The position numbers and the translations under genes were made by a program. Below, in pieces: positions 1 to 53,976 of a DNA stretch of 53,976 nt; the first letter of the stretch is position 1; each line of letters opens with the position of its first letter. Source of the DNA: Pseudotabrizicola sp. (lineage in GTDB: Bacteria; Pseudomonadota; Alphaproteobacteria; Rhodobacterales; Rhodobacteraceae). The stretch is taken from assembly GCF_030684215.1 (NCBI RefSeq), contig NZ_JAUXOV010000017.1:1-53976 (forward strand), in the 5' to 3' direction. The notes below the pieces were generated by a model. The model searched no databases. It was not told where the DNA came from and saw only the letters and a program-made list of their open reading frames with translations.

Positions 1-142
1 CACTCAACGCCAGCCGCTTGATCTGTTTGCGTATGACCAGCTGGCCGGCGCGGTCGAACCCGACAAGATGAAACGTGTCCTTGCCGATATCGACACCGAC
101 GACGGCAAGGTCTTCGAAGCTTCCTGTCTTCTTTGCACACAT
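1..142 (-). CDS. IS110-family transposase, N-terminal part (cut by window edge)
   Basis: Read on the minus strand from an ATG at 142, this gives about 47 residues beginning MCAKKTGSFEDLAVVGVDIG and continuing KDTFHLVGFDRAG. The pattern VGVDIGKDTFHLVGFD is the N-terminal DEDD/RuvC-like block of IS110-family transposases; the first catalytic Asp is the one in GVDIG. The gene runs off the left edge, so length and C-terminal Ser motif cannot be checked. Its neighbour, the MFS gene, is read the other way and has lost its start, which fits insertion of this element into that gene. Confidence 0.85.
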   Translation of the reverse strand, partial: MCAKKTGSFEDLAVVGVDIGKDTFHLVGFDRAGQLVIRKQIKRLALS

Positions 143-221
143 GGCTACTTCTCCTTGTTGCACGGTTGATCCCTCTTCAGGGTAACCCAACTGTGGGGAA
201 GCAGCCGACACATCCCATTAG
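1..221. mobile_element. End of an IS110-type insertion sequence
   Basis: The element comprises the transposase 5' end (1-142) and about 70-80 bp of noncoding end sequence. The right boundary is set by where MFS-like coding resumes: a TAG at 219-221 is followed in frame by codons for RNITYRRLWAATTMSSLG. That is the conserved start of MFS_3 transporters. The exact junction cannot be fixed without an empty-site relative; 205-222 is the plausible range. Confidence 0.6.
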
Positions 222-260
222 CGGAACATAACCTATCGCCGGCTTTGGGCCGCGACAACG

Positions 261-1823
261 ATGTCGAGCCTTGGGACGTTAATACAGGCTGTTGGCGCCG
301 CATGGCTTATGACCACGCTAACCACATCGCAGACGATGGTTTCGCTGGTTCAGGCCTCGAACACGCTGCCGATCATGGCTTTTTCATTGATAGCCGGGGC
401 GCTGGCCGACACTTATAACCGGCGGCGTATCCTGATTTTTGCCCAGATGGCGATGGTTCTGGCCTCGGCCGCATTGGCAGTGACCGCGTGGATGGACGGT
501 TTGACGCCCTGGATGCTGCTTGGCTTTACCTTTTTGATCGGCTGCGGGTCCGCGCTGTACAACCCGTCTTGGCAGGCATCCATGGGCGATATCGTGCCGC
601 GGGACGATCTGCACAATGCGATCAGCCTGAACAGCCTTAGCTTTAACATGATGCGCAGCATTGGCCCGGCGGCGGGTGGGGTGATTGTGGCGGTGGCCGG
701 ACCCTCTGCCGCCTTTGTGATCAACATGGTGCTGACGCTGCCGTTGATCCGCGAGCTCACCCGGTGGCGACCTGATTACCCAGGGTCTGACCTCCCGCCA
801 GAAGATATCGGCGCGGCGATCGGGGCGGGGCTGCGCTATATTCTGATGTCGCCAGCGCTGCTGAAAGTGCTGTTGCGTGGCGCGATTTTCGGCACTGGAG
901 CGGTGACCACACTGGCGCTGCTGCCCTTGGTAGCACGCGATACGATGCAAGGCACAGCACTGACCTACGGCGTTTTGCTTGGCACTTTTGGTCTGGGTGC
1001 CATCGGGGGCGGTATCGCCAACACGCGGCTAAAGCAGCATCTGTCAAACGAAGCCGTAATCCGCATTGCGTTTACCGGCTATGCGCTGGCGATGCTGGCG
1101 CTGGGGTTTGCCAACTCCATGGTACTAGCCTGTCTTGCGTTGCTGGTCGCCGGGGCCTGTTGGGTGATGGCTCTGGCACTGCTGAATGTGACGGTGCAGC
1201 TTTCGACGCCGCGCTGGGTTGTGGGGCGGGCGCTGTCTTTTTACCAGACGGCGACGTTTGGCGGTATGGCGCTGGGGTCATGGCTGTGGGGCAGTGTTGC
1301 CGAAGCGCACGGCCTGCCGACTGCCTTTGTCGTTGCAGCGGCTTTGTTGACGGTGGGAGGCCTGCTGGGGCTGTGGTTGCCGCTGGCCGCGTTTCCAGAG
1401 GATGATCTGGGTCCGCTGGGGCGGTTTCGCCCGCCCACACCAATGATCGACATAAAGCCGCGTTCGGGGCCGATCATGGTAATGATCGACTACGACATCG
1501 GGCTAAATGATACTCCGCGCTTTCTGGCCCTGATGCGCGAGAGACGGCGCATTCGCCTGCGCGACGGGGCACGGCAATGGACATTGATGCGCGATATAGA
1601 GCGACCGGAGACGTGGATCGAAAGCTATCATGTGCCAACGTGGATCGACTATATGCGGCACAATCAGCGCCGCACTACGGCGGACGCCGACAACCTCAAC
1701 CAGTTGAACGCCCTGCATAGGGGGCTGCAAGGCCCGCAGCGCGTGCATCGTCTGATCGAGCGGCAGACCGTGCCATTGACCGATGATCTGCCGCCCGTTA
1801 CCAGCGGGACGATTGATATTTAA
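261..1823 (+). CDS. MFS transporter, enterobactin-exporter-like (MFS_3), 5' end lost to IS110
   Basis: A 520-residue polytopic membrane protein of the MFS_3/EntS-like exporter group. It has the hydrophilic loop ADTYNRRRILI after TM2 (motif A variant) and many hydrophobic helices up to about residue 385. A soluble C-terminal tail of about 130 residues (from MIDIKPRSGPIMVMIDYDI), rich in R/D/W, is typical of long members. Homology extends in frame upstream of the ATG (YRRLWAATT, 222-260) to a stop at 219, so the native start and the first few residues have been replaced by the IS110 end. The ATG at 261 is only the first available start and lacks a good ribosome site. It may be inactive or expressed from an IS promoter. 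Substrate unknown. Confidence 0.8.
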   Translation: MSSLGTLIQAVGAAWLMTTLTTSQTMVSLVQASNTLPIMAFSLIAGALADTYNRRRILIFAQMAMVLASAALAVTAWMDGLTPWMLLGFTFLIGCGSALYNPSWQASMGDIVPRDDLHNAISLNSLSFNMMRSIGPAAGGVIVAVAGPSAAFVINMVLTLPLIRELTRWRPDYPGSDLPPEDIGAAIGAGLRYILMSPALLKVLLRGAIFGTGAVTTLALLPLVARDTMQGTALTYGVLLGTFGLGAIGGGIANTRLKQHLSNEAVIRIAFTGYALAMLALGFANSMVLACLALLVAGACWVMALALLNVTVQLSTPRWVVGRALSFYQTATFGGMALGSWLWGSVAEAHGLPTAFVVAAALLTVGGLLGLWLPLAAFPEDDLGPLGRFRPPTPMIDIKPRSGPIMVMIDYDIGLNDTPRFLALMRERRRIRLRDGARQWTLMRDIERPETWIESYHVPTWIDYMRHNQRRTTADADNLNQLNALHRGLQGPQRVHRLIERQTVPLTDDLPPVTSGTIDI

Positions 1824-1932
1824 CGCAGGATATCTGGCGATGCTCGTGAAAGTGAAGGCATCGCGCCGACGGGCCTTCGCATTCTTTCCTGTCGATGCTA
1901 GCGTGAAAATCAGTTTGCAGAACGGATGATCC

Positions 1933-2766
1933 ATGGCCCGCGAGCAGCAATTTCTTTCCCGTGTAAGGGCGGCACTGGCGACACTGGGTCCGGCCGAGCG
2001 TAAGCTTGGTGATCTGGTCGCAGATTTTCCCGGTGAACTGGCCAGTTACAACGCGTCAGAATTAGCCGCGCTGGCAGGTGTTTCAAATGCCACCGTGACC
2101 CGGTTTGTCCGCAGGCTTGGCTATGCGTCTTATGAGGCGGCACGGGTGGATGCCCGGCAAGAGCTTGTGACGGGGTCGCGTCTGTATGCCGTGGCAACCA
2201 CTGCAGATACCTCGGACACCGCCGCCTATATTAGCCGCGACAGCCACAACATCAGCCAGACGTTGGGCGCTGTCGATATGGCGCAGGTTGACCGTGTGGG
2301 CACCGCTCTGCTGGGCGCGCGAAAAGTCTGGGTGGTGGGCTACCGTGCCTCGGCGGCCTTTTCAGCCTATCTGCACTGGCAACTAACGCAGGTTATAGAG
2401 TCTATTGTGGCCATTCCCGGCCCCGGACAGACCATGGGCGAACATCTGGCCAGTATGCGAACTGGCGATATGGTGGTGTTCTTTGCGATGCGCAGGCGGA
2501 CCGCACAGACCGGGGCATTGCTGCGGCAGATGCACAGTCAGGGCGTGCCGGTCATCATCATTTCCGATGAGGGCATGGAAACCGACCCGCAGGCGTTTTG
2601 GCATGTGCATTGCCAGACATCATCCCCCGGCCCACTGTTCAGCCATACGGCGGTGATGGGGCTATGCAGCCTGATCGCCAACCGAACGATCCTTGTGGCC
2701 GACCGCGCGGGACGGATCCGGCTGGCCGAGATTGAACGTCTGAACGACGTGCTGGACGAACTTTGA
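1933..2766 (+). CDS. MurR/RpiR-family transcriptional regulator
   Basis: This 277-residue protein has an N-terminal RpiR helix-turn-helix (about residues 1-80; ELAALAGVSNATVTRFVRRL) and a C-terminal SIS sugar-isomerase-like effector domain (about 125-260; VWVVGYRASAAFSAYL, MVVFFAMRRRTAQT). In this family the SIS domain senses a phosphosugar or related metabolite and controls DNA binding. It lies directly upstream of and co-oriented with the TRAP importer, with 177 bp between containing two palindromes, so it probably controls the importer. The ligand is unknown; the neighbouring racemase-family gene argues for an acidic or amide-type substrate rather than a sugar. Confidence 0.88.
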   Translation: MAREQQFLSRVRAALATLGPAERKLGDLVADFPGELASYNASELAALAGVSNATVTRFVRRLGYASYEAARVDARQELVTGSRLYAVATTADTSDTAAYISRDSHNISQTLGAVDMAQVDRVGTALLGARKVWVVGYRASAAFSAYLHWQLTQVIESIVAIPGPGQTMGEHLASMRTGDMVVFFAMRRRTAQTGALLRQMHSQGVPVIIISDEGMETDPQAFWHVHCQTSSPGPLFSHTAVMGLCSLIANRTILVADRAGRIRLAEIERLNDVLDEL

Positions 2767-2861
2767 CCAGCGCCCGAAACGCTCGCACGGCGCCAGATTT
2801 TTCGCTCTTTCTGCGGTCACTGCGCGAAGTTTTCTGAAAATTCGTTTTCGAAAGATCAAAA

Positions 2862-2892
2862 AACTCTGCAGAGTTGTGAAAATATGTTTTCA
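2862..2892. promoter_or_regulatory. Two adjacent palindromes upstream of the TRAP operon (candidate RpiR operator)
   Basis: AACTCTGCAGAGTT at 2862-2875 is a perfect 14-bp palindrome. Two bases later TGAAAA-TATG-TTTTCA (2877-2892) is a 6+6 inverted repeat. The surrounding 2830-2930 stretch is much more AT-rich than the genes. Placement between the rpiR-type gene and its likely target supports an operator/promoter role; which dyad binds the regulator is inference. Confidence 0.5.
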
Positions 2893-2943
2893 TGATGGCA
2901 AGCGAATCGGTCTTCAATGAAAACATAATCAACAGGAGTTATC

Positions 2944-3984
2944 ATGCGACGCTCACTTCGTCTTACGGCCTGTGCTCTGGTGCCTGCGCTTTTCCCTCTT
3001 GGTACTTTCGCCGAAACGGTCACGCTTCGGGTGCTTGGCCAGCCCTCTGGTTCCGGCCTGATCGCCCAGCAAAAGGAGATGCCCTATTTTGAGGCGCTGG
3101 CCGAAAAGACCGGGCTGGATATCAAGATTGAATATCTGCCGGTGGATGTGGCGGGCATTCCCGACACCGACGGCTTGCGGGTGCTGCGCTCTGGGCTGTT
3201 CGACATTGTGTCGATCCGTGGGCCGCAGGTCAGCCGGGATGAGCCTTCGGTTCTGGGGCTTGACCTTGTGGGCCAGAATACCAGCTTTGAGGCCGGGCGC
3301 GCCCATGTGGCGGCGTTCCTACCCTATGTGGACAGCCGCTTGCAGACTGCCTTCAACGCCAAGCTGGTCGGCATGTGGCCTGCCGGACCGCAGGTGATTT
3401 TCTGCAAGCCCGAGGTGGCATCTTTGGCCGATCTTTCTGGGCACAAGGTTCGCGTGGGCGATCAGTCGGCGGCGAATTTCGTGGCAAAGATGGGTGCGAC
3501 CGGTATTTCGATGCCGTTTGGCGAGGTCCAGCAATCGCTGGCGCGCGGCGTGGTGGATTGCGCAATCACCGGTCCGGCGTCGGCCAATTCCGGCGGCTGG
3601 CCAGAGGCCACAACCACCGTGCTGCCAGTGGCACTGCAACTGGCAATGAACGGCTATGCCATCAATCTGCGCAGCTTGGAAAAGCTGTCGCCCGATGAAC
3701 AGGCCAAATTGATTGCCGCGTTAGAGGCGTTGACCGCAGAGATCTGGGATTTCTCGGAAGAGCTGTATGATGATGCGATGCGCTGCAACACCGGGGCAGA
3801 ACCTTGCGAGCGTGGTGTTTCCTATAACCTGACCGCAGCGCCAGTGTCAGACGCCGATCTTGCCGCTGTGTCGGCCGCTGTGACAGAGATCTCATTCCCG
3901 GTTTGGGCCGAGCAATGCAACGCCGTCGCCGCTGACTGTGCCGAGACCTGGCAGGCGACAGTCGGTGCACTATTGGCTAAATAG
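2944..3984 (+). CDS. TRAP transporter solute-binding protein (DctP family)
   Basis: A 346-residue secreted protein with a Sec signal peptide at about 1-23 (positive MRRSLR, hydrophobic core, FAE cleavage region). The body follows the DctP fold: a central GPQVIFCKPEVASLADLSGHKVRV segment (about 140-170) and a second lobe with VQQSLARGVVDCAITGP (about 195-215), the usual TRAP P-subunit position for substrate-contacting residues. A strong AGGAG lies 6 bases before the ATG. It is first of three TRAP genes and supplies periplasmic capture for the DctQ/DctM channel. Several cysteines near the C-terminus (RCNTGAEPC, EQCNAVAADC) may form periplasmic disulfides. Substrate not readable from sequence. 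Confidence 0.85.
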   Translation: MRRSLRLTACALVPALFPLGTFAETVTLRVLGQPSGSGLIAQQKEMPYFEALAEKTGLDIKIEYLPVDVAGIPDTDGLRVLRSGLFDIVSIRGPQVSRDEPSVLGLDLVGQNTSFEAGRAHVAAFLPYVDSRLQTAFNAKLVGMWPAGPQVIFCKPEVASLADLSGHKVRVGDQSAANFVAKMGATGISMPFGEVQQSLARGVVDCAITGPASANSGGWPEATTTVLPVALQLAMNGYAINLRSLEKLSPDEQAKLIAALEALTAEIWDFSEELYDDAMRCNTGAEPCERGVSYNLTAAPVSDADLAAVSAAVTEISFPVWAEQCNAVAADCAETWQATVGALLAK

Positions 3985-3993
3985 GGGGCAAAG

Positions 3994-4596
3994 GTGATGG
4001 AACGCTATTCCCGCATGCTTGGCATTATCTTCGGGATGCTGATGCTTTTGCTCTCGGTGGCGATCACCGCCGAGACGCTGCTTCGAAAGCTGTTTTCCGT
4101 CACCCTTGGCGGGATCGACGAACTGGGCGGCTATGCCATTGCGGTGGCCGCCCCGCTGGCCTTTACCGTGGCGCTGATCGGGCGTGGTCATATCCGTATC
4201 AACCAGGTCAGCCGCCTGTTTCCGCGCCGGGTGCAGGCGGTGCTGGATGTGGTGGCGGTAGTGTCATTCGCGGCGCTGTCGCTGTTCTTCTTGCACTTTG
4301 CGATACAGACCGTGATTGACACCTATACCTATAAATCCATCGCGCAGACCCAATGGGCCACGCCACTGATCTGGCCACAGACCGTGTGGCTGATCGCAAC
4401 CGCGACCTTTCCGACTGCCGCCGTGATCTTTGCGTTTCGGGCCGTTGTGCTGCTGGCGCGTGGCGACTGGCAGGGCATTGCGCGCAGCTATGGCACTGTG
4501 GGCGCGGCAGAGGAGTTGCAGGAAGAACTGGACGATCTAAGGCGGCGTGAAGTCGAGGCCGGATTGCCAGCACGCGAAAAAGAGGTCTTGTCATGA
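3994..4596 (+). CDS. TRAP transporter small permease (DctQ family)
   Basis: A protein of about 200 residues with four hydrophobic segments (roughly 8-28, 48-68, 85-108, 128-152) and a charged C-terminal tail predicted as helix (AAEELQEELDDLRRREVEAGL). That is the standard DctQ layout. Either the GTG at 3994 or the ATG at 3997 can start it; AGGGGGC lies just upstream. Its stop overlaps the start of the large permease by 4 bases (ATGA), so the two are translationally coupled. DctQ is an essential scaffold for DctM in Na+-driven TRAP uptake. Confidence 0.85.
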   Translation: MMERYSRMLGIIFGMLMLLLSVAITAETLLRKLFSVTLGGIDELGGYAIAVAAPLAFTVALIGRGHIRINQVSRLFPRRVQAVLDVVAVVSFAALSLFFLHFAIQTVIDTYTYKSIAQTQWATPLIWPQTVWLIATATFPTAAVIFAFRAVVLLARGDWQGIARSYGTVGAAEELQEELDDLRRREVEAGLPAREKEVLS

Positions 4597-5900
4597 GCAT
4601 AGCAATCGTCGGACTTGGCTTTGGCGCCATGCTGCTGTTGATGTTCCTGTCGGTTCCGATTGCGGTTGCGATCATCGCGGTGGGCGGCTTTGGCGGCTGG
4701 ATGATGTATGGCATGCCGCTGGTCGATATGATGGGCGGGGTGATCTGGTCCAGCCTGAACAGCCATTCGATGCTGGCTATCCCGTTGTTCATGCTGCTGG
4801 GTGAATTGCTGCTGCGCGGTGGCATTGCAGACCGGATGTATGATGCGATGGCAGTCTGGCTATCGCGGCTGCCGGGCGGCTTGCTGCATTCCAACATTGC
4901 CACTTGCACGCTGTTTTCGGCCACATCTGGGTCTTCGGTTGCGACTGCGGCAACCGTGGGCACCATCGCCCTGCCCGCCTTGCAACAGTATCGCTATCCG
5001 GTTGGCCCGTCGCTGGGATCGCTGGCTGCGGGTGGCACGTTGGGCATTCTGATTCCGCCATCGATCAATCTGCAGGTTTATGGGTCCATCGCCAATGCGT
5101 CTGTGGGTCAGTTGTTTGCAGCGGGTATTGTGCCGGGCATCATGTTGGCGCTGTTGTTTTCCACCTACATCGCGATTTTCCATGGCAATGCCGGGGAGGA
5201 GGCGACCGAGCTGGTGCAGATGCCACTGCGCCAGAAGCTTGCGCTGAGCAAGCATCTGATCCCGCCATTTGTGATCTTTGGCGTGGTCTTGGGGTCGATC
5301 TATGGCGGGCTTGCCACGCCGACGGAATCGGCGGCCATCGGTGTGATGATCTCACTTGGGTTTGTGGCGCTTGGCGGGCAGCTCAGCTGGGATCTGCTGG
5401 CCAATTGCGCGTATCAGGCCGCGCGGACCAGTGGCATGGTGATGATCGTGCTGGTGGTGGCGCTTTTGCTGAATGTCACAATCTCGATGACCGGGGCGGC
5501 GCAGGCGGTAACGTCGTGGATCGCGGCGTTCGATCTGGACCGACTGACGCTTCTGTTGGTGCTGTTGGTGTTCTACGTCATCCTTGGCACCTTCATGGAT
5601 GCTATGTCGATGATGGTGCTGACAGTGCCGATCATGATGCCGGTAATCCTTGTCGCGGGGATTGATCCGATCTGGTTTGGCATCTTTGTGGTGATCATGT
5701 GTGAGATTGCGTTGATCACGCCGCCGGTGGGGATGAACCTGTTTGTCGTGCATGGGGTGCGCACCGATGGCGGCAGTTATGGCGATGTGATCCGTGGGGC
5801 GTTTCCCTATGTCATTGTCATGATGGGATTTACCATCGCACTGATCATCTGGCCCGAACTGGTGATGTGGCTGCCCAACATTCTGGCAGGGCGCGGATGA
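4593..5900 (+). CDS. TRAP transporter large permease (DctM family)
   Basis: A 435-residue protein with about 12 hydrophobic segments and hallmark DctM motifs. These include the ATSGSSVATAATVGTIALPAL block (about 108-130), GGTLGILIPPSINLQVYG (147-164) and a C-terminal half with GLATPTESAAIG and ITPPVGMNLFV. These repeated hairpin regions form the substrate and sodium sites in the family. It overlaps dctQ and the downstream racemase-family gene by 4 bases each, giving one coupled unit of P, Q, M and racemase. Confidence 0.9.
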   Translation: MSIAIVGLGFGAMLLLMFLSVPIAVAIIAVGGFGGWMMYGMPLVDMMGGVIWSSLNSHSMLAIPLFMLLGELLLRGGIADRMYDAMAVWLSRLPGGLLHSNIATCTLFSATSGSSVATAATVGTIALPALQQYRYPVGPSLGSLAAGGTLGILIPPSINLQVYGSIANASVGQLFAAGIVPGIMLALLFSTYIAIFHGNAGEEATELVQMPLRQKLALSKHLIPPFVIFGVVLGSIYGGLATPTESAAIGVMISLGFVALGGQLSWDLLANCAYQAARTSGMVMIVLVVALLLNVTISMTGAAQAVTSWIAAFDLDRLTLLLVLLVFYVILGTFMDAMSMMVLTVPIMMPVILVAGIDPIWFGIFVVIMCEIALITPPVGMNLFVVHGVRTDGGSYGDVIRGAFPYVIVMMGFTIALIIWPELVMWLPNILAGRG

Positions 5901-6622
5901 AGGGAGAGATACAGCCTTTGGGCCTTGATCTTGAGGAGGCGCCGCCACGGCGCCTTCTGATTGTGAACCCCAACAGCAGCGTAGAGGTCAGCCGTCTGAT
6001 CCATAAAACAGCCCTTTCCGTCCTGGCCGATGGGGTGACGATCCGCGTTATCCAGCCCGACACCGGCCCGATGGCCATTCAGACGCTGGCTGATCGTCGC
6101 ATCGCCGAACCGCTGGCGCTGGACCTGCTGGCGGCCAATGCCGATCATGATGCCTATGTGATGGCCTGTTTCGACGACATCGCGCTGGATCAGGCGCGGC
6201 GGTTTCTGCCGGTGCCGGTGGTGGGCGCGGTCGAGGCATCTGTGGCCCTTGCCCGCCTGTTTGCCGCGCGGTTTTCGGTTGTCACGACGGTGCAAAGCGC
6301 CATTCCCGGCATTTGCAGCGTGTTGGAAGGGTTAGGTGCGGCCAGCCAATGCAGTGTTCGTGCAGCGGGCATCGGCGTGACCGAGGCCGCCGACGGCGGC
6401 GCAACAAGCGAAGCGCGGATCGACGCCGCGATTGAGATGGCGCGCAACATTGATGGCGCGCAGGCAATCATTCTGGGGTCGGCCGGTCTGACCGGGCGCG
6501 CCGCTCAGCTAAGTCGCAAGCACCGCATCGTAGTCATCGACGCGATGGAGGCCGCCGTGCGTCTTGCGGTTGCGGCAATCGGCATCAGCGCGCGCCAAAG
6601 CCAGATGAAGGCGAGGCGCTGA
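5897..6622 (+). CDS. Asp/Glu/hydantoin racemase-family protein lacking the second catalytic Cys
   Basis: About 241 residues from the ATG at 5897, which overlaps the dctM stop (ATGA). It has the family N-terminal motif LLIVNPNSS, the first catalytic Cys in YVMACFDDI, and the C-terminal block AIILGSAGLTG followed by VVIDAMEAAVRLA. Two-base racemases of this superfamily normally have Cys in the LGCAGM position, but here it is Ser. The protein may therefore be a one-Cys enzyme (decarboxylase- or isomerase-like), a weak racemase, or a binding protein. Coupling to TRAP genes suggests it acts on the imported acid or hydantoin-type compound. Confidence 0.75.
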   Translation: MKGEIQPLGLDLEEAPPRRLLIVNPNSSVEVSRLIHKTALSVLADGVTIRVIQPDTGPMAIQTLADRRIAEPLALDLLAANADHDAYVMACFDDIALDQARRFLPVPVVGAVEASVALARLFAARFSVVTTVQSAIPGICSVLEGLGAASQCSVRAAGIGVTEAADGGATSEARIDAAIEMARNIDGAQAIILGSAGLTGRAAQLSRKHRIVVIDAMEAAVRLAVAAIGISARQSQMKARR

Positions 6623-6648
6623 TGTCGGATGTGGCGGCACTCCTGCCG

Positions 6649-7728
6649 CTAGGTTTCCGATGCGGCAGAGCGTATCCGGTTCCCTGTCTTTGCGTCAAAC
6701 ACATGCAGTTTGCGCCGGTCAAAGCGCAAGTGCAGGTCCATGCCCCGGGCGACCGGAACCTCAGGCGACAGGCGCACCACGGCCATGGTTCCCGCAATCT
6801 TGCACGATACCATCGTGTCTGATCCCAGCGGCTCAAAAACCTCTACCCTGGTGGTCAGATCGGCCTGTTCGGCAGAGGTCAGCATGATCGCTTCGGGCCG
6901 GGCCCCCAGCCGGACCGGGGCGCCGGGCGTGGCTCTGACCGGAATGGCCAGCCGGATGCCATCCAGTTGAACGCCGCCGCCATCGGCCTCTACGGTGCCG
7001 GAAAACATGTTCATCTGAGGCGAGCCGATAAATTCGGCCACAAACAGGTTGGCGGGTTCTTCGTATAGCGTCAGTGGCCGGCCTTCTTGCATGATGCGCC
7101 CCTCTTTCAGAATGACCACGCGGTCGGCCAGCGTCAGCGCCTCCACCTGATCATGGGTGACATATACCGTCGTGCGCCCCAACAGCCCGTGCAAACGCTT
7201 GATTTCGGTTCGCATTTCTACCCGCAGCTTGGCATCAAGGTTTGACAGCGGCTCGTCAAACAAGAACGCCGATGGGCGCCGCACAATGGCGCGGCCCATG
7301 GCAACCCGCTGGCGCTGCCCGCCCGAAAGCTGACCTGGCCTGCGGTCAAGCAGCGGCTCAATCTGCAAAATCTGCGCCGCCTCGACCACACGATTGGCGA
7401 TATCGGCAGCGTCGGTTTTGCGCATTTTCAAGCCAAAGCCGATGTTCTGCGCCACGGTCATGTGCGGATACAGCGCGTAGTCCTGAAACACCATCGCCAC
7501 ATCCCGATCACGCGGCTCCACCGCGTTCACCACCTTGTCGCCGATCGACAGAAGGCCGCCGCTGATCTCCTCCAGCCCGGCAATCATCCGCAGCAGAGTT
7601 GACTTGCCACAGCCAGACGGGCCGACCAAGGCCACGAATTCCCCATCTTCGATGGCCAGATCAATGCCGTGAATCGTCTGCACCGCGCCATAGCTTTTGG
7701 CGACTTTTTCCAGCGTGATTGTGGCCAT
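6649..7728 (-). CDS. ABC sugar importer ATPase (MalK/UgpC type)
   Basis: A 359-residue ATPase with Walker A GPSGCGKST (about 38-46), Q-loop QDYALYPHMTV, signature LSGGQRQRVAMGRA, Walker B FLFDEPLSNLDAKL and switch His in YVTHDQ. A C-terminal TOBE/OB region (about 240-355; LGARPEAIML) is present as in MalK/UgpC. It is transcribed away from gntR and the remaining ABC genes (8-14 kb), which have a binding protein and two permeases but no ATPase, so this is very likely their missing subunit. Its stop comes 26 bases after the convergent racemase gene. Confidence 0.88.
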   Translation of the reverse strand: MATITLEKVAKSYGAVQTIHGIDLAIEDGEFVALVGPSGCGKSTLLRMIAGLEEISGGLLSIGDKVVNAVEPRDRDVAMVFQDYALYPHMTVAQNIGFGLKMRKTDAADIANRVVEAAQILQIEPLLDRRPGQLSGGQRQRVAMGRAIVRRPSAFLFDEPLSNLDAKLRVEMRTEIKRLHGLLGRTTVYVTHDQVEALTLADRVVILKEGRIMQEGRPLTLYEEPANLFVAEFIGSPQMNMFSGTVEADGGGVQLDGIRLAIPVRATPGAPVRLGARPEAIMLTSAEQADLTTRVEVFEPLGSDTMVSCKIAGTMAVVRLSPEVPVARGMDLHLRFDRRKLHVFDAKTGNRIRSAASET

Positions 7729-7779
7729 CTGCCCATCCCCTCCGTGACGACAAAGGACTTGTCAGCCCCAATTGTTGCT

Positions 7780-7797
7780 ATTATCAATATTGATAAT
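7780..7797. promoter_or_regulatory. 18-bp perfect palindrome between divergent ATPase and gntR genes (candidate GntR operator)
   Basis: ATTATCAATATTGATAAT is perfectly self-complementary and is followed by a further TGATAA half-site. It lies 52 bp before the ATPase start and 26 bp before the GntR-family start, in an AT-rich gap flanked by GC-rich genes. This is the expected position for an operator controlling both divergent units of the importer. Confidence 0.65.
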
Positions 7798-7822
7798 GAT
7801 AACGCAGATCAAGTGAGTCGAC

Positions 7823-8536
7823 ATGGCTGCCGAGAATTTTTCCCAGATCATGCCCCAACCTGCCGCCGCGCCGCGTGCCTTTGCGTCGCGTCGCAGCCAC
7901 CTGATTTATCGCAGCCTTCAGCGTGAAATCGTGCTGGGTCTGCTGGCCCCACGCTCTGCCTTGCTGGAACTCGAACTGGCAAACCGGTTTGAGGTCAGTC
8001 AGGGCACCGTGCGCGAGGCACTTTTGCTGCTACAAGAAGAAGGTCTGGTGCACCGCATGGCGCATCGCGGCACCGTGATTGCCGATTGCCGGGCTGAGGA
8101 TGCCGAGGAACTGATCCGCCTGCGCCATGATATCGAATGCCGTGGCGTGCAGCGGGCGATGGCGCGGCAGGGCGCAAAGCTGGCCGATACACTGCGCCGT
8201 CACCTTGCAGCCATGCAGGCAGCGGCACAGGCGGGCGATGAATATCTGCTGTCGGTGCATGACCGCGCCTTTCATGCTGACCTGTTTGAACAGGCCGACT
8301 TGCCCCCGGTGCAACCCGTACTGGCGCGCTGCCTGATCCACGCGCACCGGTTCAAGATCCTGCATCCCGAACAACAGCGTGATCTGCTGGAAACCGCCAA
8401 CCGCCATCAGGTGATTATTGAGGCCGTTGCCGCGGGCGATGCCGCCGCCGCCGCCGCCGCCCTGTCGCATCACATCACCACGATTGTTGATTTCGGGCCC
8501 AGCGTTCTGGGTGCATCCACGGGTAACGGTCCATGA
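7823..8536 (+). CDS. GntR-family regulator (FadR subfamily, FCD domain)
   Basis: A 237-residue protein: winged HTH at about 22-90 (FEVSQGTVREALLLLQEEGLVHRMAHRGTVI) and an all-helical FCD effector domain at about 95-225. His/Asp-rich positions (HDRAFHADLF, NRHQVIIEA, LSHHITTI) match the metal/ligand site of FCD proteins. FCD regulators usually bind acids or sugar acids and de-repress neighbouring catabolic genes. It heads an operon in which every junction to the binding protein overlaps by 4 bases, with its probable operator just upstream. A run of GCC codons encodes an Ala stretch near residue 210. Confidence 0.88.
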   Translation: MAAENFSQIMPQPAAAPRAFASRRSHLIYRSLQREIVLGLLAPRSALLELELANRFEVSQGTVREALLLLQEEGLVHRMAHRGTVIADCRAEDAEELIRLRHDIECRGVQRAMARQGAKLADTLRRHLAAMQAAAQAGDEYLLSVHDRAFHADLFEQADLPPVQPVLARCLIHAHRFKILHPEQQRDLLETANRHQVIIEAVAAGDAAAAAAALSHHITTIVDFGPSVLGASTGNGP

Positions 8537-9510
8537 GCCGGAGCCAGCCCTCGCCAGATATGGCCGCCATTCTGGCACGGCTGGCGGCTGAAGATGCGGG
8601 CCTGCCCGACCCGACCCAACTGCTCGCCGCGCAAGGTCGCGCACAGGCCGCACAGGCCAATGCGCGCTGGAACCACGACTTGCCAGATATGGCGCAGGTG
8701 TCCGAGGTGCTGGCCCAGGGTCCGGCTGGCCCTTTGCCCTGCCGTGTTCTGGTGCCACATGGCCCGGTGCGCGGCACGATCCTGTATCTGCATGGTGGGG
8801 GCTGGGCGTTTTGCGACCGCGATACCCATGACCGCGCAACACGCGTGCTGGCGCAAGAGGCTGGCGCGGTTGTGGTCAGCGCCGATTACAGCCTTGCGCC
8901 TGAACACCCGTTTCCCGCCGGGCTGGAGGACGCCCGCGCGATCTGGGCCGCGCTGTGTGCAGGCGATGTCCCCTTTGCAGGGCTGACCCGGCCCTTGGCG
9001 ATTTCAGGCGACAGTGCGGGCGCGAATATAGCGCTTGCAGTTTTGCTCGACAAAGCTGCGCCGCGCGCGGATTGCGCCTTGTTGTTCTATGGCGTGTATG
9101 GGGCTGATTTTACCAGCCCGTCCTACACCGCCTTTGCTGATGGTCCGGGCCTGACGCGGGCCAAGATGCAGCGCTATTGGGATTGGTATGCACCACAAAC
9201 CCCGCGCCACGATCCGCAGCTTGCGCCCCTGCTCGCGCCTGATGCGGCACTTGCTGATCTGCCCCCGCTGTATCTGAACGCAGCCGAGATTGACCCGCTG
9301 CGGTCAGACACCGAACGGCTCTACGCAAGACTTATGGCCCTTGGACGGGCCGACCGGTTTCGCCTGCATGGCGGAGTTGTTCACGGCTTCATGCAGATGA
9401 GCCTTGAACTGGAGGAGGCGCGCCGGGCGCTGGCCGATGCAGGGGCAGCGTTTCGCAGCCTGACCAGCCAACCGTCGCGAAACATTACAAAAAGGGAGAG
9501 AGACACATGA
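8533..9510 (+). CDS. Alpha/beta hydrolase, hormone-sensitive-lipase family esterase
   Basis: A 325-residue cytosolic hydrolase. The oxyanion motif HGGGWAF (about 90-96) and nucleophile elbow GDSAGAN (about 158-164) define the HSL/family IV esterases. The acid is probably the Asp in AEIDPLRSDTERL and the base the His in GVVHGFMQM near the C-terminus. It overlaps gntR (ATGA) and the binding-protein gene (ATGA). In this context it could cleave an ester or lactone of an imported sugar derivative; the substrate is inference. Confidence 0.85.
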   Translation: MSRSQPSPDMAAILARLAAEDAGLPDPTQLLAAQGRAQAAQANARWNHDLPDMAQVSEVLAQGPAGPLPCRVLVPHGPVRGTILYLHGGGWAFCDRDTHDRATRVLAQEAGAVVVSADYSLAPEHPFPAGLEDARAIWAALCAGDVPFAGLTRPLAISGDSAGANIALAVLLDKAAPRADCALLFYGVYGADFTSPSYTAFADGPGLTRAKMQRYWDWYAPQTPRHDPQLAPLLAPDAALADLPPLYLNAAEIDPLRSDTERLYARLMALGRADRFRLHGGVVHGFMQMSLELEEARRALADAGAAFRSLTSQPSRNITKRERDT

Positions 9511-10733
9511 TCACCACCCGTATGACCCGCCGTGTTGCGGCGGCGCTGATGGCCAGCACCCTGCTTGCCGGGGCGGCCAACGCGCAGACCGTGAACTTTT
9601 GGTATCACTTCGACAATGCCGACAACCCGATGTCAGACCTTGTTGCCAAGTTTGAGGCGGAGAACCCCGGCATCAAGGTCAATGCAGAGAACATCCCATG
9701 GAACAGCTATTACGACCAGCTTTACACCTCGCTTGCCGCTGGCACCGCCCCCGATGCGGCACTGGTCAAGTTGAACGCCCTGCCCCGTCTGCTGGAGATG
9801 GAGGCGTTGGAGCCACTGGATGCCCGCCTTGATGCCTGGGAGGGCAAGGCGGAAATTCAGGACAATCTTTTGACCCTGACCGCCGCCGCAGATGGCGGGC
9901 ATTACTACCTGCCCGTGCAATATGTGGTGCTGTATCTGTATTACCGCACGGATATGTTTGCAGAACTGGGCCTGACCCCGCCGGAAACCTGCGAACAGTT
10001 CCGCGATGCCGCCATCGCGCTGACCCGCGACACCAATGGCGACGGGCAGACCGATGTATACGGCTTTGGCTTCCGCGGCGGGCGCGGCGGGCATGACCAT
10101 TGGGCCAGCTTCGTGCTGTCCCGCGAGGGCGTGGGCTTTGGTCCGGGCGAGCTGACCAGCGCCGCCGGGGTGGAAGGGTCGCAGTTCGTCGTCGATCTGT
10201 TCCGCACCGACAAGGTGTTCCCGCCTTCGGCCCCGAATGACGGGTTTCAGGAAATCATCGGCGCGTTCAAGAACGGCACCACGGCGATGACCATTCACCA
10301 TATCGGGTCGTCTGCCGATATGGTCGCCACGCTGGGCGATAATGTGTCGGCGGTTCCGGTGCCGGAGTGTGGTGGCGGGCGCTGGACCTCCTTTGGCGAC
10401 GAAAGCACAGCGATCTTCTCGTCGGCGCAAGACAAGGATGCGGCGTGGAAATGGATCAGCTTCCTGTCCAGCCCAGAAAACAACGCGGCCTTTAACGTGG
10501 CCACGGGTCAGCTTCCGGTGACAAAGACCGACAGTGCCGCATGGAACCTGCACGCAGAACGCTTTGTCGATGCAACCGTGGCATCCTTGCCCTTTGCCAA
10601 CTTGCTGCCCAACGTCAGTGAAACGGCAGATTTCGCCAACACCGTCTGGCCCGTTGCCATGCAGCGCGCCCTGATCGGTGAGATCAGCGCCGAGGCGATG
10701 AACACCGAGATCGACTCGCTTTACAACAAGTGA
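9507..10733 (+). CDS. ABC sugar transporter substrate-binding protein (family 1)
   Basis: A 408-residue exported binding protein with signal peptide at 1-26 (MTRRVAAALMASTLLAGAANAQT). Family-1 features include NFWYHFDNADNP at the mature N-terminus, FEAENPGIKVNAENIPWNSYYDQL, and GYGFRGGRGG-like loops with the C-terminal SSPENNAAFNVATGQLPV. A GGGAGAG ribosome site lies 8 bases before the ATG. Overlap with the esterase gene couples them. An intercistronic hairpin follows it, common after binding-protein genes that need higher dose than the permeases. Confidence 0.88.
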   Translation: MITTRMTRRVAAALMASTLLAGAANAQTVNFWYHFDNADNPMSDLVAKFEAENPGIKVNAENIPWNSYYDQLYTSLAAGTAPDAALVKLNALPRLLEMEALEPLDARLDAWEGKAEIQDNLLTLTAAADGGHYYLPVQYVVLYLYYRTDMFAELGLTPPETCEQFRDAAIALTRDTNGDGQTDVYGFGFRGGRGGHDHWASFVLSREGVGFGPGELTSAAGVEGSQFVVDLFRTDKVFPPSAPNDGFQEIIGAFKNGTTAMTIHHIGSSADMVATLGDNVSAVPVPECGGGRWTSFGDESTAIFSSAQDKDAAWKWISFLSSPENNAAFNVATGQLPVTKTDSAAWNLHAERFVDATVASLPFANLLPNVSETADFANTVWPVAMQRALIGEISAEAMNTEIDSLYNK

Positions 10734-10778
10734 CCAGGTCACTTTGAAAGAGTGACCCCGATCACCTAAGCGAGCCAA

Positions 10779-10806
10779 GGGCAGGCCGCACCTCCCCGGC
10801 CTGCCC
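10779..10806 (+). terminator. Intercistronic hairpin after the binding-protein gene
   Basis: GGGCAGGCCG (10779-10788) and CGGCCTGCCC (10797-10806) form a perfect 10-bp GC stem with an 8-base loop, followed by CCCTTT. It lies in the 96-bp gap between the binding protein and first permease genes of one operon. It probably acts as a partial terminator or as an mRNA-stabilising end that lowers permease expression. Confidence 0.7.
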
Positions 10807-10829
10807 CCCTTTAGCTGCAAGGCAAACTC

Positions 10830-11729
10830 ATGTCCGCACTTCAAGCCCCCCCTGTCCCGCTGTCGCGCCGCGTGCTGCCCTATGCAATGCTGTCGCCCGC
10901 CGTTCTGGTTACGCTGGCCATTGTGTTTCTACCGATGATTCAGGCCGTCTGGATGAGTTTGCATGATTATGTGCTGTTCCGTCCGCGCGTGTTTGATTTC
11001 GTCTGGTTCAAGAATTTCCAGACCGCACTGGCCGATCCGGTGTTCTGGATATCCCTGCGCCATACCGTGATCTGGATCGCCATCACCGTGCCCGCGCAGA
11101 TGCTACTGGGGCTGGCCACCGCGCTGCTGCTCAATCAGGAATTTCCGTGGCGGGGTTTGGCACGAGCCTTGGTCATCATCCCTTGGGCGCTGCCCTCGGT
11201 GGTGATCGCGCTGATGTGGGTGTGGATTTATGACAGCAATTACGGGGTGTTAAACGATCTTTTGCTGCGGATGAACCTGATAACAGCATCCGTCCCTTGG
11301 TTGGCAAATCCCGATACCGCCCTTTACGCCATTATCCTGACACTGACGTGGCAGGGGTTCCCATTTTTTGCGGTGATGATTTTGGCGGGCCTGCAAGGTA
11401 TCCCGAAAAGCTACTATGAGGCCGCCGCTATTGATGGCGCATCCAACTTTCGCCAGTTCTGGCACATCACCCTGCCGGGTCTGGCCGGGGTATTGATGAC
11501 CGCGACGCTGCTGCGCATCATCTGGGTGGCCAATTCGATCGACGTGATCTTCGTGATGACAGGCGGCGGCCCCGGCTATTCCACCTATACCCTGCCGCTC
11601 TATGCCTTCATCAACGCGCGCACGGGGTTGAACTACGGCTATGGCTCGGCGCTTGCGGTCAGTTTTACGCTGGTGCTGCTGGGCTTTGTCATCCTCTATC
11701 TGCGCCGCGCGGGAAGGAACATCGGATGA
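10830..11729 (+). CDS. ABC sugar importer permease (MalF/UgpA type)
   Basis: A 299-residue protein with six predicted membrane helices. The EAA loop YYEAAAIDGASNFRQFWHITLPGLAG (about 192-217) contacts the ATPase. N-terminal AMLSPAVLVTLAIVFLPMIQAVWMSL is typical of the MalF/UgpA group without the MalF periplasmic insert. It overlaps the next permease by 4 bases (ATGA). Confidence 0.9.
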   Translation: MSALQAPPVPLSRRVLPYAMLSPAVLVTLAIVFLPMIQAVWMSLHDYVLFRPRVFDFVWFKNFQTALADPVFWISLRHTVIWIAITVPAQMLLGLATALLLNQEFPWRGLARALVIIPWALPSVVIALMWVWIYDSNYGVLNDLLLRMNLITASVPWLANPDTALYAIILTLTWQGFPFFAVMILAGLQGIPKSYYEAAAIDGASNFRQFWHITLPGLAGVLMTATLLRIIWVANSIDVIFVMTGGGPGYSTYTLPLYAFINARTGLNYGYGSALAVSFTLVLLGFVILYLRRAGRNIG

Positions 11730-12559
11730 TGGTGCGCAATAGGTCCGTTGTCAGGCGCATCCTCACCGTCGATCTGCCGGTACTGCTGATCCTGTGCTTC
11801 ACGCTGTCGCCTTATCTGTGGATGGCGCTGACCTCGGTCACTGAAAAATCGAAGCTGTTCACCGAAGGCCCATCGCTGGCCAGGGCCACACTAGAGAACT
11901 ACAGCCGCTTGTTCAGCACGGTGGGCTTTGGTCGCAATCTCTTGGACAGCTTCATCGTCGCGGGCGGCACGATGGTTGTGGGGCTGGCGCTTGCCGTGCC
12001 AGCTGCCTATGCGTTTTCCCGCTTTCGCTTTCGCGGGCGGCGGCTGCTGATGTTGCAATTCCTGCTGATCAACATGTTCCCGCTGGTGCTGCTGATCCTG
12101 CCGCTGTTCATCCTGATGCGGTCGCTTGGTCTGGTCGATACCTACCTTGCGCTGATCATCGCCAATTCCACGGTTGCGATCCCGTTTTCGGTCTGGATGA
12201 TGACCAGCTATATCGACAACATCCCAAGGTCTCTGGACGAGGCGGCGATGACCGATGGCTGCACCCGCTTTGGCGCGCTGTTCAGGGTGGTGCTGCCGCT
12301 GTGCACCCCCGGCATCATCGCGACGGGCGTTTATATCTTCATCACCGCATGGAACGAATACCTGTATGCGCTGACCCTTGGTGGGCGCAGCGTCAAGACG
12401 ATCACCGTCGCCATCCAAACGCTGATCGGAGAGTACCAGATCGAATGGGGCCTGCTGACGGCAGGCGGCATTGTGGGCGCAATGCCGGCCACGCTGCTGT
12501 TCCTTTTCGTGCAGAAACGTCTGATCGCCGGGATGACCCAAGGCGCGGTCAAGGGATAA
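11726..12559 (+). CDS. ABC sugar importer permease (MalG/UgpE type)
   Basis: A 277-residue protein with six hydrophobic helices; the EAA motif is [28 protein letters not shown] (about 170-197). C-terminal [29 protein letters not shown] is standard for MalG/UgpE partners. It forms the heterodimeric channel with the upstream permease and is coupled to it. Confidence 0.9.
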
Positions 12560-12569
12560 GGAGACCATC

Positions 12570-13457
12570 GTGAAAAACCCCATTGGCATCATTTCCATGC
12601 AATTCGTGCGGCCTTTTGTCGGCACCGATCTGGGGCTGTTTGCGCAGATCCGTGACATGGGCTTTGACTTCATCGAAATGCTGGTGCCCGAACCTGAAGA
12701 CGGGCTTGATCTGGCCACAACCCGCCGCGCGCTTGATGATGTGGGCCTGTCGGTTGTGTTGGCCGCACGGGTGAACCCGCAACGCTCTATCGCGTCCGAC
12801 GATGCCGGCGCGCGGCAGGGCGGGTTAGAGTATCTTGCCCGTTGCATCGAGGTGGCCGATGGGTTGGGCGCGCAGATCATTGGTGGGCCGCTTTATGGCG
12901 AACCAATGGTGTTTGCGGGTCGCCCCCCCCTCTCCCGGACAAGCGATGAAATGAAGGCGCGCGCCGACCGGATGATCGACGGCTTGCAACGGCTGGCCCC
13001 GCAAGCGCGGGCGGCAGGCAAGGTGTTTGCGGTGGAACCCTTGAACAGGTTTGAAACCGATATGCTGAACACCACCCGCCAAGGCATTGTGCTGGTCGAT
13101 GCAGTGAATGATGCGGGGCTTGGGCTGATGCTGGATACCTTCCACATGAACATGGAAGATCAGTCGATCCCCGATGCCATCCGTCTGGCGGGCAAGCGCA
13201 CAGTGCATTTTCAGGCCAATGAAAACCATCGTGGCTTTCCCGGCACCGGGAACATGGACTGGCCCGCCATTATGCGCGCGCTGTCGCAGGTCGGCTATAC
13301 CGGCCCGGTGTCGCTGGAACCCTTCCGCCGCGACGATCAGCGCCTTGCCCTGCCAATCGCCCATTGGCGCGCGCCTGCCGAGGATGAGACGGCGAAACTG
13401 AAGGCCGGCCACGCGCTGATCCGTGCCGCCCTTGACTTTGCGGAGTATGCGCAATGA
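12570..13457 (+). CDS. Sugar phosphate isomerase/epimerase (xylose-isomerase-like TIM barrel)
   Basis: About 295 residues from a GTG start preceded by AAGGAGA. AP-endonuclease-2/TIM-barrel pattern: [13 protein letters not shown] near strand 1-2, [14 protein letters not shown] (likely metal Glu), [11 protein letters not shown] (metal Asp/His), [18 protein letters not shown] and SLEPF. These acidic and His residues match the divalent-metal site of D-tagatose/psicose 3-epimerase-like enzymes. It is coupled to the downstream dehydrogenase (ATGA), suggesting epimerase plus oxidoreductase steps on the imported sugar. Exact substrate unresolved. Confidence 0.82.
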
Positions 13458-14485
13458 CCACTCGCCCGTTGAACATCGGTTGGATCGGCTGCGGCCGCCA
13501 CGCCCGCTGGATGCTGCTGCCACAACTGGACAAGGCCGGGTTCCGCATCGCCGCATTGTGCGACAGGGACGAGGCGGCAATGCAAGAAACCGCCGCGCAT
13601 TACGGCGTGACCAAAACCTATACCGACTGGCAGCAGATGCTGGACCAGCCGGGGCTGGACGCCGTTTTCATGGCAGTGGGGCCACAGGTGCATTACGCTG
13701 CCACCCTTGCGGCCTTGGCAAAGGGCATTCCGGTGTTCATGGAAAAGCCTCCAGCCGCCAATCACGCACAGGCCCTTGACCTGCAACGCGCGTCAGAAGC
13801 GGCAGGAAAACCGGTCTATGTCGGCTTTATGAAGCGCTACTCCACCGGCAACCGTATCGCGGGCAACATTCTACGCGGCCCCGATTTTGGCCCGGTTCTG
13901 GGCATCACCGGCACCTATATGACCGCGCCAACCTATTTCGCAGCCGAGGAGGATTACACCGGCTTTTATCTGCATCATTGCGTGCATTACATGGACCTGA
14001 TGCCATGGCTGGCGGGCAGCCCGCTGGCCGACATCACCCTGCGCCGGATCAGCCCGGCCAAGGGGCGGGTGCTGTTCCACATGGGCTTCACCTGCGAAAA
14101 CGGCACCATCGGAAATGTGGTGATGGGTACGCTGCAATCACGCGGCACGCCGATGGAGCAGATCACCGTGATGGGCGATCACAACCGCGTGGAAGTGTCG
14201 AATGTCATCAACGTATCATGGCACCGCGACCCCCCGTTCAAGGCGGAGGACCCGGCCGCCACACTGGACGGCGCCTGCGACACCCTGACGTGGACCCCGA
14301 ATTTCACCGCCGCCGCGAATGAGGATCACAAGGGCTATGCCGCGCTGCTGGCTGATGTCGCGGCGGGTCTGGCAGGCCAACCCACCACCGCACCCACCAT
14401 TGCAGATGGGGTCACAGCCATGGCGATGCTGGACCGGATGATCGCCCTGCTGGAATCAGACGCGGCCCGGAAGACAAGCGCGTAA
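13454..14485 (+). CDS. Gfo/Idh/MocA-family oxidoreductase
   Basis: A 343-residue NAD(P)-dependent dehydrogenase. Its Rossmann motif is [15 protein letters not shown] at residues 9-23. The conserved EKPPAAN segment (about 97-103) carries the family Lys. The C-terminal catalytic domain holds [15 protein letters not shown], with the His in the usual Asp-x3-His neighbourhood. Members oxidise or reduce sugars and inositols. It is the last gene of the ABC operon and is followed by a strong hairpin. Confidence 0.85.
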
Positions 14486-14574
14486 CCGTGCAGGGAGGCA
14501 CGCAAAAGGCCCGCGCGGGATCCTGTCCTGCCTAAAAGCAACGGCGCGACGCTGGTTTGCCTTGGCCTGATCCC

Positions 14575-14611
14575 GCCACGCTTAATCGTGATTGGCACGA
14601 TTAAGCGTGGC
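14575..14611. terminator. 16-bp perfect hairpin after the ABC operon
   Basis: GCCACGCTTAATCGTG (14575-14590) and CACGATTAAGCGTGGC (14596-14611) are exact inverted copies around a 5-base ATTGG loop. It sits 90 bp after the dehydrogenase stop and 48 bp beyond the end of the convergent YRG-repeat gene. No T-run follows on either strand, so bidirectional termination is likely but not certain. Confidence 0.6.
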
Positions 14612-14658
14612 CAACGCCGCTGCACAGTTCAGGAAAGCCCCGTGACAGGCCAGCGCAG

Positions 14659-14922
14659 TTACACTGCGACTGCCTCGTTTGTAAGAAATGCACCCGCACG
14701 AACCGGCCCGTCAGTTCTCGCGGCAGGCAAGATCGCGCCGTTGCCGGTGCCATTGTGCAGGTAGCCGCGATACAGCAGCTGCACGCTGGCCGGCCTATGT
14801 CCGCTTTGCTCGGATAGACCGCTGTGAAGGACGCCGCGATAGATCAAATCCTGCGGACTACTTACCGCTCGCAGATCAATGCCGTCATGTTCAAAACCAC
14901 GATAAATCAACCTGGTCATCAT
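14659..14922 (-). CDS. Small YRG-repeat protein (DUF4278-like)
   Basis: A predicted protein of 86-87 residues. A GGGAGGA ribosome site lies 9 bases before the ATG at 14922, good support for a real gene. It has three copies of a short motif: RLIYRGFEHDG (4-14), DLIYRGVLHSG (25-35) and QLLYRGYLHNG (48-58), spaced 21 and 23 residues. The L-x-YRG core resembles DUF4278, a small family of unknown function. No signal peptide or membrane segment is seen. It is downstream of and co-oriented with araC; four ATCAGGC repeats lie in the gap between them. Confidence 0.6.
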   Translation of the reverse strand: MMTRLIYRGFEHDGIDLRAVSSPQDLIYRGVLHSGLSEQSGHRPASVQLLYRGYLHNGTGNGAILPAARTDGPVRAGAFLTNEAVAV

Positions 14923-15008
14923 TCTGTGTATCCTCCCATGGTGTTCGCGCCCTGCGGCTTTCTGGGTGGCGGCAATGCGCCCTGTCCCGTTTTTGTCGTC
15001 TGATATAA

Positions 15009-15049
15009 ATCAGGCCAACGTCAATCAGGCTACATCAGGCGCATCAGGC
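15009..15049. repeat. Four direct ATCAGGC heptamers upstream of the YRG-repeat gene
   Basis: Copies at 15009-15015, 15024-15030, 15034-15040 and 15043-15049, with the first also forming CTGAT-ATAA-ATCAG (15000-15013). They fall in the 209-bp gap between the araC-type stop and the YRG-repeat gene start (both minus strand). They could be protein-binding direct repeats, for example for the adjacent AraC protein. Confidence 0.45.
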
Positions 15050-15131
15050 GGTCTGGACCGGAGACGAAATGACAGGACGGTTTGCGCAGCGTTTTTCCTG
15101 TGCCGGATCGCGAAACACCGCACGCAGGCTA

Positions 15132-16187
15132 TCAGACGCGGCGGCCTGCCACGTCTGTGGGCGACTCACCGAATGCCGCCTTGTAGAACCGCGTGAAGCG
15201 ACCGGGATTGGCAAAACCAAACCGAAGCGCAACCTCGGTAATCGTGGTCCCCGCATTGCCCGAATGCAGCGCCTCTCTGGCTGCTTCAAGCCGGAACTGA
15301 CGGATGGCCAACAGCGGCGTTGTCTCTCTGAACTTGCGAAACGCCATTTGCAAACTGCGCACGCTGCACCCTGCAGCTTGGGCCACTTCATGCAGCGCAA
15401 TCGGCTCTTCGACATGCGCGCGCATATATGCCTCTGCCCGTCGCAGGGTTCCTGGCGTTGCAAGAGCGCGAGGCCTGGCGATCTCGTCAGAATAATTATT
15501 GGGCAGCGCCCGCAACATCGCGTAGATCAACAGGTCGGAAAAAGACCGGTTCGCGGCTTCGCTTCCCAAGACGGATGGAGCGGGGGATTGAAGCTCGCTC
15601 ATAAAAAGCTTGATGAGTTGGCGCAGGGCGGCCGACTTAGGTGCCAACCAGTCGAACACTGGCTGAAATCTGACCTCCCCACGGGCAGGGGCACCCATAA
15701 GAGCGGCAAGTCTTTGCGCGACGCTTTCACCGGGGATCCAGATGGCCAGTCGTTCCTGAGAGCCGACCGATGCCAAGGTTGTGCCAGGATTTCCCTGATA
15801 GACCAAGCCGCAGGTCGGATCGACCGAGGCAGATGAACAGCCTTCCCCCGAATAGACAAGGTTGCCCTGCCCCACCATTGTCAGACAATAGTCGGGCAAA
15901 CCCGGCCCAGCGATCAACATCTTTGCTGCAAGCCGGTCAGCAACAAAGGCAACGTCAAGTTCGCCTGCCTTGCTTGCGCCACGCAGAGAAACCGGGCCGG
16001 TTCCCACATCCGCCTGTGCTGTTTGCCCGAGTATGGTGTAACGGATACGGTGAAATTCAGGACGTTGAAAATACGGGCGAAGCTGCGGCCAGTATGACCC
16101 GCTTTCCAGATCACGCAGGTGCTGGATTGGTGCGAGCTTGAACCCCCGTGGCGGACTGCCTTTGAAATCTGATGGAGGTTGCTCCAT
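15132..16187 (-). CDS. AraC-family transcriptional regulator
   Basis: A 351-residue protein with a C-terminal double HTH of AraC/XylS (about 240-345: AYMRAHVEEPIALHEVAQAAGCSVRSLQMAFRKF ... ITEVALRFGFANPGRFTRFYKAAFGESP). The N-terminal AraC-binding-like domain (about 20-220) includes LVYSGEGCSSASV. A GAGGAGCG site precedes the ATG. It lies 59 bp downstream of the cupin that ends the amide-hydrolysis operon, on the same strand. It could regulate that operon or the downstream YRG-repeat gene; nothing decides between them. Confidence 0.85.
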   Translation of the reverse strand: MEQPPSDFKGSPPRGFKLAPIQHLRDLESGSYWPQLRPYFQRPEFHRIRYTILGQTAQADVGTGPVSLRGASKAGELDVAFVADRLAAKMLIAGPGLPDYCLTMVGQGNLVYSGEGCSSASVDPTCGLVYQGNPGTTLASVGSQERLAIWIPGESVAQRLAALMGAPARGEVRFQPVFDWLAPKSAALRQLIKLFMSELQSPAPSVLGSEAANRSFSDLLIYAMLRALPNNYSDEIARPRALATPGTLRRAEAYMRAHVEEPIALHEVAQAAGCSVRSLQMAFRKFRETTPLLAIRQFRLEAAREALHSGNAGTTITEVALRFGFANPGRFTRFYKAAFGESPTDVAGRRV

Positions 16188-16246
16188 TTGTTGACGCTCC
16201 TCTCATCATTGATCCCTGACTGCTCCACCTCCTACATTGCACCTAT

Positions 16247-16579
16247 TCAGATAAATTCGACCGGCCGTTCCCATTGGATAAGCACCACACAACCGGGCAC
16301 TGACCAGACCCGATGCTCTGACCCCGCGGGGTTGAACACCAGATCACCTTCGCCAAAGGTGCCGGTGTCATCACTTTGCGTGCCCGTCAGAACCAGTATG
16401 GTTTCCAGCCCAAGATGCCGGTGCCGCGGCACAGATGCGCCGGGGGCATAGCGAAGCAGCGCCACATCCGGGATGCCCTGCCACAGATGGCATATCTCGA
16501 CACCCTCGCGGAAAGGCATGAACTCCATGTCCTGCCAGCCATCCGGCAGCAGTTGCGAAATGCTTTTGGGCTTAGTCAT
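16247..16579 (-). CDS. Small cupin-domain protein
   Basis: 110 residues from the ATG at 16579, which overlaps the preceding hydrolase stop by 8 bases; a longer upstream extension in frame is unlikely. Cupin motif 1 is [16 protein letters not shown] (about 58-73) and motif 2 resembles [16 protein letters not shown] (about 84-99). His and Glu positions fit a single metal site. ChrR/anti-sigma cupins share the pattern, but no zinc-finger domain is present. As the last gene of a tightly coupled operon it may stabilise or act on the same small amide substrate. Confidence 0.75.
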
Positions 16580-17237
16580 GCAGGGCTTCCAGAATGGTGG
16601 CGGTGGGCGCGGCCCAGCCAACGATGCCGCCTTGTGCTACGATCATCTCGATGGCGCTGGCCTTGAAATTGGCAAAGTAGCTTTCTGTGGCATCTGTTGC
16701 GATCAACCCATCGTAACCGCGATCATTGGCTTCGCGCATGGTGGTCTGCACGCAGACCTCTGTGGTGACGCCCGCAAAAACCAGTTGGCGCAGGCCAAAC
16801 CGTTGCAGATGCAGTCCGAAATCTGTGCCATAAAACGCGCCTTTGCCGGGCTTGTCGATGACAAGCTCTCCGGGCAAGGGGGCCAGTTCGGGGATGATGT
16901 CAGCGCCGGGCTCCCCCGCAATCAGGATGCGGCCCATCGGGCCCGGATCACCGATGCGCAAGGCGGGGTTGCCCCGGTCGCGCTTGGCAGGAGGCAGGTC
17001 GGACAAGTCAGGACGGTGACATTCGCGGGTGTGGATTACCGGCAGGCCCGCAAGACGAAACCCCTCGATCAGGCGACGCGTGGTCGGGATAATGGCCTGC
17101 AACAGGCTGACATCATTGCCAAGCGAGGCACCAAAGCCCCCCGGTTCGACAAAATCGCGCTGCATGTCGATGACGACAAGACCGATGGTGGCACGGTCAA
17201 AGGTGAAATCGAAAGGGCGGGCGTGAATTACAGGCAT
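16572..17237 (-). CDS. Isochorismatase-fold cysteine hydrolase (second BiuH-like amidase)
   Basis: A 221-residue cytosolic hydrolase of the isochorismatase superfamily. The catalytic triad is visible: Asp24 in VVIDMQRDF, Lys129 in [10 protein letters not shown] and Cys162 in [17 protein letters not shown]. It shares HRPDLSDLP and the GDPGP-GRIL-GEPG-DIIPEL block with the BiuH protein 1.5 kb upstream but is clearly divergent, e.g. GAFYGTD against GSFCATD. It likely hydrolyses a related ureide or amide, releasing ammonia. The start ATG overlaps the ATPase stop by one base (TGATG). Confidence 0.85.
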
Positions 17238-18769
17238 CAGGCGTGCCCCGCCATGTAGTGGCCGATTTCGGCGACATTTGCAGTGGCGATGGGGGTCTCG
17301 AACGCGATGTGACCTTCGGACATCACGATGATCCGATCTGACAGCTCCATGATTTCATCCAGATCCTCGCTAATCAGCAAGATCGCCACACCCCGGTTGC
17401 GCGCCTCGACCAAACGGTCACGGATGGTGGCGACCGCAGAGAAATCCAGCCCGAAACACGGGTTCGACACGATCAACACCTCGACATTTCCGGTCAGTTC
17501 CCGCGCCAGCACCGCGCGCTGCACATTCCCGCCCGAAAGCGACGAGATCCGCGCGCTGGGGCTGGATGTCTTGACGTTGAAAGCGGAAATCAGGGAGTCG
17601 GCGTTGCGGGCCATCGCGGTGCTGTCTTTCCAGAAGGCCGGCTTTTCCCCGCCATTTTCGTCAAAGCTGCGAAAGGCAAGGTTTTCGGCCACGCTCATGC
17701 GCGGGGCGCAGGCGTTGCGCATCGGCTCTTCCGGCAGATACCGCACCTTGTGTTGCTTGGCTTGCGCGCGGGTGGCGGTGTAGGGTGCGCCGTTCAGGAT
17801 GATCTTGCCAGAGCTCAGATGGCGCTGGCCGGTCAGGATTTCCATCAGCTCCATCTGTCCGTTGCCCGATACCCCTGCCACGCCCAGAATTTCGCCTGCC
17901 CGCAACGCAACGCCGTCGATCGCGATCGGCTTGAGACCAGAGCGATCCATCGCCCGCACGCCATCGAGTTGCAGCACAACTTTTCCCGACACCGTTGCGC
18001 GCTGGCGGTTCGACGGGGTTGGAGCCTCTCCCATCATCATGGCGGCCATATCGGCCGGGGTCAGGTCGGCCACCTTGCCGCCGCCAACCCTTTTACCACG
18101 CCGCAGGACAGTCAGATCATCGGCAAACGCCATCACCTCGCGAAACTTGTGGGTGATCATCAGAACCGTTAACTCGCCTGCACGGGTCAGCGCGCGGACA
18201 TGGCCAAGCACCTCGTCCGCCTCAGCCGGGGTCAGAACCGACGTCGGCTCGTCAAGGATCAGGAAGCGGTGACCAAGGTAAAGCTGCTTGAGGATTTCAA
18301 GCTTTTGCTTTTCCCCGGCAGCCAGTCGGTTGACAGGCTGGTCCAACGGCACGCTAAAAGGCATCCGCGCGAGGAACGCCTCAAGCGCGGCGCGTTCAGT
18401 TTTCCAGTTGATGATGGCGGGCGCATCGGCGCGACTGATCACCAGATTCTCCGCCGCAGTCAGCGAGGGGACCAGCGTAAAATGCTGGTAAACCATCCCA
18501 AGGCCCAAGCTTTGTGCCACCTTTGGGTCGGTCATCTCGACCTCGCGGTCGGCGACAAGAACGGTGCCCGCTGTCGCACGGTAGAACCCCATGATCGCCT
18601 TGACGATGGTGGATTTGCCCGCACCATTCTCGCCCAGAAGGGCATGAAAGCTGCCCGCCTCGATCTTGATCGACACGTCATCAAGGGCTGTGAAATCGCC
18701 AAAGCGCATGGTCATGCCCAGCGCCTCGACGCTGAAGGCTCCTTGGGGGGTCTTGAACCGCCGGCTCAT
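17237..18769 (-). CDS. BMP-type ABC importer ATPase, duplicated domains (NupO/YufO type)
   Basis: A 510-residue protein with two fused ATPase halves. Half 1: Walker [10 protein letters not shown] (about 49-57), an atypical signature [11 protein letters not shown] and Walker [12 protein letters not shown]. Half 2: degenerate Walker [11 protein letters not shown], canonical signature [14 protein letters not shown] and Walker [16 protein letters not shown], where the usual Asp-Glu is replaced by Ser-Asn. This asymmetry is typical of nucleoside/BMP importers, in which the first site does most hydrolysis. It overlaps biuH (ATGA) and the second hydrolase. Confidence 0.88.
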
Positions 18770-19443
18770 GGCAAGACCGCGATCAGCGACGCGCTGTCAG
18801 ACACCGCACCAAACACGCCGCCCTGCATCAGCACCATCTTCAGCGCCGCATCATGGTTGCCCTTGTCGGTAGCGCCGCAGCAGTCCGACAGGATCACACA
18901 TTCAAAACCCCGGTCGTTGGCCTCGCGCATTGTGGTGTGCACACAGACATCGGTGGTAATCCCGGTAAGGATGATGTTGGCGACGCCGCGCGTGTGCAGG
19001 ATCATTTCCAGATCGGTGGCGCAAAACGACCCCTTGCCGGGCTTGTCGATAATGATCTCGCCCGGTGCGGGGTACAGGTCGGGGATGATGTCCCACCCCG
19101 GCTCGCCCCGGATCAGAATGCGCCCACAAGGGCCGGGGTCGCCGATCCCAGCGCCAATCTGTTGCGACCGCCAACGCTTGTTCGCGGGCAGGTCGGACAG
19201 GTCGGGCCGATGGCCTTCGCGGGTGTGGATTATGGTGTAACCCCCGGCCCGCATCGCCACCAGAACTGCCTTGATCGGTTCAATCGGCGCGCGGGTCAGA
19301 GAAAGATCATAGCCCATCGTATCGACATAGCCGCCAGGACCGCAAAAATCGGCCTGCATGTCGATGATGATCAGCGCCGTGTTCTCGGGGCGCAGATCGC
19401 CATTCCACGGCCAGGCATAGGGCTGGCTGGCAATCGTGGTCAT
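18766..19443 (-). CDS. biuH: Biuret amidohydrolase (isochorismatase superfamily)
   Basis: 225 residues from the ATG at 19443, overlapping the formamidase stop by 4 bases. Very close in motif order to characterised rhizobial Biu[87 protein letters not shown] and [11 protein letters not shown]. The triad Asp28, Lys134 and Cys167 has the same spacing as Asp36/Lys142/Cys175 of Rhizobium BiuH. The reaction is biuret + H2O to allophanate + NH3 (EC 3.5.1.84). No allophanate hydrolase gene is in this window, so completion must occur elsewhere or the natural substrate differs. Confidence 0.85.
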
Positions 19444-20456
19444 TCGGCAGCCTCCTGTGTGGTTTGCCCGAACATTCGGGTTGGGGCCGGAAAGCCGCAA
19501 GAGGTGCCGTCGGTAACGCGCACGGTGTCTTCCCACGGCAACCGATAAGCTCTGGCGGCAAGGTCGGTCATGTAGGTATAGGGGCAATCTTGCGCGCCGC
19601 CCTTGACCGCGACATAGCCGCGATGCCCGAACTGATAGGGGTTGTTTTCCACCCCCCAGCCAGCGCGCGCCTCGCGCACTAAGTCGGGGCGGACCTCGGC
19701 GGTGATGATCTCATCCACCCGGCCTGCGGTGCCGTGGGCGATGACCGCGCCGTCAAAGTTGACAATCATGCCTTCGCCCATGGAATCAAAAGTGCCATCC
19801 GACCCACACATGCAGACATTGGCGGTGACCATCAGGTTGCAAAAGCTGTTGGACTGGTTGGTGAACCGCCAACTGTCACGGATCGGCGCGGTGTAGCCTG
19901 CGGTGCGGATCATGATCTCGGCACCCTTATAGGCGGCTTCGCGCGACATTTCGGGGAACATGCCGTCATGGCAGATGATCAGGCCAATCTTTGCTCCCTT
20001 TGGCCCGGTGCAGACAGGGATGCCGATATTGCCCGGCTCCCACGGCTCAACCGGAACCCAAGGGTGCATCTTGCGGTAGTAAAGCTGCACCTTACCCTTG
20101 TCGTCGATGATCAGGCCGGTGTTGTAGGGATAGCCACCGGGATTATGCTCCATGATCGAAAAGCAGCCCCAGATCGCATTGTCGATGCAGGCTTGCATCA
20201 GGGCGGCAACCTCGGGCCCGTCCATCCGGCACATGATGGCGGGATTGGTGTCCATCGACAGGCCGTGCAGCATGTATTCGGGAAACACGACCAGATCCAT
20301 CGTGCCCAGATTGCGCCGTGCTTTGGCAACCAGCTCCACCACCCGCGCAGTCTGGCGGGCAAGGTCGGCGGGGGTGATAACCACCGGCAGTTGCAACTGC
20401 ACAAGGCCGATCACCACGCCATTTTCCGATTTGTTCAGCCCACCCAACCCGTTCAT
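19440..20456 (-). CDS. amiF: Formamidase (nitrilase superfamily)
   Basis: A 338-residue nitrilase-fold amidase matching AmiF throughout (N-terminal [64 protein letters not shown], ending in [10 protein letters not shown]). Catalytic residues: Glu60 (VFPEY), Lys129 (YYRKMHPW), Cys162 (IICHDG). Expected reaction is formamide to formate and ammonia (EC 3.5.1.49). AGGAGG lies 6 bases before the ATG. It sits between the permease and biuH in the same operon, linking amide import to ammonia release. Confidence 0.88.
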
Positions 20457-20466
20457 TCCGAACCTC

Positions 20467-21393
20467 CTATTTCGTGATGCTCAATTCGGCGGGTGCGCCT
20501 TGCATGGCACGCTCCGGCGATGAGGTTGCGATCAAAAGCCCCAGCGTCAGCACATAGGGGGCGGCGAAGAACAGATAATAGCCTTGGGTCACCCCCACCG
20601 ATTGCAGCGCCGGGCCAAGCGCGCCAGCCCCGCCAAACAACAGCGCCGCCCAAAAGCAGTTGATCGGATTCCAGCGGGCAAAGATCACCAGCGCCACAGC
20701 CATCAGGCCCTGGCCAGAGGAAATCCCTTCATTCCAGCTGCCGGGATAGTAGAGAGACAGATACGCCCCGGCGACTCCGGCAAAAGCTCCGCCTGCCGCC
20801 GTTGACAAAAGGCGCACGCGGTCGGCGTTCAGGCCCATGGCGCGGGCGGCGTCGGTGCTGTCACCAACAACGCGGATCACAAGGCCGACACGGGTAGAGC
20901 GGAACATCCACCACAGAAAAACCGCAAGGATAGCGCCCACGAGGAACAGCACATTGACCTGCAAGGCAGATTGCACCTGCGGCACATCCGACCAGCCGCC
21001 AAGGGAAATTGATGGCAGCTTTGGTGCGACAGGCTGGATGTAGGGCTTACCAAAAAAGAACGCGAGCCCGGTGCCCAGCAGCATCAGCGCAATGCCGATG
21101 GCAATGTCGTTCACGCCTTTGAACTTGCAGATCCAGCCATGGACCAAGCCAAAGACCACCCCGGCCAGTGCCGCCGCACCGACACCCAAAAAGGGCGACC
21201 CCGTTTCATAGGCCACTGCATAGCCGGACATCGCGCCAAAGATCAGCGTGCCCTCAAGGCCCAGATTGATGCGACCAGACCTTTCCGTCAGACATTCGCC
21301 CAGTGAGACGAACAGAAACGGAGTCGAGACCCGGATCGCTCCGGCAAGGATGGCCAGCGGCACACCCCAAAGGCCAATATCGACCGGGTCCAT
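20467..21393 (-). CDS. BMP-type ABC importer permease (NupQ/YufQ type)
   Basis: 308 residues from the ATG at 21393 (GGGAGG 6 bases upstream; TGATG overlap with the preceding permease). Eight to ten hydrophobic segments. BPD_transp_2 signatures include GRINLGLEGTLIFGAMSGYAVAY (about 36-58) and VIRVVGDSTDAARAMGLNADRVRLL (about 190-214). Pairs with the upstream permease to form the channel used by BMP binding proteins. Confidence 0.88.
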   Translation of the reverse strand: MDPVDIGLWGVPLAILAGAIRVSTPFLFVSLGECLTERSGRINLGLEGTLIFGAMSGYAVAYETGSPFLGVGAAALAGVVFGLVHGWICKFKGVNDIAIGIALMLLGTGLAFFFGKPYIQPVAPKLPSISLGGWSDVPQVQSALQVNVLFLVGAILAVFLWWMFRSTRVGLVIRVVGDSTDAARAMGLNADRVRLLSTAAGGAFAGVAGAYLSLYYPGSWNEGISSGQGLMAVALVIFARWNPINCFWAALLFGGAGALGPALQSVGVTQGYYLFFAAPYVLTLGLLIATSSPERAMQGAPAELSITK

Positions 21394-22496
21394 CAGCGGA
21401 CCTCCCAATAGGCGGGGGTGAAGATCTTGAATCGGCCATAGACTGTTTCCGACAGCAGGATGGCCACAAAGATCATACCCTGAAACACCAGAATCGTGGC
21501 ATCCGGCAGGTCCATCCGGCGCTGGATCAAGCCGCTGGACGCGGCAAACCCGCCCAGCAAGATCGCCACCGGGATGATGGCCAGCGGGTTGTGGCGGGCA
21601 AGAAAGGCCACAAGGATACCGGTATAGCCATAGCCCGCGATCAGCGACCCATTGGCCGACCCATGCACCGCTGCAACCTCAAAAAACCCGGCCAGCCCGG
21701 CAAAGGCCCCGCCAAGCGCAGTGAATCCGACCACCAGCCGCCCGACAGGCAGACCCTGAACCTGCGCCGCACGCAGATTGTCGCCCGCGATGCGCGCGGC
21801 GAAACCAAGGGTCGTCCGCTCGATCAGCACCCAGCAGGCAATACAGGCGAGGATGCCGACCAACACGCCCCAATGCGCCGAGATCAACGGCATTTCGCCG
21901 ATGCGCAAGCCTTCGGTCAGCGGCAGGGTCGAGGGTTTGTTCAGGCTTGCCGGGTCACGGAATGGCCCTTCGACCAGATGATTGAACAGCGCGATCGCGA
22001 TATAGGCCATGAGGAGCGAGGCAATGGTCTCGTTCACCCCCCGCTTGATACGAAGCGCTCCGATGCTAGCGATCCAACCAACGCCCAAAGCCATCGCGCA
22101 CAGGGCCATAAAGCCAAGCCCGGCTGCGGGCGGCCAACCGGTGGCCTGCGTACCCGCCACCCCGGCGGCCAGACCCCCAAGCACGATTGCCCCCTCGCCT
22201 CCGATCACGACCAGACCCAGACGGGCGGGCAGGGCAACGCAAAGGGCCGCGAACAACAGGGGCGCAACCTGGGAAAGCGTGTTCTGCCAGGAAAATGCCG
22301 TGCTGAACCCGGCCATCCACACCAGCCCGAAGAACGTTACCGGCGATTTTCCAACCAGCAGAAGAAACAGACTGAAGGCCAATGACCCCGCCAGCAAGGC
22401 CGCAAACGGGATAACCAGACCCTCTGCCCGGGGCATCAGCACCGAAATCGTCGATGCCCCGGACGGATGGGCTACGGGTTGTTCCACGTTGGCCAC
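21393..22496 (-). CDS. BMP-type ABC importer permease (NupP/YufP type)
   Basis: About 367 residues if started at the GTG at 22496, two bases after the binding-protein stop. An ATG at 22436 (MPRAEGLV) is an alternative. Polytopic, with the family blocks RLGLVVIGGEGAIVLGGLAAGVAG, IKRGVNETIASLLMAYIA, IAGDNLRAAQVQGLPVGR and GYGYTGILVAFLARHNPLA. Partner of the second permease. The start choice is the least certain part. Confidence 0.85.
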   Translation of the reverse strand: MANVEQPVAHPSGASTISVLMPRAEGLVIPFAALLAGSLAFSLFLLLVGKSPVTFFGLVWMAGFSTAFSWQNTLSQVAPLLFAALCVALPARLGLVVIGGEGAIVLGGLAAGVAGTQATGWPPAAGLGFMALCAMALGVGWIASIGALRIKRGVNETIASLLMAYIAIALFNHLVEGPFRDPASLNKPSTLPLTEGLRIGEMPLISAHWGVLVGILACIACWVLIERTTLGFAARIAGDNLRAAQVQGLPVGRLVVGFTALGGAFAGLAGFFEVAAVHGSANGSLIAGYGYTGILVAFLARHNPLAIIPVAILLGGFAASSGLIQRRMDLPDATILVFQGMIFVAILLSETVYGRFKIFTPAYWEVR

Positions 22497-22498
22497 TG

Positions 22499-23626
22499 TC
22501 AGCTCGTTGAGCCGATGACGCCTTCGACCAGATACCCGATGCTTTCGATTGCCACATCGGTTTCGATCAGGCTGCCACCAGCGGGCACAACTTCGGCCCC
22601 GGTGTTGTCCTTCAGCGGGCCTTTGTAGGCGGCAAATCCACCGGCCATGATCTCGGCCTTTGTTGCTTCGAATTGCGCGCGTCCGGCGTCGGACACCGCC
22701 GGGCCAAGCGGGCTCATCTTGATGAAGTTCTCGGCCAGACCGCCGCGCACAAAGTTGTCGATGGTGCCGCCGCTTTGCACGGTTTCGATCATACCAGTAT
22801 AGACACGGGCCCAGTTCCACTCGGCCCCGGTCAGATACTTGTCACCGGCCAGCGCCGTCTGGTCAGCGTGATAGCCGCACACAAAGGCACCGCGTCCGGC
22901 GGCGGTTTCACACACCACCTTTGGCCCGTCCACATGGCAGGTGATGACATCGCAGCCCTGATCGCACAGCGCGTTCGTCGCCTCAGCCTCTTTCACGGCC
23001 AACGACCACTCACCGGTAAAGATCACCTGACAGGTGATTGATGGATCCACAGACCGCGCGCCCAGCAGGAAGGAGTTGATGTTGTTCACCACCTGCGGAA
23101 TTGGTTTTGCTGCGACAAAGCCGATCTTTTTCGTCACGCTGGCATGACCGGCCGCCACCCCGTTCAGGTACTGGCCCATGCCGATGTAGCCAAAGTAGGA
23201 ACCGATGTTTGCCGGGTTGTCAGGCGTCCACAGACCGCCTGCGTGCTGAAAGCGCACATTCGGAAATTTCGGTGCAAGTTCAAGGATGTGAGGGTTAAAA
23301 TAGCCAAATGACGTCGGGAAGATAAGCGTTGCACTGTCAAAGTTGATCATCGATTCCATCGTGTTCTTAACATCGACAGATTCGGGCACATTTTCTTCTT
23401 CCAGAACGGTTACACCCGGCATGGCCTTTACCGCGGCCGCACCTTCGGCATGCGCCTGATTATAGCCAAAATCGCCCTTTGGGCCAACGTAGATGAAGCC
23501 GACGGTCAAAGGTGTCTGCGCCAGCGCTGACCCGGCACCAAGCACACCGCCCATCGCAGTCGCGCCAGCCAGCGCAGCCGACGACCCAAGGAATCTGCGG
23601 CGAGATATTGCTGAGAAATCAGTCAT
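22499..23626 (-). CDS. BMP-family ABC substrate-binding protein, Tat-exported
   Basis: 375 residues from the ATG at 23626 (CAGGAGCG upstream). Twin-arginine leader SRRRFLGSSAALAGATAMGG, then mature BMP/Med-family lipoprotein-like fold without a lipobox Cys: LTVGFIYVGPKGDFGYNQAHAEG, VRFQHAGG, GSYFGYIGMGQYLNGVAAGHAS and CDVITCHVDGP. BMP proteins typically bind nucleosides or other N-rich small molecules. The amide-hydrolase neighbours suggest a ureide- or biuret-like ligand (inference). It is the first gene of the operon, 113 bp downstream of a LysR-type dyad. Confidence 0.85.
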   Translation of the reverse strand: MTDFSAISRRRFLGSSAALAGATAMGGVLGAGSALAQTPLTVGFIYVGPKGDFGYNQAHAEGAAAVKAMPGVTVLEEENVPESVDVKNTMESMINFDSATLIFPTSFGYFNPHILELAPKFPNVRFQHAGGLWTPDNPANIGSYFGYIGMGQYLNGVAAGHASVTKKIGFVAAKPIPQVVNNINSFLLGARSVDPSITCQVIFTGEWSLAVKEAEATNALCDQGCDVITCHVDGPKVVCETAAGRGAFVCGYHADQTALAGDKYLTGAEWNWARVYTGMIETVQSGGTIDNFVRGGLAENFIKMSPLGPAVSDAGRAQFEATKAEIMAGGFAAYKGPLKDNTGAEVVPAGGSLIETDVAIESIGYLVEGVIGSTS

Positions 23627-23739
23627 TGAGTTCGCTCCTGTCGAGGCTGTCTGACCGGCTACGGCCATAGGAATCTGTTCCTGCCTTGAAAGGTAAGGTG
23701 ATTTATCGCTTCTGACTTCTGCTATTTTTTCGCAAGAGC

Positions 23740-23756
23740 GGTGCATAAAATGCAGC
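23740..23756. promoter_or_regulatory. LysR-type dyad upstream of the BMP/amidase operon
   Basis: GGTGCATAAAATGCAGC, with core TGCAT-AAA-ATGCA, lies between the lysR stop and the binding-protein start. Fifteen of 17 bases match the site in front of lysR (24716-24700 on the minus strand). Both are T/A-centred dyads of the LysR T-N11-A type. Confidence 0.6.
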
Positions 23757-23769
23757 GGTCAGCGAGGTC

Positions 23770-24666
23770 TCAGGCTATCGCTTCCAGAGCAAGCCGCAGA
23801 CTTTGCGCAAACCGCGCCGATGCAACCGGCAGGGTGCGCCCCCGCATCTGGCCAAGCAGAAGATTGCCCGACGGGACGTCCCGGCTCGACAGGGGCAGCG
23901 CGACCATGCCCGAGTCGGGCCACAGCCGAAGCCCGATCGGAATCTGGAACGCGATGGCGTTTTCGTGGATTACATAATGGCGCATGAAATCGAACGAGTC
24001 CGCCTCGACCACCGGCGCGATGGCCCGTGTTCCGCGCGCGGCGGCAACATCAAGCAGATGACGTACACCATATTGCCGGGTTGGCACGACATGCGGATGG
24101 TCAAGGCAATCGCGCAACCGCAGAACACTTTGCCCGGCCAGCGGGTGATCGTCGCGCATCAAAACGCAAATCGTTTGTGGCGCCGACATCAGCACCTCGA
24201 AATCGACCAACAGGATCGGCTCGAACACAAGCGCAAGATCGCTTCGAAAGGTGCTCAGATCCCGCTCGGCCGCCTCGCGGTCGCGGACGCTGACCGAGAA
24301 CGTAACGCCGGGGTGGCTTACGCGGTAGCGGGCAATCTGTTCGGGCATGAAGTAGGGGATCAACGCCTGCGAACAAGCCACCGACACATGACCCCGCCTT
24401 ATACCCGACAGATCGGCCACCTGGCTTTGCACCCGACGCAAATCTGAGACCTGCGCACGGAAGTGCTGGACCAGCATTTCGCCAGCCGGATTCAGCCGCA
24501 CGCCACGCGGCAGGCGCTCGAATATCTCCGAACCGAACTCTTCCTCGAACCGCTGGATACGACGGTTCAGCGCCGAGGCGGTGATATTCATGTCATCTGC
24601 TGCTTTGCGGATCGACCCGGCCTGCATCACCGCTTCGATATAGGCGAAATCCTGCAAGTGCTTCAT
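23770..24666 (-). CDS. LysR-family transcriptional regulator
   Basis: 298 residues from the ATG at 24666 (GGGGGCAC upstream); in-frame sequence further upstream looks noncoding. N-terminal LysR HTH (about 3-62: FAYIEAVMQAGSIRKAADDMNITASALNRRIQRFEEEFGSEIFERLPRGVRL) and a LysR substrate domain (about 90-290). It is co-oriented with and immediately upstream of the BMP/amidase operon. A shared dyad lies in both promoters, so it is the likely regulator of that operon and of itself. Confidence 0.88.
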   Translation of the reverse strand: MKHLQDFAYIEAVMQAGSIRKAADDMNITASALNRRIQRFEEEFGSEIFERLPRGVRLNPAGEMLVQHFRAQVSDLRRVQSQVADLSGIRRGHVSVACSQALIPYFMPEQIARYRVSHPGVTFSVSVRDREAAERDLSTFRSDLALVFEPILLVDFEVLMSAPQTICVLMRDDHPLAGQSVLRLRDCLDHPHVVPTRQYGVRHLLDVAAARGTRAIAPVVEADSFDFMRHYVIHENAIAFQIPIGLRLWPDSGMVALPLSSRDVPSGNLLLGQMRGRTLPVASARFAQSLRLALEAIA

Positions 24667-24699
24667 CGTGCCCCCACGCCCGCATCCAACAAAAGAAGT

Positions 24700-24716
24700 G
24701 ATGCATTTTTTGCACC
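24700..24716. promoter_or_regulatory. LysR-type dyad in the lysR promoter
   Basis: On the minus strand this reads GGTGCAAAAAATGCATC, 34-50 bp before the lysR start. It matches the copy at 23740-23756 at 15 of 17 positions and extends into outer GTG/CAC arms. It suggests autoregulation by the same protein that controls the operon. Confidence 0.6.
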
Positions 24717-24905
24717 ACTCTAGTAAATTCTTATCATTTAATTTGGGCACGTTGAAGCGTGACCATGTTTCAGCCAGAAGGATGCGCCAAGAAGGCCAGA
24801 CCGTGACCTAAGGTTTCACACCGGAGCATTGGTATCACCTCCCGAATTGTTGAGTGCACAGTCACATCTCGATGCTATATACCTGCAATAAGTGGAGTGA
24901 TGCCC

Positions 24906-25370
24906 GTGACCCAGCCAACCCGAAGGACGTTCCTGTTTGCCATTGCAGCGCTTGCCGTGGCCTCGCCTGTTTTTAGTCAGCGTGATCTGTCAATTCATGT
25001 TGTCAAAGATCCGGGGTGCCCGTGCTGCAATGCCTGGATCGGTCACCTTCGTGACAACGGATTTGCTGTCAGCTTTGAAGAGCGGAGCATTGAAGATCTT
25101 GCGGCGTTCAAACGGCAGCAAGGTATCCCTGACGCGCTTGTGTCCTGCCATACTGCGACGATCGGCGGATACACGATTGAGGGGCATGTGCCTGCCGCCG
25201 ATATCCGCAGACTGCTGGAGGAAGCCCCGGATGCCATCGGGCTGACGGTGCCCGGGATGCCCTATGGCTCTCCCGGAATGGGCCCGGAATCCGAGCGAGA
25301 GGCGTATGACGTCATACTCATCGCACGGGATGGTGTTGGCTCGACCTTCTCACGGTATGACGCTGCCTGA
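24906..25370 (+). CDS. DUF411 metal-binding protein
   Basis: About 154 residues from the GTG at 24906, which has GGAG at an 8-base spacing; GTG 24897 or ATG 24900 are poorer. A signal peptide with RR (PTRRTFLFAIAALAVASPVFS) is followed by DUF411: VVKDPGCPCCNAWIGHL (CxCC cluster), ALVSCHTATIGGYTIEGHVPAADI and PGMPYGSPGM. DUF411 proteins are periplasmic, often with copper-resistance genes, and the Cys/Met/His pattern fits copper binding. It lies next to DUF305, copZ, copA and cueR. Confidence 0.85.
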   Translation: MTQPTRRTFLFAIAALAVASPVFSQRDLSIHVVKDPGCPCCNAWIGHLRDNGFAVSFEERSIEDLAAFKRQQGIPDALVSCHTATIGGYTIEGHVPAADIRRLLEEAPDAIGLTVPGMPYGSPGMGPESEREAYDVILIARDGVGSTFSRYDAA

Positions 25371-25380
25371 TACGGTCTGT

Positions 25381-25429
25381 CGGCAACAATTGCCGGATTG
25401 GACCGGGCAGGTGAACGCACACCTGCCCG
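25381..25429. terminator. Two hairpins between convergent DUF411 and DUF305 genes
   Basis: CGGCAA-CAA-TTGCCG (25381-25395) is followed by a perfect 10-bp stem CGGGCAGGTG / CACCTGCCCG (25404-25413, 25420-25429) with loop AACGCA. They occupy the 71-bp gap between the two convergent stop codons, the expected place for a bidirectional terminator. Confidence 0.7.
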
Positions 25430-25441
25430 TGCCGATTGCCT

Positions 25442-25876
25442 TCAGAGGCCGCGCGCAGCGAGCCAGGCATTCATCTGTGCAATCTCGGTTTCCTGTGCGG
25501 CGATGACGGCTTCGGACAGCGCGCGGATTTCGGGGTCTGTGCCAAATTCCAACTGTACCTTGGCCATCGCCACCGCTGCCTCGTGGTGCGGGATCATGCC
25601 TTTGACAAAGTCAACATCGGCGTCACCGGTGTAGGGGATCATCATATCCGTCATCATGACCTCCATTGCCGCCGCATAGGCCTGAACGGCAGGGTTGTCG
25701 GCCAACTCGGGTGGGATTGCGACGGCGTGGTTCATCATGCCCATGCCCTCCATTCCGGCCATGCCAGAGTGGCCCATGGCAGAATGATCCATACCCTCCA
25801 TCGTGGTCTGGGCGAGTGCCAGCCCGGCCACAATTGCAATTGCGCCAGCGGCCAGCGCGATGTTTTGCTTTTTCAT
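25442..25876 (-). CDS. DUF305 periplasmic copper-associated protein
   Basis: 144 residues from the ATG at 25876 (GGAAG 7 bases upstream). Signal peptide about 1-22, then a Met/His-rich linker ([26 protein letters not shown]) likely to bind Cu(I). A ferritin-like DUF305 helical domain follows, with [31 protein letters not shown] and M residues in DUF305/CopM bind copper. It is in a minus-strand unit with copZ, which has a CueR-type promoter. Confidence 0.85.
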
Positions 25877-25903
25877 CAACATCTTCCTTTTCTTGATTAT
25901 CAG

Positions 25904-26092
25904 TTACGCAGGCGCAAAGCCGGCATCCGCCAGCACGGCGGCCAGCCGCTCACGCGGGGCGGTCGTTGTCACGTCAACCTTGTGGGTCGCGGGGTCGGCT
26001 TTCACTTCGGCCGCCGGATCGACGGATTGGATCGCCTTGGTGACACTGCGCGCGCATCCGCCGCAGGTCATGGCTTCGATATGGAACTGCAT
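25904..26092 (-). CDS. copZ: Copper chaperone (heavy-metal-associated domain)
   Basis: A 62-residue HMA domain with the metal loop MTCGGC at residues 8-13 and a betaalphabeta-betaalphabeta pattern. The CxxC motif passes Cu(I) to CopA, whose gene is divergent. It is followed 27 bp later by the DUF305 gene on the same strand. A CueR-type promoter lies 36 bp or more upstream. Confidence 0.88.
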   Translation of the reverse strand: MQFHIEAMTCGGCARSVTKAIQSVDPAAEVKADPATHKVDVTTTAPRERLAAVLADAGFAPA

Positions 26093-26127
26093 GAGTAACT
26101 CCTTCGAGATTTCGTCTCATGCCATCC

Positions 26128-26158
26128 CAAATAGGGCTTCCAACGGTTGTAAGGTCAA
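26128..26158 (-). promoter_or_regulatory. CueR-type promoter for copZ-DUF305
   Basis: On the minus strand, -35 TTGACC (26158-26153) and -10 TATTTG (26133-26128) are separated by 19 bp. The spacer begins TTACAACC and carries GGAAG in the right arm. The overlong 19-bp spacer with an ACCTT...GGAAG dyad is the hallmark of MerR/CueR-activated promoters. Confidence 0.7.
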
Positions 26159-26197
26159 GAGCACAAGACTGTGAAACTGGCTTTTTTGCCAAACCCC

Positions 26198-26228
26198 TTG
26201 ACCTTACCATGATAGGAAGGCCTATCTG
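26198..26228 (+). promoter_or_regulatory. CueR-type promoter for copA
   Basis: -35 TTGACC (26198-26203) and -10 TATCTG (26223-26228) have a 19-bp spacer. The dyad ACCTTACC...GGAAGG inside the spacer aligns base-for-base in length with the Escherichia coli copA/CueR site. It is located 34 bp before the copA ATG. Confidence 0.78.
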
Positions 26229-26262
26229 CATAAGCGGAACAGAGTCGAAAAGGTGGTCCGCC

Positions 26263-28731
26263 ATGAACAGCAACCCTAAAACCATGCAGCCCGACCTGCC
26301 ATCAAGGGTCGTCCTTGATATCGAGGGCATGACCTGTGCGTCCTGCGTCGGGCGGGTGGAGCGAGCTTTGAACGCGCTGCCGGGGGTTGATGCTGCGTCT
26401 GTCAACCTTGCGACCGAACGCGCAGAGATCCTGGGCCATGATCTGGACCGAGCGGCGCTGGTGAAGGCGGTCGAGGATGTCGGCTATGATGTTGCCTCTC
26501 CTCCGATCGATCTGGAGATTGAGGGGATGACCTGTGCGTCCTGTGTCGCGCGGGTGGAACGGGCGCTGAAATCCGTGCCGGGCGTAACAGAAGCCACAGT
26601 CAACCTTGCGACCGAGCGCGCGCATGTGACGGGACAGGCCGATGTGGCCAAGCTGATCCGCGCCATCGCCGACGCTGGGTATGACGCGCATCCTGCGATA
26701 TCGGCCGTGTCAGATGAAACCGCGTCCCGTAAAGCCGTCGAGGAAACCTCTCTCAAGCGCGATCTGTCGATTGCGGCTGTGCTGTCGCTGCCGGTCTTTG
26801 TGCTGGAGATGGGGTCGCATCTGTTCATGTGGATGCATATGGCGGTGATGAACACCATCGGCATGCAGAACAGCTGGTATCTGCAATTCTTGCTGACCAC
26901 GGCGGTGCTGATTGGTCCCGGCCGTCGGTTCTACGCCAAGGGCTTTCCCGCGCTTGCCCGGCTTGCGCCTGACATGAACAGCCTTGTGGCCGTTGGCACA
27001 TCGGCGGCATACGGTTATTCGCTGGTCGCGACCTTTGCCCCCGGCCTGCTGCCCGCAGGCACGGTGAACGTGTACTACGAAGCTGCAGCGGTGATCGTGA
27101 CACTCATCCTGCTGGGACGATATCTGGAAAGCCGCGCCAAGGGCCGCACGTCCGAAGCGATCAAGCGGCTGGTGGGTTTGCAGGCCAAGACCGCCCGCGT
27201 GATCCGCAAGGGCACCGTCGTTGATCTGCCGATAGCCGAGGTGCGGCCCGGCGACCTTGTCGAGGTCCGCCCCGGCGAGCGGGTTCCCGTAGATGGAGCA
27301 GTAACGCAAGGGACCAGCTGGATCGACGAAAGCATGATCTCGGGTGAACCCCTGCCGGTTGAAAAGACCACCGGCAGCGCGGTCACCGGCGGCACGGTCA
27401 ACCAAACCGGCGCCTTCACCTTCCGCGCCACGGCGGTAGGCGAGGCCACAATGCTGGCGCAGATCATCCGCATGGTCGAGGCGGCGCAGGGCGGCAAGCT
27501 GCCTATCCAGACGCTGGTGGACCAGATCACACTATGGTTCGTGCCCGCCGTGATGGCGCTGGCCGCGCTGACCTTTGCCGTCTGGCTGATCTTTGGCCCT
27601 GACCCGGCGCTGACCTTTGGCCTTGTGAATGCGGTGGCGGTTCTGATCATCGCCTGCCCCTGTGCCATGGGTCTGGCCACCCCGACCTCGATCATGGTCG
27701 GCACCGGGCGGGGGGCGGAACTGGGGGTGCTGTTTCGCAAGGGTGAGGCCTTGCAGGCTTTGCAGGACGTGCGGGTTGTGGCCTTTGACAAGACCGGCAC
27801 GCTGACCGAAGGAAAGCCCCGCCTGACCGACTTGCACCTTGCCGCCGGCTTTGACCGCGCGCTTGTGCTGGCCGCCGTTGCGGCGGCAGAGGCAAAGTCC
27901 GAACACCCGATTGCGCGCGCCATCGTTGCAGCGGCGGTCGAGGAGGGCCTGACGCTGCCAGAGGTGACCGGGTTCGCCTCGCTGACCGGCTATGGCGTCG
28001 AGGCGCAGGCGGGCGAAAGCCGGGTCGAAATCGGCGCTGACCGCTATATGACCAAGCTGGGTCTTGATGTGGCCCCCTTTGCCGAGGTCGCGGCCCGACT
28101 GGCGGATGAGGGCAAGTCGCCCCTTTATGCTGCTATGGACGGCCAATTGGCTGCTATCCTTGCCGTGGCGGACCCAATCAAGGAAACCACACCACAAGCC
28201 ATCCGCGCCCTGCATGCGCTTGGCCTGAAGGTGGCGATGATCACCGGCGACAACGCCCGCACGGCGCAGGCCATCGCGCGCCAGCTGAGCATTGACGAGG
28301 TGGTGGCAGAAGTGCTGCCCGACGGCAAGGTGCTGGCGGTAAAACGGCTTAAGGCACCGGGACCGCTGGCCTATGTCGGCGACGGCATAAACGATGCCCC
28401 GGCACTGGCCGAGGCGGATGTTGGTCTGGCCGTCGGCACCGGCACCGATATCGCGATTGAGGCGGCGGATGTGGTGCTGATGACGGGGCGGCTGACGGCA
28501 GTGTCTGACGCCATCGCGCTGTCCAAGGCCACGATGCGCAACATCCGGCAGAACCTGTTCTGGGCCTTTGCCTATAACGCGGCGCTGATCCCTGTGGCGG
28601 CGGGTGTCTTGTGGCCCGCCTTTGGCATCCTGCTGTCGCCGGTCTTTGCTGCCGGGGCCATGGCGCTGTCATCGGTCTTTGTCCTTGGCAACGCGCTGCG
28701 GCTGCGGCGCTATTCCCCCGCGCAATCCTGA
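26263..28731 (+). CDS. copA: Cu(I)-exporting P1B-type ATPase
   Basis: 822 residues from the ATG at 26263. The in-frame extension to 26119 overlaps the promoter, so is not coding. Two N-terminal HMA domains with CASC loops (Cys25/28 and Cys91/94), eight membrane helices, ion-path CPC (465-467, ACPCAMG), the TGE region as SGEPLPV, phosphorylation Asp509 in DKTGTLT, the P1B-specific SEHPIARAI and hinge [17 protein letters not shown]-terminal [15 protein letters not shown] fits P1B-1 (Cu+). It exports cytoplasmic Cu(I) to the periplasm. cueR follows 13 bp after the stop. Confidence 0.93.
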
Positions 28732-28744
28732 AGGAGACTGGCCC

Positions 28745-29215
28745 ATGAACATCGGTGAAGCGGCCCGCGCCTCGGGCGTGTCAGCCAAGATGATCCGCTA
28801 CTACGAATCCACGGGCTTGATCCCGGCGGCAGGACGCACCGGCGCGGGGTATCGTGTCTATTCGGACACCGAGGTGCAGATGCTGCGCTTCATCCGCCGG
28901 TCGCGGGATCTGGGGTTTCCGGTCGAGAAAATTCAGGAACTGCTGGCGCTATGGCGCGACCGATCCCGCCACAGCGCCGACGTCAAGCGTCTGGCGCAGG
29001 AACAGATCGACGGGCTGGAGCGCAAGATCGCCGAGATGCAGGCTATGAAGGAGACCCTCCAGAACCTTGCTGACGCCTGCTGCGGCGATCACCGGCCCGA
29101 TTGTCCGATCCTTGCGGACCTTGGCAGCGGACCAAGCCTGATGGCGCGCACAGACAGGGCACGGTCGAGTGACCAACAGCGCAGCCAACCAGAACAGCAT
29201 CGGTCTACGGATTAA
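28745..29215 (+). CDS. cueR: Copper-responsive MerR-family activator CueR
   Basis: 156 residues from the ATG at 28745 (AAGGAGA upstream). N-terminal MerR HTH (MNIGEAARASGVSAKMIRYYESTGLI), long dimerisation helix, and metal loop Cys112 and Cys120 (ADACCGDHRPDCPIL), exactly the CueR positions. The C-terminal tail of about 30 residues after this loop is longer than usual and low in complexity. It activates the two 19-bp-spacer promoters at 26.13-26.23 kb. Confidence 0.9.
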   Translation: MNIGEAARASGVSAKMIRYYESTGLIPAAGRTGAGYRVYSDTEVQMLRFIRRSRDLGFPVEKIQELLALWRDRSRHSADVKRLAQEQIDGLERKIAEMQAMKETLQNLADACCGDHRPDCPILADLGSGPSLMARTDRARSSDQQRSQPEQHRSTD

Positions 29216-29402
29216 CCCGGCCCTGATCAGACGGCCTTTGGCCAGCGGCGATGCAGGCCTTCAACGACCGGAGCAAAGGCCTGAACGCCCTACACATCGC
29301 CATCCTATACGACGTTCTTCTTTGAACGGCAGTAGCAAGACGAGCGGATTGGCACCTCTGCCCTTGCGACAGCTTGATCCAGTTGAAGTCTGAATGCCGC
29401 CG

Positions 29403-30248
29403 CTAGACAATTTTCCCGCATCTGTGAAGGCATTCGTACAGCCCGTGCAGGCTCCAGACATTGGCAGATGCTGGCACGGGCGCGGCGAAGTCCTGCCGCA
29501 AGGGATTCGGCGCAATGTTGAAGGCGTGGTCACTGTCGGTGGTGCGCTTGAACTTCCGGCTGCGGATGACCCGGATGCCGTTCTGGCGCAATGAGGAGGA
29601 TCAGAAATCAGTCCGGGGGACTGTTTTCCCGATGAACACGACCAACCCGGCCCCTCTCGCGGTTTGCCTGCAAACCGCTGCCGGGCAATGGCTGTCCGAC
29701 GCGGATGCCCTGCTCGTTCAGCTCCTCGGTCATCCGTGGTCTGCCATAGCTGCCCAAGCTTAACCGGTGCTTATCGCAGATATCGGCCAGGAACACCATG
29801 TCACGCCGCTGACGATACGACGGGGGGCGGTGCGTCAAGGCACGGAGCCCGCGCTCCGAAACACCCATCAGGTGGCACAGATGGCCACGGGTCAGGGTGC
29901 CGCGATACTCGGCAATATCTTGAAACGTTACGGCTTTTGAGATGCGCAGAACATCGCAGTTTTCTTTTGAACCTCCCTCCATTCGCCGGAAAATCAGTCC
30001 CCCGGCCTGTTTCCTTGCGCGGCTCAAAACCGGAGAATGCGGCTCTCTTTGCGAAGTCGTTCGTTCTCGCGCAGAAGCTCAGCATCATGTGCAGGCACTT
30101 TGGATTCTTCGGAAAATGCCCGAACCCATTTGCCAAGGGTCGAATGCCCAACCCTCAAATTAGACGCAACCTGATGCCGTGTCAGGCCACTGGTGAGCGC
30201 AATGCGAACCGCATCCCGCTTGAATTCGTTGCTGTGTATCGCTGCCAT
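29403..30248 (-). mobile_element. Decayed IS3-family insertion sequence
   Basis: OrfA (30248-30024) and pieces of OrfB are recognisable in changing frames. One piece has LTRGHLCHLMGVSERGLRAL, RQRRDMVFLADICDKHRLSLGSYGRPRMTEELNEQGIRVG (about 29900-29690); a later piece reads IRVIRSRKFKRTTDSDHAFNIAPNPLRQDFA (about 29585-29490). The integrase core with the DDE residues is missing. The OrfA C-terminal segment KKTAMFCASQKP reappears in another frame near 29970, so about 50 bp have been inserted or altered between. No active transposase is possible. Confidence 0.75.
30024..30248 (-). pseudogene. IS3-family OrfA (HTH transposase subunit), truncated
   Basis: 74 residues: SNEFKRDAVRIALTSGLTRHQVASNLRVG is the InsE-type HTH, STLGKWVRAFSEESKVPAHDAELLRENERLRKESRIL the leucine-zipper start. 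Full OrfA proteins run further (LKKA-FFASQKP); here the frame ends at RILRF and the rest is displaced. Part of the IS remnant above. Confidence 0.75.
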
Positions 30249-30278
30249 AGCCGGTCTCCTTGATGGCGAGTATGGCTC

Positions 30279-30575
30279 TCAAAAAAACTGGAACAAAGCC
30301 GGTGCAGGTCCTGTCGCCTTGCCACCGGTCCCATAGCCGGTCACCAAAAAGTCCAACCTCTCATCGGCAAAGTCACCGATGATCTCACGAGCGGTGGTCG
30401 CCTCATGAATGTCGGCATTGGCAGAGGTCTCAAACTGGCAGACCAGAAGCCAGCTGTGCTTCTCGGCCAATTCAAGGTAGGGCGATTTCGGATGCCAGCA
30501 TTTCAAGCTGCATCAGGTCAGCGCGACGCGAAGTTGACGACGATGGCGAGGCACATACGATCATCGGGACCATTC
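30279..30575 (-). pseudogene. Cysteine synthase (PLP-dependent) internal fragment
   Basis: Minus-strand translation gives LAEKHSWLLVCQFETSANADIHEATTAREIIGDFADERLDFLVTGYGTGG. This matches the middle of CysK-type enzymes (QFEN-AN--HR-TTA-EI ... VTGYGTGGT, the PLP-phosphate loop). Upstream, CASPSSSTSRRADLMQLEML is a decayed copy of the SFSVERRKLM segment in a shifted frame. The fragment stops abruptly at the IS3 remnant edge near 30280 (tail ATGPAPALFQFF is unrelated). The N-terminal PLP-lysine region and C-terminus are absent. Confidence 0.65.
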
Positions 30576-30649
30576 ATGACCGGTGATTTCGCTTCGTCGC
30601 AGATGTCGTGGAGATGCCCCCCGCGCATGCTTTCTTACGAGAGATTTCC

Positions 30650-31836
30650 CAACCGAAAGGTCCACTGACTGGCAGGCTCTCGATTGCCACCCTCCGTTTC
30701 GCCCACTTGCCATGGCCCCCGAACTTGCCATGCTGGCAGAGGCAATCCGTTGTGAGATCACACAAGCGCTGTCGTGCATGCGATGGCTGGCGGTGATCGC
30801 AGGCGGATCGTCTTTCCGGTTCCGGCAGGCCGAGCCAAACATTTATCTTGTCGCAACCGCCTTGGGCGCTCCCTATGTCCTGATCGGCATTATCGAGGCG
30901 CGCAATCACACCCTGGCTGTCCCGCTTGAACTTTCTGACAGTTGCACGAACGAAGCGATATCAGCTGACAGCCCCTTTCGACAACATCGACGATCTGCGC
31001 AGCCAGATCGTCACGCACCTTGTCACCGCACTTGAGGTCTATATTCCGCTGAATGAGGCGCGGGTCGCCCAGATGGCCGGGATCGAAACGCTGGATACCT
31101 GGGCGAACTACCATTTAGGGCTGCAGCATCCTTATCGTTTTACCGCTGAAGACAACTTGCGCGCCAAGGGCTGTTTTGAACGGGCAGTGACGCGCTGGAC
31201 CCACAACTCGTCCACGCCCATGCCGGGCTGTCGTTCACCAGCTTTGTCGAGGCTTTCCTTCAGCTTGGCCCAAATATTCCAGAGGCCGCGCGACGCCATG
31301 CCGAGCGCGGACTGGAACTGGACCCGCTGTACCCGTTCGCGAATTTCACCATTGGGCGTTCCTTCTGTCTAACGCAAGACCTAGATGCTACAGTCGTCTG
31401 GCTTGACTGGGCCACCACGCTGAACCCGCAATATGCGCAGGGGTTCTATTCTTCGGCCGTCACCTCGATGCTGGTCGGGAATGCTTCGACAACAAAGGCC
31501 GGGCTGGATATCGCCATGCAGCTTAGCCCGCTGGGTCTGCTGTTTTACGGGTTTCACGAAGTCCGGGCGCAGATGCTGGTGCAAACCGGCGACTACCAAT
31601 CTGCCGCCTGCTGGGGGACAGGGCCGCGAGTACACCACGCGCATTGCCTGATCACGATGATAGCGCTTGCGGCCAACTCTCTGGCCGGGAACCACGATCA
31701 GGCTGCACAATGGCGGCGAGAGGTGCGGCGGCGCAAGGCTGCTGCAACGACCGCGCATTACACAGCAGCCTTCCCGACCAAAGATACCGCCTTAAGATCG
31801 CTTATCATGGCCGAACTGCGCCGCCATGGGTTCTGA
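30650..31836 (+). pseudogene. Adenylate-cyclase/TPR-type signalling protein, frameshifted remnant
   Basis: Three reading frames in turn give one recognisable protein. Frame of 30608: LSIATLRFAHLP. Then AMLAEAIRCEITQALSCMRWLAVIAGGSSFRF. Then LTAPFDNIDDLRSQIVTHLVTALEVYIPLNEARVAQMAGIETLDTWANYHLGLQHPYRF. Finally LDPLYPFANFTIGRSFCLTQDLDATVVWLDWATTLNPQYAQGFYSSA, ending ELRRHGF at 31836. This is the periplasmic/TPR half of proteins annotated as adenylate-cyclase-like or CadC-like activators. At least three frameshifts and no N-terminal catalytic or DNA-binding domain: dead gene. Confidence 0.7.
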
Positions 31837-32114
31837 GCAGTTCCCGATTCCATTCTCGCATTTACAGCGACTCCTGCATTTGCCCAAGGTTGGGTTGTGC
31901 TGCCAATTGCCGGTTGGTGGCTAGACCACGGCGTGCAGAAGACTTTGGCGGGTCAGCCGCGCCTGACTTCGCGGCCACTCACAGAACCTCTGCATTTTTG
32001 GCCGGATCGTGCCACCTGCCAAAGCAACCTTCATCACGCGAAAGAAAATTTGGTTATGAGCCTTGGGGGCGCAAGCCTAACCCGCATGCTCAATATCAAA
32101 TGGGAGCACCTGAG

Positions 32115-32399
32115 ATGACAAGTCTGAAACGCGACATGATCGAGCATGACCTCCCCGGTGTCGGCAAATTCTCCGTCACTTAGCTTTGCTGTGCGGTGCG
32201 GGCATCCAATCAGGCGCTCAGCACCATCGGCCCTGCCATCCAGTGGCAGCACAGCTATGTGGCTGGCGACAAGACCTTCTGCATCTATCTTGCTGACGGC
32301 GATGCCTCGATCCGCAAACATGCCGAACTCAGCGGGATTCCATTTTCGCGGATCACCAAAGTGTCGCAAATCATCGACCCGCTGACCGCGAACAATTGA
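32115..32399 (+). pseudogene. DUF4242 small protein interrupted by one in-frame TAG
   Basis: From the ATG at 32115: MIEHDLPGVGKFSVT, then TAG (32181-32183), then in the same frame LCCAVRASNQALSTIGPAIQWQHSYVAGDKTFCIYLADGDASIRKHAELSG and SRITKVSQIIDPLTANN to a TGA. Both halves match DUF4242 (nickel-binding-like ferredoxin fold; I-E-R-D-PG start, D-KT-CIYLA-, HA--SG-P). The stop stands where homologs have a Glu (GAG to TAG is one change). Otherwise full length, about 94 codons. Either a recent nonsense mutation or a read-through case. Confidence 0.7.
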
Positions 32400-32895
32400 G
32401 CTTTTCGACAGGCGGGGCGCCTTGCCGCTTAGCGTGACCACGCCACGGTCACGACCATCGTTGCTTTCTGATAGCCTTGCAGACTTTGCAGCACCTTTTG
32501 CAGACCCTGCCGGATGCACATCGCTTAGAGGGCTGCGCGATCAGGTCTGGCGGGACCGGTTGCCAGCCATATGTCAACCGAGCCCCGCCCTGCGGTTCCG
32601 ATGAAGCGCACTCAACCCTTACGTTGTTCGGGCAATCGGCGACTTGCCCGCCTTGCTATGGACCTGCTCGGCCCCAAAGTCGCCAGTACCCGTTCGGGTA
32701 TGCTGCATATCTGCCCGTGATAGCGCGACGCCCCGGCGCGCAGCGGTGCCCGCCTGTTGCGCCAACGGCCCATACTGGAGCGCAAGCGCTTTGCGGCCCA
32801 CATTCAGGCAAAATGGTCTGACCAAAAGCACCGGCTCCATGTTTGCCGATCCTCAAGCGTCAGTATCTGAAGCCCCAAAACAATCGGAGAACTCT
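32400..32895. other. No gene recognised
   Basis: About 500 bp between the broken DUF4242 gene and the cupin. Open frames exist on both strands but none has a ribosome site or recognisable motif. Probably decayed sequence plus the promoter of the polysaccharide locus, which I cannot place. Confidence 0.4.
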
Positions 32896-33309
32896 ATGTC
32901 GATTCACACCAATATCTCTTCAGCCGTTTCTGCTGTGCCCGACAATGCGCCCCTTTATGAAGAACGTCCCTGGGGTGCTTTCTGGAGCCTTGATCGCGGC
33001 GCAACACATCAGGTCAAACGCATTCGTGTCAGCCCAAACGGCCGGTTGTCTCTGCAGTATCATCACCACCGCGCCGAGCGTTGGGTTGTGATCGAAGGAA
33101 CCGCCACTATCACCGTTAACGAAGAGGTGGCCACGGTACAGCCCGGCAGTGTTGTGATGATTCCCAAAGGGGCTGTTCACAGGCTGGAAAATCTGACCAA
33201 TGCACCGGTCGAGATTATCGAAGTGCAGATGGGCAATTATCTGGGTGAAGACGATATTGTGCGCGTTGATGATGTCTATGACCGGCCAGCGCGTGAGATG
33301 CGGGCCTGA
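32896..33309 (+). CDS. Mannose-6-phosphate isomerase type II cupin domain, stand-alone
   Basis: 137 residues from the ATG at 32896; the upstream in-frame stretch is not homologous. YEERPWGAFWSLDRG, HQVKRIRVSPNGRLSLQYHHHRAERWVVIEGTATITVNEEV, MIPKGAVHRLENLTNAPVEIIEVQMGNYLGEDDIVRVDDVY is the complete C-terminal cupin of bifunctional ManC/AlgA enzymes. His residues of QYHHHRAE, Glu in AE-W and the His of VHRLEN form the metal site. The guanylyltransferase half is encoded alone at 43.5 kb, so the two activities are split and flank the polysaccharide genes. Confidence 0.85.
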   Translation: MSIHTNISSAVSAVPDNAPLYEERPWGAFWSLDRGATHQVKRIRVSPNGRLSLQYHHHRAERWVVIEGTATITVNEEVATVQPGSVVMIPKGAVHRLENLTNAPVEIIEVQMGNYLGEDDIVRVDDVYDRPAREMRA

Positions 33310-33588
33310 CGGTCTTGCAAGAACACCTGCACCAAGGCGGATCAAAGGGCAAAAAACCTTGAACCGTATTGGCTGACAAACCGGCTTGCCCTGTTCTGCA
33401 ATAACCGCGTTTAATCGAACGAAAGGAGCCCGGACAATTTGTCCACCTGAGACAGCAAGTTCCTATCCAGAGAGCGTGCCGCAGTGTTAGATGGTACAAA
33501 AAACAAAGATGCCCTGCAGGCCCGTAAGGCTGATCTCGGCCATGAGGGCCGCAGAGCCAGGCATCCAACAAGATAAGGCGCTGAGGGC

Positions 33589-36500
33589 GTGCAGGCTGAA
33601 GGACAAAATGCCATAAAGGGTATTCCACGGGCTGACGAAAGCCTGAGTGGTATCTTTTTGCTGTGTCTGGCGATCGGGATGGCGGTGATGACGCACGGCG
33701 CGTTGCTGCCGTTTACCCATGGCAACACCTATGATGCGTTCATTCACATGTTCTTTGGCGAACACTACGCCCGTAGTTGGTTCGACCCATGGGAGCCGCG
33801 CTGGTACACCGGTTTTGCAACGACATCCTACCCGCCGGGCACGCATATGTTGATCGGTGCGCTGTCGAAACTGATGCCTTTGCGCGCGGCCTTTGTTCTG
33901 ACCATGCTGACCGGCATTTTGCTTCTGACGCTAGGAACCTACCGATTTGCGTTGATGTGGGTGCCGCCAAGAGCGGCAGGCTATGCTGCAATTGCCTTGG
34001 TTCTGTCGTCTTCAGTGGCCGAGGCGGTGCATCTTTTTGGGCAACTGCCCACCATCTTTTCGCTGGGTGTGTTTCTGAATGGCCTACCTTGGGTCTATCG
34101 GTGGATCGTCGCGGGACATTGGCGCAACTTTTTTGCGGCGGTTGTCTTTGGCGCCGCAACCACGGCCGCGCATCATGTGACAACGTTGTTTGGTGCAATC
34201 CTGTTCATCATCCCGCTGGGGCTGCTTGCCTTGCGCACGGCCGCCGAACTGGCGCGGGAAAAGCGCGACGGTGCGCCCTATAGCCGGATGCTTCGGATTT
34301 TTCACGGATTTACACCGTTCTTCTGGCCTGTCGCCAGGGGGCTATTGTTGGCTGTGGCACTTGTTGGGGGGATAGTTCTGACCATTCTGCCGCATTGGCT
34401 TTGGTCAGTTTCAGACCCGATCACGCAAGTGTCGATCCCACATGGCAGCAGGGAAAGCTTTCTTGACCGGCCTGATCTGGGCCTGATCTTTTTTGTCATT
34501 CCGTGGGGGGCAAGCCTGATCGCTTTGCCCTATGCCCTGTATAAAGGCATGACCAGCCGGCTTTGGCCCTTGGCCGGTTCAGTAATGCTGTGTTTTGTCC
34601 TTGGCACCGGGGGCACAACGCCGTTTCCAAAGATGCTGCTGCGCGGTGCTTTTGATATTCTGACGCTGGACCGCTTTACCTATTGGGCCACGATCCTGAT
34701 CCTGCCCTTTGTCGGGTTGATGGTGGATGGCTTGATGCATGGCCGCTCGGGCCAAATGATCCTTTCGGTCTTTGGAATGGTTGCGCGCTATGCCACTGTG
34801 GCCGGGCTTTTCGGATTGTATGTGCTGGGTGCTGTTTTCACTGCCGTCTTGCCGACCATCCGCCCGATGCAACCGGCTTTTGTCGATCCGGCCCCCATCG
34901 TGGCGTTTCTAGAGCAAGACAATCACGATCGCTGGCGCTATCTGACGCTGGGGTTTGGTGATCAGTTCGCCTATCTGTCGGCTTTGACATCTGCACAATC
35001 GGTCGATGGCAATTACCATTCGGCCCGACGCTTGCCAGACCTGACCCGCTATTCCGTCGAACGGTTGGAAAACGCCAAGTACATGGGTGTTCCGGGTCTG
35101 GGTTCCTTGCAACAGTTCCTGATCAACGCAGACCGCTATCACCTGAAATACATTTTTTCCAACGATGCATTCTATGATCCGCTTTTAACCTTTACTGGCT
35201 GGAACCAGTTGAACCGGTTGCAAAATGGCATCGTGATCTGGGAACGGCCTGATGTCAAACCGCTGCCGCTTTTGCAACCACGCCGTGAGATTCCGCAAAG
35301 CCACCGCTTGATGTGGGGCCTTTTGCCGCCCTTTGCCCTGATCCTTGCCGCGCTGGTTCTGGTGGCCGCCATAGGTCGCCGGGGCTTTGGCAAAGCGCAT
35401 GCAACCGACCGGCCGATCCCAAGATCTGCCTTTCTGCCAGACGACCGTTTTGCCAACCCAAAGCGGGCGCGGCAGGTGGTCTTTGCGCTTGGCATGCTGT
35501 GCGTGATTGCCGTTGGCGCAGGTCTGATCCAGGGCTACCGCATTTTGAATAAACCGGCATCGGCCGAAGACGTACTGCGTGAATACTTCAACGACCTTGA
35601 TTTCCGCCGCTTTACCGATGCCTACAAAAAACTGGACCCGGAAAGCCGCGGCACATTTGAAGAGGCGCGGTTTCCCTGGAACTGGCGCGGCGGGCTTATT
35701 GCATCTTATGGCAAGCTGGTGGATTTCTCGGCTCAACCGACCGCCGTTTCAGCAGATGTGATCGACTGGCAGGTCAGTCTGGACTGGTTTTCCTCGCTGG
35801 ATGTTCAAAAGGAAGATCTGACCCTGCGCACGGTGCGCCGAAACGGGCTGTGGTATGTCGTGCCCGTGTCCCTGCGGCCAGTGCAGACACCGGTGCGCAT
35901 CAGCCGACAAGACACAGTTGCCTGGAATGTCACAGGCCGCCGACAGCCACGCTTTGAATCGGATTTGCACCGCGACCGGCTGGACCGCCCGCAGATTTTG
36001 CTGGGTCCGGCCCGGTTGGTGCGGCATGCGGGGCGCTATTCGGTTGTGGGCAGTGTTTTTGTCAACGATGCCGACCCAGCCCATATCACAGTGACAAGCC
36101 AGTTGCTTTCGCCGGGTGGCAAGCCGCTGGCCACCACAACGGGCGGCACCCTGGCCACCCATCGCCTTTTGCCTGGCGAAATGGGTGCTTTTCGGATCGC
36201 GTTTGAAGGGATCCTGGCCTTGGATGATGCCGATGTTGCAGGCTCGTTCGATCCAAAGCTTTTCATCCCGCCAATCCTGTCGGAAACCCCGGACGAAGCG
36301 CAGGTTTCAGCTCGCGCGCTGGTCGTGGCACAAAACCTGTATCGCGGCATTGCTTTGAACGGAGTCACCTTTGGTCAGACTGAAGGCGGCGGGCTGGAAA
36401 TTCGCGGAACAGCGGTGAACACAGGCACCGAGATTGCGAGCATTACCCGGCTGCTGGCATCGGTTTTTGAGGGCACGGGCAAGCCAGTCTGGGTCGAGGC

Positions 36501-36762
36501 GGCCTTTGTTTCCACCAACATTCAGCCCGGACAATCCAGCCCCTTTCACTTTCACCTGCCGCCCAGCGCAACAATCGAGGTGATTTCCGATGTTGATCCG
36601 GCAAAGCATGAAGTCAACGGGTCGGGCCTTGCGGCCTTTGGTGCCGATAAGCTTGCCGCGTTGGCCGCTGCCCCGGCGGGTGCAATCGCGTTGAATGGGC
36701 TTGGGGGCTATCAGTTCATCAGGCTGGACATTTCATCCATGACCTTTGATCCGGAGTTCTGA
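33589..36762 (+). CDS. Large polytopic protein, GT-C/PTPS-related-like, with C-terminal periplasmic domains
   Basis: 1057 residues from a GTG. About 11-12 membrane helices in residues 15-480, more near 570-600 and 635-655. The first extramembrane loop has HGNTYDAFIHMFFGEHYARSWFDPWEPRWYTGF, an acidic/aromatic motif placed like the catalytic loop of GT-C glycosyltransferases and of the 6-pyruvoyl-tetrahydropterin-synthase-related membrane proteins. After 655: an NTF2-like stretch (EDVLREYFNDLDFRRFTDAYKKLDPESRGTFEE), then beta-rich domains to the end. It is followed 1 bp later by a secreted protein, then a glycoside hydrolase. Likely transfers or polymerises a lipid-linked sugar at the periplasmic face; this function is inference. 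Confidence 0.6.
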   Translation: MQAEGQNAIKGIPRADESLSGIFLLCLAIGMAVMTHGALLPFTHGNTYDAFIHMFFGEHYARSWFDPWEPRWYTGFATTSYPPGTHMLIGALSKLMPLRAAFVLTMLTGILLLTLGTYRFALMWVPPRAAGYAAIALVLSSSVAEAVHLFGQLPTIFSLGVFLNGLPWVYRWIVAGHWRNFFAAVVFGAATTAAHHVTTLFGAILFIIPLGLLALRTAAELAREKRDGAPYSRMLRIFHGFTPFFWPVARGLLLAVALVGGIVLTILPHWLWSVSDPITQVSIPHGSRESFLDRPDLGLIFFVIPWGASLIALPYALYKGMTSRLWPLAGSVMLCFVLGTGGTTPFPKMLLRGAFDILTLDRFTYWATILILPFVGLMVDGLMHGRSGQMILSVFGMVARYATVAGLFGLYVLGAVFTAVLPTIRPMQPAFVDPAPIVAFLEQDNHDRWRYLTLGFGDQFAYLSALTSAQSVDGNYHSARRLPDLTRYSVERLENAKYMGVPGLGSLQQFLINADRYHLKYIFSNDAFYDPLLTFTGWNQLNRLQNGIVIWERPDVKPLPLLQPRREIPQSHRLMWGLLPPFALILAALVLVAAIGRRGFGKAHATDRPIPRSAFLPDDRFANPKRARQVVFALGMLCVIAVGAGLIQGYRILNKPASAEDVLREYFNDLDFRRFTDAYKKLDPESRGTFEEARFPWNWRGGLIASYGKLVDFSAQPTAVSADVIDWQVSLDWFSSLDVQKEDLTLRTVRRNGLWYVVPVSLRPVQTPVRISRQDTVAWNVTGRRQPRFESDLHRDRLDRPQILLGPARLVRHAGRYSVVGSVFVNDADPAHITVTSQLLSPGGKPLATTTGGTLATHRLLPGEMGAFRIAFEGILALDDADVAGSFDPKLFIPPILSETPDEAQVSARALVVAQNLYRGIALNGVTFGQTEGGGLEIRGTAVNTGTEIASITRLLASVFEGTGKPVWVEAAFVSTNIQPGQSSPFHFHLPPSATIEVISDVDPAKHEVNGSGLAAFGADKLAALAAAPAGAIALNGLGGYQFIRLDISSMTFDPEF

Positions 36763-36763
36763 G

Positions 36764-37819
36764 ATGCAGCCAATCATAGCCTTTGTTTTCTATCTGGGTC
36801 TGTTGGCCCCGGTTCTGGCGCAAGACCTTGTGGGCGATGCCTGGGGATTGGCAGACTCTGCAGACACAGACCGGGCAACCTGGGCTGGTATTCGACTTGC
36901 GCCATCCGGGGTGGGCAGCATTGTGGCACCCGAAATGCCGCATGATATCGTGCTTTTTGTCGGGCAAAAGTCCTTGGTCGCGGGTCAGGATATCGGTCAG
37001 GCCGCAGCCCTGATTTTGGACCGACACGGAAATCTGGCCCAAGACGGGACAAAGGTCACCATCACGCTGGATGAACGGCCGTTCCCCGTAACCAGCAAGA
37101 ACGGTCTTGCAGTTCAGCTCGTGGAGAGCACCCGCGCCGGGCATTACCACTCGGGGGCTGCAACAGAGTTTGTGCAGAGCAACCGGGCCGAATATGACGT
37201 GATCCCACATTTGCTGTCTGTTGTTCCAATGCTTGCGTCCGACAATGGCCTGGCCTTGGTAGAGGCCTTTCACGACTTTGGAACGCAGCCTTTGACCGAC
37301 CAATATGGCAACCTTGTTCTGGGCGGCACGTCGGCCAGTTTCATGCTGACAGCGGCGGATGGATCGATCACGCTTTTGCCGGGGCAGGCCCTGGGTGGTG
37401 CCGGGACGGCACGGATGCTGGCCCGTGATCTGGGCGAAGAGGTAGCCTTGTCAGGCCAGTACACCGTGCTGGTCGGCAACCGCGTGTCCGTGCCGTTGCC
37501 CTATGCTATCCGCCCGATCCGAGCTTCGGCCCCCTTGGCGATCGATCTGACGGCGGTGCCTGATCTGGGTCTGGCCAGAATGACCATCGGGCCGTTCATG
37601 ACCAACGCCGGGCATTACCTGAACGACGGCGCGCCGATCTTGGCGGTCGCGACACTTGGCAACGGAATAACGCTGACACATGAGGCTTGGGTTCAGGATG
37701 GCCGGATCGTGATTGACTGGCTTTTGCCAAAAGCCGGCGTACTGATTTCGGTGGCCATCGATTCACCTTTGGGCAGGGCCGAACAGTCCTTTTCACCAGC
37801 CAAAGCGGGGCAACCTTGA
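36764..37819 (+). CDS. Secreted protein of unknown family in polysaccharide locus
   Basis: 351 residues from the ATG at 36764, right after the previous stop. Signal peptide at about 1-19 (IIAFVFYLGLLAPVLA-QD). The rest is hydrophilic and beta-rich with no transmembrane segment. Two Ig-like modules are suggested by ILDRHGNLAQDGTKVTITLD and LTDQYGNLVLGGTSASFMLTAADG, which resemble Big-like folds (D-xGN-xxDGT pattern). I do not recognise a family. The coupling to the 1057-aa protein and the hydrolase suggests a periplasmic assembly partner. Confidence 0.65.
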   Translation: MQPIIAFVFYLGLLAPVLAQDLVGDAWGLADSADTDRATWAGIRLAPSGVGSIVAPEMPHDIVLFVGQKSLVAGQDIGQAAALILDRHGNLAQDGTKVTITLDERPFPVTSKNGLAVQLVESTRAGHYHSGAATEFVQSNRAEYDVIPHLLSVVPMLASDNGLALVEAFHDFGTQPLTDQYGNLVLGGTSASFMLTAADGSITLLPGQALGGAGTARMLARDLGEEVALSGQYTVLVGNRVSVPLPYAIRPIRASAPLAIDLTAVPDLGLARMTIGPFMTNAGHYLNDGAPILAVATLGNGITLTHEAWVQDGRIVIDWLLPKAGVLISVAIDSPLGRAEQSFSPAKAGQP

Positions 37820-39402
37820 TGCTGCGGTTTCGCCAGTCGCACCTGTTCATCAGTCTTGTCTTCCTCTCCTTTCTTGGTGGGGCAGTGTTTCTGTCGGCGC
37901 TTGGGTTTGCTGCGGCCATGGAGCGAACCACGACGTTTCGCTATTTTGATCAGGCTTTGTCAGGCTTTTCGCAAAGCCCCGATATCGTCGTCTGGCGGCA
38001 AAACAGCGATCTTGACCGGCCTGTAACTCCACAGGATGAATACGAAATAGGCAAGGCCGTGGCCGAGGCTTGGGCGCTGTATGCCGCGGCGCTTTCCACC
38101 GGAGACCCGCAGTATCTGCCTGACCGCTTTAGCGGCCCAGCCCTGATGCGCACGAAACACGCAAGCCTGACGGCACTGATGAACAAGCCACAACAAGCCC
38201 AAGGGTCTTCGGTGGCGATGGCCGTGCTGCATCACAACCCAAGACCGGTGTTTCACCATATGGACGGCTCGGTTCTGGTGCTGGAAGACCGTCGCCTGAC
38301 TGCGCGCCTTGGCCTTGATGCAGCGCGCAATCTGACTGACCTGCGCCTTAGCCTTGATGACACCCTGACGATTTTGATGAACGAATCGACCGGCTGGCAC
38401 GTCTTTGCCCATGAAATGCAGGGCAGTACCTTCCTTGCCCCGACGCAGGCCCAGCCATCACCCGCGCGGCCCAGCGTTGATCTACCGCGCCTTGCGGGGC
38501 TCAATTATTATCCCGCCGCAACGCCCTGGCGCCAGTTCTGGCCAAGCTACGATGCGGCAATCATTTCAGCCGATCTTGATCTGGTGCACGACCTGGGTGC
38601 CAACACGATCCGCATCTTTTTGCCGCGCAGTGATTTTCTGGACCCGGAAGCGCAGCCGACAAACCTTTTGCGACTAGAGGCGCTCCTGTCTCTGGCGCAC
38701 GAACGGGGCCTGAAAGTGATGCCAACCCTGTTCGATCTGAAAGGCGATTATGCCCAGCATCTGTGGGCGCATGACGATGCGATGCTGCGGGAAGTGATCC
38801 CTGTTCTTGCGGCGTCACCGGCTGTTGTTCTGGTTGATCTGAAAAACGAGCCCGATCTGGACTATGAAACCCATGGTCAGGGTCTTGTGCAGGCATGGCT
38901 TGCGACAATGGCGGCAACGACGCGGCAAATCGCGCCCGATCTGCCGCTGACAATCGGGTTTTCCGCAGCCGGGCCTTCCGTCGATCTACCAGAACAGGTT
39001 CAGGGTTGGCTGGATGTTGTCAGCTATCATGATTATGCGCCCATCGACGGCGCGGCAGAAAGGTTGGCCACCACAATGGCCAAAGCGGAGGGGCGTCCGG
39101 TGATGATCACCGAAATCGGAACCAGTTCCTGGACCTTGTTGGCTGGCCTGCCATCATCAGAAGCGGACCAGGCCGAAAAGGTTGGCGCACGGCTGAACGC
39201 TTTGGCCAAGGCCGACGGGCTGCTGATCTGGACCCTGCATGATTTCCCGAACCCCGATGCCGTTGCGGTGGGCGCCTCACCCTGGGTGCGAAAGCTGCAA
39301 TCGCATTTTGGTCTTTATGATTCTGATGGCCGCGAAAAGCCCATCGGAGCCGTTTCGCGCAGCTTTTTTGCCAAGTATCTGTCGGAGTCTTTGGATGAAT
39401 GA
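37819..39402 (+). CDS. Membrane-anchored glycoside hydrolase, clan GH-A-like TIM barrel
   Basis: 527 residues from the ATG at 37819 (TGATG overlap). N-terminal anchor at about 7-33, then a 180-residue domain resembling NTF2-like folds (EYEIGKAVAEAWALYAAALSTGDPQYLPDRF). From about 215, a (beta/alpha)8 hydrolase: GLNYYPAATPWRQFW, LGANTIRIFLP, LKVMPTLFDLKGDY, acid/base Glu344 in DLKNEPD, DVVSYHDYA, nucleophile Glu432 in MITEIG, and LLIWTLHDFPNP. This is the GH5/GH39-like two-Glu layout. It may trim or transfer the polysaccharide made by neighbouring genes. Confidence 0.8.
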   Translation: MLRFRQSHLFISLVFLSFLGGAVFLSALGFAAAMERTTTFRYFDQALSGFSQSPDIVVWRQNSDLDRPVTPQDEYEIGKAVAEAWALYAAALSTGDPQYLPDRFSGPALMRTKHASLTALMNKPQQAQGSSVAMAVLHHNPRPVFHHMDGSVLVLEDRRLTARLGLDAARNLTDLRLSLDDTLTILMNESTGWHVFAHEMQGSTFLAPTQAQPSPARPSVDLPRLAGLNYYPAATPWRQFWPSYDAAIISADLDLVHDLGANTIRIFLPRSDFLDPEAQPTNLLRLEALLSLAHERGLKVMPTLFDLKGDYAQHLWAHDDAMLREVIPVLAASPAVVLVDLKNEPDLDYETHGQGLVQAWLATMAATTRQIAPDLPLTIGFSAAGPSVDLPEQVQGWLDVVSYHDYAPIDGAAERLATTMAKAEGRPVMITEIGTSSWTLLAGLPSSEADQAEKVGARLNALAKADGLLIWTLHDFPNPDAVAVGASPWVRKLQSHFGLYDSDGREKPIGAVSRSFFAKYLSESLDE

Positions 39403-40594
39403 ACGTTCCAGCCTGAAAATTGCTTTGGTCAGCGCCTTTCCGCCCGGAATGCTGTCGTTGAACGAATACGGTCTGCACCTTGCCCGCGAACTGGCCGCCC
39501 ATCCGCAAGTGGCCGAGGTGGTCATTCTTGCAGACAAGCTTCCCTTGGCGCTGGATGAACTGGATCTGGGGCCAAAACTGCGGGTGGAGCGGGTCTGGCG
39601 TTTCAACAGTCTGGCGACGCTGCCCGCGCTATTGGCGGCGCTGCGAAAAGAGAAGCCGGATGGCGTGATCTTTAACCTGCAGACCGCGACCTTTGGCGAC
39701 CGCGAGGCAACGGCAGCCTTGGGTCTGCTGTCCCCTATGGTGTCACGGCTGATCGGATGCCCAAGCGGGGTCATCGCGCATAACATCATTGCCGGAATCG
39801 ATCTGGATACGACGATCCTCAAAGGGCAAAGGCTTCGGCAAGGCATCGTGCGAGGCGGGGGCCGGATCGTGACGGCCGCGATGTGCAGGGCCAGCTATCT
39901 GACCACCACGTTGGCCAGCTATCGTGATCTGCTGGTGGCAGCGCAACCAAAGCGCGACATCAGCCTTGTTCCGCATGGCACCTTTGATTCCACACCCCGC
40001 CCATGGCTTGCCTTGGCCAGCCGCCCAAAGCGGATTGTGACCATGGGCAAGTTTGGAACCTACAAACGGCTGGAAACGCTGATCGCCGCCTTTCAGCAGT
40101 TGCGGCTTGATCCGCGGCACCAAGACCTTGAACTAGTCATCGGTGGCACCGATCACCCGAACATGGCCGGGTATATGGCGGGTGTTGCAGCCACCCACAG
40201 TGCCCAGCCGGGCCTGATTTTTCGCGGCTATGTGGCCGAAGACGATATCGCCACCTTTTTCGAATCGGCCCGTGTCAGCGTTTTCGACTATGATTCCACC
40301 ACCGGCTCGTCCGGGGTCTTGCATCAGACGGCCTCTTATGGGGCGGTGCCGGTGTTCCCCCATATTGGCGACTTTGTGGATCTCTGCCGCGACGAAGGCC
40401 TGAACGGCTACAACTATGAACCCGGTGACGCTGCGGGGATGGCCTCAGCGATCGACCTTGCCCTGTCATCGCCCGAAGCCGAACATCTGGCGCGGGCCAA
40501 TCGCGATGCGGCCATGGGCATGCCACTGGCTCAGGTGGCCGCCTTTCATGTGGAAAAGATCGCACGGCTTTCGGCTGGCAAAATGCGCTGCTGA
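39395..40594 (+). CDS. GT-B glycosyltransferase (GT4-like)
   Basis: 399 residues from the ATG at 39395, overlapping the hydrolase by 8 bases. N-terminal KIALVSAFPPGMLSLNEYGLHLARELA, hinge VPHGTF, donor domain IVTMGKFGTYKRLETLIAAFQQL, LVIGGTDHPNM, LIFRGYVAEDDIATFFESARVSVFDYDSTTGSSGVLHQTASYGAVPVFP. The acidic E-x7-E region is replaced by TGSSGVLHQTASYG, common in bacterial GT4. Cytosolic; builds the repeat unit. Confidence 0.85.
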   Translation: MNERSSLKIALVSAFPPGMLSLNEYGLHLARELAAHPQVAEVVILADKLPLALDELDLGPKLRVERVWRFNSLATLPALLAALRKEKPDGVIFNLQTATFGDREATAALGLLSPMVSRLIGCPSGVIAHNIIAGIDLDTTILKGQRLRQGIVRGGGRIVTAAMCRASYLTTTLASYRDLLVAAQPKRDISLVPHGTFDSTPRPWLALASRPKRIVTMGKFGTYKRLETLIAAFQQLRLDPRHQDLELVIGGTDHPNMAGYMAGVAATHSAQPGLIFRGYVAEDDIATFFESARVSVFDYDSTTGSSGVLHQTASYGAVPVFPHIGDFVDLCRDEGLNGYNYEPGDAAGMASAIDLALSSPEAEHLARANRDAAMGMPLAQVAAFHVEKIARLSAGKMRC

Positions 40595-40897
40595 TCCGCA
40601 CCCACATCTTTTGCTCGATCAGATGAACGCGCATGGCGATCGCTGTGTGACACTGCCGCGTCACATGGGCCGGTGCGCGAAAGGTCATGACCTGTTCCTG
40701 TCAGCAGGCCCGGCGCGAGCAATGGTAAATCAGGATACGGCCCTATCCTGTCGGGTATAAGGGCACCCATTTTGGGGCAAATTGTGAACGATTGTCGGCC
40801 GGCCGCTATCCGATTTTGGCGCTGTTAGATGCCGACGCGGATTAGCTTTGAAGGGGGTGGTTAGGGAAAACAGGGTTAACAGAAAGAGGCCCTGCCA
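40595..40897. other. Intergenic gap with probable promoter, no gene seen
   Basis: 303 bp between two glycosyltransferase genes on the same strand. The part from 40780 to 40895 is less GC-rich and ends in AAAGAGG before the next ATG, so a second promoter of the locus probably lies here. No clear operator or terminator hairpin. Confidence 0.35.
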
Positions 40898-41812
40898 ATG
40901 ACCATGCATTCCACAAACCTGATCAACATGATTATACCCGGCCCGGCATCTTCCGCTGCGCCAAAGTCAGGCATCGAGGTCGCCTTGGTCATGCCCTGCT
41001 ACAACGAGGCCCTGCGCCTTGATTCAGAAACAATCCTGAATTTTTTGCACGGTCATCCGGCTGTTCATCTTATTCTTGTGAACGATGGAAGCACCGACAC
41101 GACCCTATCACTGCTGGTGTCGATGACCCACGTTCTACCGCGTCAGATCACCGTCGTCGATCTGTCGGTCAACAGTGGAAAGGCCGAAGCGGTGCGCCAG
41201 GGCTTATTGCATGCACTGGCAATGGATGCCCCTCTTGTGGCCTATTGGGATGCCGATCTGGCAACCCCACTGGACGCTGTCGAAGACTTTGCCCGCGTCG
41301 CCAAACGTCATCCGGAAATCGCAGTCATGTTCGGTTCGCGCCGTCAGATGCTGGGACACCGCATCCGCCGCACATTCATGCGCAAGGTTATTTCCCGCAC
41401 CTGTGCAACGATGGCCCGCATGGCCCTGTCTCTGGCGATTTCCGATACCCAGTGCGGCGCCAAGTTGTTGCGCGCCAATGATGCGCTACGCGAGGCCGTC
41501 GCGACCCCATTCACTGCCGGTTGGCTGTTTGACGTTGAACTGTTCGCGCGTGTCCGCCGTGCCGCTCACCCTGCCGAGAACGGCTTTTACGAATTCCCCC
41601 TGCCACAGTGGGACGAAATTCCAGGCTCCAAAGTCTCGGGTCGGGCGGTTATCAAGGCGGCGATCCGCATGTTGGGCCTAATTGGCGAATATCGGCTTGG
41701 GCTTAAAGCCAGCCAACAGGCCAAAACTGCCACGACGCCAAGCAGCAGCCCCCGGCTGTTCCGCGGGGGTCGCGCGATCGACCTGCCGTTGGCCTTTGCG
41801 GCAATAGAGTGA
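40898..41812 (+). CDS. GT-A family 2 glycosyltransferase (dolichyl-phosphate glucosyltransferase-like)
   Basis: 304 residues. N-terminal nucleotide-sugar fold VALVMPCYNEALRLD, VNDGSTDTTLS (DGS), NSGKAEAVRQGLLHAL and catalytic AYWDADLATPLDAV (DAD metal motif), with GSRR, then the acceptor-side SDTQCGAKLLRAN and WLFDVELF. This arrangement is like Alg5/DPM-type enzymes that load a polyprenyl phosphate. No obvious C-terminal membrane helices. It overlaps the flippase gene by one base (TGATG). Confidence 0.87.
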   Translation: MTMHSTNLINMIIPGPASSAAPKSGIEVALVMPCYNEALRLDSETILNFLHGHPAVHLILVNDGSTDTTLSLLVSMTHVLPRQITVVDLSVNSGKAEAVRQGLLHALAMDAPLVAYWDADLATPLDAVEDFARVAKRHPEIAVMFGSRRQMLGHRIRRTFMRKVISRTCATMARMALSLAISDTQCGAKLLRANDALREAVATPFTAGWLFDVELFARVRRAAHPAENGFYEFPLPQWDEIPGSKVSGRAVIKAAIRMLGLIGEYRLGLKASQQAKTATTPSSSPRLFRGGRAIDLPLAFAAIE

Positions 41813-43143
41813 TGCACATGGTTGCCAGCATCACCCAAGGGTCCGGTTCGCGGCGCGGCGCAGGCCTTTTGGCCCTTTTGGCGAGCCCGGCGGTCGCTGT
41901 CTTTCTGTCGCACAATATCGCGAATGCTGGAAATCTGTTCTACAACATGCTGTTCAGCCGGTGGTTGGGCCCTGAAACTTTCGGGGTTCTGGCCACCCTT
42001 CTGACGCTGAAACTGGCCATTCTGGCGCTGTTGAACGCGTTGCAGATGGCTGTCAGCCAGCAGGTGTCGCGCGGGCACAACCCGGTCCTGACCAAGGCTT
42101 TGGCGGTGCTGGATCGCCGCATGATCGTCGGCCTGAGTGTTCTTGCCCTGCTTTTGCTGCCTCTGGCGATCAGTGGTCAGCTGACATCAGCCTTGGGTCT
42201 GCCGCAAGGGGCTGCAACTGCCCTTGCCATCTTGTTGCTGGCTGTGCCAATCACGGCGCCTTTGTGCATTTGGCGGGGCATTGCCATGGGGCGGCAGAGA
42301 ACCGGAATTATTGTCGCCTCTGGTCAGCTTGAAATGGGTGTCAGACTGCTTGGTGGGGCGCTTGCCTGGGTCGCAGGTTGGGGTCTGACGGGCGTTGTCG
42401 CGGCGCTGGTGTTGTCATTGGTTGCGGGCTGGCTTCCGGTTCGCCGCCTAGGCCTCGCACATGGCAGCCGCGACGCGCCGACGGCAGATCATAAAGCCGA
42501 GATGCGTTTTATCCTGAAGCTGGCCCTGCCATTTGCCGCATTGCAAGCGGCCCAGGTTGCCCTGATGGATGGCGATGTGCTGGCGGCATCGGTCTTGTTG
42601 GATCAGCGTGACACCGGCTATGTTGCTGTGCTGGGCCTGCTTCAACGCATTCAGTTTTTCGCCTGTTTCGGGCTGGCGGCAGTTTTGTTGCCCTCCGTCA
42701 CCGCTGCATCAATGCGCGGCGAAAGTGGCCTGCGTGAAATGCGTCCGATTGCCTTTCTGTTTGGCGCAACCGTGCTGCCGCTGCTGGGTGTGATGTATCT
42801 TTTCCCGGCCAAATTGCTGGTGATCGTTGCAGGGCCCGAGTTTGCAGGCGCAGCACCTGCCTTGTTGGCGACGGGTCTGGCGGCTGCGGCCTTTACCGGG
42901 TCTTATCTGATGGCAACGATTTTGGCGGCATGGTCTGACCGCCGCGGTCTTGTGCTGTTTGCGCTGGCGGTGCCGGTTCAGTTTGGAAGCTATGCCATAC
43001 TGTCGAAACTTTGGCCCGATTTTGAGCTGACTCACCTGATGACCACCAAGGCCATTGTCCAAACCTTGCTTGCACTTGGACTGTCGTCGCTTGTCGCGCA
43101 AAATATTTACACGCGTTTCGTGTCATTAAAGGCTGGAGTCTGA
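41812..43143 (+). CDS. Oligosaccharide flippase, Wzx/MOP-like
   Basis: 443 residues with about 12-14 hydrophobic helices starting at residue 20 (LLALLASPAVAVFLSHNIANAGNLFYNMLFSRWLGPETFGVLATL). That is the standard N-terminal pattern of polysaccharide-biosynthesis flippases. LMDGDVLAASVLLDQRDTGYVAVLGLLQRIQFF (about 247-279) matches the mid-protein helix. It would flip the lipid-linked unit to the periplasm, upstream of the polymer and hydrolase functions. Confidence 0.85.
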   Translation: MHMVASITQGSGSRRGAGLLALLASPAVAVFLSHNIANAGNLFYNMLFSRWLGPETFGVLATLLTLKLAILALLNALQMAVSQQVSRGHNPVLTKALAVLDRRMIVGLSVLALLLLPLAISGQLTSALGLPQGAATALAILLLAVPITAPLCIWRGIAMGRQRTGIIVASGQLEMGVRLLGGALAWVAGWGLTGVVAALVLSLVAGWLPVRRLGLAHGSRDAPTADHKAEMRFILKLALPFAALQAAQVALMDGDVLAASVLLDQRDTGYVAVLGLLQRIQFFACFGLAAVLLPSVTAASMRGESGLREMRPIAFLFGATVLPLLGVMYLFPAKLLVIVAGPEFAGAAPALLATGLAAAAFTGSYLMATILAAWSDRRGLVLFALAVPVQFGSYAILSKLWPDFELTHLMTTKAIVQTLLALGLSSLVAQNIYTRFVSLKAGV

Positions 43144-43536
43144 CGTTGATCGGTGTCCCATCGGTATAAGACTTTTCCAGAACCCCCGTTTGGGCACCCG
43201 TCAGACCAAGTCTGCCGCAAAATAGCCCTGGGCTATCGGTGTTTGCGGTGCAAACAGCTGCCAGTGGACGCTGGGCACCGACGTCTTGCGCCAATCAGAT
43301 CATGGTCTTTTCACACTTGATCTCTGTCACCCCCATATTCGCACTGAATGTCACGCTGTGGTCGTCACGCGCCCTTATGCCGTTCATTGCCTGTGCGCTT
43401 GGATCGGGATTCCTATCCGTTTGGGACAAAGTAGGGTGCAAAGGGTCGCCCGATGCATCCGGGGGCGCAGTAGCCCTTTTGCCAGATTGCGTGGCACAAA
43501 GGATGTAACAAATGAAAGTTTGAAAGGAACACAGCG
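43144..43536. other. Intergenic gap before manC, no gene seen
   Basis: 393 bp with only short, motif-free open frames. A GGAAC/AAAGGAA site precedes manC, so its promoter is likely in the 43300-43520 part; no operator is evident to me. Confidence 0.35.
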
Positions 43537-44706
43537 ATGACCCCGATTACCCCTGTTCTGCTTTGTGGCGGTTCTGGCACCCGTCTGTGGCCCATGTCGA
43601 GCAAAGACCTGCCCAAGCAATTTGGCCGGCTGTTGGGCGAAGAAACGCTTTACCAGTCGGCTCTGACGCGGCTTTCTGGGCCAGGCTGGGCCGCCCCTGT
43701 TGTTGTGACCGCTGACGACTATCTGAACATCGCCCGAGATCAGGCCAAGGCGGTCGGCATTGCTCCATCCTGCCTGATTGTCGAACCCTCCGCCCGCAAT
43801 ACGGCCCCAGCAATTTTGGCCGCAGCAGTCCACTTGTTCAGCATGGACGCCAATGCGCTGGTTCTGGTCGCTCCGTCAGATCACGCCATTCCCGATGCTG
43901 CTGCGTTCCGCGCCGCCGTCGAAGCAGGCACGCAATCGGCCCGAAAGGGCCAGATCGTCACCTTTGGCATCCGCCCGACCCGCGCGGAGACCGGTTATGG
44001 CTGGCTGGAACTGGGCGAAAGCCCTGAAGATTTCCTTCCACGGCCCCTGTCGCTGAAAGGCTTTGTCGAAAAGCCAAAAACACCGCAGGCCGAGGCGATG
44101 CTTGCCTCTGGCAAATATCTTTGGAATTCCGGTATCTTCTTGGCCGAAGCGCGCACGCTGATTGCGGCCTTCTTGGCCCATGCCGAACACATGATGATGC
44201 CGGTGATCGATGCGGTCATGGATGCAAAAGAAGCCAAGGATACGCTTCATCTGTCGGCCACATCCTGGAGCAAGGCAGAAGACATCTCGGTTGACGTTGC
44301 GGTGATGGAAAAGGCGACGAACCTCTGCGTCGTCCCATTTGCCGCTGGTTGGTCAGACCTAGGCGATTGGGACGCAATCTGGCGCGAAATGACGTCAGAA
44401 GCCGGTGGTATGGTGACACATGGGGACGTGACCGTCATCGGCTGCGAGGACAGTCTGCTCAGGTCTGACACGCAGGGTGTTGAATTGGTCGGCATTGGTC
44501 TGACGAACATGATCGTTGTGGCGATCGGCGATGCCATTCTTGTGGCCCACAAAAGTCGTGTCCAAGACGTGAAAGAAGCCGTTGCCAGGCTGAGTGCGCG
44601 CTCTGTCGGTCAGTCAGAAGGGCTCCGCTCGCGGATCACCAAAGGCGTCGTACCACTTTTCTTCCGGCCGCACAATCACAGACCACCGATTGCCGCCCTT
44701 TGCTGA
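43537..44706 (+). CDS. manC: Mannose-1-phosphate guanylyltransferase without the isomerase domain
   Basis: 389 residues with the nucleotidyltransferase start VLLCGGSGTRLWPMSSKDLPKQF, where the family Arg of PLSR is Ser. Other blocks are VEPSARNTAPAILAAA, VLVAPSDHAI, GIRPTRAETGYGWLELGE, FVEKPKTPQAEAML, YLWNSGIFLAEA, ISVDVAVMEKA and AGWSDLGDWDAIW. It makes GDP-mannose from GTP and Man-1-P. Most homologs of this type are about 470 residues with a C-terminal cupin; here the cupin is missing and the last 30 residues (RSRITKGVVPLFFRPHNH) look unrelated. The cupin occurs alone at 32.9 kb. Confidence 0.85.
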   Translation: MTPITPVLLCGGSGTRLWPMSSKDLPKQFGRLLGEETLYQSALTRLSGPGWAAPVVVTADDYLNIARDQAKAVGIAPSCLIVEPSARNTAPAILAAAVHLFSMDANALVLVAPSDHAIPDAAAFRAAVEAGTQSARKGQIVTFGIRPTRAETGYGWLELGESPEDFLPRPLSLKGFVEKPKTPQAEAMLASGKYLWNSGIFLAEARTLIAAFLAHAEHMMMPVIDAVMDAKEAKDTLHLSATSWSKAEDISVDVAVMEKATNLCVVPFAAGWSDLGDWDAIWREMTSEAGGMVTHGDVTVIGCEDSLLRSDTQGVELVGIGLTNMIVVAIGDAILVAHKSRVQDVKEAVARLSARSVGQSEGLRSRITKGVVPLFFRPHNHRPPIAALC

Positions 44707-44744
44707 TCAACCAACCTACCCGATTGGATAGGTCGGGTGTCCGG

Positions 44745-44758
44745 TTGCGCGCTATCAA
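44745..44758. promoter_or_regulatory. FNR/NnrR-like box upstream of the NO-sensor operon
   Basis: TTGCGCGCTATCAA has the CRP/FNR-family form TTG-N8-CAA. The left half TTGCG is the NnrR-type arm and the right half ATCAA the FNR-type arm. It lies 41 bp before the FIST start codon, in the 93-bp gap after manC. Fits control by a nitric-oxide- or oxygen-responsive regulator; binding is inference from motif and position. Confidence 0.5.
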
Positions 44759-44799
44759 ACCGCCCCCACTCTGTTATCGTTCCGCGTGTGAGGGCAGGT

Positions 44800-45990
44800 A
44801 TGAAAATTTCGACGGTACAATCAAGCGCAACAAGCGCCTTTAAGGCCATTTCCGAGATCGCACTGCGACTTGACGTTGAGCGTAATGGCAGACCTGATTT
44901 TCTGGCTTTGCACTTCGGTGTTGGCAGTTCAGCCAATCAGTTGCGAGCAGAGGCGATGGCGCAGTTTGAGACCGCTGCGCTGCATGGCGGATCTTCTTGT
45001 CTTGGGATCATGACGCATGAAGGCGTAAACATTGCCAGTGGTGCCGGGGTGGGTGCTTTTGCGATTTGGGATGACGAAGGCAGTTTCGGCACCGGATCGG
45101 CCGATCTGGGCGCAGATGCCTTTGACAGTGCTCAGCGCGCCACAGCGGCGGCGCTTGCCGCAGCAGGGCGTCCGGGGGAAATCCCTGATCTGGTTTGGCT
45201 CACCGTGGCGCCCGGCCGCGAAGAACAGGTTCTTGATGGCATCCGTGCCGTGATCGGACATGAAACCCCGATTGTGGGGGGCAGTGCAGCCGACAATGAT
45301 GTCAGCGGAAGCTGGGTGCAGTTCGGACCTTTGGACAACCACAGCGATGGTGTTGTCGTGTCAGTCCTTTTTCCTTCAACCAGCATCTCGTCAGCCTATC
45401 AAAGCGGCTACGCGCCGACCGGCGACAGTGGGTTTGTCACGCGGGTAGATGGGCGCCGCCTTTTTGAAATCGACGGCCAGCCTGCGGCGACCGTTTATCA
45501 TGGCTGGACACAGGGTGCGGTTCCAGTCGCGACCACAGTGCCGGAAGCAATTCTTTCCTCAGCCACTCTGTGGCCTCTGGGAAGGGTTAGCCGGCAGATA
45601 GCAAGTGTACCATTTCACCTTTTGGCCCATCCTTCGGTTGCCAACCCAGACGGATCGCTTGACCTTTTCGCAGACGTGGAACTGGGTGACCAGCTTTGGC
45701 AGATGCAGGGTTCTGCAGACAGTCTTGTTGCAAGGGCTGGACGTGTGGCCCGACAAGCCCGTGACGACCTGTCGGTTCCTATGGCCGGTGCATTGGTCGT
45801 CTATTGCGGAGGTTGCATGCTGGCTGTCCGCGATCGGATGGACGAAGTTTGCGAAGGCATCAACGAAGCGCTTGGTGAGACACAGTGGATTGGGGTATTC
45901 ACTTTTGGCGAACAGGGCGTTCCACTTGGTGCCGTCTCCAAACATGGAAACCTGATGATTTCTTGCACCGTTTTTGGGGCGGACACATGA
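44800..45990 (+). CDS. FIST-domain protein, NosP-type candidate nitric-oxide sensor
   Basis: 396 residues from the ATG at 44800 (GGGCAGG upstream; the extension to 44737 covers the FNR-like box). FIST-N (about 30-220): FLALHFGVGSS, GSSCLGIMTHEGVN, GAFAIWDDEGSFG, TPIVGGSAADNDVSG. FIST-C (about 225-375): YHGWTQGAV, FHLLAHPSVA, GALVVYCGGCMLAV and WIGVFTFGEQG. Bacterial FIST proteins next to histidine kinases include NosP, a heme NO sensor. Several candidate heme-ligand His residues exist, but I cannot single one out. Its stop overlaps the H-NOX start (ATGA), so the two are coupled. Confidence 0.8.
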   Translation: MKISTVQSSATSAFKAISEIALRLDVERNGRPDFLALHFGVGSSANQLRAEAMAQFETAALHGGSSCLGIMTHEGVNIASGAGVGAFAIWDDEGSFGTGSADLGADAFDSAQRATAAALAAAGRPGEIPDLVWLTVAPGREEQVLDGIRAVIGHETPIVGGSAADNDVSGSWVQFGPLDNHSDGVVVSVLFPSTSISSAYQSGYAPTGDSGFVTRVDGRRLFEIDGQPAATVYHGWTQGAVPVATTVPEAILSSATLWPLGRVSRQIASVPFHLLAHPSVANPDGSLDLFADVELGDQLWQMQGSADSLVARAGRVARQARDDLSVPMAGALVVYCGGCMLAVRDRMDEVCEGINEALGETQWIGVFTFGEQGVPLGAVSKHGNLMISCTVFGADT

Positions 45991-46538
45991 AAGGGATGGT
46001 ATTTGTCGAGCTTTTGGCCATGGCCGAAGATGCTTTCGGAGAAGCCGCCGTAGACAGCGTTATTGACAGCGCAGATTTGCCTTCCGGCGGGGCCTACACT
46101 GCTGTGGGCAACTATTCCTGCGACGAATTGATGGCGTTGGTCCGAGGATTTTCACAGCACAGCGGTATCCCAGCCCCCGAATTGCAGCGTCTTTTTGGCC
46201 ATTGGATGATGAACAGTTTTGTGCGTCACTATCCCGACTTTTTTGTGGGCAGGAATGGAAGCCTTGATATGCTGGCCGCCATCGAGGATGAGATTCATGT
46301 TGAAGTCCGCAAGCTTTACCCGGATGCCGATCTTCCCCATTTCGACATCCATCGCCCTGATGCGCATCAGATGCATATGACCTATCGTTCACCCCGCCCC
46401 TTGGCCGATTTCTGCCACGGCCTGATCGAAGGGTGTGTTTCCCAATTTGGCGAGACAGCGGTGATCAGTCGTGAAGATCGCAAAATTGACGATGCAACCG
46501 AGGCCGACTTCCAGATCCTTATCAAGAACAAGGCATGA
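45987..46538 (+). CDS. hnoX: H-NOX heme nitric-oxide-binding protein
   Basis: 183 residues from the ATG at 45987. Proximal heme ligand His104 (EDEIHVEV), Pro117, and the heme-propionate clamp Tyr133-x-Ser135-x-Arg137 (TYRSPR). These are at the same spacing as His102/Pro115/Tyr131/Ser133/Arg135 in Thermoanaerobacter H-NOX. The position equivalent to its O2-stabilising Tyr140 is Phe142, predicting an NO-selective, non-O2-binding pocket. The stop overlaps the kinase start by 4 bases (ATGA). It likely inhibits or modulates the adjacent kinase when NO is bound. Confidence 0.9.
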   Translation: MKGMVFVELLAMAEDAFGEAAVDSVIDSADLPSGGAYTAVGNYSCDELMALVRGFSQHSGIPAPELQRLFGHWMMNSFVRHYPDFFVGRNGSLDMLAAIEDEIHVEVRKLYPDADLPHFDIHRPDAHQMHMTYRSPRPLADFCHGLIEGCVSQFGETAVISREDRKIDDATEADFQILIKNKA

Positions 46539-49500
46539 CAGAACAGGCGGACGACAAGCCGGTTTCACGGGCACGGTACGAACGGGAAAAAGCCGCGAGA
46601 GCCGAAGCCGAAGCCCTGCTTGAACGCAAGAGCCGAGAGCTTTACGAAGCAAACCAGCGCCTGATCCTCGAAACCGAAGCCGTCCGTGCTGCTTTGACGG
46701 AAACCGAAGCGATCCGCCTTCGCGAGGCCGCGGCATTGCGGGAGCGGTTTATCCTTTCAGAAGTGCTCGCAGCGCTTTCGGGCAAATCGAGTGCGACAGA
46801 GGCCATGCAGACGATGCTGCACGTGCTGCGAACCGAATTCGCAATCTTTGATGCCTGTTTCGTTCAGGCTGCGGGTACCGAGGTTCGTATAATTGCAACG
46901 ACATTACCTGATCACGCTGGCCTGCTGTTGCCATTGCAGGCAAGTGTTCTGGAACGACCACGTCGATTGACAGGCCTGTCAAAGCTAACGCATGGTAAGG
47001 TACTGCCAGGTGAATTCGCCAAATTCGCGTCAGTCATCCTTGCACCTTTGCAAATACCTGACGAAAGCGCGAGTGCGCTCTTGCTGGGCTGTAAGCAAGG
47101 CGGGCGCTTTTCATCCGCTGATCTGCGTGTTTTGGAACGGGTTGCAACCGTTGCGGCACAAAGCCTGATTGCCCTGCGTGAAGCGCGCCGCAACGCACTT
47201 TTGGTGTCCATGATTGAAGGTCGCCAGATTGACAAGATTGGGCCAGGCGTGTTGGACGCGCCGCTTGAGGCCGTTCACCGCGCCTTTAGCCGTTTGACGG
47301 ACATGCAAGGCGAAGTTGTCAGCATCCTTGACAGTCTGCTGGGAGCACCCTTGGCCACGGCGGATGCTGCGATTGATACGGCCCTTGCCCGTATGGGCAC
47401 ACTTACCCGAACCGACCGTGTCTATGTCTTTCGCCTCCGTGCCGGTGGTGAATTTATCGACAACACGCATGAATGGTGCAGCAGTGGCATCGAACCGTCC
47501 CAAGAAATGCTACAAAACATCCCTGCCGAAATGATCGACCACTGGCGCAAGGAATTTGAAGACGGGCGCGAAGTACTGATTTCAGACGTGCAGGCGATGA
47601 ATGATGCGGCACCGGAAAAGGCGATTCTGCTGGAACAGGGCATCCGGTCGCTATTGGCGGTCCCGATGTTTCAGGACGGAACCTTTCAAGGTTTTGTCGG
47701 CTATGACGCTGTCCACCACCCGCGCAAGTTTCTGCCCGGCGAGGTGCATCTGATTCGTTCGGTTGCCAAGGTCATCGTATCCATTCTGGGGCGGCGTGAT
47801 GCAGAGGCGGCTTTGGTCGCCGCCCATGCCGAAACAGCCGCACAACGCGCACAGTTGCTATCGGTACTTTCGGCCATGCCTGATCTGGTTGTCGAACTTG
47901 ATCGTTCCGGTCGCTTCATTGCATGGCATTCCGGGGCGATCATCGTCCCCAAGGTTCTGAGCGAGGCCTTTTCCGGGCGGACCCTTGAAGAGGTCTTGCC
48001 GCATGATCTCGCCGTCGCGGGGCGAAAGGTTCTCGCGGAGATTGACAAAGGGATCAGGCCCGGAGCGCGCAGCTTTCCCTTCACGCTGCCGGGGGAATCA
48101 GAACGATGGTGGCAACTGTCTGCCTCGGCGATGGGCAACCGCGGATATCTTTTCGTGCTGCGTGACATCACCGTTGCGAGGGCTCAGACAGCCGAAATCG
48201 AACGCCTTTCGGAAATCGCCCGCCGTACGACGAATCTTGTCATTGTCACAGATGCCTCGCGTCGGATCGAGTGGGTAAACGACGCCTTTGAAAGAACGAC
48301 GGGCTGGACGCTGGACGAGGTGAAAGGTCGCAATCCCGCAAGTTTCTTGCAGTGCGATCAGACCGACCCTGAAACCGTACTGAAACTGCGCGCCGCCTTG
48401 GATCGGGGTGAAGGGGCGCAAGTCGAAATCCTGAACCAAGATCGCAGGGGTCAGAAGTATTGGCTGGCGCTGGATATCCAGCCCCTGCAAGATCGCTCCG
48501 GACACCTACGGGGGTTCATGGCCGTTCAAACGGACATTACGGAAAGGCGCATGCAGTCAGAGGCGCTTCAGCGCTCGGCCAGCGCCGCAGGCCACGCCCG
48601 CGCCACCCTGGAGGCCGCTGTCAGCGCCCTGCAGGACGGGTTTGTTCTTTATGACGCCGATGACCGGCTGGTCATTTGCAACGACCGTTACCGTGAAATC
48701 TATCCGCGCACTGCGCATGCTATTGTGCCCGGCGCGACCTATCGCGATATCCTGCAAACGGGTCTGATCCATGGCGAATATGCCGATGCGGTTGGCCAAG
48801 AAGAGGCCTGGCTTGCCCAGCGCATGCAACTCCACCGCGCCCCCTTTAGCGAATTTGAACAGCAAATGGCAGACGGCAGCTGGCTGAGGGTTTTTGAAAA
48901 GGCGACTCCCGATGGCGGCCGTGTCGGTTTGCGCGTCGATATCACCGCGCTGAAGCTGGCTGAACAGCGGGCACTGGCAGACCGTTCCGCAGCGATGGAG
49001 GCGAGCCAGGACGGCATTGCCATTACTGATGCCGAGGGCCGCTATCTCTATATGAACCGCGCCCATCTGGCGATGTTCGGATTTTCGACCGAGGCCGAGG
49101 TGATCGGCAAACCGTGGACGATTGTCTATGGCCCGGAGGAAGCCGATTGGATGCTCACAAATGCAATGCCGCGTTTCTTGGCCGAAGGTCATTGGGCTGG
49201 TGAGATTGCCGGACGGACCCGCGACGGACAGCGGGTGGATCAGGACATATCGCTGACGTTGAAAGACGATGGTGGCATTCTCTGCATCGCGCGGGATGTC
49301 AGTATGCGACGGCACGAGGCCGCGGAACGAGAGCGGCTGCGCGAAGAGTTGCACTTAGCACAGCGGCGCGAGGCAGTTGGCCAGATGGCGGCTGGTCTGG
49401 CACACGATTTCAACAACCTACTTGCTACGATTGGGGGGAGCGCAGCCCTGATCGAGAGAGCCGCTGAACCTGATGGAATGATTGCTGCGGGGGCCGCCAG

Positions 49501-50494
49501 AATTGAGGCCGCCACAAATCAGGCGGCCAATCTGGTCAAGCGACTTCTGACGATGGGCGCCCGCCCTGCCGACCGTAAAACACTGGATTTGCGCCAACCC
49601 GTGCGGGACGCGGCCGAACTTGCGCGCGCCAGTCTTAAAGCTGCGCATCGCTTAACACTTACGCAACCCGACAGTCCCATCGAGGTTCTGGTCGATGCCA
49701 CGGATATTCTTCAGGTCGTGCTGAACCTTGTGATCAATGCCCGCGACGCCATGGGCGACCAGCCGGGCGAGATTACGGTAACGGTGACCGAAGCCGCCGA
49801 AAGTGACCTGATGGGTCCGTTTGCAGTGGGCACGCTTGATCCAAAGCAGCGACACGTTTGCCTTAGCATCAGCGACACAGGACCGGGCATGGATGCTCAG
49901 CTTGCGGCCCGGGTCTTCCAACCCTACGTGTCGACCAAGGGAAACAAGGGGACGGGCCTCGGTCTTGCAATCGTCGCCTCTGTCGTAACGGCAAATGGTG
50001 GCGCGGTCCGGTTGGATACGGTGCCAAAGGAAGGCGCGCGTTTTGCCGTATTGTGGCCCGTCCGCGTTGAAACACCCAAACTGGTCAGCGCGCCGATTCA
50101 AGGTCTGACCGGCAGACTTGATGGCCGCACAATTCTGGTGGCGGATGACCATCACGACCTGCTTGAGGTGCTGACGGCCCTGCTGGAGGCAGCCGGTGCC
50201 GAAGTCGCTCCGTCGACAGACCCCGCCGACATTTTGGCAGCTGTTGCTGGCGACCCTACGGCCTGGGATCTGGTCATCACGGATTTCGATATGCCCGGCA
50301 TGACGGGGGCCGAGCTTTCCGATGCGGTTCATCTGGTTGCACCACACATGCCAGTCGTTCTTGTCACGGCACTGCCCGGAATTTCTGGCCGCGAGGGTGC
50401 AAGATTCGATTCCATCCTTTCAAAGCCTGTGGATCGCGCTGCACTTGTTATGGCGGCGGAAACTGCCATACTGAGATCAAAATCAAAGGTATAG
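46535..50494 (+). CDS. Hybrid sensor histidine kinase: coiled coil, 2 GAF, 4 PAS, HisKA, HATPase, REC
   Basis: 1319 residues, cytosolic (no membrane helices). Order: charged coiled coil (about 5-70), GAF-like (71-215), GAF (265-415; RVYVFRLR, ILLEQGIRSLLAVPM, GFVGYDAV), PAS (441-545; AMPDLVVELDRSGR), PAS (560-670; NLVIVTDASRRIEWVNDAFERTTGW), PAS (692-805; LQDGFVLYDADDRLVICNDRY) and PAS (820-920; SQDGIAITDAEGRYLYMNRAHL). Then HisKA with His957 (GLAHDFNN), an ATPase with N-box NLVINARDAM, DTGPGM (about 1115), GTGLGLA (about 1139), and a C-terminal REC with Asp1250 (VITDFDMPG). Coupled to H-NOX, followed 4 bp later by its probable response regulator. Confidence 0.92.
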   Translation: MTEQADDKPVSRARYEREKAARAEAEALLERKSRELYEANQRLILETEAVRAALTETEAIRLREAAALRERFILSEVLAALSGKSSATEAMQTMLHVLRTEFAIFDACFVQAAGTEVRIIATTLPDHAGLLLPLQASVLERPRRLTGLSKLTHGKVLPGEFAKFASVILAPLQIPDESASALLLGCKQGGRFSSADLRVLERVATVAAQSLIALREARRNALLVSMIEGRQIDKIGPGVLDAPLEAVHRAFSRLTDMQGEVVSILDSLLGAPLATADAAIDTALARMGTLTRTDRVYVFRLRAGGEFIDNTHEWCSSGIEPSQEMLQNIPAEMIDHWRKEFEDGREVLISDVQAMNDAAPEKAILLEQGIRSLLAVPMFQDGTFQGFVGYDAVHHPRKFLPGEVHLIRSVAKVIVSILGRRDAEAALVAAHAETAAQRAQLLSVLSAMPDLVVELDRSGRFIAWHSGAIIVPKVLSEAFSGRTLEEVLPHDLAVAGRKVLAEIDKGIRPGARSFPFTLPGESERWWQLSASAMGNRGYLFVLRDITVARAQTAEIERLSEIARRTTNLVIVTDASRRIEWVNDAFERTTGWTLDEVKGRNPASFLQCDQTDPETVLKLRAALDRGEGAQVEILNQDRRGQKYWLALDIQPLQDRSGHLRGFMAVQTDITERRMQSEALQRSASAAGHARATLEAAVSALQDGFVLYDADDRLVICNDRYREIYPRTAHAIVPGATYRDILQTGLIHGEYADAVGQEEAWLAQRMQLHRAPFSEFEQQMADGSWLRVFEKATPDGGRVGLRVDITALKLAEQRALADRSAAMEASQDGIAITDAEGRYLYMNRAHLAMFGFSTEAEVIGKPWTIVYGPEEADWMLTNAMPRFLAEGHWAGEIAGRTRDGQRVDQDISLTLKDDGGILCIARDVSMRRHEAAERERLREELHLAQRREAVGQMAAGLAHDFNNLLATIGGSAALIERAAEPDGMIAAGAARIEAATNQAANLVKRLLTMGARPADRKTLDLRQPVRDAAELARASLKAAHRLTLTQPDSPIEVLVDATDILQVVLNLVINARDAMGDQPGEITVTVTEAAESDLMGPFAVGTLDPKQRHVCLSISDTGPGMDAQLAARVFQPYVSTKGNKGTGLGLAIVASVVTANGGAVRLDTVPKEGARFAVLWPVRVETPKLVSAPIQGLTGRLDGRTILVADDHHDLLEVLTALLEAAGAEVAPSTDPADILAAVAGDPTAWDLVITDFDMPGMTGAELSDAVHLVAPHMPVVLVTALPGISGREGARFDSILSKPVDRAALVMAAETAILRSKSKV

Positions 50495-50498
50495 TGCT

Positions 50499-51116
50499 AT
50501 GCGCGTCCTGATTGCCGATGACCACGATCTTTTGCGTGACACCCTTGCCCTTTGGTTTCGCCAAGAAAACATAGACGTCACCCTTGCCCGAGACTTGCCC
50601 TCGGCGCTTGACGCCGTTGCCAAGGCTGATGCGCCTTTTGATCTGATCCTGCTGGATTACGGCATGTCGGGGATGAATGGTCTGGATGGTTTGGAACTTG
50701 CCCTGCGCGAGGTAACCGGGGCTCGTATCGCCCTGATGTCCGGAACTGCGCCGCGCGAAATTGCTGAAAAGGCACTTGAAATGGGGGCTGCTGGCTTTCT
50801 GCCCAAGACGCTTTCAGCAAAATCACTGGTCAATGCAGTTCGCTTTATGGCGATGGGGGAACAGTTCGCGCCGATAGATTTCATGACGGCTCCCGCCGAA
50901 GTCGCCCCTTTGAATGCTTTGGCCGAAAAACTTTCTCCACGCGAAACGCAGGTCCTGAAAGGTCTGTGCGAAGGCAAAGCAAACAAAGAAATCGCGCGTG
51001 ACCTTGGGATTCAAGAGCCAACGGTCAAACTGCATATGAAGACTCTGTACCGCAAGATCGGTGCTCACAACCGGACTCAGGCCGCCATGATCGCGAAAGA
51101 GGCGGGGTTGTTTTAG
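50499..51116 (+). CDS. NarL/LuxR-type response regulator
   Basis: 205 residues: receiver domain (1-120) with acidic pair Asp7/Asp8, phosphoacceptor Asp53 (ILLDYGMSG), MSGT Thr/Ser, and Lys in FLPKTLS. LuxR-type HTH at about 140-200 (LSPRETQVLKGLCEGKANKEIARDLGIQEPTVKLHMKTLYRKIGAHNRTQAA). It starts 4 bp after the kinase stop. It is the DNA-binding output of the NosP/H-NOX kinase, probably via phosphotransfer or direct phosphorylation. Targets are unknown; the polysaccharide genes just upstream are candidates. Confidence 0.9.
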   Translation: MRVLIADDHDLLRDTLALWFRQENIDVTLARDLPSALDAVAKADAPFDLILLDYGMSGMNGLDGLELALREVTGARIALMSGTAPREIAEKALEMGAAGFLPKTLSAKSLVNAVRFMAMGEQFAPIDFMTAPAEVAPLNALAEKLSPRETQVLKGLCEGKANKEIARDLGIQEPTVKLHMKTLYRKIGAHNRTQAAMIAKEAGLF

Positions 51117-51683
51117 GGGGCGTCTGTGCCAGCATTCGAAATACCCTTGAAAAAATCCGGTTGCTGCCCTGCCAATTGAGCCCCCTGCGGAAAAGGGGTT
51201 CACGCGGCGCATTCCCTGTTTGAGACTGTCAGACGACCATCGGGGAGAGCGGCTCTTGTGACCGCAACCCGGTAACGACCACATCGTCCCGATGCATTTT
51301 ACCTACCCGAATGAACGTGCGGTGTTATCCTGCCGTGCTCAGGGTGCATGGCTTGGTCTGTGCGATGAAAGCCTTGAGTATTCATTCCAGATTGACCCTG
51401 CGATGATACGCATCAGCGCCGCAAACACCCATTGACCCGCCCTCGTCGGGCTTTGTAAGCGCGGCTGAAGCCGGTCGAAAGCCTCCACCTCTTGTGTGTC
51501 GTGGCTCGTATTTGCTTTTTGGTGGCGCTTTATCGCTGATCTCCCCATCTGTCAGCCGCGCTACTGAACGCGCATTTACGTCCAATAATTGCATTTTTCG
51601 GTCGCACGCTGGCCGCCGCGCGACCGTGATTGCTCCCTTCGGTCACCGCTCAATCTGTCGAAACTATGCAGAGAGGTTTGGCC
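51117..51683. other. No gene recognised
   Basis: 567 bp between the response regulator and the beta-propeller gene. Open frames here lack ribosome sites and motifs. It may hold a rearrangement junction, since gene content changes from an NO circuit to fragments and IS6. No hairpin with a T-run was found after the regulator stop. Confidence 0.35.
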
Positions 51684-52877
51684 ATGGTAAAATCGTCCAA
51701 AAAGGGTGAGATAGCTCAAATGCGCACGAGAGCCGTGACGATCCTCGTCGGAACCAGCAAGGGTGCTTTTCTGATCTCGGGTGGGCCTGACCGCAACGGA
51801 TGGGCGGTCACCGGGCCTTTCTGTGGCGGTTGGCCAATCAACCATGTGATCGGGGACCCAGACACCGGCGACCTTTGGGCCGGAGGAGGCGGCGACTGGC
51901 ACGGCGCAGGGATCTGGCGGTCAACCGATGGCGGTGCTTCATGGTCTGTCATCAGGCTGACCAAAGGCACAATGGACAATTGGGCCGCCAATGACCAGGA
52001 TTTCGCCAAGATGATCGGTTGGAAGGACGAAGCGCTTCCCTTCACGAATTTCTCGCAGATCTGGTCACTGGGTCTCGCACACGGCACGCTTTACGCTGGC
52101 ACCAAACCCGCCAATCTACTTGCGAGCCACGACCGCGGCCTGACATGGGAGCGGATGGAGGGCCTTACCAAGCACCCGTCCGCAGGTAGCTGGGACGGCG
52201 GCGCTGCAGGCCTTGTCTTGCACAGCATCGTCGCCGATCCGGTAAACCCCAACAAGCTTTGGATCGGCATTTCTGCCGCAGGGGTTTTTGCCTCCGAGGA
52301 CCGTGGCAAAATCTGGGAACGGCGCAATCGTCTTTCGAACGCCGAGGCCTGTGCGCACCATGATCATCCTGCCGCACCGCGAAATGGCGAAACCGGCCAC
52401 TGCGTGCACAACATGATGCGCGCGCCGGGCGGAGAGGATGTCCTTTACCAGCAGAACCACCACGGGGTCTGGCGATCCACCAATGGGGGGCGGAGTTGGG
52501 ACGACATCGGACAGGGTTTGCCGTCGACCTTCGGCTTCCCGATCCGCGTCCATCCCCGTGACCCCAACATGATCTGGACGCTGCCGCTTAACGGCGATAG
52601 CGCGGGGCGCTATCCGCCGGATGCCGCCGCAGCAGTCTGGAAATCCTCTGATGGAGGCAAGAGCTGGGCCGACAAGCGCGACGGCCTGCCCCAGACTGCC
52701 TGCTTCTTTACTGTCCTGCGCCAAGCTATGGGCGGCGATCGTCAGGATCCTGCGGGCATCTACTTCGGCACCAACAGCGGCTCGATCTTTGCCAGCCTTG
52801 ATGAGGGAGACAGCTGGAGTGAGGTCGCGCGCCACCTTCCGACCGTCCTTTCAGTCGAAGTGCTGGACCGGAGCTGA
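51684..52877 (+). CDS. Asp-box (BNR/sialidase-like) beta-propeller protein
   Basis: 397 residues from the ATG at 51684 (AGAGAGG 7 bases upstream); ATG 51720 is an alternative. No signal peptide. Six Asp-box S-x-D-x-G-x-S/T-W turns: STDGGASW, SHDRGLTW, SEDRGKIW, STNGGRSW, SSDGGKSW, SLDEGDSW, marking a 6- or 7-bladed propeller of the WD40/YVTN/BNR-like type. No sialidase RIP motif or catalytic residues are evident, so hydrolase activity should not be assumed. Role unknown. Confidence 0.8.
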   Translation: MVKSSKKGEIAQMRTRAVTILVGTSKGAFLISGGPDRNGWAVTGPFCGGWPINHVIGDPDTGDLWAGGGGDWHGAGIWRSTDGGASWSVIRLTKGTMDNWAANDQDFAKMIGWKDEALPFTNFSQIWSLGLAHGTLYAGTKPANLLASHDRGLTWERMEGLTKHPSAGSWDGGAAGLVLHSIVADPVNPNKLWIGISAAGVFASEDRGKIWERRNRLSNAEACAHHDHPAAPRNGETGHCVHNMMRAPGGEDVLYQQNHHGVWRSTNGGRSWDDIGQGLPSTFGFPIRVHPRDPNMIWTLPLNGDSAGRYPPDAAAAVWKSSDGGKSWADKRDGLPQTACFFTVLRQAMGGDRQDPAGIYFGTNSGSIFASLDEGDSWSEVARHLPTVLSVEVLDRS

Positions 52878-53148
52878 CCGTCAGCGTGACGCGAAAAGCA
52901 ATTGAAATAGAAGATAACTTTTAGCAGGGAACGCTAAAGAGCAAGACGCGGCTTTGCTACTGGCTATGGGTGCAGAAGGGGAAGTGGGCTTCGGTCGAAG
53001 ATACTGCTGGCGTGGCCGCTGAAAGGCTGGACGTCGGCGAGACTATCGATCTGCCGCACTTCCTGATGGCCGAATTGCCGGTCTGCTAGGCGCCAATGAT
53101 GGCCACGGAGTGAACTGAACCCCTTAGGTCGGGAAAACCCGCCTTCAT
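52878..53148. other. Intergenic, with a possible short coding fragment
   Basis: One plus-strand frame between about 52940 and 53088 gives WVQKGKWASVEDTAGVAAERLDVGETIDLPHFLMAELPVC before a stop, with no start or ribosome site. It looks like the tail of an unidentified gene. A CGGG-AAAA-CCCG hairpin occurs near 53130. Confidence 0.3.
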
Positions 53149-53395
53149 TCACCTTAAAATGTCATCAACCCTGCAGGTCTTGCCAAACCGGTGCAGGACC
53201 AGACGCGCCCCTGCGGCCATAGGTTCAAGCACCGGCATGTCGATGGCATCAGACACCGCACTCGCAGCGCGGGCCAACAGACCACCACCGATCAACACCG
53301 ACGCAGCGCCATCGGCGGCGCAATCGCGGGCGATGGCGGCAAGGACACGTTGCAGGCTGTCGGGATCGACCATCACCCGATCACGGCGGACAAGC
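53149..53395 (-). pseudogene. Asp/Glu-racemase-family C-terminal fragment
   Basis: Minus-strand reading: VDPDSLQRVLAAIARDCAADGAASVLIGGGLLARAASAVSDAIDMPVLEPMAAGARLVL, ending VDDILR-stop. This matches the C-terminal third of Asp/Glu/hydantoin racemase-like proteins (C-x-D-GA---I-LGGG-LAG ... PV-E---AA--L). The N-terminal two thirds, including the first Cys, are absent; upstream of about 53395 the DNA codes instead for helicase-like sequence on the other strand. Different subfamily from the racemase-like gene at 5.9 kb. Confidence 0.55.
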
Positions 53396-53399
53396 TGCG

Positions 53400-53697
53400 C
53401 GGCCTTCACCCCGGCGGCGGGATGATGGCGACCTACGACCCGGTGGGACGGGGACGTGTGCAATTCCTCGACGTGCCGGGGGATGACGTGGTGCAAGGGG
53501 TAGTAGCGGTGGACGAATTGGTCCGGATCTCCCGTCTGGATCCGGATTTCTCTTGGTCGCGCACAACCATCATCTCTCGCGACTGGCGGCGGCTCGGGCC
53601 GATGCGGGCCTACGCCGCGAAACTGGGTCTTCAGTTCGAGATGGCCAATGCAAAACTGCCACGCGTCTGGCGGCCGCGCGAGATGCAAAACCTGTTG
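53400..53697 (+). pseudogene. Helicase-like C-terminal fragment
   Basis: Plus-strand frame reads VQFLDVPGDDVVQGVVAVDELVRISRLDPDFSWSRTTIISRDWRRLGPMRAYAAKLGLQFEMANAKLPRVWRPREMQNLL. It resembles the late part of long RecQ/UvrD-like ATP-dependent helicases (W-R---I-R-W--L-P-RA ... R--E-Q-LL). No start, no helicase motifs I-IV, and the frame runs into the IS6 end near 53697. Family assignment is tentative. Confidence 0.4.
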
Positions 53698-53755
53698 GCT
53701 GGGTGGTGTCAGACCAATGCGAACCAGTCTCCGGTTTCCCTACCCAGCCTTGGCG

Positions 53756-53976
53756 TCAGGCGGCGAAGAGACCGCGCCACTCGGCGAGAGCGGCGGTGCG
53801 GTTGGCCTTGAAGTTGTCCCGACTGTGTAGGGCGCGCTCCTGATTGAAGAGGTTGTGAACAGAGGAATGGACTGCGACAAACTTCTGTAGGGTTCGCATA
53901 CGCCTGAAGCGCTGCATTGCTCTTTCGCGCCTTCGAAACGGAAGGTCGGAATTTTCCGCCCGATTGTTCTGGCGAT
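53756..53976 (-). CDS. IS6-family transposase, C-terminal part (cut by window edge)
   Basis: Minus-strand translation entering from the right edge: QNNRAENSDLPFRRRERAMQRFRRMRTLQKFVAVHSSVHNLFNQERALHSRDNFKANRTAALAEWRGLFAA-stop. NNRAENSH-PFRRRER-M-RF is the C-terminal signature of IS6/IS26-family transposases, just after the catalytic Glu. The IS end probably lies near 53697, where helicase-like coding stops. Confidence 0.9.
   Translation of the reverse strand, partial: RQNNRAENSDLPFRRRERAMQRFRRMRTLQKFVAVHSSVHNLFNQERALHSRDNFKANRTAALAEWRGLFAA

Follow-up and report, generated by a model that had tools for sequence, protein, structure and literature searches.

A FIST protein, an H-NOX and a mosaic hybrid histidine kinase in one operon of Pseudotabrizicola: a candidate dual-input switch for exopolysaccharide

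NosP, a member of the FIST family, and H-NOX each serve as nitric oxide (NO) sensors for histidine kinases, usually in separate loci. A locus of Pseudotabrizicola sp. that encodes a FIST protein, an H-NOX, a giant hybrid histidine kinase and a response regulator in succession raises the question of whether two sensor proteins can serve a single kinase, and to what end. The locus lies in a window (the whole stretch of DNA analysed) of 53,976 nt from contig NZ_JAUXOV010000017.1 of assembly GCF_030684215.1. We argue here, from comparative sequence analysis, that it probably encodes a dual-input hybrid kinase, with the H-NOX for NO and the FIST as a second input, that controls exopolysaccharide.

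An operon with a mosaic kinase

The four genes form the operon that had been predicted, with ATGA overlaps at the FIST/H-NOX (45987-45990) and H-NOX/kinase (46535-46538) junctions and four bases between the kinase and the regulator:

44800..45990, + strand: FIST protein, 396 aa, non-NosP subfamily; H62, C67, H277, C336/C339, H382
45987..46538, + strand: H-NOX, 183 aa; proximal H104, YxSxR at 133-137
46535..50494, + strand: hybrid histidine kinase, 1319 aa (Pfam domains, alignment)
50499..51116, + strand: NarL/LuxR-family response regulator, 205 aa; REC and GerE

The FIST open frame ends at 45990; the proposed start at 44745 is probably too early and 44800 is better, because the Met-x-Ile start of FIST homologues lines up there in the alignment. 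Rfam gave no match at the gathering threshold over 44400-51700, and a simple scan of 44550-44900 for sigma-70 promoters and terminators found nothing.

The kinase contains several PAS domains, GAF, HATPase_c and Response_reg by Pfam, with a weak HisKA (25.7 bits, cut-off 26.9); the alignment places the presumed phospho-acceptor, His957, in AHDFNN and the presumed receiver aspartate at Asp1250. Like an H-NOX-partner hybrid kinase, it adjoins the H-NOX gene, starts with a KN-type segment and has DHp and ATPase regions. Three parts of it matter for what follows:

46535..46669, + strand: segment KN, residues 1-45, typical of H-NOX-partner kinases
46667..46846, + strand: segment kf, residues about 45-105, typical of FIST-partner kinases
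47231..48235, + strand: GAF and PAS insert, about residues 233-567 (kinase alignment)

The insert is missing in five aligned FIST-partner kinases of 916-955 aa. By sequence, then, the kinase is a mosaic, in which an H-NOX-partner-type N-terminal segment is joined to a FIST-partner-type one.

Profile searches of 198 genomes of the same family support this assignment of the two segments. KN gave 17 full-type matches (beginning at model position 8 or earlier, with 46 bits or more; six belong to the set from which the profile was built), 16 of them directly downstream of an HNOB position; the seventeenth (G118) begins at base 201 of its contig. KN also heads plasmid H-NOX kinases of Pseudooceanicola algae (71 bits) and Rhodobacteraceae SC52 (65 bits) and, weakly, one on a Bacteroidota plasmid (30 bits). 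Its second half (model positions about 11-50) scores 21-47 bits in other kinases, mostly of 700-960 aa, in many family genomes; the sole example inspected, from the window's own genome, has no H-NOX or FIST neighbour. One strong H-NOX (143 bits, in G004) precedes a kinase that lacks KN. The kf profile matched eight kinases, all following a window-type FIST, directly in six cases and after an H-NOX in two composites; seven of these eight were themselves used to build the profile, which leaves the lack of any further match as the informative result.

Since the N-terminus joins the segments of both partner types, two sensors probably steer one exopolysaccharide switch, and the proposal that both feed a single kinase gains support from this mosaic. 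A broader reading, which we offer as a tentative possibility, is that Rhodobacterales possess a modular exopolysaccharide switch with a FIST-kinase-regulator core and an exchangeable heme gas module, namely a globin gene next to the short kinases and an H-NOX next to the giant ones. The giant kinases would have acquired the docking helix of an H-NOX kinase; two unlike sensors would then sit on N-terminal helices arranged in tandem, and the composite kinase would work as a coincidence detector.

What the two sensor proteins may detect

The H-NOX matches HNOB (PF07700) at 124.4 bits (cut-off 25.5), and H104, Y133, S135 and R137 are invariant across seven aligned H-NOX sequences, so the proximal heme histidine and the YxSxR motif are intact. 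Phe142, five residues past the arginine of that motif, occupies what we take to be the site of the distal Tyr in O2-binding H-NOX proteins. The genome's other H-NOX (L004) has a Pro at the proximal His position. The window H-NOX is a predicted NO sensor, and we infer NO as its ligand. Among genes of NO physiology, NnrS is present in the genome and the cytochrome-d1 nitrite reductase family is absent from it.

The FIST protein is another matter. It contains both domains expected of NosP (FIST, 86.5 bits; FIST_C, 78.2 bits), and the original prediction had named it NosP and read the pair as heme NO sensors of different affinity, giving an NO response that is graded or has two thresholds. The intact H-NOX motifs and the place of NosP in the FIST family speak for that reading, as do residues H277 and H382, present in most or all NosP-like FISTs and common, with C336 and R219, to both groups in our alignment of 35 window-type and 31 NosP-like sequences. 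Relatives of the window FIST also often lie beside a globin, another heme gas binder, often in place of H-NOX where kinases are short. However, the protein scores 25.2 bits on the NCBIfam NosP equivalog NF041558, far below the cut-off of 450, and several positions that the NosP-like set conserves are missing from it: the GCTTAGE motif, the HHVR loop, the second Cys of CDC and another His. Moreover, another FIST of the genome is NosP-like (389 bits, also below 450) and has its own adjoining kinase and LuxR-type regulator, as read by eye and by similarity. As the window FIST fails these tests of NosP identity, the claims of two heme-type NO sensors and of a two-threshold response are unproven, and we regard this reading as unlikely. 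The literature passages searched state no heme ligand of NosP.

Solved structures searched with the FIST sequence gave chance-level matches only (best E 0.23), and the AlphaFold model (mean pLDDT 87) matches eukaryotic FBXO22 and Toblerone-fold enzymes, which indicates the FIST fold and does not point to a ligand.

KN and H-NOX vary together

The pairing is uncommon in the 198 family genomes: 83 of them have FIST and 138 have HNOB, but among the matches listed the genes are neighbours in no more than two, the window genome and G134. The composite operon recurs in six further genomes or MAGs of Rhodobacterales, and a seventh carries it with a truncated H-NOX. A class-level sample of 385 genomes has the window-class H-NOX (E 1e-10 or better) in 10 and FIST in 120; the two genes share a contig at a distance of 10 kb or less in just two cases, the window and G356, and in the latter the FIST starts 3.6 kb beyond the H-NOX. 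A plasmid collection holds 18 records with a similar H-NOX and eight with a similar FIST; the four H-NOX records inspected show no annotated FIST beside the gene in what is an incomplete gene table. The one plasmid FIST record inspected carries no annotation.

Giant-kinase loci were found through FIST, so FIST is present in all of them by design. The kinase tree left out sequences with kf scores below 40 bits, fragments below 800 aa and L148/L149. The giant-kinase clade has 15 rows: in all five with H-NOX the KN score is 64.6-82.4 bits, and in all ten without it KN reaches 43.9 bits at most or is undetected. With incomplete contigs added, KN is found in 8/8 H-NOX rows (seven genomes, one with an H-NOX remnant only). 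KN and H-NOX thus vary together, although just three of the contrasts are independent; all three agree (sign test p 0.25). One locus (L091) retains KN despite an internally deleted H-NOX. No relocated H-NOX was found: the window-class H-NOX is absent from 9/9 H-NOX-less genomes searched whole, and present in 5/5 composite genomes.

Could the FIST be the single relevant sensor and ancestral partner, with the H-NOX an inserted passenger that acts on another protein? The ten rows that keep FIST and kinase without H-NOX would fit, as would the deletion in L091, but the H-NOX gene overlaps the kinase gene, and KN stands at the front of kinases that have an H-NOX and is eroded in those without one, which makes this quite improbable. 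Least probable of all is that the FIST is a heme or redox helper that loads or tunes the H-NOX or an adjoining globin through C67 and the CxxC at 336-339: these cysteines occur in 35/35 window-type FISTs, unlike the NosP-like set, which lacks them in the same form, and a heme protein (H-NOX or globin) repeatedly neighbours the window-type FIST, but many such loci have neither, and all eight kf kinases, found without FIST as bait, follow a FIST.

The predicted output and known systems

The regulator, with Response_reg and GerE, shares 56-75% identity with the regulators of seven operons, five with FIST only, one with H-NOX only and one composite. It is a NarL/LuxR-family member by sequence and not NarL itself (100.5 bits on the NCBIfam NarL equivalog, cut-off 250). 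Exopolysaccharide genes do lie beside the operon, with a glycosyl hydrolase 5 gene, two glycosyltransferases and a ManC-type nucleotidyltransferase upstream, and they share with it a palindrome:

40743..40758, no strand: palindrome copy CTATCCTGTCGGGTAT, one mismatch, about 140 bp before the glycosyltransferase-2 gene
40898..41812, + strand: glycosyltransferase family 2, exopolysaccharide gene (PF00535, 60.6 bits)
43537..44706, + strand: ManC-type nucleotidyltransferase, exopolysaccharide precursor gene (PF00483, 133.9 bits)
44716..44731, no strand: palindrome CTACCCGATTGGATAG, candidate operator, 84 bp before the FIST start

Of 44 loci with this type of kinase, 27 have the consensus, CTAYCC-N4-GGRTAG, upstream of FIST (resampling mean 0.03, maximum 1) and 17 lack it. 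The site at 44716-44731 is the only exact one in the 4.44-Mb genome, and the window holds two at up to one mismatch, with 0.17 expected. Across the six composite genomes, 9/11 exact sites lie at the operon locus, five of those nine being of the FIST-upstream kind from which the palindrome was derived; the reversed pattern has 16 sites there, so it is the placement and not the number that is unusual. Away from FIST, 11/25 sites stand at the head of exopolysaccharide-type genes, and the remaining 14 fall within other genes, adjoin genes that have no Pfam match, or are unexamined. A ManC-like gene lies within 12 kb of FIST in 16/81 FIST loci, the window included. The common palindrome and recurring neighbours support the exopolysaccharide link that had been suggested from gene order.

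In the dual-input switch that we favour, the kinase would begin with two helical docking segments in tandem, one of ~45 residues for the H-NOX and then one of ~60 for the FIST, followed by the GAF/PAS, DHp, ATPase and receiver regions. Together the sensors would set autophosphorylation, and phosphate would pass from the kinase to the NarL-type regulator. We infer that the latter binds the palindrome before its own operon and at the neighbouring exopolysaccharide genes; these targets, and the direction of their regulation, are predictions. The literature passages searched do not locate the site on a kinase at which an accessory H-NOX or FIST sensor is recognised. The mosaic, together with H-NOX-less relatives in which its first segment is eroded, offers two short candidate docking sites open to truncation tests, and the palindrome provides a predicted operator, with predicted target genes, for a gas-sensing pathway that would lead to exopolysaccharide in Rhodobacterales. 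It also follows that a FIST adjoining an H-NOX should not be given the NosP label by default.

The pairing had been put forward as a possibly undescribed circuit, which holds in part. FIST already appears among H-NOX gene neighbourhoods in the network of a review (PMC8738867, section 10 and Figure 6 legend), but the operon architecture, kinase mosaic, operator and function are not described in that section. Literature searches, read at the level of titles and abstract openings, yielded no operon with FIST, H-NOX and a single kinase, and they surfaced no two-sensor coincidence-detector histidine kinase with tandem N-terminal helices.

Among characterized systems, the closest parallels are HnoX/HnoK of Shewanella oneidensis and Vibrio cholerae and H-NOX/HnoK of Caulobacter, which likewise place the H-NOX gene directly before a hybrid kinase and share the heme His and YxSxR; the H-NOX kinases of related Alphaproteobacteria also have a similar N-terminal segment. 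The operon described here adds a FIST gene and a second N-terminal kinase segment, and its kinase has over double the length of the H-NOX kinases from Rhodobacterales used for comparison (about 450-630 aa). NosP/NahK (NosP/NosK) systems similarly encode a FIST beside a kinase and regulator, but the window FIST belongs to a separate subfamily and is joined by an H-NOX. Both sensor types also coexist in one cell in Shewanella, whose NosP and H-NOX network is known to us from a title, and in Legionella, where Hnox1, Hnox2 and NosP lie, according to the part of PMC11237717 consulted, in three separate operons with separate partners, whereas in Pseudotabrizicola the pair is encoded in one kinase operon.

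Operon architecture and its two proposed sensors

The original prediction of four genes joined by two ATGA overlaps and then a 4-base gap before the regulator holds, and Pfam confirms the domains. Its FIST start, 44745, probably lies too far upstream, because relatives begin at a Met-x-Ile that aligns with window position 44800.

Operon genes, from open frames and Pfam
Start probably 44800, stop at 45990, + strand: FIST gene
45987-46538, + strand: H-NOX gene
46535-50494, + strand: hybrid kinase gene, 1319 aa
50499-51116, + strand: REC/GerE regulator gene, 205 aa

The FIST start lies 93 bp downstream of a ManC-type gene that ends a run of exopolysaccharide genes, and a BNR/sortilin-like repeat protein gene (51630-52877) follows the operon. 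The window also encodes a heavy-metal P-type ATPase (HMA, E1-E2 ATPase; 26119-28731), and elsewhere its genome holds a third NnrS-like copy with internal stop codons (contig C57, 82491-83348), the two other copies being open.

The window H-NOX matches solved H-NOX structures in sequence searches (best 6ocv, E 3.8e-37). Its heme His (H104) and its YxSxR motif are intact and do not vary across seven aligned sequences. This H-NOX is the only one of two HNOB matches in its genome with the heme His. The second (70 bits) has Pro there and, read by eye, precedes a GGDEF protein gene, in which it resembles the His-less group-5 H-NOX in the available text of a review (PMC8738867). Heme motifs need not mean NO signalling: the Caulobacter kinase, in the available text of PMC12329717, was not inhibited by NO-bound H-NOX and was inhibited instead on Cys oxidation, which serves as a warning.

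The FIST had been called NosP, but by the NCBIfam NosP model (25.2 bits against a cut-off of 450) it is not. The genome's other FIST, flanked by a LuxR-type regulator and its own kinase, scores 389 bits on that model. Window-type and NosP-like FISTs separate as two subfamilies in an alignment of 35 and 31 sequences, respectively; the former carry H62 (94%), C67 and CxxC at 336-339 and lack the GCTTAGE motif and HHVR loop, while H277, H382 and C336 are common to both.

A mosaic kinase

Simpler operons occur in the family. One pairs H-NOX with a kinase of ~450-630 aa beginning VSRxRYxRE..AR.EAE.LLE (segment KN); another pairs a window-type FIST with a kinase of ~916-955 aa starting xEDERLREALxELQxLRxREA (segment kf). 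In the FIST-only type, the kinase is followed by a regulator resembling that of the window. By alignment, the window kinase is a mosaic of the H-NOX-partner and FIST-partner types, and after its GAF/PAS insert it aligns with FIST-partner kinases to its end.

Window kinase segments, + strand, by alignment
Residues 1-45: KN
Residues 46-105: kf
About residues 233-567: inserted GAF/PAS stretch

Across 198 family genomes, 17 matches to the KN profile count as full-type (at least 46 bits, starting at model position 8 or earlier; six had been used to build it). Of these, 16 sit immediately after HNOB and the remaining one lies at the start of its contig. HNOB also precedes a weaker match (39.7 bits) in G017; the kinase after one strong H-NOX, in G004, has no KN. 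The second half of KN turns up alone, scoring 21-47 bits, in numerous other kinases from many family genomes, which cautions against over-reading; an 867-aa kinase of the window genome (C68:97420) has this half and no adjoining sensor gene. The kf profile matched eight kinases in the same genomes, all downstream of window-type FIST (six directly, two with H-NOX between); as seven of these had built the profile, the informative part is the absence of further matches.

The architecture is read from sequence; how the sensors dock and which ligands they bind we infer. The evidence best fits a kinase served by a pair of auxiliary sensors, in which H-NOX would supply an NO input and FIST a second input, the kinase reporting to a regulator that would control its own operon and the adjacent exopolysaccharide genes.

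FIST may instead act as a redox or heme helper, a rival still in contention and favoured by the cysteines it conserves and by the heme proteins encoded beside it. Of the 81 loci surveyed, 18 carry a same-strand globin gene no more than 3 kb before FIST (L110, L113, L115-L118, L122-L126, L128, L131, L136, L145-L147 and L150), none of them with H-NOX. Three tested examples are PF00042; among solved structures, one of the globins comes closest to bacterial hemoglobins (3wfw and 3s1i, for example). No upstream globin was found at any of the eight loci with H-NOX or a remnant, one of which (L091) has no upstream sequence. L113 comes from a record named Oceanobacillus whose 746 kb contig bears a Rhodobacterales-type FIST operon, probably a mixed assembly.

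Distribution and a candidate operator

A species-genome collection was scanned with the FIST alignment. The scan confirmed 197 loci; among the top 80, seven, plus the window, have the FIST/H-NOX/kinase order, one of them degenerate. Species names below follow the database records, and the window's own place in the Rhodobacterales is judged from these closest relatives.

Loci with FIST and H-NOX
L084, Pseudotabrizicola sediminis: FIST/H-NOX/kinase
L085, Pseudorhodobacter antarcticus MAG: FIST/H-NOX/kinase, kinase cut by contig end
L086, Cypionkella MAG: FIST/H-NOX, kinase beyond contig end
L087, Rubellimicrobium MAG: FIST/H-NOX/kinase
L097, Aliishimia ponticola: FIST/H-NOX/kinase
L105, Paracoccus haematequi MAG: FIST/H-NOX/kinase
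L091, MAG, about 1200-1455: internally deleted H-NOX (84 aa, no heme His) between FIST and kinase

The L091 kinase still has KN despite the deletion, which may reflect an ongoing loss or an artefact of MAG assembly. For a tree of 35 kinases, the KN columns were set aside, as were rows scoring below 40 bits for kf, fragments shorter than 800 aa and L148/L149. Fifteen of its rows form the giant-kinase clade; five of these have H-NOX, among them the earliest branch, L105. KN scores 64.6-82.4 in those five rows and at most 43.9, or is undetected, in the other ten. H-NOX presence requires three changes on the tree; co-variation with KN holds in each of the three independent pairs, too few for significance (p 0.25). 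Whole-genome searches found this H-NOX class in all five composite (FIST, H-NOX and one kinase) genomes tested (114.6-134.4 bits); of nine H-NOX-less genomes, eight have one weak-class match (65.4-77.7 bits) and one has none. We read this as a single acquisition of H-NOX and its docking segment followed by repeated loss with erosion; the events may also have come in another order.

A palindrome, CTAYCC-N4-GGRTAG, first spotted by eye in upstream sequences, precedes FIST by no more than 160 bp, allowing one mismatch, in 27 of the 44 loci whose kinase has kf, related loci being counted singly; 200 first-order resamplings gave 0.03 on average and at most 1. Where no kf kinase was detected, it occurs within 250 bp in 3 of 32 loci. 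The window copy (44716-44731) is the sole exact match in the 4.44 Mb genome. Six composite genomes together have 11 exact palindromes, nine of which fall at the operon locus: five stand upstream of FIST, the position from which the pattern was derived, and four stand elsewhere at the locus. As a control, the reversed pattern gives 16 sites in these genomes. Eight H-NOX-less Marivita/Roseicyclus-type relatives (L088-L090, L094, L095, L098-L100) lack the FIST-upstream copy; L092, L093, L096, L101 and L103 have it without H-NOX. What binds the palindrome, and the direction of control, we likewise infer.

Eleven of 25 further palindromes at the loci head exopolysaccharide-type genes; the remaining 14 are located within different genes or next to ones lacking a Pfam match, or fall outside the set inspected.

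Palindromes at exopolysaccharide-type genes
Window 40743: head of GT2 gene
L084: HlyD-type gene and ManC
L085: divergent pyruvyl-transferase and Wza-type export genes
L105: Wza-type gene, within its open frame near a possible start
L113, L126, L128: Wzz-like genes, identified by eye (sub-threshold Pfam GNVR match in L128 alone)
L118, L123, L150: UDP-glucose/GDP-mannose dehydrogenase genes, about 8.7-8.9 kb after FIST

The last three dehydrogenase genes run towards an RTX-repeat protein gene. Within 12 kb, ManC-like genes occur at at least 16 and such dehydrogenase genes at at least 12 of the 81 loci, lower bounds given contig ends.

Relation to known systems

H-NOX/kinase and NosP/kinase systems are known from the available text of PMC8738867, PMC12570481 and PMC8846402, and in Legionella, according to that of PMC11237717, each sensor type works with partners of its own. 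The text available of PMC7108781 describes group 1 H-NOX as coming from diverse species without a conserved Cys zinc site, and that of PMC8738867 already places FIST in group 1 gene neighbourhoods. Searches of the open-licence literature, which leaves out most subscription journals, turned up nothing on either the three-gene operon or the mosaic kinase. Given these precedents and that search, the operon is a variation on known systems.
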